DNA from: a virus
Virus record (IMG/VR): IMGVR_UViG_3300025949_000062
Coordinates: 1-35,793 of that record
Length of the DNA: 35,793 nucleotides
Strand: one strand, 5' to 3'
In this document: in pieces, positions 1 through 35,793 of the stretch
How the letters are laid out: the number at the start of each line of letters is the position of its first letter
Numbering within the stretch: the first letter of the stretch is position 1
Position numbers and translations under genes: made by a program
Notes under the pieces: model-generated
Seen by the model: the letters and a program-made list of their open reading frames with translations, nothing else
The model's database searches: none
Told to the model about the DNA's origin: nothing

Positions 1-322
1 GATCAGTTGAAAATGCGTCATACCAGGATAACTTGACAATCCCTCCCAATTCGCCCAGTTTCTCACGGTTGAATCGGGAACCGTGGGCATAACCTTCCAT
101 AACCATATGACAATTCTTATGTGCGGCTCTCTGCTCAATGAAGAAAGCGAAAAGCTTGTCACGAATTTCTTGTAATCTGCCAGCTTCTGAGCCCAGATTC
201 TTGAACTTCCATAAATAGAATTCTTCATTACCTTCACCGTCTAGCACAACAAGCCCGAAACCGCTGTAAGACTGATCGATGCCAATCCAAGCGGTTTCGG
301 GCTTTTCTAGCTTTACTTCCAT
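1..322 (-). CDS. RuvC-like Holliday junction resolvase (partial)
   Basis: The gene starts at the ATG at 322 and runs off the left edge, leaving about 107 residues. Its N terminus reads WIGIDQSYSGFGLVVLD, the first RNase H-fold strand with the catalytic Asp (D16). A second acidic strand, VMEGYAHGSR, carries E76. This matches the phage RuvC-like resolvases that trim branched DNA during recombination or packaging. It overlaps the upstream gene by 10 bases, so it is translated within the same operon. The missing C-terminal half should hold the remaining acidic residues. Family assignment is by motif only. Confidence 0.75.
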   Translation of the reverse strand, partial: MEVKLEKPETAWIGIDQSYSGFGLVVLDGEGNEEFYLWKFKNLGSEAGRLQEIRDKLFAFFIEQRAAHKNCHMVMEGYAHGSRFNREKLGELGGIVKLSWYDAFSTD

Positions 323-525
323 ATCCCGTACTGACTCTCATTCACCTTAGTGGCATCCTTACTCAGCATAAGCACTCCTACTGGCTCACCCTGTTGGATA
401 ATGTACTCGCTCATTCCCGCCTCATACTGCGCATGCGCAAAAGGCTGAATGTCGTCCTTGCTTCGGTGGTAAGAAACACGAAGATTCTTACCATCAGTCC
501 ACATTTGCTTAATGCCCCATTGCAT
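313..525 (-). CDS. hypothetical protein, 70 aa
   Basis: A 70-residue soluble protein with no motif I recognise. It contains several aromatic residues, a central stretch (YIIQQGEPVGVLMLS) that looks like a short beta hairpin, and no Cys or membrane segment. Its ATG shares one base with the stop codon of the Cys-rich gene upstream, and its 3' end overlaps the RuvC-like gene. The tight packing supports a real gene. Confidence 0.7.
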   Translation of the reverse strand: MQWGIKQMWTDGKNLRVSYHRSKDDIQPFAHAQYEAGMSEYIIQQGEPVGVLMLSKDATKVNESQYGIWK

Positions 526-719
526 TAGTAATTGTCATCCTCATCGTAGTAGTCGATCTCATCCGGATAGTGGGAGCAGTCACAGCCGCAACAGGCGCAG
601 CAACCACAAGCGAGATAATCACTCTCATAGTAATCATCCTCAATACAGCGCTCGCAGTCCTCGCCATCGCAGCAATTAAAGCAGCACTCTGTCTGCACGT
701 GGTAACAACTGTCAGCCAT
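525..719 (-). CDS. Cys-rich acidic miniprotein (64 aa, 14 Cys)
   Basis: The ATG at 719 is preferred over an in-frame start 18 bases upstream because a GGGAG ribosome-binding site lies about 7 bases before it. The 64-residue product has 14 cysteines, many as CC pairs or CxC, in two blocks (about residues 5-25 and 38-50), and ends in a very acidic Asp/Glu/Tyr tail. There is no signal peptide, so the cysteines are probably metal ligands in the cytosol rather than disulfides. It overlaps the upstream gene by 8 bases. Function unknown; a zinc- or metal-binding role is inferred. Confidence 0.75.
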   Translation of the reverse strand: MADSCYHVQTECCFNCCDGEDCERCIEDDYYESDYLACGCCACCGCDCSHYPDEIDYYDEDDNY

Positions 720-918
720 TGTTAATCTCCCTCTCAAGAAAATTTACACCGTCACGACGGATACCCGCCATTTTACCCCAGCGTCCAAGCTCTATGGCCT
801 CTTCGGCAGTAAGAGTAAGAGTGCCGGAACTACGGCCATCAATCCAGGTAATAAATACCTCATTGTTATGGTCTATATAGACCTGCAGTTTGACAAGTTC
901 AGGCTTCTTCTTAGGCAC
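712..918 (-). CDS. hypothetical protein, 68 aa (GTG start)
   Basis: Starts at a GTG with AGGAG six bases upstream. The product begins MPKKKPELVKLQVYID and looks like a small beta-alpha domain (beta hairpin around residues 10-35, helix around 37-50). No catalytic motif is visible. It sits between two Cys-rich miniprotein genes, separated by 10 bases from the one upstream and overlapping the one downstream by 8. Function unknown. Confidence 0.75.
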   Translation of the reverse strand: MPKKKPELVKLQVYIDHNNEVFITWIDGRSSGTLTLTAEEAIELGRWGKMAGIRRDGVNFLEREINNG

Positions 919-928
919 AAAAATTCTC

Positions 929-1063
929 CTAGCAGTCGCAGATGTAAGTTGTTGCCCCGCAGGAGGAACAGCCTACACAATCTTCTTCCGGATCATCTAC
1001 ACAAGGACAGTAGCAGCTATAGTAGCAGCAACCTTCTTCGGCGCAGTCATGATCATCAATCAC
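929..1063 (-). CDS. Cys-rich miniprotein (44 aa, 11 Cys, GTG start)
   Basis: A 44-residue frame opens at a GTG preceded by AAGGA about 8-9 bases away, within the gap between two larger genes. It holds 11 cysteines in CC, CxCxC and CxxCxxC arrangements plus an early His (H5), with acidic residues between. Its composition mirrors the 64-residue Cys-rich protein two genes downstream, although the sequences do not align well. A metal-binding role is likely. Its length puts it below usual gene-calling limits. Confidence 0.65.
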   Translation of the reverse strand: MIDDHDCAEEGCCYYSCYCPCVDDPEEDCVGCSSCGATTYICDC

Positions 1064-1074
1064 TCTTAATTTCC

Positions 1075-1341
1075 TTAATCGAAGTACTTTACCAGAGTCG
1101 GGAAGAATCCCAGCGGATCACCGTCGATAGTGATTCGCTTGCTGTACGTGCCGCCAGACTCTCGATAGGAGATATCGAAGTCCATATAATCCGAGTCACC
1201 GCCGTAGCCGCAGCTTTCGCAGCCACTGTAGTATGCCTTGTGGAACTCAGTCTCTACGAAATTCGCAGAGATAGCATCAATGCCGTGCTCCTCGTAGAGA
1301 TACTTAATAAGAGCCACTTCGATCTTCTCGTTAATTGTCAC
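1075..1341 (-). CDS. hypothetical protein, 88 aa (GTG start)
   Basis: Starts at a GTG with GGAG seven bases upstream, inside the last 11 bases of the SLOG gene. The N-terminal 35 residues look helical. A CESCGYGG segment near residue 42 gives a single CxxC, and the C-terminal half is beta-rich and acidic. One CxxC is not enough to claim a zinc ribbon unless the protein dimerises. Function unknown. Confidence 0.75.
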   Translation of the reverse strand: MTINEKIEVALIKYLYEEHGIDAISANFVETEFHKAYYSGCESCGYGGDSDYMDFDISYRESGGTYSKRITIDGDPLGFFPTLVKYFD

Positions 1342-1729
1342 TGTAGAACTCCAATACCCATAGATTCTTGCGCTTCGCCATGTCCACAGTCATTTGCGTT
1401 CCTCGGTTCTCCGAACCGCGTAGAAAGAAGGCTAGCATCTTGTCCGGTCTCTCGTCAACCATCGCAGCGTTCCTGATCGCAAAGCCTCTGCGGCCCTGTG
1501 AGCGGTCTGGAGGGAAGCCGCGTACATCCCAGCCAAGGAGCCTCCCGTGAAGGTCTGAGAGGCCGTCAGCGCCCTTGTAGAGACTACCTGAGATGTCCTC
1601 TCCATAAGGACAGCATCCGTGCAGCAGAGTAACTGAGGAAGCATTGAGCGTAGCCCTGTTCAGAGCCGAAAAGACCTTGAGACGAAGGTCCCAAGGCCAA
1701 TTTCGACTGCCCGTTACGAGCAGAATCAA
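1331..1729 (-). CDS. SLOG-fold (DUF2493 / YspA-like) nucleotide-binding protein
   Basis: A 132-residue protein starting at a TTG that shares TTGA with the upstream stop. It opens with ILLVTGSRNW, the glycine-rich loop of the SLOG (cpYpsA-related) Rossmann fold. It then has HGCCPYGED with KGADGLSDLHGRLLGW, GRRGFAIRNAAMVDERPD and a late RGTQMTVDMA segment, which match the family order of GaD, RN..M and GT..m. Residues around 41-52 form an insertion compared with the usual HGxAxGAD. SLOG proteins bind nucleotides or nucleotide-derived signals. In phages their role is unproven; sensing or sequestering a host signal is a possibility, not a finding. Confidence 0.8.
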   Translation of the reverse strand: MILLVTGSRNWPWDLRLKVFSALNRATLNASSVTLLHGCCPYGEDISGSLYKGADGLSDLHGRLLGWDVRGFPPDRSQGRRGFAIRNAAMVDERPDKMLAFFLRGSENRGTQMTVDMAKRKNLWVLEFYSDN

Positions 1730-1899
1730 CGAGCACCATCCGGCAGGTTGTTGTAACCCTTGTCGATGATGTCAACATCCATCTGGAGGCGAACCTGCTC
1801 CTCACGCGTCAGCTCACGGCCAACGGAAGCAACGAGGTTTACTCGCTCCATACGATCACTCTCCGCCGGAGTCGGCTTCTTCTTACCGTGCTTACCCAT
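1726..1899 (-). CDS. small basic protein, 57 aa
   Basis: The ATG at 1899 (MGKHGKKKP) has an AGGGA site about 8 bases upstream and is preferred to a longer frame starting at 2007, which would run through the neighbouring gene. The product has a basic N terminus followed by one amphipathic helix with many charged residues (about residues 20-45). Its first 17 bases nearly repeat the start of the next gene upstream. It overlaps the SLOG gene by 4 bases (TTGA). Function unknown. Confidence 0.65.
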   Translation of the reverse strand: MGKHGKKKPTPAESDRMERVNLVASVGRELTREEQVRLQMDVDIIDKGYNNLPDGAR

Positions 1900-2065
1900 T
1901 GTCTGATCCCTTAATGTAGTTGCTGGTTTCCTTGAGATCGTGCCTGCTGCAAAGGAAACGTCCCTTGTCTCGCGGGTGCGCTCCCTTGGGTAGATACCAG
2001 GAGACAAAGACTACGTCCTTCTGGCTACCGCACTCAAAGCAACGATCCTTACTGTGCTTACCCAT
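1892..2065 (-). CDS. zinc-ribbon miniprotein, 57 aa
   Basis: A 57-residue frame starting MGKHSKDRCFECG. Cys9/Cys12 and Cys39 with His42 give a CxxC...CxxH pattern, a compact zinc-binding unit. The start shares one base with the stop of the gene before it (TGATG), and the end overlaps the next gene by 8 bases, so it fits a translationally coupled chain. It is shorter than ordinary gene-calling cut-offs. Zinc binding is inferred from spacing alone. Confidence 0.7.
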   Translation of the reverse strand: MGKHSKDRCFECGSQKDVVFVSWYLPKGAHPRDKGRFLCSRHDLKETSNYIKGSDNG

Positions 2066-2229
2066 CACTTCCCCTTCGGCTTGAGAGCTTCCATCTCGAT
2101 GCCCAGTGAGAGAAGCTTACCATCGGCGTGCGGATAACACAACCACAGCTTCTCACCAGTCTGGGGAAGAGATACAAACCTCACTCCGTCTGCTCCGCAA
2201 CCGTAGAAGCACTTGATCTTGTCACTCAT
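2065..2229 (-). CDS. zinc-ribbon-like miniprotein, 54 aa
   Basis: The ATG at 2229 (MSDKIKCFYGCG) is chosen because AAGGAG lies four bases upstream; a longer frame to 2295 lacks a site. A CxxxC (C7, C11) and a later CYPH (C30, H33) make a second CxH-type metal site of the kind seen in its downstream neighbour. The C terminus is helical. The pair may be diverged duplicates, but sequence similarity outside the ligands is low. Confidence 0.7.
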   Translation of the reverse strand: MSDKIKCFYGCGADGVRFVSLPQTGEKLWLCYPHADGKLLSLGIEMEALKPKGK

Positions 2230-2329
2230 CAGGCTCCTTAGGTGGAATATCAATGAATGGGCAGCGACGGATTCGGGAGTGATGGAGCTTCCCACACTGG
2301 GAACATCTCCACGGGAGAATACTTACCAC
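2222..2329 (-). CDS. very small zinc-ribbon-like protein, 35 aa (GTG start)
   Basis: A 35-residue frame from a GTG inside the end of the upstream gene, with an AAGGTGG sequence seven bases before it. The product holds WRCSQCGKLHHSRIRRCP: a CxxC, two histidines and a third cysteine in a basic block, followed by an acidic proline-containing tail. The frame ends with an 8-base overlap on the next gene. Coding is supported by the zinc-ribbon pattern and by filling an otherwise empty 93-base gap. Moderate confidence. Confidence 0.55.
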   Translation of the reverse strand: MVSILPWRCSQCGKLHHSRIRRCPFIDIPPKEPDE

Positions 2330-2559
2330 AGCACTACCACCTTACTCCAGTCTTGTTCTTCTTCACATCCGACAATTTCATATTCAAAATCATCGGGATC
2401 AAAAAGAGTTTCAATCAACCACGCGTCAGCCTCCGGAGTAAAACCAAAGTCCGTAGCGTAAATCTGCCGAAAACCATTGCCTTCAGCATCATCAGCCTTT
2501 ACTACCCGCATATTCTCAGGAAATTGGGAAAGTAGATCAATAAGTTCTGCGACAGTCAT
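2323..2559 (-). CDS. hypothetical acidic protein, 78 aa
   Basis: A 78-residue acidic protein. The N terminus MTVAELIDLLSQFPENMRVVKAD is the helix-then-strand opening often seen in small phage proteins that follow the pattern of a helix, a 'P...VV' strand and an acidic loop. No Cys pair, catalytic motif or membrane segment is present. A clear ribosome-binding site is not obvious; the start is the only ATG in frame near the previous gene's end. Confidence 0.7.
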   Translation of the reverse strand: MTVAELIDLLSQFPENMRVVKADDAEGNGFRQIYATDFGFTPEADAWLIETLFDPDDFEYEIVGCEEEQDWSKVVVLW

Positions 2560-2562
2560 TGT

Positions 2563-2925
2563 TTACCACCAAATCGTAATCAGATAGTCCCCAGCAGGAA
2601 TAATGCCATCTTCATGCAGCAAATCCAGCAGGGATTCTACACCTACACGGCATTTACCCGTACTACGCGATACTCCTACTGCCAACTCTTCTCGAATCTT
2701 GGCAATCAGCTCAGGACTCTCATCATAACCGGCGGATTCCCAATCTATTGCCCATTCCCTGTCAGAGGGAACAGTGACAGTACGATAGCTGTCCTGGCTA
2801 GGAAAGTCCATAACTACGGCCATATCGAGCTTACCGCCGAAATGCTTCTCAGAAACCTCGGCCAGGTCGGAGTACCAAATCTCGATATACGTCTTTTGCC
2901 TGAAACCTTCAGGAAGATTCACCAT
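2563..2925 (-). CDS. hypothetical protein, 120 aa
   Basis: A 120-residue protein with an AAGGAAA site before its ATG. It is predicted mixed alpha-beta, with hydrophobic strands near residues 12-20 and 33-42, a helix around 72-84, and ends GDYLITIWW. It overlaps the TTG-start gene upstream by 17 bases. No family recognised. Confidence 0.75.
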   Translation of the reverse strand: MVNLPEGFRQKTYIEIWYSDLAEVSEKHFGGKLDMAVVMDFPSQDSYRTVTVPSDREWAIDWESAGYDESPELIAKIREELAVGVSRSTGKCRVGVESLLDLLHEDGIIPAGDYLITIWW

Positions 2926-3058
2926 TTTCCTTCTCTATTGTCTCGATAGTAATTATCGCTTCCCGGATTCCTCTAAGAAACTCGGGATTATACCAAGCGT
3001 AGTCAGCAGCCACGATAAATTCGAGCCGCTTCTTCAATACTTCTGTATCAATCAGCAA
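2909..3058 (-). CDS. small helical protein, 49 aa (TTG start)
   Basis: A 49-residue frame starts at a TTG with AAGGAG five bases upstream, directly after a terminator-like hairpin. The product (MLIDTEVLKKRLEFIVAADY at the N terminus) is almost entirely helical and charged, with no Cys. The strong ribosome-binding site and the position filling a gap support it. Function unknown. Confidence 0.65.
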   Translation of the reverse strand: MLIDTEVLKKRLEFIVAADYAWYNPEFLRGIREAIITIETIEKENGESS

Positions 3059-3072
3059 CGTAACTCCTTATA

Positions 3073-3104
3073 AGAAGAGCCCCACCTTTCGGCAGGGCTC
3101 TTCT
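3073..3104 (-). terminator. hairpin, possible intrinsic terminator
   Basis: A perfect 10-bp inverted repeat (3073-3082 with 3095-3104, GGGCTCTTCT arm) with a GC-rich half and a 12-base loop containing a short inner CC/GG pairing. It lies just after the stop of the 65-residue basic protein in the direction of transcription. The run of T after the stem is short and interrupted, so termination may be partial. Confidence 0.6.
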
Positions 3105-3109
3105 GATTA

Positions 3110-3307
3110 TTAAATCTCTCGCCAGATCCAACGGATCTTACCGGTAGCACCGAGCACCATGACGTGCTGATGAGTCGGCTTGACCTTGTTGGGGGTCTTC
3201 TTGCGCTTCTTCTTGGCACCATTGGTCACGCTACCAGAAGCGTAGCGGCTAGTGGGCTTGGGACGGCTATCCTTGTGACGGACGAGCAGCACCGGGTCAA
3301 GGGACAT
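3110..3307 (-). CDS. basic hypothetical protein, 65 aa
   Basis: A 65-residue protein with a Lys/Arg-rich centre (AKKKRKKTPNKVKP, about residues 31-44) and a C-terminal strand ending IRWIWREI. The charge suggests nucleic-acid contact. Its ATG shares one base with the upstream stop (TAATG). It is the last gene before a hairpin. Function unknown. Confidence 0.7.
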   Translation of the reverse strand: MSLDPVLLVRHKDSRPKPTSRYASGSVTNGAKKKRKKTPNKVKPTHQHVMVLGATGKIRWIWREI

Positions 3308-3462
3308 TACTTTTCCTCCTGCTGGTATCGGCGAACTTCTTCTACCTTAGCACCCTCGCTAGTAGTCTGGCAAGGGCTATCATCTGATTCGTGACGGCAC
3401 GGTACAAACCGCATATGCGCGGTACATACCCTGACAGGAATGTATCCCATCTCGCCGAACAT
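3307..3462 (-). CDS. small Cys/His protein, 51 aa
   Basis: A 51-residue frame whose ATG shares one base with the stop of the zinc-ribbon gene upstream (TGATG) and whose stop shares one base with the next start (TAATG). The N-terminal half has C13/H16 and C22/H24 with C31; the C-terminal half is a charged helix. The coupled junctions on both sides are the best evidence. Another in-frame ATG lies 12 bases further in. Confidence 0.65.
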   Translation of the reverse strand: MFGEMGYIPVRVCTAHMRFVPCRHESDDSPCQTTSEGAKVEEVRRYQQEEK

Positions 3463-3680
3463 CAGATACGACGATCGTCGTTGAAGCCCTGACCACAGTC
3501 GTAGCAGTGGTACTTGGGGTGCTCATTGGTGTACGGGAGCGGAATGTGCGAGTGCTTCAGGCCGGGAATCCGAAGACGCGGACGGTACCGGTCCTGAGAC
3601 TCAAGGTGCACCTGACCACGCTTGTGGCAGCGCGGGCAGGACATGTCCGAAACGAGCTGGTCAAAACGCGGACGATCCAT
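3462..3680 (-). CDS. zinc-ribbon protein, 72 aa
   Basis: Two CxxC knuckles, SCPRCHKRG (about residues 14-22) and HCYDCGQGF (about 58-66), frame a basic beta-rich segment: a classical zinc ribbon with a long insert. An AAGGGG sequence sits 5-6 bases before the ATG. Such small ribbons in phages often bind nucleic acid or RNA polymerase, but nothing here fixes the role. Confidence 0.75.
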   Translation of the reverse strand: MDRPRFDQLVSDMSCPRCHKRGQVHLESQDRYRPRLRIPGLKHSHIPLPYTNEHPKYHCYDCGQGFNDDRRI

Positions 3681-3728
3681 TTTGTTCCCCTTAAATAGTT
3701 CGAATTAGTGATTCTGTGTTACTTGTTA

Positions 3729-3935
3729 TCAGTCGCGGTCGAAGGTGAACTTCACAGCACCGATGCGACGGGTAAGAACATGAGTTACAACGTACTGATC
3801 CCCGTAACTGTTACGCGCATTGTCAAGGGCAGTTTCAATTGCATCTTCCTCAGAACTGTACTCATCACCATTTACGGCACTCTCGTTTTCCGCGTGCACG
3901 TAGTAAATGTCGTCGTACTTGTTCAGATCCATCAT
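3729..3935 (-). CDS. acidic hypothetical protein, 68 aa
   Basis: Starts at one of two adjacent ATG codons behind GGGAGAAT. The product is acidic for the first half (helix with EEDAIETALDNAR around residues 29-41) and ends in a basic beta segment. No motif recognised. A 48-base AT-rich gap without a promoter-like sequence separates it from the next gene. Confidence 0.7.
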   Translation of the reverse strand: MMDLNKYDDIYYVHAENESAVNGDEYSSEEDAIETALDNARNSYGDQYVVTHVLTRRIGAVKFTFDRD

Positions 3936-3958
3936 ATTCTCCCAGTTAGTTTTCCGAA

Positions 3959-4204
3959 TTATGGATTGTCAACCATTGTGGGTTGTTCTGTTGCTACGTC
4001 TGTAAACTCTACCGTAACCTTGGCACGTCTTAACGGTGTAAAGGTTACCTGAGTTATTTGGAAGGTTCTGGCTTCCAACTTAGCCCCGTCATTGGCGACT
4101 GCTTCCGCCGCTACGGCGCTGGGAAAGTAACTGTAATCCAAAATGTCACTAGCATTACAGGATAACGGATGAACATAAAATCTTGTTTCTGGAATATCTA
4201 ACAT
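3959..4204 (-). CDS. hypothetical protein, 81 aa
   Basis: An 81-residue protein with a good AGAGGAATTA ribosome-binding site, directly downstream of thyX. It has a strand-rich N terminus, a helix (AVAAEAVANDG, about residues 30-40), and a C-terminal stretch of strands with Thr, Val and Lys. No catalytic residues or metal ligands recognised. Confidence 0.7.
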   Translation of the reverse strand: MLDIPETRFYVHPLSCNASDILDYSYFPSAVAAEAVANDGAKLEARTFQITQVTFTPLRRAKVTVEFTDVATEQPTMVDNP

Positions 4205-4213
4205 TAATTCCTC

Positions 4214-4915
4214 TTAGTTGAATGGCTCGTCAGGGAAATCCTGATAGGTGGCGGGAGCCAGCAGCTTCAGCTGTCTCAACAGCTCGCAAGCCAGTTCTCT
4301 GATCTCGGCATCCGCATGAACACTGTAGCGCTTGTGAAGCATATCACGCCAGGCACGGTGATTACCAGTAACTACAATCTTGGTTTCCATGCCTCCAGGA
4401 AGGATGGTACGAGCAGCCTCACGAGCCTTCTTGCCCTTGATGCCTAGCTGCTCCAAATCGTGAACGATACTAGCGTACTCGGTCTTCAAGTCCTCCGCAA
4501 TATCCGGAGCGGACCACATCTCGGGAAACTCTACCTTGAACATGGCAGGCGGCAGAATGAACTGTGCCTCCTTCATATCCACGTAGCGCTGAGACAGCTC
4601 ACTGTAGCTCAAGTGGCGGTGCCTTATTAGTTCATGGCTGAGGCTTCTACTAACTCCTTCAATGTAGAAGGTAGCAGAACCATGCTCAAGCACAGAGTAA
4701 TGCTGCTGCTTAAGGATATTGGCCAGATAGCCCATATCGTTGGCCGTAGCAGGATTAGGCATATCCCATGCTTGATAACAGGAACGACCAGCAAAATGTG
4801 CCAGCTCATCTGCATCAGCGCCACTATCGCCGCTGTAATACTCGTCAAAGTTAGTATGGTGCACACTCAGTGGAATATCCACCATTTCTGTTTTAGCGAT
4901 AAGTGTAACTAGCAT
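4214..4915 (-). CDS. thyX: flavin-dependent thymidylate synthase ThyX
   Basis: A 233-residue protein with the ThyX signature RHRHLSYSELSQRY at about residues 98-111 (family RHRxxSxxxxSxRY) preceded by HYSVLEHGSATF. ThyX makes dTMP from dUMP with methylenetetrahydrofolate and FAD, without producing dihydrofolate. The length is normal for the family and the ATG follows AGAGGATAA. It begins a short block behind a terminator hairpin. Together with the ribonucleotide reductase in this window it supplies DNA precursors during infection. Confidence 0.95.
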   Translation of the reverse strand: MLVTLIAKTEMVDIPLSVHHTNFDEYYSGDSGADADELAHFAGRSCYQAWDMPNPATANDMGYLANILKQQHYSVLEHGSATFYIEGVSRSLSHELIRHRHLSYSELSQRYVDMKEAQFILPPAMFKVEFPEMWSAPDIAEDLKTEYASIVHDLEQLGIKGKKAREAARTILPGGMETKIVVTGNHRAWRDMLHKRYSVHADAEIRELACELLRQLKLLAPATYQDFPDEPFN

Positions 4916-4950
4916 TTATCCTCTTTATATTGTATTTGTGCATTTAGAAT

Positions 4951-4988
4951 GAAAGTGGCTCCAAATATAGTTATCTGGAGCCACTTTC
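4951..4988 (-). terminator. intrinsic terminator-like hairpin
   Basis: A perfect 13-bp inverted repeat (4951-4963 with 4976-4988; arm GAAAGTGGCTCCA) with a 12-base AT-rich loop, placed three bases after the stop of the upstream 56-residue gene. In the transcript the stem is followed by ATTCTAAAT, so the U tract is weak. It separates thyX from the genes upstream. Confidence 0.75.
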
Positions 4989-4991
4989 TAT

Positions 4992-5162
4992 TTACTTGTA
5001 ATCCTTGCGGAATATCGAATGAGACGGATATTCCTTCTTCGTAATCTTGTCATCATCAATACTTGCCAGAGTAACCGAAACATCGCCCCAAGTCACAAGA
5101 CGCCACCGAGTTTTATCACTACGGCGGATATACACGTCTCCGATTTTATACGCATTAATCAT
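4992..5162 (-). CDS. small beta-rich protein, 56 aa
   Basis: The ATG at 5162 (MINAYKIGDVYIRRSDK) follows AGGAGG by 8 bases, so it is preferred to a longer frame from 5234. The pattern 'IGDVY......RWRLVTWGDVSVTLASIDD' looks like a small SH3-like barrel, as does the neighbour at 5328-5495. Function unknown. Confidence 0.7.
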   Translation of the reverse strand: MINAYKIGDVYIRRSDKTRWRLVTWGDVSVTLASIDDDKITKKEYPSHSIFRKDYK

Positions 5163-5328
5163 GCTTGTACGCCTCCTGGTAGTTCTTATTGAAAGTAAAA
5201 CGAAGTACCAGCTCAGGCCAACCGGTCTGAGCATTCTCCAGAGCTACGTTGAAAGTGCTCCAGTCTCGGAGAATCCACTGAGAACCATCGGACTTCTTTT
5301 CGTAAATTCTGTCTTCTACTAGCTTCAT
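5155..5328 (-). CDS. hypothetical protein, 57 aa
   Basis: A 57-residue frame whose ATG shares a base with the upstream stop (TAATG) and whose end overlaps the next gene by 8 bases. It reads MKLVEDRIYEKKSDGSQWIL at the start and is mixed strand and helix. The coupled junctions on both sides support coding. No motif recognised. Confidence 0.65.
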   Translation of the reverse strand: MKLVEDRIYEKKSDGSQWILRDWSTFNVALENAQTGWPELVLRFTFNKNYQEAYKHD

Positions 5329-5495
5329 TATGCCTTCTTGTAGTTATTCTTGAGTTGTTCCTTGGTCACATAACTTACCGCACCTCTACGGTCCAGTTCA
5401 ACAATACCGCCAGGCTTTACGGCAGTAACAATCCAGATACTACCCGGAGTGTGGTTGGCCTCATACTGATCGCCAATCTTGATTCTTCCGAACAC
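5328..5495 (-). CDS. small beta-rich protein, 55 aa (GTG start)
   Basis: Starts at a GTG preceded by AAGGGG. The product, MFGRIKIGDQYEANHTPGSI at the start, shares the 'IGD.Y' opening followed by 'WIVTAVKPGGIVELD' with the protein at 4992-5162, suggesting two small SH3-like domains that may be distant paralogues separated by one gene. It is coupled to the next gene by TAATG. Confidence 0.65.
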   Translation of the reverse strand: MFGRIKIGDQYEANHTPGSIWIVTAVKPGGIVELDRRGAVSYVTKEQLKNNYKKA

Positions 5496-5503
5496 TGTTC
5501 CCC

Positions 5504-6019
5504 TTATGCTCCAGAGTACTTCTCGTAACGAGACTCCAGCTTAGCGCGGTCCAGACGACGTGTCAACTCTCTTGAGAGCACCTTGCCCGATTGCTCACAG
5601 TGAGTGTGCTGAGAAGTCAGGAGGATAAGAACATCCTCAATACCGTTCAATTCGTCTTCAGCCGCAATATACTCCGGCTCTTGCTGAGCCTTTGCCTTTG
5701 CAGCCGCAACAGTCTTTTCCGTCTTGTGCATAATAAGAAAACTGTCACCAAGACGCGACAAAGCACGTTCAGCACGCTTCTTGGAAATAGCAGTCTGTGC
5801 AACCAGATCACCGGCGTATCCCGCCCAGTTGTTGAACTGTGCCATAAGAGACACCAGTTCGGCATCGTCCAGATCAGACAACGCGCTTGGAAGTTCTGGC
5901 AGCTCCGTTTCTGGTCTGCGCAGTGGTCGAAACCCTAGAGCCTCTAGCTGGCTTGTCGGGCTCATTGAGTTGCTTGGCTTCGGTGTCCCCCACCCTGATT
6001 GCAGCGTTCTTGTTGCCAT
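5504..6019 (-). CDS. helical SGWG-motif protein, 171 aa
   Basis: Starts at the ATG at 6019 (MATRTLQSGWG), within the 3' end of the Cas4-like gene, giving a 146-base overlap in different frames. This start places SGWG at residues 8-11, exactly as in the Cas4-like protein. After a Pro/Ser-rich linker the protein is nearly all helix (about residues 45-165), with many Arg, Lys and Glu and no catalytic motif. The shared tag and the overlap point to a replication or recombination partner of the nuclease, perhaps a mediator or ssDNA-binding accessory; this is inference. An alternative GTG start lies 9 bases upstream. Confidence 0.8.
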   Translation of the reverse strand: MATRTLQSGWGTPKPSNSMSPTSQLEALGFRPLRRPETELPELPSALSDLDDAELVSLMAQFNNWAGYAGDLVAQTAISKKRAERALSRLGDSFLIMHKTEKTVAAAKAKAQQEPEYIAAEDELNGIEDVLILLTSQHTHCEQSGKVLSRELTRRLDRAKLESRYEKYSGA

Positions 6020-6983
6020 ATGGTTCACAATCCTTACATCCGTTGTATGGGCACTTTACCGGTTCATCCACACATTCGCAAATGAACGGGTAGGGAAGAT
6101 TTACCTTGCTGCAAACAGGGCAGTCTTCTCCATTGGGCATAGAACCGCCCAAAATGGAAACAATATTGCGGATATCCATAAGAATGTCGTGAACAACAGC
6201 ATAATCGTACTCAACCACGAATTCCTTGGCGCCCTGATTGAACTTGGATTCATAAATGAAGATGATCTTGTTATAAGACAAGCCCAGCTCTTCACACAGA
6301 TAAAGATAGAGCTGTCCCTGCCGAATATGCGAAGGGAACGGCTCTGTGATATCTCGCCAAAGTCCAGTAAGGTCAATCTTAGATCCCTCTGAGTTCTTCT
6401 TGAAGATATCAGGTGCTTCTATTCTAACCGTACCCGTTCCCACGGATTTGATTTCAATAAGAGCATTCAAAGATGGTACCGCACCATCGGCATGTCCTGC
6501 AATCAGGAAGTCGTCATTTCGAAGAGGAACCTCCTTATAGGTCAATAGGGTACTGTCACAGCCCCAACATTGTCCGGGGTATAGTACGTCCTTAAATCTT
6601 TTGTCACAAACCTCACAAACCCAATTTCCCCAAAGCTCTCCCATGTCACGAAGTCGCTTCTGCCACTTGTCGTGGATGTAGTGGCCTTCGTCAAAGATAT
6701 TGAGAAGCTGAGGACTGTAGCTCTCCGCAACAGCCTTGAGAAAGGGGTTGGATGCCTCTCTGGCGGCCTTAATACGCTCGTAGGTACTCTTGGGACACCA
6801 GCCTGTCTTAGCCACCTCAGAGGGGTGTACAACGTCTTGGCGACGATCGCTGGGCTTACTGGCTTCCTTGATCATGTGTGCCTGAACCTTACCGAGAAGA
6901 ACGGTGCTCTTCTGGGCATTGAAAAAGTCTGCTACGCGTCCGGAAGGCTTTCCCCAGCCTGATTTGAATCTCTTTTCTGACAA
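5874..6983 (-). CDS. Cas4-like PD-(D/E)XK exonuclease
   Basis: A 369-residue protein from a TTG start behind AAGGA. It has a RecB/Cas4-type nuclease core: GHADG (D166), ALIEIKS (E177, K179) and the QGQLYLYL helix. Early CP at residues 63-64 and a C-terminal CPVC...CEC...CPYNGCKDC cluster are typical of Cas4/AddB-like iron-sulfur proteins. A second knuckle pair (C123/C126, C139/C142) lies within an insert before the nuclease core and is probably a zinc ribbon. The N terminus MSEKRFKSGWGKP carries the SGWG tag. The likely role is DNA end resection in phage recombination with the RecA-like protein. The last 49 residues overlap the next gene and are low-complexity. Confidence 0.85.
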   Translation of the reverse strand: MSEKRFKSGWGKPSGRVADFFNAQKSTVLLGKVQAHMIKEASKPSDRRQDVVHPSEVAKTGWCPKSTYERIKAAREASNPFLKAVAESYSPQLLNIFDEGHYIHDKWQKRLRDMGELWGNWVCEVCDKRFKDVLYPGQCWGCDSTLLTYKEVPLRNDDFLIAGHADGAVPSLNALIEIKSVGTGTVRIEAPDIFKKNSEGSKIDLTGLWRDITEPFPSHIRQGQLYLYLCEELGLSYNKIIFIYESKFNQGAKEFVVEYDYAVVHDILMDIRNIVSILGGSMPNGEDCPVCSKVNLPYPFICECVDEPVKCPYNGCKDCEPYGNKNAAIRVGDTEAKQLNEPDKPARGSRVSTTAQTRNGAARTSKRVV

Positions 6984-7267
6984 GCCCGTCTTTCCTTTCT
7001 TAAGGCAGCCCTTTCTTCAGGAGTTTTTCCTCCCCAGATACCGAACCGCTCATTGTTGGTCATGGCAAACTCAAGGCATTCAGACAACAAAGGACATTCT
7101 CTCCCGTCATCAATACCCAAGCAAATGCTTTTAGCATCTGCCGATTCTTCTTCCGTATCCACATACCACGGATCGTGGTCTCTATTGGCCGGAAATAATA
7201 CACACTTTGCCTGCTTCTCCGGATGGTCCTCATTGAACCAAATCGGGGAATTAACTCTCAGCTTCAT
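6932..7267 (-). CDS. WhiB-like iron-sulfur transcriptional regulator
   Basis: A 111-residue protein with four Cys (C22, C49, C58, C64), the GIWGG turn (residues 76-80) and an AT-hook-like basic region (TPEERAALRKERR). WhiB (Wbl) proteins bind a 4Fe-4S cluster and act with the host principal sigma factor. The spacing between the second and third Cys is eight residues (CLGIDDGREC) rather than the usual two. It starts at the ATG at 7267; a TTG two codons upstream is possible. Its 3' end overlaps the Cas4-like start by 52 bases. Phage WhiB copies are thought to alter host transcription or exclude other phages. Confidence 0.9.
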   Translation of the reverse strand: MKLRVNSPIWFNEDHPEKQAKCVLFPANRDHDPWYVDTEEESADAKSICLGIDDGRECPLLSECLEFAMTNNERFGIWGGKTPEERAALRKERRACQKRDSNQAGESLPDA

Positions 7268-7583
7268 TACCAATGGACGCTCTTTCCCGAAGTTCCAAGT
7301 AGTCGTTCTCTTCCATCACGACATATCTATTGCCTGTTGGCTTGAACTGTACCAGAAAGATCGGTATACGTCCATCAAGAAGTGCATGATTGATATTCTT
7401 TTGTAGTTCCGCGTCTTTCAGCGAATAGGATTTGGCATCCGTAATCTTCAATTCCCACAACTCATTCTCGGTTCTTACATCACCCTTACGGAGCCAGCCG
7501 TTTCCTGAACCAGAATTAACAGAGCCGCCATACTGAGAAGCATGGCGGCGTTCCTGTTTCTGGCTATCTTTGGTGGTAGCCAT
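7251..7583 (-). CDS. PD-(D/E)XK nuclease, Holliday-junction-resolvase-like
   Basis: A 110-residue protein. NSGSGNGWLRKGDVRTENELWELKITD (about residues 22-48, shown here in parts: GSGNGW, KGDV, ELWELK) carries an Asp followed by ExK at the spacing of the PD-(D/E)XK nucleases, with a glycine/serine loop before it as in small Hjc-type resolvases. The remaining half is helix-strand-helix. Cleavage of branched DNA is a reasonable guess. A RuvC-like enzyme is also present at the window's left edge, so the two may act on different structures. An ATG with a nearby weak site starts it. Confidence 0.6.
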   Translation of the reverse strand: MATTKDSQKQERRHASQYGGSVNSGSGNGWLRKGDVRTENELWELKITDAKSYSLKDAELQKNINHALLDGRIPIFLVQFKPTGNRYVVMEENDYLELRERASIGNEAES

Positions 7584-7590
7584 TGTTTCC

Positions 7591-7809
7591 TTACTTGTTA
7601 TTGATAAGTCGATCCGCGAACTTCATACCGTAAGCCAGACCGACGAAGAAAGATACGGCCAGGAAAAACAGCGGGAAGAACACGATGTAGACGGGAATGA
7701 GAAGGAAGTCCTTGACATCCGTGTCTGTAGTAGGATCAGTGAGGAATGCAGTGGTCATAATAAGACCAGCCACGCCCCAGAAAACCCCGATGATAATGAG
7801 TGCCAGCAT
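7591..7809 (-). CDS. small membrane protein, 72 aa, two TM helices
   Basis: Residues about 2-22 (ALIIIGVFWGVAGLIMTTAF) and 37-60 (IPVYIVFFPLFFLAVSFFVG) are two membrane helices joined by an acidic loop (TDPTTDTDVKD), which would face outside if both ends are in the cytosol. Strong GGAGG site before the ATG. Such phage proteins can act in lysis, superinfection exclusion or membrane anchoring; no specific motif decides. Confidence 0.75.
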   Translation of the reverse strand: MLALIIIGVFWGVAGLIMTTAFLTDPTTDTDVKDFLLIPVYIVFFPLFFLAVSFFVGLAYGMKFADRLINNK

Positions 7810-7872
7810 TTATCCTCCTTAGTTTCCACCCTTCCCTACCTGCGAGAGATAGAGAAGAGAAGCCACTAAGAC

Positions 7873-8121
7873 TTACTTGAACAGATTGATAGTGTCACGG
7901 ACGAGACCGATGACAAAACCAGCAAGACCGACGATCGGCCAGATGGTAAACCACATCCCACGGTACGTTGCGCAGATCAGGAAGCCCAGATCCTTGCCAT
8001 ACTCCTCGCGGTACTTCTTGAGAGACTTACCGTTGTCCAGCAGATCATTGAGAGCGTGGAACGAACCAATCACCCAGATGATGCCGACAACGACAATACC
8101 AGCAATAACGAACCAGCTCAC
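7873..8121 (-). CDS. small membrane protein, 82 aa, two TM helices (GTG start)
   Basis: GTG start behind GGAGG, sharing GTGA with the upstream stop. TM segments lie at about residues 3-22 (WFVIAGIVVVGIIWVIGSF) and 57-76 (MWFTIWPIVGLAGFVIGLV), with a charged loop of about 30 residues (NGKSLKKYREEYGKD) between them. It forms a pair with the membrane gene downstream. Holin activity is conceivable but unproven, because the lysis cassette is not in this window. Confidence 0.75.
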   Translation of the reverse strand: MSWFVIAGIVVVGIIWVIGSFHALNDLLDNGKSLKKYREEYGKDLGFLICATYRGMWFTIWPIVGLAGFVIGLVRDTINLFK

Positions 8122-8381
8122 ATTTCCTCCGAATGTAGAAGCATATAAATTACTGACCTGAGTTCCGGACAGCCAGTCTTCTCGCTGCCCCGTGAGAATG
8201 TTACCTCACCAGACATGAGCTTGTCTATCGACAAACCATACTTGCAGTCGCACCTATTTGGTGCGGGCCGTTCGAAGTTGCCCATATCGTAGCAGCAAAC
8301 CAATCGGCGTACTGCCTCAAGTGCCTGAGCCAACGCTTCCTTGTCCCTGTGCATATTGCCGTAGGTAGGTTCGTTGATCAA
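8118..8381 (-). CDS. hypothetical protein, 87 aa (TTG start)
   Basis: A TTG at 8381 with AAGGA six bases upstream, sharing TTGA with the previous stop, is a better start than the frame's first codon at 8435. The protein has a long helix (KEALAQALEAVRRLV), then CC and CDC motifs (around residues 29-47), and a C-terminal helix. Four or five Cys could bind a metal. Function unknown. Confidence 0.7.
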   Translation of the reverse strand: MINEPTYGNMHRDKEALAQALEAVRRLVCCYDMGNFERPAPNRCDCKYGLSIDKLMSGEVTFSRGSEKTGCPELRSVIYMLLHSEEM

Positions 8382-8560
8382 CTGTTTTCCTTGGAGAAAA
8401 CAGACATGAACGCTGCAACCTCTGGATTGTCCCACAGGTCATGCTGACAGATAAACTCTACCGTCTTCTCCCACAGCATGTCAAGACCAAGCTTGCCAGC
8501 ACCGTAGGCAAAGATACCAGTCTCTGCCAGAATGGTCAAATTGTACAGAGCCTCAAGCAT
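8378..8560 (-). CDS. small helical protein, 60 aa
   Basis: The ATG at 8560 follows AAGGAG by seven bases and lies within the 3' end of the upstream gene, so the longer in-frame reading from 8650 is rejected. The product is helical (MLEALYNLTILAETGIFAYG at the start) with one amphipathic, mildly hydrophobic helix that is too polar to be a sure membrane span. Function unknown. Confidence 0.65.
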   Translation of the reverse strand: MLEALYNLTILAETGIFAYGAGKLGLDMLWEKTVEFICQHDLWDNPEVAAFMSVFSKENS

Positions 8561-8903
8561 TTTCATTCTCCTTGTAGTAATCCACAATCCCTCGGATAAC
8601 CCTGGAATATGCGTAAGAACGATCCACGGCGTACAGCATAGCAATACCAACGGTACTTGCTACAGCCCAGTGGACAAAAACCCACAGGAAGGGAACCAGC
8701 ACAACCGTAGCAATCGAAAGCACAATGGCGGCAGCAGAAAGAGCACGGGAAAAGACATGCGAGATATCCACGTTGTACTCTGCCTTGATCTGGTCATTGG
8801 TCGCCATCGCTGCTTCCATGGATTCCTTGATGTGCGGAAGCTCGACACTCTTACGAATGTAAGCTGCATCATACTGACGGAAACTGTGGAATCGAAAATC
8901 CAT
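8553..8903 (-). CDS. membrane protein, 116 aa, two TM helices
   Basis: A GGGAG site precedes the ATG. An N-terminal soluble helix region of about 50 residues is followed by two close membrane helices (about residues 53-72, ALSAAAIVLSIATVVLVPFL, and 76-94, HWAVASTVGIAMLYAVD) and a charged C-terminal helix. The hairpin arrangement places both ends in the cytosol. Third membrane gene in a 1.3-kb stretch. Function unknown. Confidence 0.75.
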   Translation of the reverse strand: MDFRFHSFRQYDAAYIRKSVELPHIKESMEAAMATNDQIKAEYNVDISHVFSRALSAAAIVLSIATVVLVPFLWVFVHWAVASTVGIAMLYAVDRSYAYSRVIRGIVDYYKENENA

Positions 8904-8964
8904 TATTACTCCCTTTAGTAGTGACCAGCAACGCTACTCTACAAGAGAGTAACGAAGCAAGCAA

Positions 8965-9069
8965 CTACTTCTCTTCCCACTCACGTGTGTGAGGATTGAA
9001 CCACTGAGTACGACCGCAGGTACAGGACTGCGTACCGTCAGGATTAGGAGTGTACTCATGCTCATGCAT
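8965..9069 (-). CDS. very small His/Cys peptide, 34 aa
   Basis: A 34-residue frame with GGGAGG nine bases before its ATG and an 8-base overlap with the RNA ligase stop region. It starts MHEHEYTPNPDGTQSCTCGR and ends HTREWEEK: early His residues and a CxC could form a small metal site. The pattern resembles short 'C.CG..' zinc peptides found at the C terminus of other phage proteins. Confidence is moderate owing to size. Confidence 0.6.
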   Translation of the reverse strand: MHEHEYTPNPDGTQSCTCGRTQWFNPHTREWEEK

Positions 9070-9691
9070 TCTTGGCAACCTCCCACTTGTGGATGTCATC
9101 GTTCTCCACAAGGATCTTGAGACTTGAATCCATCTCGCGGAAGTAGACTACCACACCCTCAGACTTAAAGCCAGGGACAGCCACGGAACCCTCTGTAACC
9201 CTCGCTACGGCGTCGTCCATGGCCTTGCCGACAAACGGCCCAACGTAGAGAAGCGGAACGATCCTGAGGCCCTTCACGGGCGTCTGATCGGTATCGTAGG
9301 CAAGGATGTTCTGCCAGCGACGGGCATTGAAGAGGCTGAAACGCTTCTCCTTGAGACCGTAGCTACACGGAAGACCAGAACCCCACCACTCACCGAAGTG
9401 CTTGCCTACACCCAGAGTATCGAAAAGTGCCTGAGCATTCGAGTTAACCCACCAGGCGAAACCGAAGTTATCGTCATCCGGGTAGATAAATCGAGTACGA
9501 GACTGAGCGAATACATCATAGCTGTCGCCCAATGCGCCGGTAACTGTAGTAAGTGGCAGCGCACCACCAGTCCACAGATGACTGGGAAGGAAAATTACAC
9601 AAGCATTAGTACCGTTGATCTTCTCGGTAATAATCATGACTTCCTTGGAACGTCGCGAAATCGACGGCCACTTCTCGAACTCGGCAATCAT
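9062..9691 (-). CDS. RNA ligase (Rnl2-like nucleotidyltransferase)
   Basis: A 209-residue protein with the ligase motif I TEKINGTN (nucleophile K24), a central segment with FGFAWWVN, then EGVVVYFRE (motif IV, about residues 178-186) and SLKILVEND (motif V). RNA ligases of this fold activate the 5' phosphate with ATP and reseal nicked RNA, for example tRNA cleaved by a host anticodon nuclease. It is shorter than T4 Rnl2 and lacks a C-terminal domain. It has a strong AGGAGG site. The matching end-healing enzyme is encoded at 25843-26781. Confidence 0.85.
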   Translation of the reverse strand: MIAEFEKWPSISRRSKEVMIITEKINGTNACVIFLPSHLWTGGALPLTTVTGALGDSYDVFAQSRTRFIYPDDDNFGFAWWVNSNAQALFDTLGVGKHFGEWWGSGLPCSYGLKEKRFSLFNARRWQNILAYDTDQTPVKGLRIVPLLYVGPFVGKAMDDAVARVTEGSVAVPGFKSEGVVVYFREMDSSLKILVENDDIHKWEVAKNA

Positions 9692-9699
9692 ATTTCCTC

Positions 9700-9903
9700 C
9701 TAGTTATTCATGTAGTGATTATTGAGAGCAGACAATACCTCAACAACTTGGACAAAAGGAATTCTGTCCTTAATAGCCGCCTCAGTAATGACTGTCTTCA
9801 ATAAAGCTATGTCCTCACCAACAAGCTTCTTATCAAGAAGAAATTCTGCGAAAGAAATACTTTCATTGTTCTTATCGGTAAGAATAATTGGATCTAATAA
9901 CAA
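9700..9903 (-). CDS. hypothetical protein, 67 aa (TTG start)
   Basis: Starts at a TTG with AGGAG upstream. It is a helical protein: FAEFLLDKKLVGEDIALLK and AAIKDRIPFVQVVEVLSALN segments suggest a small three-helix bundle. It lies between the RNA ligase gene and the beta-rich protein. No family recognised. Confidence 0.7.
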   Translation of the reverse strand: MLLDPIILTDKNNESISFAEFLLDKKLVGEDIALLKTVITEAAIKDRIPFVQVVEVLSALNNHYMNN

Positions 9904-9915
9904 ATTGTGCTCCTA

Positions 9916-10275
9916 TTAAATGTACGGTGCAATAAGATCACTCAAGGCTACGGTACTACCAAGAGAGGCAGGAACTTTGACTCCCTTGGTAGTACGATTG
10001 CCCATGTTAGTAACCTTCTCGATAATTGTGTAACTGAATGTTGAAGGATAAAACGTGGTGTTATCAGTGACAGGAATCTGGATTGAAAATGTTCCAGTTC
10101 CCTGAGCAACCGTAGCAACAAATGGTGGAACCGTATAGATTACATCATCTGTTGTGTCATTCAGGGACTTCAGATTAGGAACAAATTCAATGAAGCCAGA
10201 TTCTCCCGCCCCACTGATGGCATTCTTGTAGGTACCTGTAACGGTAATGGCTACAACGCCTGTTGGTAAAGGCAT
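9916..10275 (-). CDS. beta-sandwich, structural-like protein, 119 aa
   Basis: The sequence is Thr/Val/Gly-rich with alternating polar and hydrophobic residues, including GTGTFSIQIPVTDNTTFYP (about residues 59-77), which resembles the immunoglobulin- or fibre-base-like beta domains of tail proteins. There is no signal peptide. It lies within the replication region between the RecA-like gene and the RNA ligase, far from the tail module. It might be a decoration, fibre-cap or accessory tail protein; this is inference. Confidence 0.65.
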   Translation of the reverse strand: MPLPTGVVAITVTGTYKNAISGAGESGFIEFVPNLKSLNDTTDDVIYTVPPFVATVAQGTGTFSIQIPVTDNTTFYPSTFSYTIIEKVTNMGNRTTKGVKVPASLGSTVALSDLIAPYI

Positions 10276-10282
10276 ATTAACC

Positions 10283-11320
10283 TCATTGAGTAGCGGTCTC
10301 CAGAGTCACCTTGGTGATCTCTGCTTGCAACTCTAGGTTACTACGAATGGCCTCTACCATGGAATCACGTCCTTGCCAGCGGTGTTCCTGTCCATTGTCC
10401 TGAACAAAGGAAAACCATGCTCCGGCACGCTTGACTACCTTGAACACAACAGCCATTGTGACGATGTCCTTGACGTTGTCATGCTGTCCGGGTAAGAATC
10501 CCTTATCGGAATTGTCGAAGTAGAAGTCAGTCATGGCGATGGTTTGTGGTGCCGCCGCCTTGTTTTTCTCCATCTTGAATTTGATGGACTGACCGACCTT
10601 TACCTTACCTAATCCTTCGCGCTTCTCTTCGATCCACTCATCTCGGCTAACCAGGACTCGCTGATAGAACGCGTAATTCTTAGCCTTTCCTCCAGGAGTC
10701 GTAGTCGGCGTGCCGTAAGGCGAAAACGAACCAATAGCATCGCGGAGCTGGTTAACGAAGAAACCAATATAAGGACGATCATTACTGAATGTTCCGCCAA
10801 TCTTTCTAAAGAACTTACCATTAAGACGGGCACCTAGAGCCATGGAAGCCTGCTCCATGGACTTGTCCTGCTCCTCACCAGGGCTGAGAGCCGGATAGCT
10901 GTCCAGAACGATACAGTCGAACTCATGCGAACGGGCAATCTCGATGATGGTGTCGTAAGCCAACTCCATGCCTGTTGTGGAGAACACTACCACACGGTCG
11001 TTGTCTACGCCATTCTTCTCTGCCCAGTCCCGATCATAGTGCTCAGAGGCTAACCAGAACGTCATGAAACTAGGATCAAGAGCCTGATTAGCTGCAATCG
11101 TATGTAGAATACCGCTTGTCTTACCGTTTGATTCCTTACCGTAAACCTCAACCCATTGATTTCCCGGCCATCCACCGCCCGTTGCTACATCTAAGGACAG
11201 AATTCCCGACGTGAATCGCTTGGGAATAAACATGTCCGACGCAATGGTAAGGGTGGGATTACCATCCTTTTCGAGCTGCTTGTTCATCTTTGCTAATAAT
11301 GCCTGAACGTTCTCGTTCAC
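10283..11320 (-). CDS. recA: RecA-like recombinase (UvsX/RecA family)
   Basis: A 345-residue protein from a GTG behind AAGGAG. Walker A is GKESNGKTS at residues 61-69 (RecA has GPESSGKT). A Walker B strand, FDCIVLDSYPAL, and the loop region with NQLRDAIG (RecA NQIR) follow. It polymerises on ssDNA and drives strand exchange. With the Cas4-like nuclease, a ssDNA-binding protein and a resolvase-like nuclease it would make a complete recombination set. The C terminus is acidic. A terminator precedes the gene, but no clear promoter is seen, so it may have its own unrecognised one. Confidence 0.9.
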   Translation of the reverse strand: MNENVQALLAKMNKQLEKDGNPTLTIASDMFIPKRFTSGILSLDVATGGGWPGNQWVEVYGKESNGKTSGILHTIAANQALDPSFMTFWLASEHYDRDWAEKNGVDNDRVVVFSTTGMELAYDTIIEIARSHEFDCIVLDSYPALSPGEEQDKSMEQASMALGARLNGKFFRKIGGTFSNDRPYIGFFVNQLRDAIGSFSPYGTPTTTPGGKAKNYAFYQRVLVSRDEWIEEKREGLGKVKVGQSIKFKMEKNKAAAPQTIAMTDFYFDNSDKGFLPGQHDNVKDIVTMAVVFKVVKRAGAWFSFVQDNGQEHRWQGRDSMVEAIRSNLELQAEITKVTLETATQ

Positions 11321-11343
11321 TACACTCCTTGTTTCAAAAGTTA

Positions 11344-11380
11344 AGGGGCTTGGTAGACTTTAACCCTCTACCAAGCCCCT
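11344..11380 (-). terminator. intrinsic terminator-like hairpin
   Basis: A perfect 14-bp inverted repeat (11344-11357 with 11367-11380; arm AGGGGCTTGGTAGA) with a 9-base loop, 17 bases after the stop of the 53-residue membrane peptide. In the transcript it is followed by TAACTTTTG, so a modest U tract is present. It isolates the RecA-like gene from the genes upstream. Confidence 0.75.
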
Positions 11381-11397
11381 ATGACATTGTCTAGTGC

Positions 11398-11559
11398 CTA
11401 GTTGCTGATATCAATGATCAAGTCAATGAGATCAGGCAGGAAAGTAATACCGCAGATAGCCGCGATAATCAAGCCGATGAAGAACCATACGGACCACAGT
11501 GAAGCGGTCACAGCCATGATTGCACCGACTAGGAAACCAATGATTCGGAGAAAAATCAC
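11398..11559 (-). CDS. membrane miniprotein, 53 aa, two TM helices (GTG start)
   Basis: A 53-residue frame starting at a GTG that shares GTGA with the upstream stop. It is almost wholly hydrophobic: residues about 2-25 (IFLRIIGFLVGAIMAVTASL) and 27-45 (FIGLIIAAICGITFLPDLID) span the membrane as a tight hairpin. There is no strong ribosome-binding site; translational coupling is likely. It is the last gene before the terminator. Its partner upstream is another small membrane protein. Confidence 0.65.
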   Translation of the reverse strand: MIFLRIIGFLVGAIMAVTASLWSVWFFIGLIIAAICGITFLPDLIDLIIDISN

Positions 11560-11741
11560 TTGGAAAAGGCACCTGCCTTGTACATGTTGTAGCCCAGGTA
11601 ACCGAAGTAGGCCAGAAGACCGACTACAGCCAGAATAAAGGCAAGCTTGATGATGAACCCGCCCATAATGGTACCGACAATAAAGGTAGCCAGACCGAAG
11701 ACCAGAGTCTCCTTGAGGGTGAGCGTCTTCTTCAGCTTCAT
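11556..11741 (-). CDS. small membrane protein, 61 aa, two TM helices
   Basis: The ATG at 11741 (MKLKKTLTLKE) has AAGGAG six bases upstream and is preferred over a start 33 bases earlier inside the reductase gene. A basic N terminus is followed by two hydrophobic segments (about residues 14-32 and 33-50) with glycine-rich turns. The Lys-rich ends suggest an N-in, C-in hairpin. Forms a coupled pair with the downstream membrane peptide. Function unknown. Confidence 0.65.
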   Translation of the reverse strand: MKLKKTLTLKETLVFGLATFIVGTIMGGFIIKLAFILAVVGLLAYFGYLGYNMYKAGAFSK

Positions 11742-11761
11742 TTCATTCTCCTTCTTAGAAG

Positions 11762-13372
11762 TTATACCCCACACGATCCTCCAACGCAGACATTCTCATT
11801 GGAGTACTCTTCGAACTCTACGCCTTCCCACTCACTTGCTTCACTGTAATCTACCACAGTCAGCGGCTGTCCGCCACGTGCACCGTCAGGATACACAGTG
11901 ATACCGCGAATCTCGGGAAGGTACTTCATCAGTGTAGTGCCGAACTCTTCCGTTGTAAAGCTCTGCTTGTCCTTGGCAGGCAGATTGATGGTGGAAGAGA
12001 TTCCGTGATCAACAAACTTTTGTAGCCATGCCTGGAACTTTATACGACGCTCAGGGTCCTGCGCAAGTGAGAATGCTGTCTCCAGCTTGGACATGTCCAC
12101 GCCTCTATCAGCAAATCGCTTGGCGATAGGCTCAATGACATACTGATTGAACCATACCTTGCCCTTGAGGTAACGACGTAAGTATGCCAGACCGTAGAGA
12201 GGCTCGCCACCCGTAGTGGTCTGGGCAATGATACCGATGGTTCCGGTAGGAGCGATGGCACGTGTCTTGATAGGCGCAGAAATGCCTAGAACGGCTGCTG
12301 CTGCGGCTGCAATCTCTGTACTGGTGGCATAGACCTCCAGCCAGCTTTCAAGCTCACTGTCGGGCGCGTACGGCTTTCCTCGTACGGCAAGCCATTCATA
12401 TATGCCCATGAGTCCTAGGCCAAGACGGCGATTCTTCTCGCGGGTGTCCGCTACCCCTTGGTACGGGACCTTGGAATATAACGTGCCGCATAGGAGGAAT
12501 CGCGTCGCGAGTTCCGTGACTCTTGCCATTTCTTCCAGAGATTCGACTCTAGCAAGGTTGATGCTACCGAGATTACAAATGTCATTGTCATCTCTAGAAG
12601 TGATTTCAGTACACGCATTTCTTAGATTCTCTCCATTGTTTTCCTTGATGTCAACAGAGAAGCCCGGCTCTCCTGTGGAAAGCATCTTCTCCACAACAGT
12701 CCAATAAATATTCTGCGCCCACTCGTACTTCTCATGAGCAGGATTCTCATAAGCAGCAAAGAAATCGTCATCAAGAATGACAGAAATATTGGTCATGTCA
12801 AGAGTGGCAGGGAAATTGAAATCCTTCTCCTTCAATGCCTTGACATCATCAGACCAATCCTTGGCAGCAATGAATTCAAAAACATCGGGGTGATTCCAGT
12901 GGAGTCCTGCCCAAATAGCAGAACGACGGGAGCCTCCCTGCATAATGTGGCGTCCAGCTTCGTTGACCATGTTCATGAGAGCAAGAGGACCCGTGGACTT
13001 TCCGCCCATTCCCTTGACAAGCTCACCGTTCCCACGAAGCTTGGAATATACTACACCGACACCCGCACCTGTCATAAGACCAGAGGTGATTCGGTTCATG
13101 AGATCGGCCCAGCCCTCGCGGCTGTCCTCAACAGTCAGCAGAAGACAGTTCTGTGTCTGGTGAAAAGGCTTACCCGTGGCATACAGGTAACGACCACCAG
13201 GCATGAACTTGAACTCTTCCACATACTTTGTCAGCTCTTCAACATCCTCAGGAAAGTACGGAGATAATACAGTGCTGATAACACGTCTGGCAGTATCCTC
13301 CCAATTCTCTCCTGGATGTGCGTACTTGTTTCTATAAATTGTCTCCGCAAACACAGACATTTCTGTTGTCAA
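11762..13372 (-). CDS. nrdJ: class II (B12-dependent) ribonucleotide reductase
   Basis: A 536-residue protein from a TTG with GGAG five bases upstream (an ATG lies 12 bases in). Visible features are QTQNCLLL (C76), the finger-loop NACTEI (C254, E256; family NPCxE with Pro replaced), CNLGSINL (C266), APTGTIG, and a C-terminal redox CVGGSCGV (C529, C534). It reduces ribonucleotides to deoxyribonucleotides. No NrdB partner or ATP-cone is seen, and the layout fits the adenosylcobalamin class, so the enzyme would depend on cobalamin from the host. It is shorter than most class II enzymes. It works with ThyX in precursor supply. Confidence 0.85.
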   Translation of the reverse strand: MTTEMSVFAETIYRNKYAHPGENWEDTARRVISTVLSPYFPEDVEELTKYVEEFKFMPGGRYLYATGKPFHQTQNCLLLTVEDSREGWADLMNRITSGLMTGAGVGVVYSKLRGNGELVKGMGGKSTGPLALMNMVNEAGRHIMQGGSRRSAIWAGLHWNHPDVFEFIAAKDWSDDVKALKEKDFNFPATLDMTNISVILDDDFFAAYENPAHEKYEWAQNIYWTVVEKMLSTGEPGFSVDIKENNGENLRNACTEITSRDDNDICNLGSINLARVESLEEMARVTELATRFLLCGTLYSKVPYQGVADTREKNRRLGLGLMGIYEWLAVRGKPYAPDSELESWLEVYATSTEIAAAAAAVLGISAPIKTRAIAPTGTIGIIAQTTTGGEPLYGLAYLRRYLKGKVWFNQYVIEPIAKRFADRGVDMSKLETAFSLAQDPERRIKFQAWLQKFVDHGISSTINLPAKDKQSFTTEEFGTTLMKYLPEIRGITVYPDGARGGQPLTVVDYSEASEWEGVEFEEYSNENVCVGGSCGV

Positions 13373-13402
13373 AATAACTCCAAGAGAGAATTGATCGAAT
13401 TA

Positions 13403-13810
13403 TTAATTGAGATGTTCGCCGCCACCGGCATTAAGCACGGCAATAGCAGCTTGAAGAGTCTGCCCCTGACCAGCCACCTGACGTGCTGGTTGGGCCGGAC
13501 CGCCCTTATCAGTACGAAGGGCACGCAAGCCGTAGCCCTCCTGCTGGAAACGCGGATGCCATCCGCAATCACCACAGGCAATGGCTTGTCCTGCTACAGG
13601 TGGTCGGTAGTTATCACTACCACAACCCGGACACACAGAGCCCGTTGTCATGGGTACAGAAGGCACGTACTTAGGCGCTACAGGGGCCCCCTGAGGCGCT
13701 GTGGGAACAGTGTTGGGCACCGGTAAGGGTACCGGGTTGAAAAGGCTTCTAGAGGGCGCTACAGGGGCTTGCTGAGGTGTTCCCTGTAGCTTGTTGGCCC
13801 AGAAGTTCAT
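13403..13810 (-). CDS. Pro-rich zinc-ribbon protein, 135 aa
   Basis: An N-terminal Pro/Ala/Val-rich, probably disordered stretch (residues 10-55) precedes a zinc ribbon (VCPGCGSDNY at about 59-68 and ACGDCGWHP at about 78-86) and a Gln/Gly-rich C terminus ending LQAAIAVLNAGGGEHLN. A strong GGGAGG site precedes the ATG. The disordered-linker-plus-ribbon layout suggests a nucleic-acid or protein tether; the gene lies just after the DNA polymerase block. Confidence 0.75.
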   Translation of the reverse strand: MNFWANKLQGTPQQAPVAPSRSLFNPVPLPVPNTVPTAPQGAPVAPKYVPSVPMTTGSVCPGCGSDNYRPPVAGQAIACGDCGWHPRFQQEGYGLRALRTDKGGPAQPARQVAGQGQTLQAAIAVLNAGGGEHLN

Positions 13811-14229
13811 TGGTGTCCTCCCAAATGGATGAGTCCTTGTTCTAGTAGGTGGCTGATAACGGCATCCGTTACCGCTGCACCTATATTAATACTCAATTCC
13901 TTAAAAGACAAGACTGATTGCTCATCCATTGCAGCGTATCTTGGATCGAAAGCAATCAAAGTATCCGAAGCTACTTGGGCTGCCACATAACTGAGGAAAG
14001 ATATCTGATTGCGCAAAGGATAAAGACTTGTCCGCCTATTGATCATGTCCCGGTATTCCATTTCCAGAACATCATCGGATGCCGGTTTGACACCCATCTT
14101 CTCAGGAGAGTGCTTTATTCTATAGGGACCTACCATGTCCCATATCATTGATTTTTGAATAGTAGTGGCGAGAACCGCCCAGTCATTTATACTGGACGGT
14201 TCTGCCCCCTCAAAAGGGTCTTCTGTCAA
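13807..14229 (-). CDS. hypothetical protein, 140 aa (TTG start)
   Basis: A helical protein of 140 residues starting at a TTG (MTEDPFEGAEPSS). The central region (YRDMINRRTSLYPLRNQISFLSYVAAQVASDT, in parts about residues 60-90) and the C-terminal helix (GAAVTDAVISHLLEQGLIH) look like a small helical domain. A near-perfect inverted repeat lies in its first codons. It follows the polymerase gene by 15 bases. If the start were instead at a later ATG, the hairpin would be intergenic. No family recognised. Confidence 0.7.
   Translation of the reverse strand: MTEDPFEGAEPSSINDWAVLATTIQKSMIWDMVGPYRIKHSPEKMGVKPASDDVLEMEYRDMINRRTSLYPLRNQISFLSYVAAQVASDTLIAFDPRYAAMDEQSVLSFKELSINIGAAVTDAVISHLLEQGLIHLGGHQ
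14171..14203. repeat. inverted repeat within the 5' end of a gene
   Basis: A 13-bp near-perfect inverted repeat (14171-14183 and 14191-14203, arms AGAACCGCCCAGT and ACTGGACGGTTCT, one mismatch) with a 7-base loop, about 26 bases after the proposed TTG start at 14229. It could fold in mRNA and affect translation or act as a weak terminator after the polymerase gene. No U tract follows. Confidence 0.45.
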
Positions 14230-14244
14230 TTCTCTTTTTCTTTC

Positions 14245-16254
14245 CTAGTCCTTAGCCTCGCTCCATCTGTCAACGATGAGAGCGGTAGCTTCCAGTGGAA
14301 CCTTAAGCATGGTCTGCATTTCCGGTCCGGCCATAGCTTCCTCCAGCATGAGCTTGGCATCCACGGCCCGGTGTTCTGGAGCCTGGAGAACCAGTTCGTC
14401 ATGCACAGAAAGAATCAGGTGGACCTTCTCCGACTCGGGAAGATCTGCATTGTACTCAAGCAAGCGCTTGTGAATGCGAACCATTGCAGTTTTGATGATA
14501 CCAGCAGCACTGCCCTGAATGAGAGAATTGAAAATCTGTCGCTCCGCACGGGCACGCAAACCCCAACGCTCCTCATTCAGATCCCACACGCGTCGCTTGA
14601 ATCCGGTAATCGTGGTAATGTGAGGAATCTCACGCCTACGCGCTGTCGATACCACAGCCTTTTTGAATTGAATTACTTCCGGCTGAGTCCTCCCATAGTC
14701 CTTAATACGCTCCTCGGCATACTCTACAGTCTGCTTCATGATCGCCGCAACCTTGTTGGCCATGGCGCCGAACAGCACACCAAAACCAATTGCCTTGGAA
14801 TCCTGACGCATCTGCTTGGTAACTTCTTCGATGGCTACCTGATACATAGCGGCGGCGGTTGCCTTGTGAGCATCCACACCACTCCAGAAACCGTCGAACA
14901 GAATACCCTTGCCCAGGAAGTGTGCGAGAACGCGGTACTCAATCTGGGCATAGTCCGCAACCACCAGCTTGTAACCGGTAGGAGCCTTGAACAGACCACG
15001 AACCTTGGTACCAAGATCAGTACCCGGACGCGGAATATTCTGTAGATTGGGTTCACGGCAGGAGAAGCGAGAAGTAACCGTACCATACTGAACGAGATCC
15101 GCATGGATTCTTCCATGGAATACTCGACAAGGCCGATCCGGATTTCCTTCCTCACCAAGATATCCTCGCACATATGTATTGAGGAGCTTGGCGATTTCGG
15201 AATACTCCATAAGAAGTGCGACAAGAGGGTTGTCCGGGAACTGTTCGAGAGCTTCCTTGTCCGTAGACAGGTGCTCAATGCCCGTAGGCATTCCTTCCTT
15301 CTTGAGCTTAGCACCCGCCGGAGTAAGTCGCTTACTCTTTAGTCCCTGACCTCCATCCTTCTTTAGACCGAAAAGGATTTTCTGCTTCTGCGGAGTCGAA
15401 TTGATATTGAAAATCTGACCGGCTTCCCGGTAGATATTCGCTTCGATCTTCTCCAGCATAATGGTCAGGTCTGTTTCCAGTTGCTTGATTGCTTCGACAT
15501 CAACAGGTGCGCCAATAGCATTCATCGGAAACAGAACTTCGGTTACTTCATTCTCAAGATCCGCGTGTCGAGAGACACCGTCCTCAATGAGAAGCGGCTT
15601 GAACTTAACGAACAGAGTCCAAGTATAACGGACGTCGAGAAGAGCGTATCGAGCTACCTTGGAAAACTCGTGAGCCTCAATACACTTACCGACTTCTTCG
15701 GTATCGTACTTGACTTTGTAATACCAAAGGGTAAGATCCTTAAGACCCTTACGCATAGGACGCTTGGGACCGCCGGAAATCTGACCGATGTTCTCATCAA
15801 GGAGCCACTGCATAACAATGGTGTCAGATACCGGGCCGTAAGGAATGGCACCGAAATACTTCTTAAGAGAAACAAAGTCGATGGTAGCGTTGTGTGCCAC
15901 CTTACGAATGGTACGAGAAAAGAACAGCGGGCGGAGAATCTCGAATACGACCGAAGGGCGAAGCTGCTTCGGGGGCTCATTGAATACCGCCGGAAAGGAC
16001 TGGAACTTACCATCAATTTTCTTACGGAACTTGTCCCTAAGACGTACGTCTCCATTGGGATGCCCCAGAGGAATGGTAATGGCTCGCCCATAGGTTGCCA
16101 GGGAAATCCAGACGACCTGATTGTGTGCAGCTACTCCACGAGTTCCTTCCAGCGGTCCCGGAATAGACTCGATGTCGAAAGCAAATGCATCCTGTTTGAG
16201 GAAGTACGCTACCTCCTTCCGTAGCTCTTCCTCTGAAAGAATTACACCCTTCAA
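14245..16254 (-). CDS. family A DNA polymerase with 3'-5' exonuclease
   Basis: A 669-residue protein starting at TTG behind GGAGGAG. The N terminus has the proofreading exonuclease (AFDIES, D27 and E29). The polymerase domain shows motif A VVADYAQIEYR (D434), motif B RQDSKAIGFGVLFG (R483, K487, F491) and motif C LSVHDELV (H618, D619). The residue equal to E. coli Tyr766 is Phe here. There is no 5'-3' nuclease domain, as in T7 polymerase. It is the replicative polymerase of the phage; the primase and DnaB-like helicase are at 22480-24739. The size is typical. Confidence 0.95.
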   Translation of the reverse strand: MKGVILSEEELRKEVAYFLKQDAFAFDIESIPGPLEGTRGVAAHNQVVWISLATYGRAITIPLGHPNGDVRLRDKFRKKIDGKFQSFPAVFNEPPKQLRPSVVFEILRPLFFSRTIRKVAHNATIDFVSLKKYFGAIPYGPVSDTIVMQWLLDENIGQISGGPKRPMRKGLKDLTLWYYKVKYDTEEVGKCIEAHEFSKVARYALLDVRYTWTLFVKFKPLLIEDGVSRHADLENEVTEVLFPMNAIGAPVDVEAIKQLETDLTIMLEKIEANIYREAGQIFNINSTPQKQKILFGLKKDGGQGLKSKRLTPAGAKLKKEGMPTGIEHLSTDKEALEQFPDNPLVALLMEYSEIAKLLNTYVRGYLGEEGNPDRPCRVFHGRIHADLVQYGTVTSRFSCREPNLQNIPRPGTDLGTKVRGLFKAPTGYKLVVADYAQIEYRVLAHFLGKGILFDGFWSGVDAHKATAAAMYQVAIEEVTKQMRQDSKAIGFGVLFGAMANKVAAIMKQTVEYAEERIKDYGRTQPEVIQFKKAVVSTARRREIPHITTITGFKRRVWDLNEERWGLRARAERQIFNSLIQGSAAGIIKTAMVRIHKRLLEYNADLPESEKVHLILSVHDELVLQAPEHRAVDAKLMLEEAMAGPEMQTMLKVPLEATALIVDRWSEAKD

Positions 16255-16488
16255 TTAAAGCTCCTCCTCCAGCGGGCGGACATCAATATAGTACTTGTCC
16301 CACCCATACTTGTCACCGCTGAACCAAATGTCCGAACACTGATCCCAAACGTAGTTGGCATACTGCTTTTGAACATGCTGGTGCATCCAAATGGACGCTA
16401 CCGTGTAATCCAATGACATGTAAAGATCATCACCCGCGCACGTGACACCATCCCAACTCTCCCACATGACAACATAAACAGACTCCAC
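16255..16488 (-). CDS. hypothetical aromatic-rich protein, 77 aa (GTG start)
   Basis: The GTG at 16488 (MESVYVVMWESWDG) follows AAGGAGG, so it is preferred over the frame's first codon at 16506. The product has many Trp, Tyr and Asp residues in a small alpha-beta domain, ending DVRPLEEEL. It is coupled to the polymerase gene downstream. A family of short phage proteins beginning with this kind of 'VYVV.WE' strand exists, but I cannot name its function. Confidence 0.7.
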   Translation of the reverse strand: MESVYVVMWESWDGVTCAGDDLYMSLDYTVASIWMHQHVQKQYANYVWDQCSDIWFSGDKYGWDKYYIDVRPLEEEL

Positions 16489-16513
16489 GATTCCTCCTTG
16501 TATCAACGGGAAA

Positions 16514-16555
16514 GCCCCGGGCTGACTGAGTAAGGTAACTCTATCAGCCCGGGGC
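16514..16555 (-). terminator. intrinsic terminator-like hairpin
   Basis: A perfect 12-bp GC-rich inverted repeat (16514-16525 with 16544-16555; arm GCCCCGGGCTGA) with an 18-base loop that itself contains GAGT/ACTC. It lies 19 bases after the stop of the ssDNA-binding protein gene. In the transcript a short TTT follows. It would limit read-through into the polymerase block, so polymerase is expressed at a lower level than the ssDNA-binding protein. Confidence 0.75.
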
Positions 16556-16573
16556 CGTTGTGTCTAGCGGAGA

Positions 16574-17350
16574 TCAGTCGGTACGAATCTTGTCCGCGAT
16601 CTCCTCAAGCTGACGCTGCGTGCTGATCCAAACTACTTCCTCACCGTAAAGGTTGGTGTAGTTGGCAACATCCCCGTCATCATCGAGAATCTCCTCACCA
16701 CGGATCTCTTCAAGTTCCGCAGTGGTGAAAGGCTCGATACCGAAATCCTCCTGAAGATCACGTGCCTTCAGCTTGTCGACCTTGGTAGACGGAGCAGAAC
16801 GGCCTGCCACAGAAACGTGGTAAACCTCAAAGTAGCGAGCTTCATCATCGACAGGCCAGTATTCGTTGTCCGGGTTCACAGAGTAACCCTGCAGTAGTGT
16901 AGAAACCTCGTTACCAAAGTCCCACTTACGAACCTTGATATCGGAAATGGACTCGGCCTTGTTGATGTCCTCCATGTCGATGACATTCATCATGAAACGT
17001 GCCGAAGCCTTGTGGCCTACATTGCAGAGAGGACAGGTCTGCACAAGCTTACCGTCCTCCCAGATCTTACCGCAAGTGTAAGAACGCTTCACCTGCTGAA
17101 CGAAGTGCTGGAAGTAGTGAACCGGTGGCTTCTCGTTGAGAATCTTGATAATGCGACGACCGTTGCCCTTAAGCTCCAGATATGGAGCCTTCACAGTCTC
17201 CTGCTTGGGAGTCGCCGGAGCGCCCCAACCACTGCGGACTACCCTACCGGTACGTGGGGCTCGCTGAGGGGCCTTCATGGACTCGGAAGGGCCATCGTAG
17301 CTGTCATCTTCAACGGGAGCAGCAACCGCTACACGATTACGACTTGCCAT
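16574..17350 (-). CDS. ssb: ssDNA-binding protein (gp32-like) with SGWG tag
   Basis: A 258-residue protein. A disordered N-terminal 50 residues contains VVRSGWGAPATPK (SGWG at 40-43). The core has RRIIKILNEKPPVHYFQHF and a zinc knuckle SYTCGK...QTCPLCNVGHK (C93, C106, C109, H113), as in T4 gp32-like proteins with a structural zinc in the OB fold. The C-terminal third is acidic (DDDGD) but ends in a short charged helix. It coats ssDNA and recruits partners; the tag suggests one shared docking site with the primase and nuclease. AAGGAG precedes the ATG by 8 bases. Confidence 0.8.
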   Translation of the reverse strand: MASRNRVAVAAPVEDDSYDGPSESMKAPQRAPRTGRVVRSGWGAPATPKQETVKAPYLELKGNGRRIIKILNEKPPVHYFQHFVQQVKRSYTCGKIWEDGKLVQTCPLCNVGHKASARFMMNVIDMEDINKAESISDIKVRKWDFGNEVSTLLQGYSVNPDNEYWPVDDEARYFEVYHVSVAGRSAPSTKVDKLKARDLQEDFGIEPFTTAELEEIRGEEILDDDGDVANYTNLYGEEVVWISTQRQLEEIADKIRTD

Positions 17351-17392
17351 ATGTTATCTCCTTGCGTATGCGCTATAGGCGCTGTTGTTGGA

Positions 17393-17719
17393 TTAATCAA
17401 TAGAAATGCGATGGATGTAAGACTGTGCCGGGGCGAGCGCCTTTGCGGTCAGCATTTCATCCTGGATAACTGCGTACAGCTTTTCATTAAGATAGGCAGC
17501 TACGTCGAAGATATCTACCTGAGTAGAGAACCTGCCAGCGACAGATCCCTTAACACTCTTGTTGTTAAAGTCCCCGATGTTGACCGTATACCCTGTGGTC
17601 AGACTGACTTCAAGAACTCCGTCAATAGGAGTCACGGTAACTGTAGCAGAGTCTTGAACAACTGTAGGACTCTCGGTGTGAACTGTGTCTCCGTCATTCT
17701 TACGCCTTTGTGCGGCCAT
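17393..17719 (-). CDS. hypothetical protein, 108 aa
   Basis: A 108-residue protein with GGGAG close to its ATG. It has a polar N terminus, a strand-rich centre (TVTVTPIDGVLEVSLTTG) and a C-terminal helix (FDVAAYLNEKLYAVIQ). Its first 88 bases overlap the end of the MerR-like gene in another frame. A gap of 42 bases follows before the ssDNA-binding protein gene. No motif recognised. Confidence 0.7.
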   Translation of the reverse strand: MAAQRRKNDGDTVHTESPTVVQDSATVTVTPIDGVLEVSLTTGYTVNIGDFNNKSVKGSVAGRFSTQVDIFDVAAYLNEKLYAVIQDEMLTAKALAPAQSYIHRISID

Positions 17720-18057
17720 AATACTCCCTCTTCCTGTGCGATACGAACCATGCCTTCAACCATAGCACGGGTGTACAAACGTCGTCTACCTCTCGGGTCC
17801 TGACTACTCTTGACGTAGGGAGACTTTGGAATGATAGCTTCCTTCTCCCAAGCGCGCAAGGTGTTTGCACTGCGGTTTCCTAGCGCAGTAGCCAGTTGAC
17901 CGATAGTGAAGAACTCGGTGGGGACGCCTCCCACATTGAATATCAAAGGCTTGGCGTCCCACTCACCGATTTCTTTTTCCTTTACCGCTTTACGTGCTTC
18001 AAAATCAAGAGGAGTGGACGACCCCGGAAAGAACTTACTTAAGAAATCGTCCACCAT
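17632..18057 (-). CDS. MerR-like helix-turn-helix DNA-binding protein
   Basis: Residues about 50-95 read FFTIGQLATALG...TLRAWEKEAIIPKS and then GRRRLYTRAMVEGMVRIA: a winged helix of the MerR type (sensor helix, RAWE, basic wing and the Y-x-x-E-M pattern). No metal-binding Cys follows, so it is not a classical MerR sensor. It is a likely phage transcription regulator or DNA-organising protein. It overlaps the downstream gene by 88 bases, an unusually long overlap. Confidence 0.7.
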   Translation of the reverse strand: MVDDFLSKFFPGSSTPLDFEARKAVKEKEIGEWDAKPLIFNVGGVPTEFFTIGQLATALGNRSANTLRAWEKEAIIPKSPYVKSSQDPRGRRRLYTRAMVEGMVRIAQEEGVLWPHKGVRMTETQFTPRVLQLFKTLLQLP

Positions 18058-18060
18058 GAA

Positions 18061-18540
18061 TCAGTAACCGCACTCGTAATCGAACTTGTAAGTACTGTCG
18101 GGAGTAATAACCACAGTGACGTTGTCACCGAATTCAGCACGCAAAGCATACTCGAATGCAGCAGAACCAATGGACGCGTCAACATGCGTGCCCAATCCAT
18201 CCGGGTGGCCAGAACCTGTAATAAAGCAGTAATCCTCAAGGTAATCCAGCTCCGGATAAAGATCCTCTGCGGAGTCTGCTCTCTTGTCTTCTACCCACAA
18301 TGCCGCAATGGCAGGATTAGAAGTATAGAGAACATCATTAATGGTGAACTCACAAGCATCACCATCATTCCACCCGGGAACGTACTGATTCCACTTGATA
18401 GCAACAACACCCTTGGCGAATACTTCCTCCAATTCCGGAAGAAGATCCTCAATCGGAAGCTGCTCTACAAACTGACTACCACGGCTGTAAGACTCGTCAA
18501 TCAGTAACTTACCACGAAAATCTAACGCCTGCTCACTCAC
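18061..18540 (-). CDS. hypothetical protein, 159 aa (GTG start)
   Basis: The GTG at 18540 follows GGGAG by six bases and makes an 8-base overlap with the upstream stop, so it is preferred to 18594. The protein is acidic and mixed alpha-beta, with NQYVPGWNDGDACEFTIND in the middle (about residues 71-89) and a C-terminal FDYECGY. Similar 'IKWNQYVPGWNDG' segments occur in phage proteins of unknown role. No catalytic motif recognised. Confidence 0.7.
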   Translation of the reverse strand: MSEQALDFRGKLLIDESYSRGSQFVEQLPIEDLLPELEEVFAKGVVAIKWNQYVPGWNDGDACEFTINDVLYTSNPAIAALWVEDKRADSAEDLYPELDYLEDYCFITGSGHPDGLGTHVDASIGSAAFEYALRAEFGDNVTVVITPDSTYKFDYECGY

Positions 18541-18877
18541 TATTACTCCCAAAAATCTCTCTAGTGCTGCGGATTTCTCTACGCTTGGTACCACTCATTG
18601 CAGGGTTAAGGGCCATCTGCTCTGCCCACCACTGGAATGTAGGCAGGAATCCCAGATCCTCTACGATATGACGCTCTGCGATATCGCGGACAGGAACCTG
18701 ACGCTTGCCTACCTGGAGATACGGACCGAACAATTCCTCCATAAGGAAGGTACCTTCGGTGTGATGATACATGGCACGATGACGAATATCACCCATGCCT
18801 GACTTGGAACTGTCGATCTTTAAATGGATAGGATGATACAGCTCAGGATCTCCACCCCATTCACGAGCAGATGACAT
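18533..18877 (-). CDS. DUF6915-like protein, 114 aa or slightly longer
   Basis: The protein has SSAREWGG, IRHRAMYHHTEGTFLMEELFG (given in parts) and VPVRDIAERHIVEDLG, a pattern I associate with the DUF6915 phage/bacterial family of unknown function (His-rich HRA..HH.EG core). Upstream in frame the reading continues as INSWQHA with no stop, and an ATT at 18898 sits behind AGGGAG. Homologues start with a similar HA segment, so the true start could be that ATT, seven codons upstream. The ATG reported has no visible ribosome-binding site. Confidence 0.7.
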   Translation of the reverse strand: MSSAREWGGDPELYHPIHLKIDSSKSGMGDIRHRAMYHHTEGTFLMEELFGPYLQVGKRQVPVRDIAERHIVEDLGFLPTFQWWAEQMALNPAMSGTKRREIRSTREIFGSNSE

Positions 18878-18893
18878 AGCATGCTGCCAACTG

Positions 18894-19112
18894 TTAATGA
18901 GTCTCCCTCATTTCTGCCTTCATCAGTCGCTTCTGTTCCTTGGCATAACTGATGAGCATCTGAGTAAAATCCCAATCAGCTACCGCCTCATCAATAGCCA
19001 CAATGAGATCGAACATCTCTTCATAAGAAGCATTCATTCTCATATGTTCAACGAGCATATAGGGATCTATCTGAACAGGCACCAACATATGGAGATCATT
19101 CCATTCGCTCAC
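18894..19112 (-). CDS. helical hypothetical protein, 72 aa (GTG start)
   Basis: The GTG at 19112 has GGAG nine bases upstream and shares GTGA with the preceding stop; a GTG 15 bases earlier is possible but lacks a site. The product is acidic and helical, with DWDFTQMLISYAKEQKRLMK near the C terminus. No motif recognised. Confidence 0.65.
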   Translation of the reverse strand: MSEWNDLHMLVPVQIDPYMLVEHMRMNASYEEMFDLIVAIDEAVADWDFTQMLISYAKEQKRLMKAEMRETH

Positions 19113-19381
19113 TTCTTCACTCTCCACTCTGTCTTAGTAACCTCGTACTTTTCGGCCTCAGGACACTCTACAACATCATCCCATTCCCACGGAAGTTCGT
19201 GCTCTTGGTATTCGGTAAGCCCCATGCCCCAATTGATCATATAATGCTTGCCCTCATACTCGAATACACCTTCCATCCGCTCATGCCAGCGGCCGGAACC
19301 AAGAGACCACTCTGTGTGGCAGGACCAAGGAAGGTCAAGCTCCTCGCCCTGTTCCTTTGTTAGCTTAATACTATTTCCCAC
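19109..19381 (-). CDS. hypothetical protein, 90 aa (GTG start)
   Basis: A 90-residue acidic, Trp/Glu-rich protein. It starts at a GTG with weak GGGG upstream. The pattern ...SCHTEWSLGSGRWHERMEG..YEGKHYMINWGMGLTEYQEHELP suggests a small beta domain. It lies immediately after a strong terminator-like palindrome, so it heads its own transcript or relies on read-through. Function unknown. Confidence 0.7.
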   Translation of the reverse strand: MGNSIKLTKEQGEELDLPWSCHTEWSLGSGRWHERMEGVFEYEGKHYMINWGMGLTEYQEHELPWEWDDVVECPEAEKYEVTKTEWRVKK

Positions 19382-19417
19382 AATGCCCCAATCATATAAG
19401 TAGCTACTGACAATAGT

Positions 19418-19443
19418 GGTAGGGCTCCCTAGGGAGCCCTACT
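19418..19443. terminator. palindromic terminator-like hairpin
   Basis: A long self-complementary palindrome centred between 19430 and 19431: tagggctccct followed by its exact complement, with one or two more pairs outside. It forms a GC-rich stem with a very tight loop on either strand. It lies directly after the putative lipoprotein gene in the direction of transcription. A U tract is absent, so it may be a terminator, an mRNA-end protector or an operator. Confidence 0.65.
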
Positions 19444-19450
19444 CCGTTAT

Positions 19451-19630
19451 TTACTTCTTCTTGGTGGAGCTAGAAGACTTCTTCTGAACAGGCGCCTTCG
19501 GCTTAACAGTCTTGGTCTTGGTAACCACGACGTGGTGGTGATCGTGGTCGTCATCATCGCAAGCAACCGCACCCGCGCCCAGCATACCGACAACAGCAGC
19601 CACCGCAACGAGCTTCGCAGCCTTGTTCAT
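19451..19630 (-). CDS. putative secreted/lipoprotein peptide with Asp-His cluster, 59 aa
   Basis: A 59-residue frame with a strong GGAGG site. Residues 1-24 form a Lys-led hydrophobic signal peptide ending AGAVAC (lipobox-like, C24). Immediately after it comes DDDDHDHHHVVV, an Asp/His metal-binding cluster, then a Lys/Pro/Ser-rich tail (KTKTVKPKAPVQKKSSSSTKKK, given in full would be basic throughout). It would be displayed outside the host membrane, with the tail contacting cell wall or teichoic acid. A superinfection-exclusion role is a guess. The -3 residue is Ala, not the usual Leu, so cleavage by signal peptidase I cannot be excluded. Confidence 0.7.
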   Translation of the reverse strand: MNKAAKLVAVAAVVGMLGAGAVACDDDDHDHHHVVVTKTKTVKPKAPVQKKSSSSTKKK

Positions 19631-19646
19631 TATTTCCTCCTATTAG

Positions 19647-20105
19647 TTATTCTCGGGTGGGTGAAAATGCGAATGATTCCGTTACATCGAAAAAGCTATT
19701 CAATTCCTCTTCGGTAATGTATTCATTAACGAAGAAATCCCACAGTACATCTTGATCAATGTGCTGGACAGTGACAAAGATACCACTATTGCTGACAAGA
19801 TCGTCCCAGTGGATATCTTCTTCAGATTCACTGTTCACCTTAGCGTACAACCACTCAGTGGTACGCTCCTCATTGAGTACCCTACTCACCTTGCGTACCT
19901 TCTGCAAGCTCTTGTAGCGCACTCCGTCGATCTCCAAAGCGTCTTCGAACTCTACCACGTGAGAACCACGTGAGTTGGTCGGTGCTGCCTTGAGGTACGG
20001 TTCCAGCTCTAACTTAACACGTGCCTGCTGATCCTGCAAGTCCTTGATATCCTGCTTGAGCAATAGGTAGCGAGCTACCTTACTTCTTACTAAATCACTG
20101 CTCAT
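19647..20105 (-). CDS. hypothetical protein, 152 aa, coiled-coil N terminus
   Basis: The ATG at 20105 (MSSDLVRSKVAR) with AAGGTGG about 10 bases upstream is chosen; the longer frame to 20192 would run through the neighbour. Residues about 10-45 form a charged coiled coil (LLLKQDIKDLQDQQARVKLELEP). The rest is beta-alpha with an acidic C terminus. An 11-base overlap with the upstream gene supports the start. Function unknown. Confidence 0.7.
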   Translation of the reverse strand: MSSDLVRSKVARYLLLKQDIKDLQDQQARVKLELEPYLKAAPTNSRGSHVVEFEDALEIDGVRYKSLQKVRKVSRVLNEERTTEWLYAKVNSESEEDIHWDDLVSNSGIFVTVQHIDQDVLWDFFVNEYITEEELNSFFDVTESFAFSPTRE

Positions 20106-20649
20106 CAAGATACGCCACCTTCGCAAGAGTGAAGCCCGGACCATCAGTACGGATTCGATTATCCACATACTTGGCCAGTGCGTCAACATCATGGAAGTCC
20201 ACTACAGCGTTGGCCACAGAGGCAGAAGCAAGTGTGGTCACGCGGTGGTAGTAATCCGGACGGATACGAAATTCAGGTGCGTTTGTAAAGGAAACAGGAG
20301 TACTGCCGATTTGTGCTTGCTGCCAATTACCGTCCCCAAACTGATACTGGAGAAGCGGGTTGGCTACCTGATCTTCCGGAGACTCAAACTTTCTAATAGT
20401 AGCCTGCATACCGATATTGAGGTAGGCAGCTACCTCCGACATGGCATCAGTGCGATTCTTGTACACAACAGACTTGTCGGTACGAACCTCATAGGCATAC
20501 ACAGGAGCCATACGGAAACGTGTTCGAGCACTGAACTTTGTCTTACCGGATGGTACTGGCTGCCAAAATCCCCAGACACCTTCCACAGCATAAGAGAAAC
20601 TACTACTAGTATAGGTAGAGTACTCAATGCCCTTCATAATATTGGTCAA
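20095..20649 (-). CDS. hypothetical protein, 184 aa (TTG start)
   Basis: Starts at a TTG sharing TTGA with the previous stop, with AGGGA upstream; an ATG follows 12 bases later. The protein is beta-rich (FRMAPVYAYEVRTDKSVVYK; WQQAQIGSTPVSF) with a C-terminal helix (VDALAKYVDNRI). The repeated 'strand - helix with A.Y' design and Ser/Thr-rich start are noted, but no family is recognised. Confidence 0.7.
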   Translation of the reverse strand: MTNIMKGIEYSTYTSSSFSYAVEGVWGFWQPVPSGKTKFSARTRFRMAPVYAYEVRTDKSVVYKNRTDAMSEVAAYLNIGMQATIRKFESPEDQVANPLLQYQFGDGNWQQAQIGSTPVSFTNAPEFRIRPDYYHRVTTLASASVANAVVDFHDVDALAKYVDNRIRTDGPGFTLAKVAYLDEQ

Positions 20650-20912
20650 TTGTTTTCCCTAAGTTCGCCGTTTACAAATCGAAAAGAAGCACCCTCAATA
20701 GAGATATCGTAACCCTCACCGTCCTCCAGGTGCTCGCCCAGTTCATTGAGCTTATTGATAGCACCCGCAAGCATAACGTACAGATCCCGAACCTCCACAT
20801 ACTTGGGATCCTGCATACGGAGCGAGCGCTCCGCCTTCTTGATCTCAAGATTAGCAATCTGCTTGCGCGCCATCTCGATCTGACGATCGTAATTGTCCAT
20901 AATCTCGTCCAT
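20646..20912 (-). CDS. coiled-coil protein, 88 aa
   Basis: A good GAAGGAG site precedes the ATG. The first 75 residues are helical with heptad-like hydrophobics (MDEIMDNYDRQIEMARKQIA; LYVMLAGAINKLNELGEHL), followed by a short beta segment. Likely to dimerise. It lies just downstream of the SNF2-type helicase gene. Confidence 0.7.
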   Translation of the reverse strand: MDEIMDNYDRQIEMARKQIANLEIKKAERSLRMQDPKYVEVRDLYVMLAGAINKLNELGEHLEDGEGYDISIEGASFRFVNGELRENN

Positions 20913-20914
20913 GA

Positions 20915-22483
20915 TTACTCCTTCAGATAATCTTCAAGAAATTTGGTCAAGCTTTTTGCATCATTAGTAACTCTACCATTGGGCACTGACATCCGTCCAG
21001 ACACAATGGCATCCGCTACCTTGGCTTTGTACTGCAGCCGATTGAGCTGATACTCCTCAACACTACCACTGACAATCAGATTGTCAATAGTCACATCTCG
21101 GAACAGCGAACTAGCACGAACATGCCTACCGTTGCGCTGCTTGTACATGCCAGCAGACAAAGGTAAATCATAATTGATCAGATGGGAAGCCATGTACAGA
21201 TCGACTCCCGCGCCTCCGGCATCCGAAGATAGGAACACTCTAGCAGTCTTGGAGAACTTGTCAATGGCTTCCCCTCGCTGCGCTCCGTTGAGACCTCCGT
21301 GGAACTGCACGGACTCATACGGAAGACGCTCTGCCAGCAAAGGTAGCACACCCTTGAAGCGAGCGAAAACGATTACCTTGTGAGCCGGATCTTCCTCCAG
21401 CACCTCTTCGATCATCTCCACGCATGCTTCCAGCTTGCTACCCACAAAGCCCTCAGGAGGCAGTCTGCCAGCCTCCAACAGCCCCGCAGCATACTGGCTA
21501 CCTCTGGGGTCTGCCGGATCGCTGTAAGCCCGTCCAGAGGCTCTGAGGAGTTCCGGGGAGTCGAGCAGTAAGTGCAGCGCTAAGAGTCTAGACGTGATGC
21601 GGCCAAGTTCTCCTTGGTCAGATACCTTCTCTTGTACTCCGGAGTAAAAAGCAGAAATATCTCCCACGGTTCTTCCCGGGGGTAGAGACAATAATTCTCT
21701 ATGAAGCTCTCCGGCGATATCTCGATACAGTTCTCTTGTTCCATCATCCATCTCCACATAGGTATTGTATTCCTGGACTGTTGGCATGAATTCTGCCACA
21801 TCTTTATCGGATCTTCTTTTGTTCACACAGGCAGTCATAAGTAATTCGTGTAGCTGTTTGACATTCTTATAGCCAGTAACCATACCGAAACCGTTACGCT
21901 CGATATAGGTGTCTTCGAATTCACGCCATCCGCCGAACAGATCCGGATCGATCCATTGCATGATGGAATACAATTCTTCTGCCTTACCGTTCTCAATAGG
22001 TTCAGCAGTTAAACCGATACGGTACTGTGTCTTTAATTTCTTTACAGCCTTGGACTGCTGCGAAGAGAAGTTCTTAATAGATGTGGCTTCATCGACCAAT
22101 ACCAGGTCCGGTTTAAGACTGAGAACGAAATCCAGATCCTTGACCACCTGACGAATCCCCATGATCAGATACGCTGGAGGGTTCTTCGCGATCTCCTGAT
22201 AGACAGCCGTTCTCTTGGCAGGACCCAATGTGCCATCTACCACTATTACGCTGTGCTCGTCTGTGAATTCTTGAATCCGATTTGCCCACTGTCTTGTCAG
22301 GCTGCTGCTCATAATCAAAACTGCGCACTTTACTTTCCCCTCATCTCGTAATCGTTCGATGGCATGAATAGCCACCACTGTCTTTCCTGTTCCCAAATCC
22401 AAAGCAAGCAGCGCCCGTTCTCTTTCACAAACGAGATCGGACGCTGCCTGTTGGTAGGGCCGTAAGTTTCCTGTAAAGCTCAT
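20915..22483 (-). CDS. SNF2/DEAD-type superfamily 2 helicase
   Basis: A 522-residue SF2 ATPase. Visible motifs are LRPYQQAA (Q-like), LDLGTGKTVVAIH (motif I), LVLVDEATSIKN (motif II, DEAT), IGLTAEPIEN (motif III), then in the second lobe KVIVFARFKG, VQFHGGLNG, VFLSSDAGGAGVDLYMASHLINYD (motif V, in parts) and QRNGRHVRAS (motif VI). SNF2-like phage proteins remodel or unwind DNA during replication and recombination. It shares ATGA with the primase stop, so the two are translated together. The RecA-like lobes appear complete. Confidence 0.9.
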   Translation of the reverse strand: MSFTGNLRPYQQAASDLVCERERALLALDLGTGKTVVAIHAIERLRDEGKVKCAVLIMSSSLTRQWANRIQEFTDEHSVIVVDGTLGPAKRTAVYQEIAKNPPAYLIMGIRQVVKDLDFVLSLKPDLVLVDEATSIKNFSSQQSKAVKKLKTQYRIGLTAEPIENGKAEELYSIMQWIDPDLFGGWREFEDTYIERNGFGMVTGYKNVKQLHELLMTACVNKRRSDKDVAEFMPTVQEYNTYVEMDDGTRELYRDIAGELHRELLSLPPGRTVGDISAFYSGVQEKVSDQGELGRITSRLLALHLLLDSPELLRASGRAYSDPADPRGSQYAAGLLEAGRLPPEGFVGSKLEACVEMIEEVLEEDPAHKVIVFARFKGVLPLLAERLPYESVQFHGGLNGAQRGEAIDKFSKTARVFLSSDAGGAGVDLYMASHLINYDLPLSAGMYKQRNGRHVRASSLFRDVTIDNLIVSGSVEEYQLNRLQYKAKVADAIVSGRMSVPNGRVTNDAKSLTKFLEDYLKE

Positions 22484-23490
22484 GGTCTAAATGATACTAG
22501 ACTCTGTGCAGAAAGTACAGCCTGTTGTATTTGTTTGTGTGTTACTCCCTCAGTACCAATATCTTTCTTGTCGGGAATGTGGGAATAGTTCAAAAACTTA
22601 ATGGGATAACCACTTCGAAGGTATCTTTTCTTCAACTCAATTGAAGCATTGATACCGGCTTCGTCATTATCCAATCCGAATATTACAGGTACGCCCAGAT
22701 CAAAAAGAAGCTCCAGTTGAGCTTCAGTGATCCTAGCGCCGAATGTAGAAACTGCACCATAAACTCCTGCGGTGTAAGAAACTGCACAATCTAGTGGAGA
22801 TTCTAGCACGACGACAAATGGATTGTCGAATACATCTATACCGAAAAGCGTATCTCCCTTGGAGACACCGTACGGCTTATTACGGGTCCAACCGTTCTCT
22901 GACTTTTCCTGCCAACCCCACAATTGGTGAGTATCAGGATCTCGGATGGGGAGAATCCAGTGCGGGTCCTCCCCATCCTGCCACCGAATACCGTAGTGAC
23001 TTACACTTCCCGCAGAGATCCTTCGGTGTGCCAATCGTTCGATCGGAGGATCAACGCTGAGCGCCAATCGAGCTTCGTTCCATACAGGTCGTTCACGTAG
23101 CCCTTCGTCTGATCGCTGACGACCAGAGGAAACACCACGTCCATCTCGAAACCGGGACCGTGCACCGTTCGAACGGAGCCAACGTTCTGCCGCGTCTCTA
23201 CCATAACCACGAACCTCCTGAACAAGAGTAGTGAATGAACCGGAGAATCCACAGGAGAAACAACTGTGAATTCCTGTTTCGATATTGATAGACCACTTAT
23301 CGGGCTTGTTGTTGTATTCGCCCTTACGTGAAAGATGTCCGGGACACAGTGCCCAAGCCTCATTATATGTAAGCTTAACCACTGTGATTCCCAGTTCCTC
23401 AAGTGTACTCAGTACATCCTGAGGCACAAGTACCAGATCAGGACGCTTGCCCCAACCGGACTTAATACTGTTCCTGCCCATTGTCGTCAC
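22480..23490 (-). CDS. DnaG-type primase with SGWG tag
   Basis: A 336-residue protein. An N-terminal zinc finger (LCPGH, C49/H52; HSCFSCG, C77/C80) is followed by an Arg-rich linker (residues 105-135) and a Toprim domain (VVVLESPLD, E230; FGLDNDEAG, D274 and D276). It synthesises RNA primers for the polymerase. The C-terminal helicase part of T7 gp4 is absent; the separate DnaB-like gene lies directly upstream. SGWG is at residues 11-14 from the GTG start (AGGA at good spacing) or 8-11 from an ATG at 23481. It overlaps the helicase gene by 29 bases. Confidence 0.9.
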   Translation of the reverse strand: MTTMGRNSIKSGWGKRPDLVLVPQDVLSTLEELGITVVKLTYNEAWALCPGHLSRKGEYNNKPDKWSINIETGIHSCFSCGFSGSFTTLVQEVRGYGRDAAERWLRSNGARSRFRDGRGVSSGRQRSDEGLRERPVWNEARLALSVDPPIERLAHRRISAGSVSHYGIRWQDGEDPHWILPIRDPDTHQLWGWQEKSENGWTRNKPYGVSKGDTLFGIDVFDNPFVVVLESPLDCAVSYTAGVYGAVSTFGARITEAQLELLFDLGVPVIFGLDNDEAGINASIELKKRYLRSGYPIKFLNYSHIPDKKDIGTEGVTHKQIQQAVLSAQSLVSFRP

Positions 23491-24739
23491 GGAACATATC
23501 CTCCAAAGCTACATCACCTGCTTCCAGGGAATATTCGGTGTCTTCTTCGAACTCTGCGGTATCGAAGTTGAACTTTAGCATAACTTTAAGCGGTCCGCAA
23601 GAGCGAGACATGATGATCCTGAGCTTACGCATGATATCCTCATCCGGCACGCGCTCAATACCAATAACCACATTGGAGTACTGAATGAATGCTCGGGAAC
23701 CCATAATGGAGTCGTTGCTCAGCGTTTCACCCTTGGTACGTGCAGGCGTGGACTGCGTGACGACCACAATACAGACCTTACGCCGCATAGCCATAAACTT
23801 CAAGCCCGCGACAATGTGTGCAAGTGCCATAGGGGTACCCATGGCCTCTCCCTGCTCGTCCTCCAGCATATACGCACCATCAATGATCACGATCTCAGGA
23901 TCATGAATATCACACTGCGCACCGACAGCACTCACTGTCATGACATCTTCCGCAATGATCATAGCAGGCATCTTTGCAGTCTCGTCAAGACCTGCCTTCA
24001 GAGCCACCACGTCATCATGGGAAAGATCACCATTGTTGAGCTTGTTGTCATTGAACCCCGCTCGATAGGCATCAAGTCGGTTCGTCTGCTCATCGACAGT
24101 CATCTCATAAGTACAGTACAGCACACGCTTGCCGTACTCCTGAGCCGCCATGGCGATACGCATGGCAATAACGGACTTGCTTGCCTTGGGCAGACCCGTA
24201 ACCGTGATGAGCTGACCGCCCTGAAGCCCCTGAGTGGCCTTGTCAATCGTCGGGAAGCCCGTAGGGATACCCACCAGCGTTCCCGGGTTGTCACGGCGTT
24301 CCAGGTACCTTGCAAGGCGCTCATCACCCGTCTTGGTAACGTCCACGTCCCGCTTGTTCGGGATAACCGTATGGATATTGGAAGTAAGGACACCAAGAAG
24401 ATTGATGGCTTCCTTTATATCGCCCTCGGCCTGATAAGCATTGATGAGTTCAAGCTTCTCGACCATGAATCCGTTGATGTACTTCTCATGGATTCGCTTG
24501 ACGATATCTTCCCACGGTTCATCCACCGCAATAATATCCGCCTTCGGCTGATCCGCACGCATGATGCGAAGCGTAGGAAGGGAACCGTGCTCGGAATAGT
24601 AGCTGAGAATGTAGTCATATGCCTGACGATAAGTATCATCGAACAGGAAGTAGGCAGGTACATCCTTGATAGGGGATGAATTCCCACTAGTAATCAGCTT
24701 GGAAACAAATAGCTTGTCCACATTGAGTGTAGACGCCAT
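23462..24739 (-). CDS. DnaB-like replicative helicase
   Basis: The ATG at 24739 follows AAGGAG by six bases, giving 425 residues. The N-terminal domain (about 1-130) is helical as in DnaB. The ATPase domain begins GIPTGFPTIDKATQGLQGGQ and has Walker A GLPKASKS (residues 182-189, lacking the usual Gly before Lys), Walker B VIIDGAYML and a VVVTQ sensor. It unwinds the fork and works with the loader at 27901-28590 and the primase. Confidence 0.9.
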   Translation of the reverse strand: MASTLNVDKLFVSKLITSGNSSPIKDVPAYFLFDDTYRQAYDYILSYYSEHGSLPTLRIMRADQPKADIIAVDEPWEDIVKRIHEKYINGFMVEKLELINAYQAEGDIKEAINLLGVLTSNIHTVIPNKRDVDVTKTGDERLARYLERRDNPGTLVGIPTGFPTIDKATQGLQGGQLITVTGLPKASKSVIAMRIAMAAQEYGKRVLYCTYEMTVDEQTNRLDAYRAGFNDNKLNNGDLSHDDVVALKAGLDETAKMPAMIIAEDVMTVSAVGAQCDIHDPEIVIIDGAYMLEDEQGEAMGTPMALAHIVAGLKFMAMRRKVCIVVVTQSTPARTKGETLSNDSIMGSRAFIQYSNVVIGIERVPDEDIMRKLRIIMSRSCGPLKVMLKFNFDTAEFEEDTEYSLEAGDVALEDMFRDDNGQEQY

Positions 24740-24758
24740 GCGCTCTCCTTTCAAAAGA

Positions 24759-25214
24759 TCACACGAGTATTTTGTGCAAGTTCAACTGCTCAGGTGGACA
24801 GTACCGCCCACGAGAACCGTAGCTTAGCGCATGGGACGGGGAAGGGTCAAGCACACCCAAGATGGATCGATCATAGATTATGTCGTGAGCCAACTCCACA
24901 GGATCAGGGTAGTAATGAACGTCACCGAAAAGAAGATTGCGGGAATCCAGTCTATTGCGTACCGGATCTACAAAATCGGGATCTATAAAGGTGACAATAT
25001 CCACACGATAGTGGTGTCTCCAATATAGATCCCGCAATCCTCCAGAGGTGGGAACATTCAATCGGTAATAACCGGCTGCCTGTTCCCACTTCTTTCGCTT
25101 TCTGGCCAGCATCTCCAGACCCCTTGACTTGGAATCAGGAAGAATACCTACCAGACCTTCAAATACTATCAGTACTCTGGGCAGTCTCTCCGACGAAAGC
25201 TCACCCCGTCGCAT
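24759..25214 (-). CDS. HAD-like protein, degenerate, 151 aa
   Basis: The pattern RVLIVFEGLVGIL, then RVDIVTFIDPDF, then a DVHYYPDP segment and YDRSILGVLDPSP, follows the order of HAD-fold strands, but the catalytic Asp motif (DxDxT/V) is replaced by FEGLV. It is best read as a non-enzymatic or divergent HAD-like protein. It stands between the helicase and PNK genes. The start has no clear ribosome-binding site and overlaps the upstream small gene by 14 bases. Assignment is tentative. Confidence 0.6.
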   Translation of the reverse strand: MRRGELSSERLPRVLIVFEGLVGILPDSKSRGLEMLARKRKKWEQAAGYYRLNVPTSGGLRDLYWRHHYRVDIVTFIDPDFVDPVRNRLDSRNLLFGDVHYYPDPVELAHDIIYDRSILGVLDPSPSHALSYGSRGRYCPPEQLNLHKILV

Positions 25215-25347
25215 CCGGCATCACTGCCAAAAACTTGACAAACTCGTCAATCTCAGCCTGTGTAATAGGATTCTCTATATACACAGGCTCAATCTCTACG
25301 TCCTCAATATTCCAGTCCTCAGGATCTGGAAAACTTGCGGGTGCCAT
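25201..25347 (-). CDS. acidic miniprotein, 48 aa
   Basis: A 48-residue frame with a GGAG site seven bases before its ATG. It is very acidic (MAPASFPDPEDWNIEDVEIE at the start), with one predicted C-terminal helix (EIDEFVKFLAVMP). It fills a gap between two larger genes and overlaps the downstream one. Function unknown. Confidence 0.65.
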   Translation of the reverse strand: MAPASFPDPEDWNIEDVEIEPVYIENPITQAEIDEFVKFLAVMPDATG

Positions 25348-25359
25348 TTTTATACTCCT

Positions 25360-25680
25360 TTATGAACAACACACTTCAACACAACAACCGTGCATTCCGT
25401 GTCCTGTATCCCCAATACTGTCATAGAACGCCACAGAATCCGGATCAGAGTGTGCCATGCCATGTTCGCAGATGCGCTCTGCAAAACCATGAGGCTTGAA
25501 ACTGAACGGACTTCCGTGGCGAAGAACAATTCTAGCATCCTTTAGCGGATGATCCGAGGGGTTGTGGATGGCGCAATGACTGCCTTCACAGACAGTCCGC
25601 TTATGTACTTCCCACTTGCAACCGGAATCATCTACGAAAATATCATTCTTCCATCGCTTATCGTGTCGTAGTTTTGTCAT
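25360..25680 (-). CDS. Cys/His-rich hypothetical protein, 106 aa
   Basis: Contains CEGSHCAIHNPSDHPL (about residues 31-46), a central RHGSPFSFKPHGFAERICEHG and a C terminus GCCVEVCCS. At least eight Cys and many His suggest metal binding, possibly two sites. The ATG shares one base with the upstream stop (TAATG). Proteins with this 'CAIHNPSDHP' segment occur in actinophages without known function. Confidence 0.75.
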   Translation of the reverse strand: MTKLRHDKRWKNDIFVDDSGCKWEVHKRTVCEGSHCAIHNPSDHPLKDARIVLRHGSPFSFKPHGFAERICEHGMAHSDPDSVAFYDSIGDTGHGMHGCCVEVCCS

Positions 25681-25859
25681 TAGACGATTACCAATTTTCG
25701 TTCCAGATCGTATATACGATAGTCATTATCGGGATTCTGTCGCTGGGCAAGGGATCGCCCCCTACGGGCCGCAGCCACGGTAGGGGGATGTCCCACAGTC
25801 ATCCAATTCTTTCCGCCCTTGGTTCGGTATTGAATAACCAGATTAGAAATCTCCGTCAT
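25680..25859 (-). CDS. hypothetical protein, 59 aa
   Basis: A 59-residue frame whose stop shares one base with the next ATG (TAATG) and whose start lies inside the last codons of the PNK gene. It is a small basic domain: strand (LVIQYRTKGGKNWMTVG), helix (TVAAARRGRSLAQRQ), strand (YRIYDLERKLVIV). A site GCAGGTAA is weak. Function unknown. Confidence 0.65.
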   Translation of the reverse strand: MTEISNLVIQYRTKGGKNWMTVGHPPTVAAARRGRSLAQRQNPDNDYRIYDLERKLVIV

Positions 25860-26781
25860 TTACCTGCACCACATTCACACCAAGCTTACGCATACGACGA
25901 ACAACCCGATCTCTGTCATCAAACCAGTTCTCAATATCGTAAATATCCCGGAACTCATTATTAAAAATCTCATGCTTCACATCAGCATCGTTGCGCTTGT
26001 CATCTGCACGTCGCATAAACAGGTGATCATAACGAATACCATTCTTGGCAAGCCAAGCCTCAGTATCTGCACGATAATTATCCGGTCGTCCAGAAACAAT
26101 GAACACGCTGTAGTGAGAACTCCAGTACATGAGGTTCAGATTCTTGATGTTCTCGAATACCGTGTCGGTACCAAGGCGACCATAATCGTAAGGACTGCGG
26201 TGATGACGAGCAAGCGTACCATCAATATCAAAAACAACGGCAAGCGAGCGATCAAATCCGTAAATATCCGGAGTATTCGGATCGTACGGAACAATATCGT
26301 ACTCATAATCATTCATGTATGCCGAAGTCAGACGCCAAGGCTTATTGAGAATCTTCGCCATCTTACGAATTACGTCCTCACCAACAGAACGCCCACCCGC
26401 GTCACCGCGAAGGAAGTCCCGAATAACACAGGTCTCTACGGAAATATCGGTAAAGTTCTGTACAACAAACTCCACATCCCCATCAAAAAGCTTCTTGATT
26501 CGATTGGGGATAGTCGGAACCAGGTGAGTATTGTCGACAATAACATCCCTACCCATCTTAATAGCGGAAAGAATAATCTTGTCCTGTACCTCAAGAGCGA
26601 CCTGCTCAATATCCTTGGACCAACCCAGAGGACCGCTGTGACCGAAGCCCAGCATATCTCGGATATCATCCAGGTTCACACGAACCATGTCTCCACCATG
26701 CAGAGCCACGAGATCCTTTGCCCAAGAAGACTTGCCGGATGCCGGAAGACCCGTCATCATGTAAATCTTACGCTCATTCAT
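25843..26781 (-). CDS. pnk: T4-type polynucleotide kinase / 3'-phosphatase
   Basis: A 312-residue two-domain protein. Residues 11-18 (GLPASGKS) are the kinase P-loop, followed by VNLDDIRDMLG and VIVDNTHL. The second half is a HAD-type phosphatase with VFDIDGTLA (D185, D187) and SGRPDNYR. T4 Pnkp heals RNA ends by adding a 5' phosphate and removing a 2',3'-cyclic or 3' phosphate, so an RNA ligase can reseal them. Domain order and length match T4 Pnk. It lies beside the RlaP-like gene, and the RNA ligase is at 9062-9691. AAGGAG precedes the ATG. Confidence 0.92.
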   Translation of the reverse strand: MNERKIYMMTGLPASGKSSWAKDLVALHGGDMVRVNLDDIRDMLGFGHSGPLGWSKDIEQVALEVQDKIILSAIKMGRDVIVDNTHLVPTIPNRIKKLFDGDVEFVVQNFTDISVETCVIRDFLRGDAGGRSVGEDVIRKMAKILNKPWRLTSAYMNDYEYDIVPYDPNTPDIYGFDRSLAVVFDIDGTLARHHRSPYDYGRLGTDTVFENIKNLNLMYWSSHYSVFIVSGRPDNYRADTEAWLAKNGIRYDHLFMRRADDKRNDADVKHEIFNNEFRDIYDIENWFDDRDRVVRRMRKLGVNVVQVNDGDF

Positions 26782-26842
26782 CCTTTTCTCCTTAGATTAA
26801 ACCAGCACCGCCTTCTCATCGAGAAGACGATACAAGCTCAAA

Positions 26843-27508
26843 CTAATACTTCTTACGGATAGATCGAAGCCACAGGTCTACTTCCTCATGCGCAGGAAGA
26901 CGCCGCAAACCACTCTTGGTTTCTTCGAATAGTCTAGTGAAGTTACGAAGGTACTGTTCTGCCCTCTGAGGATTCTGCGCGATTTCCGCACCGAACTCAT
27001 GGAAGAAACTAGCATCCTTCACTTCAATGTCAAGCTCACCTGTCTTGTAGAGCTTATAGCCCTGATCGAGAAGGCGCAAGAGGTGACGTGCGTTCTTCTC
27101 CTTGCGCTTCTGCTTGCCGGGACCCTTGTGTTCTGCCATTCGCTTGAACTGCTGCGTAGCGTAGCCCAAGTAGGCATTCTTCACAAGATCCTTGGAAGCG
27201 AACCAACTACGCCGGGCACGGAGCTGTCGCCCGTCCTCAGATTGGGCTGTTACGAACCGCTCAGGGGTCCACAGAAGCTCTAGAATCGTAGGGTTGGACT
27301 GGAGTGCCAACCGAGCGAACTTACCCAGCTCATGGAGCGTCAGATCCGGTTCATGAGTGACGATGGAAAAGTCACTATCCTGTAGCGGACGAAGACGAGA
27401 GAACTCTGCGGTAGGCAGAACAAATACTCCCACCTTATCCACATCCGATTCAGGGGTAGCCAGCCCGTAAGCTGTACTTCCAACAATCGCCTCAAGAATT
27501 ACAGTCAT
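26843..27508 (-). CDS. RlaP-like nucleotidyltransferase (pol beta fold)
   Basis: A 221-residue protein with GSTAYGLATPESDVDKVGVFV (given in two parts here: GSTAYGLATP, SDVDKVGVFV; G10-S11 and D22/D24), the active-site motif of pol-beta-type nucleotidyltransferases of the RlaP/YcgL group (PF10127). RlaP is named for its association with RNA ligases in RNA-repair operons. It may add or check nucleotides at broken tRNA ends. The neighbouring PNK gene and a ligase elsewhere in the window support this. It shares ATGA with the upstream stop. The substrate is unknown. Confidence 0.85.
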   Translation of the reverse strand: MTVILEAIVGSTAYGLATPESDVDKVGVFVLPTAEFSRLRPLQDSDFSIVTHEPDLTLHELGKFARLALQSNPTILELLWTPERFVTAQSEDGRQLRARRSWFASKDLVKNAYLGYATQQFKRMAEHKGPGKQKRKEKNARHLLRLLDQGYKLYKTGELDIEVKDASFFHEFGAEIAQNPQRAEQYLRNFTRLFEETKSGLRRLPAHEEVDLWLRSIRKKY

Positions 27509-27699
27509 GACCAGTAATCTTCTCCTTCACAGTTACAATCGAATCGGCCATTACTATACGCAATTCCCAACTCGTCTTCCAACAGTCTGTTCAGATTGTC
27601 ATTGACAATGGAACTGGTCAGTAAATCCTGTGGTAGATGTACTCCCTCGTCTTGGAAAATACGCCAAATATCATCGATAATACTCTGGTGATTACGCAT
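27505..27699 (-). CDS. hypothetical protein, 64 aa
   Basis: Start with GGAGG and TAATG coupling. The helical N terminus (SIIDDIWRIFQDEG) and acidic C terminus with CNCEGED suggest a small adaptor. CxC at residues 55-57. Function unknown; it is in the loader/RNA-repair transcription unit. Confidence 0.7.
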   Translation of the reverse strand: MRNHQSIIDDIWRIFQDEGVHLPQDLLTSSIVNDNLNRLLEDELGIAYSNGRFDCNCEGEDYWS

Positions 27700-27920
27700 T
27701 AATCCTCCGGTTCCAGCTCTTCGGCACGACGATACGCCTCACCGTAAAACTCCTCTACAGCGCTGTCAAGCTCGCGAAACATAGAGCGAATCTCTTCCCA
27801 GGAATCTACAAGATCCTTGGGAAGAACATAGTCCTCCGCACGGAGGCCATAATCCAGCGCGCCATAGGCACCGCCCTCATAGTCGATCTTCTCAAGAAAG
27901 TTACGAATCTCGGTTTGCAT
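27699..27920 (-). CDS. acidic helical protein, 73 aa
   Basis: A 73-residue protein with about a third Asp/Glu, two predicted helices (VDSWEEIRSMFRELDSAVEE; AYRRAEELEPED) and no Cys. It overlaps the DnaC-like gene by 20 bases in a different frame. No strong ribosome-binding site, so coupling to the loader gene is probable. Function unknown. Confidence 0.7.
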   Translation of the reverse strand: MQTEIRNFLEKIDYEGGAYGALDYGLRAEDYVLPKDLVDSWEEIRSMFRELDSAVEEFYGEAYRRAEELEPED

Positions 27921-28590
27921 TTTCTTCTATTCCAATCTTTCGGGCATCCCTTCCCAGAAGCTCACGAGTAATAAAAGCATCGTGCCGGAAGCTGTCGAAG
28001 CTTTCCGTATAGATAGAAGCCATCTGCTTGGGAGAGATGTTAGTGGTAACGATAGTAGGTCGACACGCCTCATAGCGCATACGGAGAAATTCGTGCAGCG
28101 TGGATTCCGTGAATCCGCTGCCGGATCGGTGCTCCTGGCCGATATCGTCAATGACAAGAATGGGAACCAGTTCCATAATGCGAAGAATCTTCTTGGATTC
28201 AATACCGTATTCGGTAGGCTCCCGATCGAATGTACTGGTAAGACGCTTCATATATTCGGAGAAGCGAATGTAGTAACCGCGCCAAGCGGGGGCAGCATAC
28301 TGGATCTCAGTCAGTATGGCAGCCGCAAGAGTGCTCTTGCGAGTACCGTTGCGCCCGTGGAGCATGAGCCCCTTACCAAGATTCTCGCGGTTGTCAGGAA
28401 GAGCACCCGACTCCTTGCGTTCCTCGGAAAGATAGTGCTCTCGGAAATTGGACACAAAATCCGAAGCAATCGACTGCGCTACCCGGCCAGAGGCGTGAAC
28501 AGGAACATAGTCCTCCAGGCGCTTATCCCAATACTTTGCAGGAAGCCCGGACTGCCGCCAACGATTGACATAGAATTCCTTACTGGGCAC
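27901..28590 (-). CDS. DnaC-like AAA+ helicase loader
   Basis: A 229-residue AAA+ protein from a GTG start. Walker A is GRNGTRKS (residues 79-86, Arg instead of the usual Gly before Lys), Walker B is ILVIDDIGQEH, and sensor 1 is PTIVTTNI. It resembles DnaC/DnaI loaders that deliver DnaB-type helicases to the fork, and the replicative helicase is encoded 3 kb downstream. It shares TAGTG with the upstream stop. No N-terminal zinc finger is visible. Confidence 0.88.
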   Translation of the reverse strand: MPSKEFYVNRWRQSGLPAKYWDKRLEDYVPVHASGRVAQSIASDFVSNFREHYLSEERKESGALPDNRENLGKGLMLHGRNGTRKSTLAAAILTEIQYAAPAWRGYYIRFSEYMKRLTSTFDREPTEYGIESKKILRIMELVPILVIDDIGQEHRSGSGFTESTLHEFLRMRYEACRPTIVTTNISPKQMASIYTESFDSFRHDAFITRELLGRDARKIGIEENANRDS

Positions 28591-29012
28591 TAACTCTTTC
28601 TCCTCTCAAAATAGGCAGCTAGCTCTGCCTCTTCGTCGTACTCTTCCATACGGAGCTCGTAGTTGTCAAGCTCCTGTTCCTGTTCTTCGGATTTAAGAAG
28701 CGCTGACAGTAGTTGATCTCTACGATACACGAAATCCTGCCAACCCGGAGCGTTGCCCCGTTGATCGGCCGTGTTCATGTAAAAATCTATCATGGCGGTA
28801 AGGCGGTCCGCAGTAACGACATTCTTCCACTTGGCGAACTGTGAAGCTAGTGCCTGAATATTGACGACACCGAAGCCACGATACCAAGAGCTTCTCAGAA
28901 GTTGTTCCTGAAAATACTTTGCCAGATTAACTGAATTATATGAAGACGACTTTATGGGAGCCTTCTCTTCAGAGGACCCCCACAAGTCGTCCCAGGCATC
29001 CTGGGAAACCAT
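28590..29012 (-). CDS. hypothetical protein next to the loader, 140 aa
   Basis: A 140-residue helical protein. The N terminus (MVSQDAWDDLWGSSEEK) is an acidic WG-containing peptide, then a helical domain (YFQEQLLRSSWYRGFGVVNI; ALASQFAKWKNV) and a long charged C-terminal helix. Immediately precedes the loader, so it may act in helicase loading or origin recognition; this is context only. Its start lacks an obvious ribosome-binding site. Confidence 0.65.
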   Translation of the reverse strand: MVSQDAWDDLWGSSEEKAPIKSSSYNSVNLAKYFQEQLLRSSWYRGFGVVNIQALASQFAKWKNVVTADRLTAMIDFYMNTADQRGNAPGWQDFVYRRDQLLSALLKSEEQEQELDNYELRMEEYDEEAELAAYFERRKS

Positions 29013-29013
29013 T

Positions 29014-29115
29014 CTATTCCTTTGTTATATAAACACAGTAGATGAACACCACCGCTATAAGAACGAACCCTAGCATGGGCCACACCAGCGGCAGAAGGGA
29101 GAACTCAAGAACCAT
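29014..29115 (-). CDS. single-TM membrane peptide, 33 aa
   Basis: A 33-residue frame, MVLEFSLLPLVWPMLGFVLI at the start, with one long hydrophobic helix and a short basic end (YITKE). It overlaps the DUF3310 gene by 11 bases. The ribosome-binding site is weak. It fills a 92-base gap. Supported mainly by the clean hydrophobic span; moderate confidence. Confidence 0.5.
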   Translation of the reverse strand: MVLEFSLLPLVWPMLGFVLIAVVFIYCVYITKE

Positions 29116-29311
29116 ACTCGTTTTCTATAATCTCTTCTAGATAATGAATGGCTTTGAGAAGATCTTCCTTGCCATTCTTCTTACGATGTCTCAGAAGATA
29201 CTTCAAAGCGGAGCCCTCGAAGAAATCCAGTTTATTGGCACGTATAATTGCCCACGGCTGAATTGCCTGCGAGGTATAGTGATCTCCGCCGACTTGTTTT
29301 AACTTATCCAA
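29105..29311 (-). CDS. DUF3310 protein, 68 aa
   Basis: VGGDHYTSQAIQPWAIIRAN and FFEGSALKYLLRHRKKNGKEDLLKAIHYLEE (in two parts) are the conserved core of the phage DUF3310 family, which has a helical domain with a conserved H-Y and KYLLRHRKKNG. The function is not established; the family often lies in nucleotide-metabolism or replication regions. It starts at a TTG with AAGGTG upstream. Confidence 0.88.
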   Translation of the reverse strand: MDKLKQVGGDHYTSQAIQPWAIIRANKLDFFEGSALKYLLRHRKKNGKEDLLKAIHYLEEIIENEYGS

Positions 29312-29576
29312 TACCAGTCACCTTATTCACAATCTCCTGTGTGACAACAATACCCACAGGAGAGCCGTTCTCATACAGATGCCACATAAACTTACCGATT
29401 GCAATCCAGGAGAAGATACCGGGAATGAATCCCGGATCTCCGTACCGCATCCAATCCTTGTAATCCTCAGGAACCCAGAGCTGAGCAGACCTGAGATCCG
29501 CATAAACCGCTTCAATACTGTCTTCCATACCATCCCAACGAACGGTAAACACAGTACCCACGGGCTCGATAATCAT
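29304..29576 (-). CDS. hypothetical protein, 90 aa
   Basis: A 90-residue mixed domain that opens VFTVRWDGMEDSIEAVYAD and contains PGFIPGIFSWIAIGKFM. The hydrophobic stretch of about 15 residues is too short and interrupted to be a sure membrane span. Its ATG shares one base with the upstream stop (TAATG). Function unknown. Confidence 0.7.
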   Translation of the reverse strand: MIIEPVGTVFTVRWDGMEDSIEAVYADLRSAQLWVPEDYKDWMRYGDPGFIPGIFSWIAIGKFMWHLYENGSPVGIVVTQEIVNKVTGIG

Positions 29577-30730
29577 TACTCTCCAGTGACCATTCGACGG
29601 TAAGCGGACAGAGCCTTGCTGAAGCCGTTGGACATCTCCTGCATGGCATCAGCAAGCTCAACAATATCAGCCTTGTTAACCATGATGGTATCAGCAAGGT
29701 TCTTCTGCTGCTGAGTAATCAGTTCCACATCAGTAGCAGTGTACTCAAGCGTGGGCTGAGCGGGAGCCGCAGCAGCCACATCCTTCCACACATCATCAGC
29801 AGTGACAAGCTCGGCAGCAATTTCCTTGATGCTCGGAGTCTCGTCCGACTTGGTAACGGAGCCTACCTTGATCTCAGCAGAGAGCGCAAGTCCCTTAGCA
29901 GCCTTCTTCTCCGCCTCACGAGCAACCGCATTGGCAACGAGACGCGAGGTGCCTCCGGTATCCTCCTGACCGCACTCACAGTAAGAACCGCACTTGCCCT
30001 TGTTGTCATCCACCCACACAAACTTGTGCGTATGAGGGGCTACAGGGGCCTTCTCCGACTCCTCCACGGCAGGAACATCCTCCGCCTCCAGAGACTTCAC
30101 CGCAGCCCGCTTACGGGGCGTTGTAGCCTTCTTGGCAGCAGTCTTGCGGGCGGGCTTGGGAGCAGCCTCCTTCTCCGCAGCAAGGCGAGCCTTCTCCTGC
30201 TCATCATAAGCAGCCTGAAGCGCCTCCCGCATCTCACGATCCTCATCGGACTCGTAACCAGGGAAGGAATCAATCAGACCCTCACAAAGATTGAGAGTGA
30301 CCAGGCCATCGCAACGCTTGGCATTCTCCAGGTCATCAAGATCCCGAAGGCTATCCGGGTTGTACAGAGAAATGAACGCCACGTCACGGTCCTTGTCGGC
30401 CTCCTGACCAAGGAGATTGAGAGCAACCTCAATGGAGCAACCACGATCAACCTGCTCGGTGGACTCAGCACGAGAGATAATGCGGTTACCGGAATCGGGC
30501 TCTACGATCGGAAGGAAATCCTTACCGGCAATACCCCAGTTGTCAAACAGGATCTTGAAAAGACCGTTCATGGACGTGGAAGTCTTACCGGAGAAAGGAA
30601 CGATGAACTTTACGTCCACGTTATCCAGGTTGCCGAAAACGAAGTCACCGAGAAGAGCCTCGGTGTTGGCATCCGCACTGGAACCTTCGCCGGTCAGGAT
30701 CACGCTCAGCGGCTTGTCATAGTCACGCAT
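29576..30730 (-). CDS. large unknown protein with basic linker and Cys/His knot, 384 aa
   Basis: The first gene after a near-consensus promoter. Residues 1-165 form an alpha-beta domain with parallel strands (SVILTGEG; VDVKFIVPFSGK; VAFISLYNP). Residues 175-230 are a charged coiled coil with an AAKKATTPRKRA basic linker. A Cys/His segment follows (HTHKFVWVDDNKGKCGSYCECGQ, in parts), then helices with Ala and Lys to the end. The basic, Ala-rich linker resembles those of nucleoid proteins. No family recognised. AAGGAGG precedes the ATG by 8 bases, so it is probably abundant. Confidence 0.8.
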   Translation of the reverse strand: MRDYDKPLSVILTGEGSSADANTEALLGDFVFGNLDNVDVKFIVPFSGKTSTSMNGLFKILFDNWGIAGKDFLPIVEPDSGNRIISRAESTEQVDRGCSIEVALNLLGQEADKDRDVAFISLYNPDSLRDLDDLENAKRCDGLVTLNLCEGLIDSFPGYESDEDREMREALQAAYDEQEKARLAAEKEAAPKPARKTAAKKATTPRKRAAVKSLEAEDVPAVEESEKAPVAPHTHKFVWVDDNKGKCGSYCECGQEDTGGTSRLVANAVAREAEKKAAKGLALSAEIKVGSVTKSDETPSIKEIAAELVTADDVWKDVAAAAPAQPTLEYTATDVELITQQQKNLADTIMVNKADIVELADAMQEMSNGFSKALSAYRRMVTGE

Positions 30731-30763
30731 TTGAAGTTTCCTCCTTCGTTGTTGTTGGTGAGG

Positions 30764-30792
30764 ACACTATCAGGTGCTCACCGGTCTGTCAA
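30764..30792 (-). promoter_or_regulatory. sigma-70-type promoter
   Basis: Reading on the minus strand, TTGACA (30792-30787) is followed by a 17-base spacer and TAGTGT (30769-30764). The -35 matches the sigma70 consensus exactly and the -10 is of the TAgxxT type favoured by actinobacterial principal sigma factors. The start point would be about 30757, 27 bases before the first codon at 30730. The end of the 85-residue membrane gene overlaps the -35. Confidence 0.8.
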
Positions 30793-31046
30793 GGCAGCGG
30801 CGGGATGTTGCTTCGGCGCTGTTTCGGTACCCGTACTGTAGCACGAGAACGGAACATGTCGATCCGCTGTGCCAACACCACCAGGATACCAATGGATGCG
30901 GGTGCTAGTGCCCAGAGGGGTAGCGCCAACGCTCCGAAAGCTATCACGGGAACCAGCAGTAGCGCAACCTCTCGTAACTTCGGTAGCATTGCGCAGACAG
31001 TTTCCCAGAACCAGTAGGTTGCCAGGGCTGCTAAGATGAATGTCAT
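30789..31046 (-). CDS. membrane protein, 85 aa, two TM helices
   Basis: The ATG at 31046 (MTFILAALATYWFWETVC) follows GAGGAGAGAC, so it is preferred over a frame start at 31103. TM segments are about residues 2-20 and 26-55 (ALLLVPVIAFGALALPLWAL and onwards), which is long enough for two spans, and the C terminus is basic (RVPKQRRS). First gene after the control region and thus possibly expressed early. No motif recognised. Confidence 0.75.
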   Translation of the reverse strand: MTFILAALATYWFWETVCAMLPKLREVALLLVPVIAFGALALPLWALAPASIGILVVLAQRIDMFRSRATVRVPKQRRSNIPPLP

Positions 31047-31072
31047 GTCTCTCCTCGGTTGTCGTTGACGCC

Positions 31073-31103
31073 ACTCTACCACACATGTACCGAGTTGACA
31101 CAA
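31073..31103 (-). promoter_or_regulatory. extended -10 promoter
   Basis: On the minus strand TGGTAGAGT provides an extended -10 (TGn immediately before TAGAGT, 31078-31073). Seventeen bases upstream is GTGTCA, within TTGTGTCA (31103-31096), a partial -35. Transcription would begin near 31066 and read into the membrane protein gene at 31046. Confidence 0.65.
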
Positions 31104-31124
31104 GCCCTGCTCTCGGTGTACTGT
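31095..31124 (+). promoter_or_regulatory. candidate opposing promoter
   Basis: On the plus strand TTGACA (31095-31100) is followed by an 18-base spacer and TACTGT (31119-31124). The start point would be about 31131, a short distance before the bidirectional hairpin at 31147-31186, so the product would be a short RNA or read-through antisense to the tail gene. No plus-strand gene follows. Shares its -35 stretch with the leftward promoter. Tentative. Confidence 0.35.
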
Positions 31125-31146
31125 TTTTATACTTGGTTATAAAGAA

Positions 31147-31186
31147 AAAAGACATATGTTCTAGAAAATAAGAACATATGTCTTTT
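31147..31186. terminator. bidirectional intrinsic terminator
   Basis: A perfect 16-bp inverted repeat (31147-31162 with 31171-31186; arm AAAAGACATATGTTCT) with an 8-base loop. On the minus strand it is followed by TTTTTTC, a classic U tract, seven bases after the tail gene stop; on the plus strand by TTTTAAC. It ends the structural transcript and insulates the early region. Confidence 0.9.
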
Positions 31187-31192
31187 AACATT

Positions 31193-34162
31193 TTATGGAG
31201 ATTGAGCACTAGTTAATGTATATGTATAACCAATAGGAGCATACTCTGGAATTATCTGATTAATACGTACTAATTTATCTGAGTAATTATTATAATAGTA
31301 TGATCTTTGTTCATTACTACCTTGCTTTTCCCATTGATAATCAGTAGAACCATATCCACCATCAAAGTAATCACCTAGCAAAGAACTCTCCTCTACCATT
31401 ATGCTATCAATCCAGAAACTGAAAGGAGCATTGGTAGAAGCCTCTGACAGGAGTACAGAAAATCTTGGTCTGTAATTGGAAAGACTGTTGGGAGGAACAA
31501 CAAATGTTCCAAACATCCTTACCCAACCTCCTGGCAAAGTCGCATTGGGATTATTATTCTTTATGGTCGACAGTTTTACCGTAAGCATTGTTACCAGATT
31601 TGCATCCTGGAAATCCATGGTGATATCTGGACAATTAATACTTTGCTTTACATATGCGGAAACGGTATACGTCTGGCCGATTTTCAGACTTTCCACAATC
31701 GGATATTGCGTTGTGGAAAGGAAGGCTAATCTCCCACCGGTTCCCAGAATGGCAGTAGAACCTCCGGTAACACCGGAACCTACAACATCAACACTGACCT
31801 TTTGAGATCCCAGAGAGTTATATCCTGTACTGTTGTCCCACTGAATCGATACTGGTGAACCATTGAATAGAAGATTGTCGTAGCGAACCAATACCGGAAG
31901 AGTATTGGTATTTCCAGTAACAATAATACTTCTGGTTCCTACGCTTCCTGTGGAAACAATTGAGGAATCGGTTACGGATATTTGCCAGTTGGCTGGTTCC
32001 ACTCCGGATTCCAACCAAGCCTTGGCACGTAACGTTGATCCGATCGCCTGGAATCTCATTCGATAATTGACACCGACCGTGTGCGTCAATCCAGTAGTGA
32101 ATGTCCCGAGCTGAGTATCAACAGAAGCCACAGACTTTCTGATGCTGAGAACAACTCCAGCGGCTGTAGTAAATTCTATTCTCGCGCGATATTCATCCGA
32201 ACCACCACCGGTACTTCTAGCCACCAGACCCGCATAAATGGAATCTCCCGTAGCCAATACTGCGGTAGAAATTGACACGTACATGTCTTCGGTGGCTGTG
32301 CTGGAAGTGATCGTACTTCTTCGGGAAGTGTTTAGCGTTCCCAAAGAATGAACACCCTGAGATCCATTGACAGAATAATCGGTCGCAGTTCCGGATACAG
32401 TCCAAGATCCTCCAACATCTGCCGTTCCCCAAGCATTCGATACCGAACGGTTGAAGTTGTCAGTAACTTGAGAAACAATGGTAGTCCCTGTTGTTACCGT
32501 TGTCCATCCATTGGTATTGGAATAGAAGCTAGGATTACGAATCAAGTTCACGCGGTCTGCCTTTAACTCGATCGCAAGCTCCTGAGGAGATGCGAACGTT
32601 GTTGGCAGTGTAGTGAAGTTGATATTGATGTTCTTAATGAAGTGTCCGGACTGGTAGACAGTCTCGGCTCCAGAAGCCACCACTACAGGCACTACAGCGG
32701 CGTATGCGGCGCTCGTACCGGACGAGTGGATAGATACGCTGGCAGACTTCCAAACGGAGCCTCCAGGGTGCGTAGAGAGCTTCGGATTACCGACGACGCT
32801 GAATGTGGAAGAGGACAGAATATTGAAGTTGGAATCATAAAGGACCAGAGCCGCATACCATTGGGTGCTTGCTCTTGCCGTATTCAACCAAACTGTTCCT
32901 CTTGTTCCATTCTGGATACCACTAATAGGTACCAATGCTTCTCTTGCGGGAAGAGAGTAGTAAACACTTCTACCATCTGCATCCGTGATAGGGGTACCCC
33001 CGTAAACCACCTTGCCGGAATAATCTCCGGCCAACGCCTGATCTTTGCTTCTGGTCACTGTGGTTGATCCGGCAGTGCCACCGCTTGTCAGGATATTGGG
33101 AATATAGCAACAGGAATCCGTGTAGTAAGACGCATTAACGCTCAACTGATTCTCAAGTCCCGGAGTCTTTTCCACCTGAACATTGGTGAACGCTTCAGCC
33201 AATTGATCCGGAACATTGAATATACCAACTATAGGATTAATTCCTGTGGCCTTCTGGAAGTAAGTTCCGTCTCTATAGGGAGAGGACACAGAAAGGGAAT
33301 AGCTACTTCGGGACCAGTTGAAGGAAGCACCACCGGCAACTGTAGGTCTGTTGGCATGATTCAGTCTTGTAACAACAGCATCCTGCCACATATTTGTGAT
33401 ACCGCCAGGGATCATGCTGAAGTCTGTTACTCCACCTTGCTGCAATCCCAGAGCAGTATGGAAAGAAGAACGTGCATTTCCATAATTTGAAATCGTCGCA
33501 GATAAAAGACTGGGATCAGTAACCGTATCTGTTCCTCCAACTCCACCGATGTTGTACAGGGTGGAGCTTAGTGGAGGATTGGTGTCTACTACGTTGACAT
33601 TTGACAGGTACGCATAGTTAAAAGAGCTTTCACTCTCTGTATTGAATCCTGAAAGATACTGCGCTGTTACTGTGTAATCTGTCCAAGAGTGAAAGAAGCG
33701 AGCAAACTCTGTCCAAGTGGTGCTATTGGGAGAGTAGTAGAAGATGAACTGAAAGTCCTTCTCCTCAATCTTCCACCACTTATGAGTTACGGAGTTGTAT
33801 ACCGGAAAAGAACTACCAGAAGCATTCTCCGGAATATTGTCCGATACGGCAACAGCTCTCAGTAGTCCATCTCCGCCGTATGAAATAGCAGCGTAGTTCG
33901 CACTGTCTCTGATAATAGAGAACTGTGTATATACTCCGCCGCTATTTCCGGATACGGCAGGAGTGATTTTGGCGAAGATATTGGAACTCTGGGCATCGTA
34001 CTTTGCAGCACCTACGAAGCTGGGAGGATTTGATACCTGCAAAACTCCGCTGTGTGTATTGAGATCATAACGATACCCACCTCCATTGGCATTCCAGGCG
34101 GAATTGAGTGCCGTTAGCTGAGTAATATTGGGTACTTGAGATATCTTCTTCAATACTGCCAT
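31193..34162 (-). CDS. minor tail / receptor-binding protein, 989 aa
   Basis: A 989-residue Ser/Thr/Gly/Asn-rich beta protein with several domains. Residues about 560-770 (beginning at DNFNRSVSNAWGTADVGG) look like a concanavalin/LamG-like jelly roll; C-terminal domains include YTVSAYVKQS and a final YFDGGYGSTDYQWE, a pattern common at the ends of actinophage tail proteins with carbohydrate-binding modules. It likely sits at the tail tip and binds host cell-wall sugars. It starts with the ATG that overlaps the stop of the neighbouring tail gene (TAATG) and ends just before the terminator. Confidence 0.85.
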   Translation of the reverse strand: MAVLKKISQVPNITQLTALNSAWNANGGGYRYDLNTHSGVLQVSNPPSFVGAAKYDAQSSNIFAKITPAVSGNSGGVYTQFSIIRDSANYAAISYGGDGLLRAVAVSDNIPENASGSSFPVYNSVTHKWWKIEEKDFQFIFYYSPNSTTWTEFARFFHSWTDYTVTAQYLSGFNTESESSFNYAYLSNVNVVDTNPPLSSTLYNIGGVGGTDTVTDPSLLSATISNYGNARSSFHTALGLQQGGVTDFSMIPGGITNMWQDAVVTRLNHANRPTVAGGASFNWSRSSYSLSVSSPYRDGTYFQKATGINPIVGIFNVPDQLAEAFTNVQVEKTPGLENQLSVNASYYTDSCCYIPNILTSGGTAGSTTVTRSKDQALAGDYSGKVVYGGTPITDADGRSVYYSLPAREALVPISGIQNGTRGTVWLNTARASTQWYAALVLYDSNFNILSSSTFSVVGNPKLSTHPGGSVWKSASVSIHSSGTSAAYAAVVPVVVASGAETVYQSGHFIKNININFTTLPTTFASPQELAIELKADRVNLIRNPSFYSNTNGWTTVTTGTTIVSQVTDNFNRSVSNAWGTADVGGSWTVSGTATDYSVNGSQGVHSLGTLNTSRRSTITSSTATEDMYVSISTAVLATGDSIYAGLVARSTGGGSDEYRARIEFTTAAGVVLSIRKSVASVDTQLGTFTTGLTHTVGVNYRMRFQAIGSTLRAKAWLESGVEPANWQISVTDSSIVSTGSVGTRSIIVTGNTNTLPVLVRYDNLLFNGSPVSIQWDNSTGYNSLGSQKVSVDVVGSGVTGGSTAILGTGGRLAFLSTTQYPIVESLKIGQTYTVSAYVKQSINCPDITMDFQDANLVTMLTVKLSTIKNNNPNATLPGGWVRMFGTFVVPPNSLSNYRPRFSVLLSEASTNAPFSFWIDSIMVEESSLLGDYFDGGYGSTDYQWEKQGSNEQRSYYYNNYSDKLVRINQIIPEYAPIGYTYTLTSAQSP

Positions 34163-35793
34163 TAAACCGCTCCTGATGCTGAGTACTTTTGAATGAGTCC
34201 GTGGATAGTGTTCGCTGCCAAAGCCGCATCAACCACCGGAGATACGGGTAGAACATTGGTCGGAGGATCTTGCAGAGATCCTGTTCTCTGATACTTGGCA
34301 ACAAAAATATTATTACCGTTTGTAGTAACCATCATTCTATCTCCATTGACAAATGGAGAAGTGAATGTGGCTACCAGAGTCTCAACACCGGCTACTACCT
34401 TGTACAGTGACTTTCTTGTCGCATACCAGAAATTGCTGGCATCCGAATAGCGGAATAGGATTCCATGTCCGTAGTGAACAGGATCGATATAGTCCGTAAC
34501 GAAAGTCAAAGCCAGTGAAGCATTGGCGAATCCGAAAGCTACACGAGCTGTATTGTATGTGGTGGTACCAGCAGTTGTCTGATTTACCGCAGCCATACCG
34601 TAAGTAGTTGTCCATAGATTTGCTGTGGCCGCCCAAGGTCTGGCCAAGTAAGCCAGTGTGCTGTCATCTACACCGTTCAAATCTGGGTAGTCATTAATGA
34701 ATCTATCCAAATAGGTGTTAGTGGCGTTGGTCACAAAACCTGATCCCAGAGAACCGGGAAGGAAGCCGGTCAGCGGAGTAACGAAGCGCATCTCACTCAA
34801 CGGAGTTACTGCCGTTGCGTTTGTGGTGGAACGTGTGTGATAAGCAGAGATAGTATTGGTAAATTCCGCAGGCTGAATGTAGATCCAATTGCTATTGGAG
34901 TAGTAGTATCCAGAAGGTGCGGAACCGATATTATCCCTTACTGCTTGATACACAATTCCGAAATACTCAACGCGAGTGTCCTTAGTGTACTGAGTGTTGT
35001 TATCCCAGTGACGCGTATTGACCAACGGGATGAACTGTGTTCTGGCTTGAATATCGGACGGTTCATTCTGCGCGATAGGCAACCAGAATCTTTCATCTGT
35101 TCCCGGAGTAATAGGACCGTACACAGTTCCAGGACCAGACGGCTTGACACACTTCCATATATTGACGTTAGGTCCGGTGATGATAGATACATAATTATTT
35201 AGAACATAATTTACTGCATTGCTCCATGTCGGTGATTGCCCCTGGAAAGGGGTAGACATGGATAAGGTCACGCTATTAACGTTGGCACGGAATCCAAAAG
35301 CTGTCCAATTCTTGATGTTCGCATTGGTAGGGTGCGGTAGGTGTAGCTCAACACCCAAAAGAACTGTGGAAGACAGAGAACCCGAATTAGGTGCCCACGT
35401 TCCGTATACACCGGGAGGTGTGCTCAGATAACGAGGGTCCGCCAAAGTTGTAGTGTCATAGATAGGCGTGGTAGTAGTTGAAATCAACGGGGTCCACCAG
35501 GTATTTGCAGAGCTTGTGCCTGTTGGTGCTTGTGCGGCCCCATAAGTAGTCATCAAAGCCCTGTAGTTGAATCCATTGAACTGTACCAACTGATTGGTCT
35601 GATAAGACGTTGTAGCATCCCAAGCACCGTAAATAGGGTGACCCAAGTAGCTTTGATCGATATTCAGCGTCATATTCTTACTGCCATTAACTACAGAATC
35701 CCAACCGGAAATAGCAGCGATGGCATTGTGAATACCTTGAGCGGTTCCCTTGAGTCTGTAATTGACGGCAGCGTTACTGATACGGTTTCTTCT
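34162..35793 (-). CDS. tail protein with carbohydrate-binding modules (partial, 5' end outside)
   Basis: The reading frame is open to the right edge of the window (AGA AGA at the last six bases), so the ATG at 35673 is internal and the true start lies outside. The visible N-terminal part, GTAQGIHNAIAAISGWDSVV, resembles the tail-protein-I-like domain of baseplate proteins. Two modules follow that look like CBM5/12-type chitin-binding folds (AWDATTSYQTNQLVQFNG...WWTPL, and HWDNNTQYTKDTRVEYFG...NWIYI), then a beta-jelly-roll C terminus. The gene likely encodes a baseplate or fibre protein that touches the host wall. Confidence 0.85.
   Translation of the reverse strand, partial: RRNRISNAAVNYRLKGTAQGIHNAIAAISGWDSVVNGSKNMTLNIDQSYLGHPIYGAWDATTSYQTNQLVQFNGFNYRALMTTYGAAQAPTGTSSANTWWTPLISTTTTPIYDTTTLADPRYLSTPPGVYGTWAPNSGSLSSTVLLGVELHLPHPTNANIKNWTAFGFRANVNSVTLSMSTPFQGQSPTWSNAVNYVLNNYVSIITGPNVNIWKCVKPSGPGTVYGPITPGTDERFWLPIAQNEPSDIQARTQFIPLVNTRHWDNNTQYTKDTRVEYFGIVYQAVRDNIGSAPSGYYYSNSNWIYIQPAEFTNTISAYHTRSTTNATAVTPLSEMRFVTPLTGFLPGSLGSGFVTNATNTYLDRFINDYPDLNGVDDSTLAYLARPWAATANLWTTTYGMAAVNQTTAGTTTYNTARVAFGFANASLALTFVTDYIDPVHYGHGILFRYSDASNFWYATRKSLYKVVAGVETLVATFTSPFVNGDRMMVTTNGNNIFVAKYQRTGSLQDPPTNVLPVSPVVDAALAANTIHGLIQKYSASGAV

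Follow-up and report, generated by a model that had tools for sequence, protein, structure and literature searches.

The question raised by this locus is what two tiny, extremely cysteine-rich proteins do in a phage operon that leads into ruvC. The DNA is IMG/VR record IMGVR_UViG_3300025949_000062, a fragment of 35,793 nt (35.8 kb), and the window analyzed here covers the entire record. As the earlier note had described, it encodes a 64-residue product with 14 Cys (C64) and a 44-residue product with 11 Cys (C44); both lie on the minus strand. We tentatively read the pair, with confidence just short of even, as orphan cytosolic metal-thiolate miniproteins, metallothionein-like, of a BRock-like actinophage.

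The fragment derives from an uncultivated phage of the BRock-like group of Streptomyces phages, whose genomes measure about 112 kb. It was placed there by its DNA polymerase (53-55% identity to the BRock-like phages), RuvC (about 50% identity), and ThyX, which associate it with BRock, LuckySocke, Alone3, GiJojo, and pSt2308. Some 10 IMG/VR contigs, mostly of 111-113 kb, group with the window phage. The group has a common gene order (WhiB, Cas4-like protein, DNA-binding protein, ThyX, small genes, DprA-like SLOG protein, small genes, and RuvC), and Pfam confirmed WhiB, ThyX, RecA, and ribonucleotide reductase in the window. The features of the interval around C64 and C44 are as follows.

1 to 322, minus strand: N-terminal part of a RuvC-like Holliday junction resolvase, cut off at the record end.
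313 to 525, minus strand: 70-aa gene whose start overlaps the C64 stop (TAATG); its homologues in L006 and L002 adjoin ruvC.
525 to 719, minus strand: C64, 64 aa with 14 Cys; ATG start at 719, stop at 527-525.
712 to 918, minus strand: 68-aa gene between C44 and C64, with homologues in L005, L007, and L010.
929 to 1063, minus strand: C44, 44 aa with 11 Cys; GTG start at 1063, stop at 931-929.
1075 to 1341, minus strand: 88-aa gene, next upstream of C44; conserved in L005, L008, L003, and L007.
1331 to 1729, minus strand: DprA-like SLOG-family protein, a conserved neighbor (Pfam YspA-related match, E=5e-5, which is below the curated cut-off).

All genes from the 88-aa gene through C44, the 68-aa gene, C64, and the 70-aa gene to ruvC run in a single direction, and the claim that C64 and C44 belong to one operon is supported by their junctions. 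The C64 start overlaps the upstream 68-aa gene by 8 nt, its stop is joined with the start of the 70-aa gene, and C44 is separated from both neighbors by gaps of 10-11 nt, with 10 nt between its stop and the next start. Purine-rich stretches resembling ribosome-binding sites (GAGAGGGAG and AAGGAA, one per ORF) lie upstream of C64 and C44. Codon usage gave weak support for C64 (P = 0.026) and was undecided for C44 (P = 0.27), so that translation of C44 rests on operon fit and ribosome site. Cys codons of the two ORFs taken together favor TGC (16:9, compared to 14:33 in the long genes; P = 0.006), and their history may therefore differ from that of the long genes. C64 and C44 are very probably real genes, for which the operon fit is the best evidence. 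An Rfam search gave no match, and promoter and terminator scans returned counts at, or nearly at, the level of shuffled sequence. A perfect 15-nt inverted repeat (251-265 and 290-304, 24-nt spacer) lies within the start of the ruvC-like gene, and the same operon holds more tiny ORFs with zinc-ribbon-like CxxC pairs at 1892-2068, 2222-2329, and 3462-3680 on the minus strand.

The composition of both products is extreme. Cys makes up 22% of C64 and 25% of C44, compared to 0.93% in the long genes of the window phage (about 24- to 27-fold higher), and binomial P values against this background were 1e-15 (14 of 64 residues) and 3e-13 (11 of 44), respectively. C64 has a net charge of about -18, with 1 Arg, no Lys, and an Asp/Tyr-rich C terminus (HYPDEIDYYDEDDNY); C44 has a net charge of about -11 and neither Lys nor Arg. 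The two contain 4-8 Tyr. An alignment of C64 with C44 did not score above shuffles, and paralogy of the pair was rejected. A secretion signal had been reported as lacking, and we likewise found no basic N terminus, hydrophobic stretch, or membrane segment in either product; the thiols would thus be cytosolic. Zn(II) or Cu(I) would be the expected ligand of cytosolic proteins so rich in thiols, which favors the metal-thiolate reading: with 14 and 11 Cys in the cytosol, C64 and C44 are chemically likely to bind metal, and the metal would probably be zinc.

The earlier note had singled out a packing of CC and CxC pairs between acidic residues; at fixed composition, however, neither CC nor CxC nor acidic neighbors exceeded shuffles, and C44 has one CC only, so that packing contributes nothing past the Cys count. 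The sole motif above shuffles was CxxC in C64 (6, compared to 2.8 expected; P = 0.025, uncorrected).

In size and Cys content C64 and C44 fall within the range of metallothioneins (small, roughly 15-30% Cys), and they may be called metallothionein-like in composition, rather than metallothioneins. They share with the SmtA/BmtA-type metallothioneins and MymT a very small size, a cytosolic location, richness in Cys, and presumed metal-thiolate chemistry, but are far more acidic, with no Lys, several Tyr, and no profile or sequence match. Classical metallothioneins are Lys-rich and aromatic-poor, unlike C64 and C44 with their acidity, 0 Lys, and 4-8 Tyr. Among the bacterial proteins, SmtA binds zinc and MymT of Mycobacterium tuberculosis binds copper (PMC7387436). 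In the literature searched, nothing bore directly on phage metallothioneins.

At E values up to 5, neither product matched any family in Pfam or NCBIfam, metallothionein included, and HMMER bias filters may penalize Cys-dense sequences such as these. PDB searches with C64 and C44 returned chance matches only, and a PHROG search yielded nothing beyond chance; a match to phrog_14604 (E=0.0045) was rejected as composition bias, as this family also matched Escherichia coli, Bacillus subtilis, and two other control genomes. No homologues of C64 or C44 were found in the phage search, nor of C64, the query used, in plasmids or viral contigs; because low-complexity sequence is masked in the BLAST collections, proteins of this type could have been missed. 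Among bacterial genomes, including a sample of 394 from the class to which a Nakamurella genome belongs, C64 had no match and C44 had one at chance level. When viral contigs were scanned at the DNA level for the Cys pattern, the short matches, among those listed, were nearly all low-complexity repeat frames, many of them poly-Cys frames that we interpret as the antisense strand of Gln- or Ala-rich repeats. For C64 and C44 such an antisense artifact was rejected because both fit the operon on the same strand.

As the earlier note had suggested, the Cys pattern was looked for at the same locus in related phages. Among 13 relatives compared (nine with the whole interval read, the others scanned), the flanking genes were kept, with homologues of the 88-aa, 68-aa, SLOG, 70-aa, and RuvC genes in sister phages, but C64 and C44 were absent from all 13. 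The 68-aa gene showed 38-59% identity over 46-56 aa to its homologues in L005, L007, and L010. Directly upstream of this homologue, in the C44 slot, L005 and L007 encode a basic 33-aa zinc-ribbon peptide; other equivalent slots among the relatives are filled by unrelated genes. The zinc-ribbon peptides of the sister phages (33-49 aa; e.g., MPTPHCGTCGRRLKRVTINREGKWYCDNCKETK in L007) belong to the same operon, but they are basic, carry 4 or 5 Cys in two knuckles, and have no detectable homology to C44. C64 and C44 themselves did not fall into the zinc ribbon or knuckle class: their Cys are too dense, no profile matched, and no ribbon homologue occurs in the relatives.

In L006, the closest relative at the locus (RuvC, 65%), the position of C64 before the 70-aa homologue is occupied by a 44-residue protein that lacks Cys and is built of Asp, Glu, and Tyr, 26 of its 44 residues being Asp or Glu. 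The similarity of this protein to C64 lies within composition noise (13% of shuffles were equally good). The Cys-free protein is more acidic still, so that acidity, and not Cys, could be the property kept. C64 and C44 might then be acidic decoys, i.e., miniproteins stabilized by metal or disulfides that present a negative surface to a basic protein of host or phage, in the manner of DNA-mimic inhibitors, as would suit net charges of about -18 on 64 aa and -11 on 44 aa. We consider this unlikely, given that the similarity of C64 to the L006 protein cannot be told from noise, that no fold was predicted for C64 (AlphaFold2 on C64 alone was uninformative, pLDDT 52), and that no binding partner is known.

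In BRock (gp53), GiJojo (162), LuckySocke (172), and pSt2308 (L021, L074, L073, and L072, respectively), the gene just before ruvC belongs to the phrog_889 family. Its C-terminal tails are rich in Cys, Asp, and Tyr in GiJojo (RCGCGCDDDDRDDYDY) and pSt2308 (RCGCGCDDDRSDYDY), short and Cys-containing in LuckySocke, and rich in Asp and Tyr but Cys-free in BRock. The tails of BRock gp53, GiJojo 162, and LuckySocke 172 resemble C64 in being Cys/Asp/Tyr- or Asp/Tyr-rich before ruvC; they differ in being attached to a conserved domain (about 150 aa) of which the window showed no trace, and homology to C64 is not demonstrable. Short Cys-rich or acidic peptides thus recur in the stretch before ruvC with sequences that are not demonstrably related, and what the comparison mainly shows is a high-turnover region of tiny Cys and acidic peptides in the BRock-like group. 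Within it, C64 and C44 are best read as fast-evolving orphans. The earlier note took poor conservation of Cys positions among homologues as its refuting condition, but no recognizable homologue turned up for such a comparison, even in relatives that keep the neighboring genes. This lack speaks against a metal function that is conserved and essential and is compatible with a lineage-specific one.

C64 and C44 could also be recent orphan ORFs of little or no function, transient products of a fast-evolving slot. Absence from 13 of 13 relatives, codon usage that speaks weakly for C64 and neither way for C44, a Cys arrangement at shuffle level, and TGC-favoring Cys codons with their possibly different history all agree with this. 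We nevertheless regard it as rather unlikely, because the remainder of the phage is very different in composition from two products with 14 and 11 Cys and hardly any basic residues, and because the gene junctions are exact and accompanied by ribosome-site-like stretches.

A notable and serious rival to the metal reading is a cysteine-responsive translational attenuator, in which the Cys-dense stretches would slow ribosomes and thereby alter expression of the coupled downstream genes, the peptide itself being secondary. Mycobacteria, themselves actinobacteria, have regulatory short ORFs that are rich in Cys and contain contiguous Cys codons (PMC9031893, PMC4633059), a precedent that C64 and C44 resemble in being Cys-dense short ORFs coupled to a downstream gene, C64 through TAATG and C44 through a stop 10 nt before the next start. 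Codons 38-48 of C64 encode Cys at 7 of 11 positions, and the tRNA genes of three relatives (30 in G001, scanned completely, and 28 in G004 and 29 in G009, both largely scanned) cover every amino acid but Cys. These tRNA-rich loci are L032/L033 (G001), L052/L056 (G004), and L068/L069 (G009). In one folding set-up the start of the 70-aa gene lay in a stem beyond expectation (P = 0.02); the signal was lost when the folded stretch was slightly altered (z = 0.66, P = 0.15), and none was seen at C44. The signal for masking of the start codon by the Cys tract thus depended on the stretch chosen. The described mycobacterial cases are leaderless and come first in their operons. C64 and C44, in contrast, are longer, strongly acidic, internal to the operon, and, as judged from sequence alone, led by Shine-Dalgarno-like sites rather than leaderless; their Cys are dispersed, with no contiguous tract near the stop, and no robust RNA signal accompanies them. 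The genes downstream have no evident link to cysteine. We therefore consider this form of control quite unlikely for C64 and C44.

The earlier note had further suggested that the pair could be bait for the redox or Fe-S machinery of the host, and had pointed to the nearby WhiB and Cas4-like proteins. The neighbors themselves were substantiated: a WhiB domain (PF02467, E=1.3e-12) is encoded about 6 kb from C64 and C44, and a Cas4-like gene stands at its usual place, labeled by synteny with annotated relatives because the protein had no Pfam match. The functional link gained no support, since WhiB and Cas4 occur in phages that lack C64 and C44, and nothing in either product indicates an Fe-S partner. 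A bait of this kind is very improbable.

We thus return to the metal-thiolate reading. In its favor are the Cys content, the cytosolic thiols, the operon fit, the ribbon-like CxxC...CxxC peptides in the operon of the relatives, and the Cys/Asp/Tyr tails before ruvC in GiJojo and pSt2308; against it stand the lack of homologues, and hence of a conserved Cys frame, the lack of a metallothionein profile match, the Lys-free, Tyr-containing acidity, the shuffle-level Cys spacing, and the acidic yet Cys-free L006 protein at the C64 position. According to this reading, C64 and C44 would probably be cotranslated with the genes leading into ruvC, and their thiols, in the reducing cytosol, would hold zinc, or some other soft metal, in thiolate clusters like those of metallothioneins. 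Metal binding would fold the peptides, which could then buffer or sequester metal during phage DNA synthesis. Both may have arisen or been acquired recently, in slots that hold other tiny zinc-ribbon or acidic peptides in sister phages. The narrower proposal, that a lytic actinophage uses this acidic, metallothionein-like pair without known relatives as a metal-sequestration device that deprives the host of zinc or thiol capacity while phage DNA replicates, we judge improbable.

If the pair binds metal, metallothionein-like metal buffers would seem to lie within the repertoire of phages, and a contest between phage and host over metal supply would become testable through two tiny genes. If ribosome slowing is instead the right explanation, cysteine-responsive control of translation would extend from mycobacteria to phages.

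Other small Cys-containing proteins were seen in the relatives. A 62-aa protein with 10 Cys is encoded right after thyX in L005 (10686-10874; also in L079 and L080); it has 95% identity in a second phage and was found in no other relative. Homology of C64 to this protein was not accepted, since composition-adjusted statistics gave nothing despite shuffle P values of 0.002 (both sequences shuffled) and 0.012 (C64 only), obtained among 21 pairs tested. Near the left end of G001 (L032, 1217-1456, minus strand) lies a gene for a protein of 79 aa with 8 Cys, whose long tail is rich in Asp and Tyr and which resembles C64 in composition. Finally, a small acidic protein with a DnaJ-type zinc motif (CxxCFGTGxDxxxDxDCxxCWGEG) is conserved across the BRock-like phages (L021, 15842-16024; L073, 34770-34952; L074, 35420-35614; L043, 2927-3097; and others).
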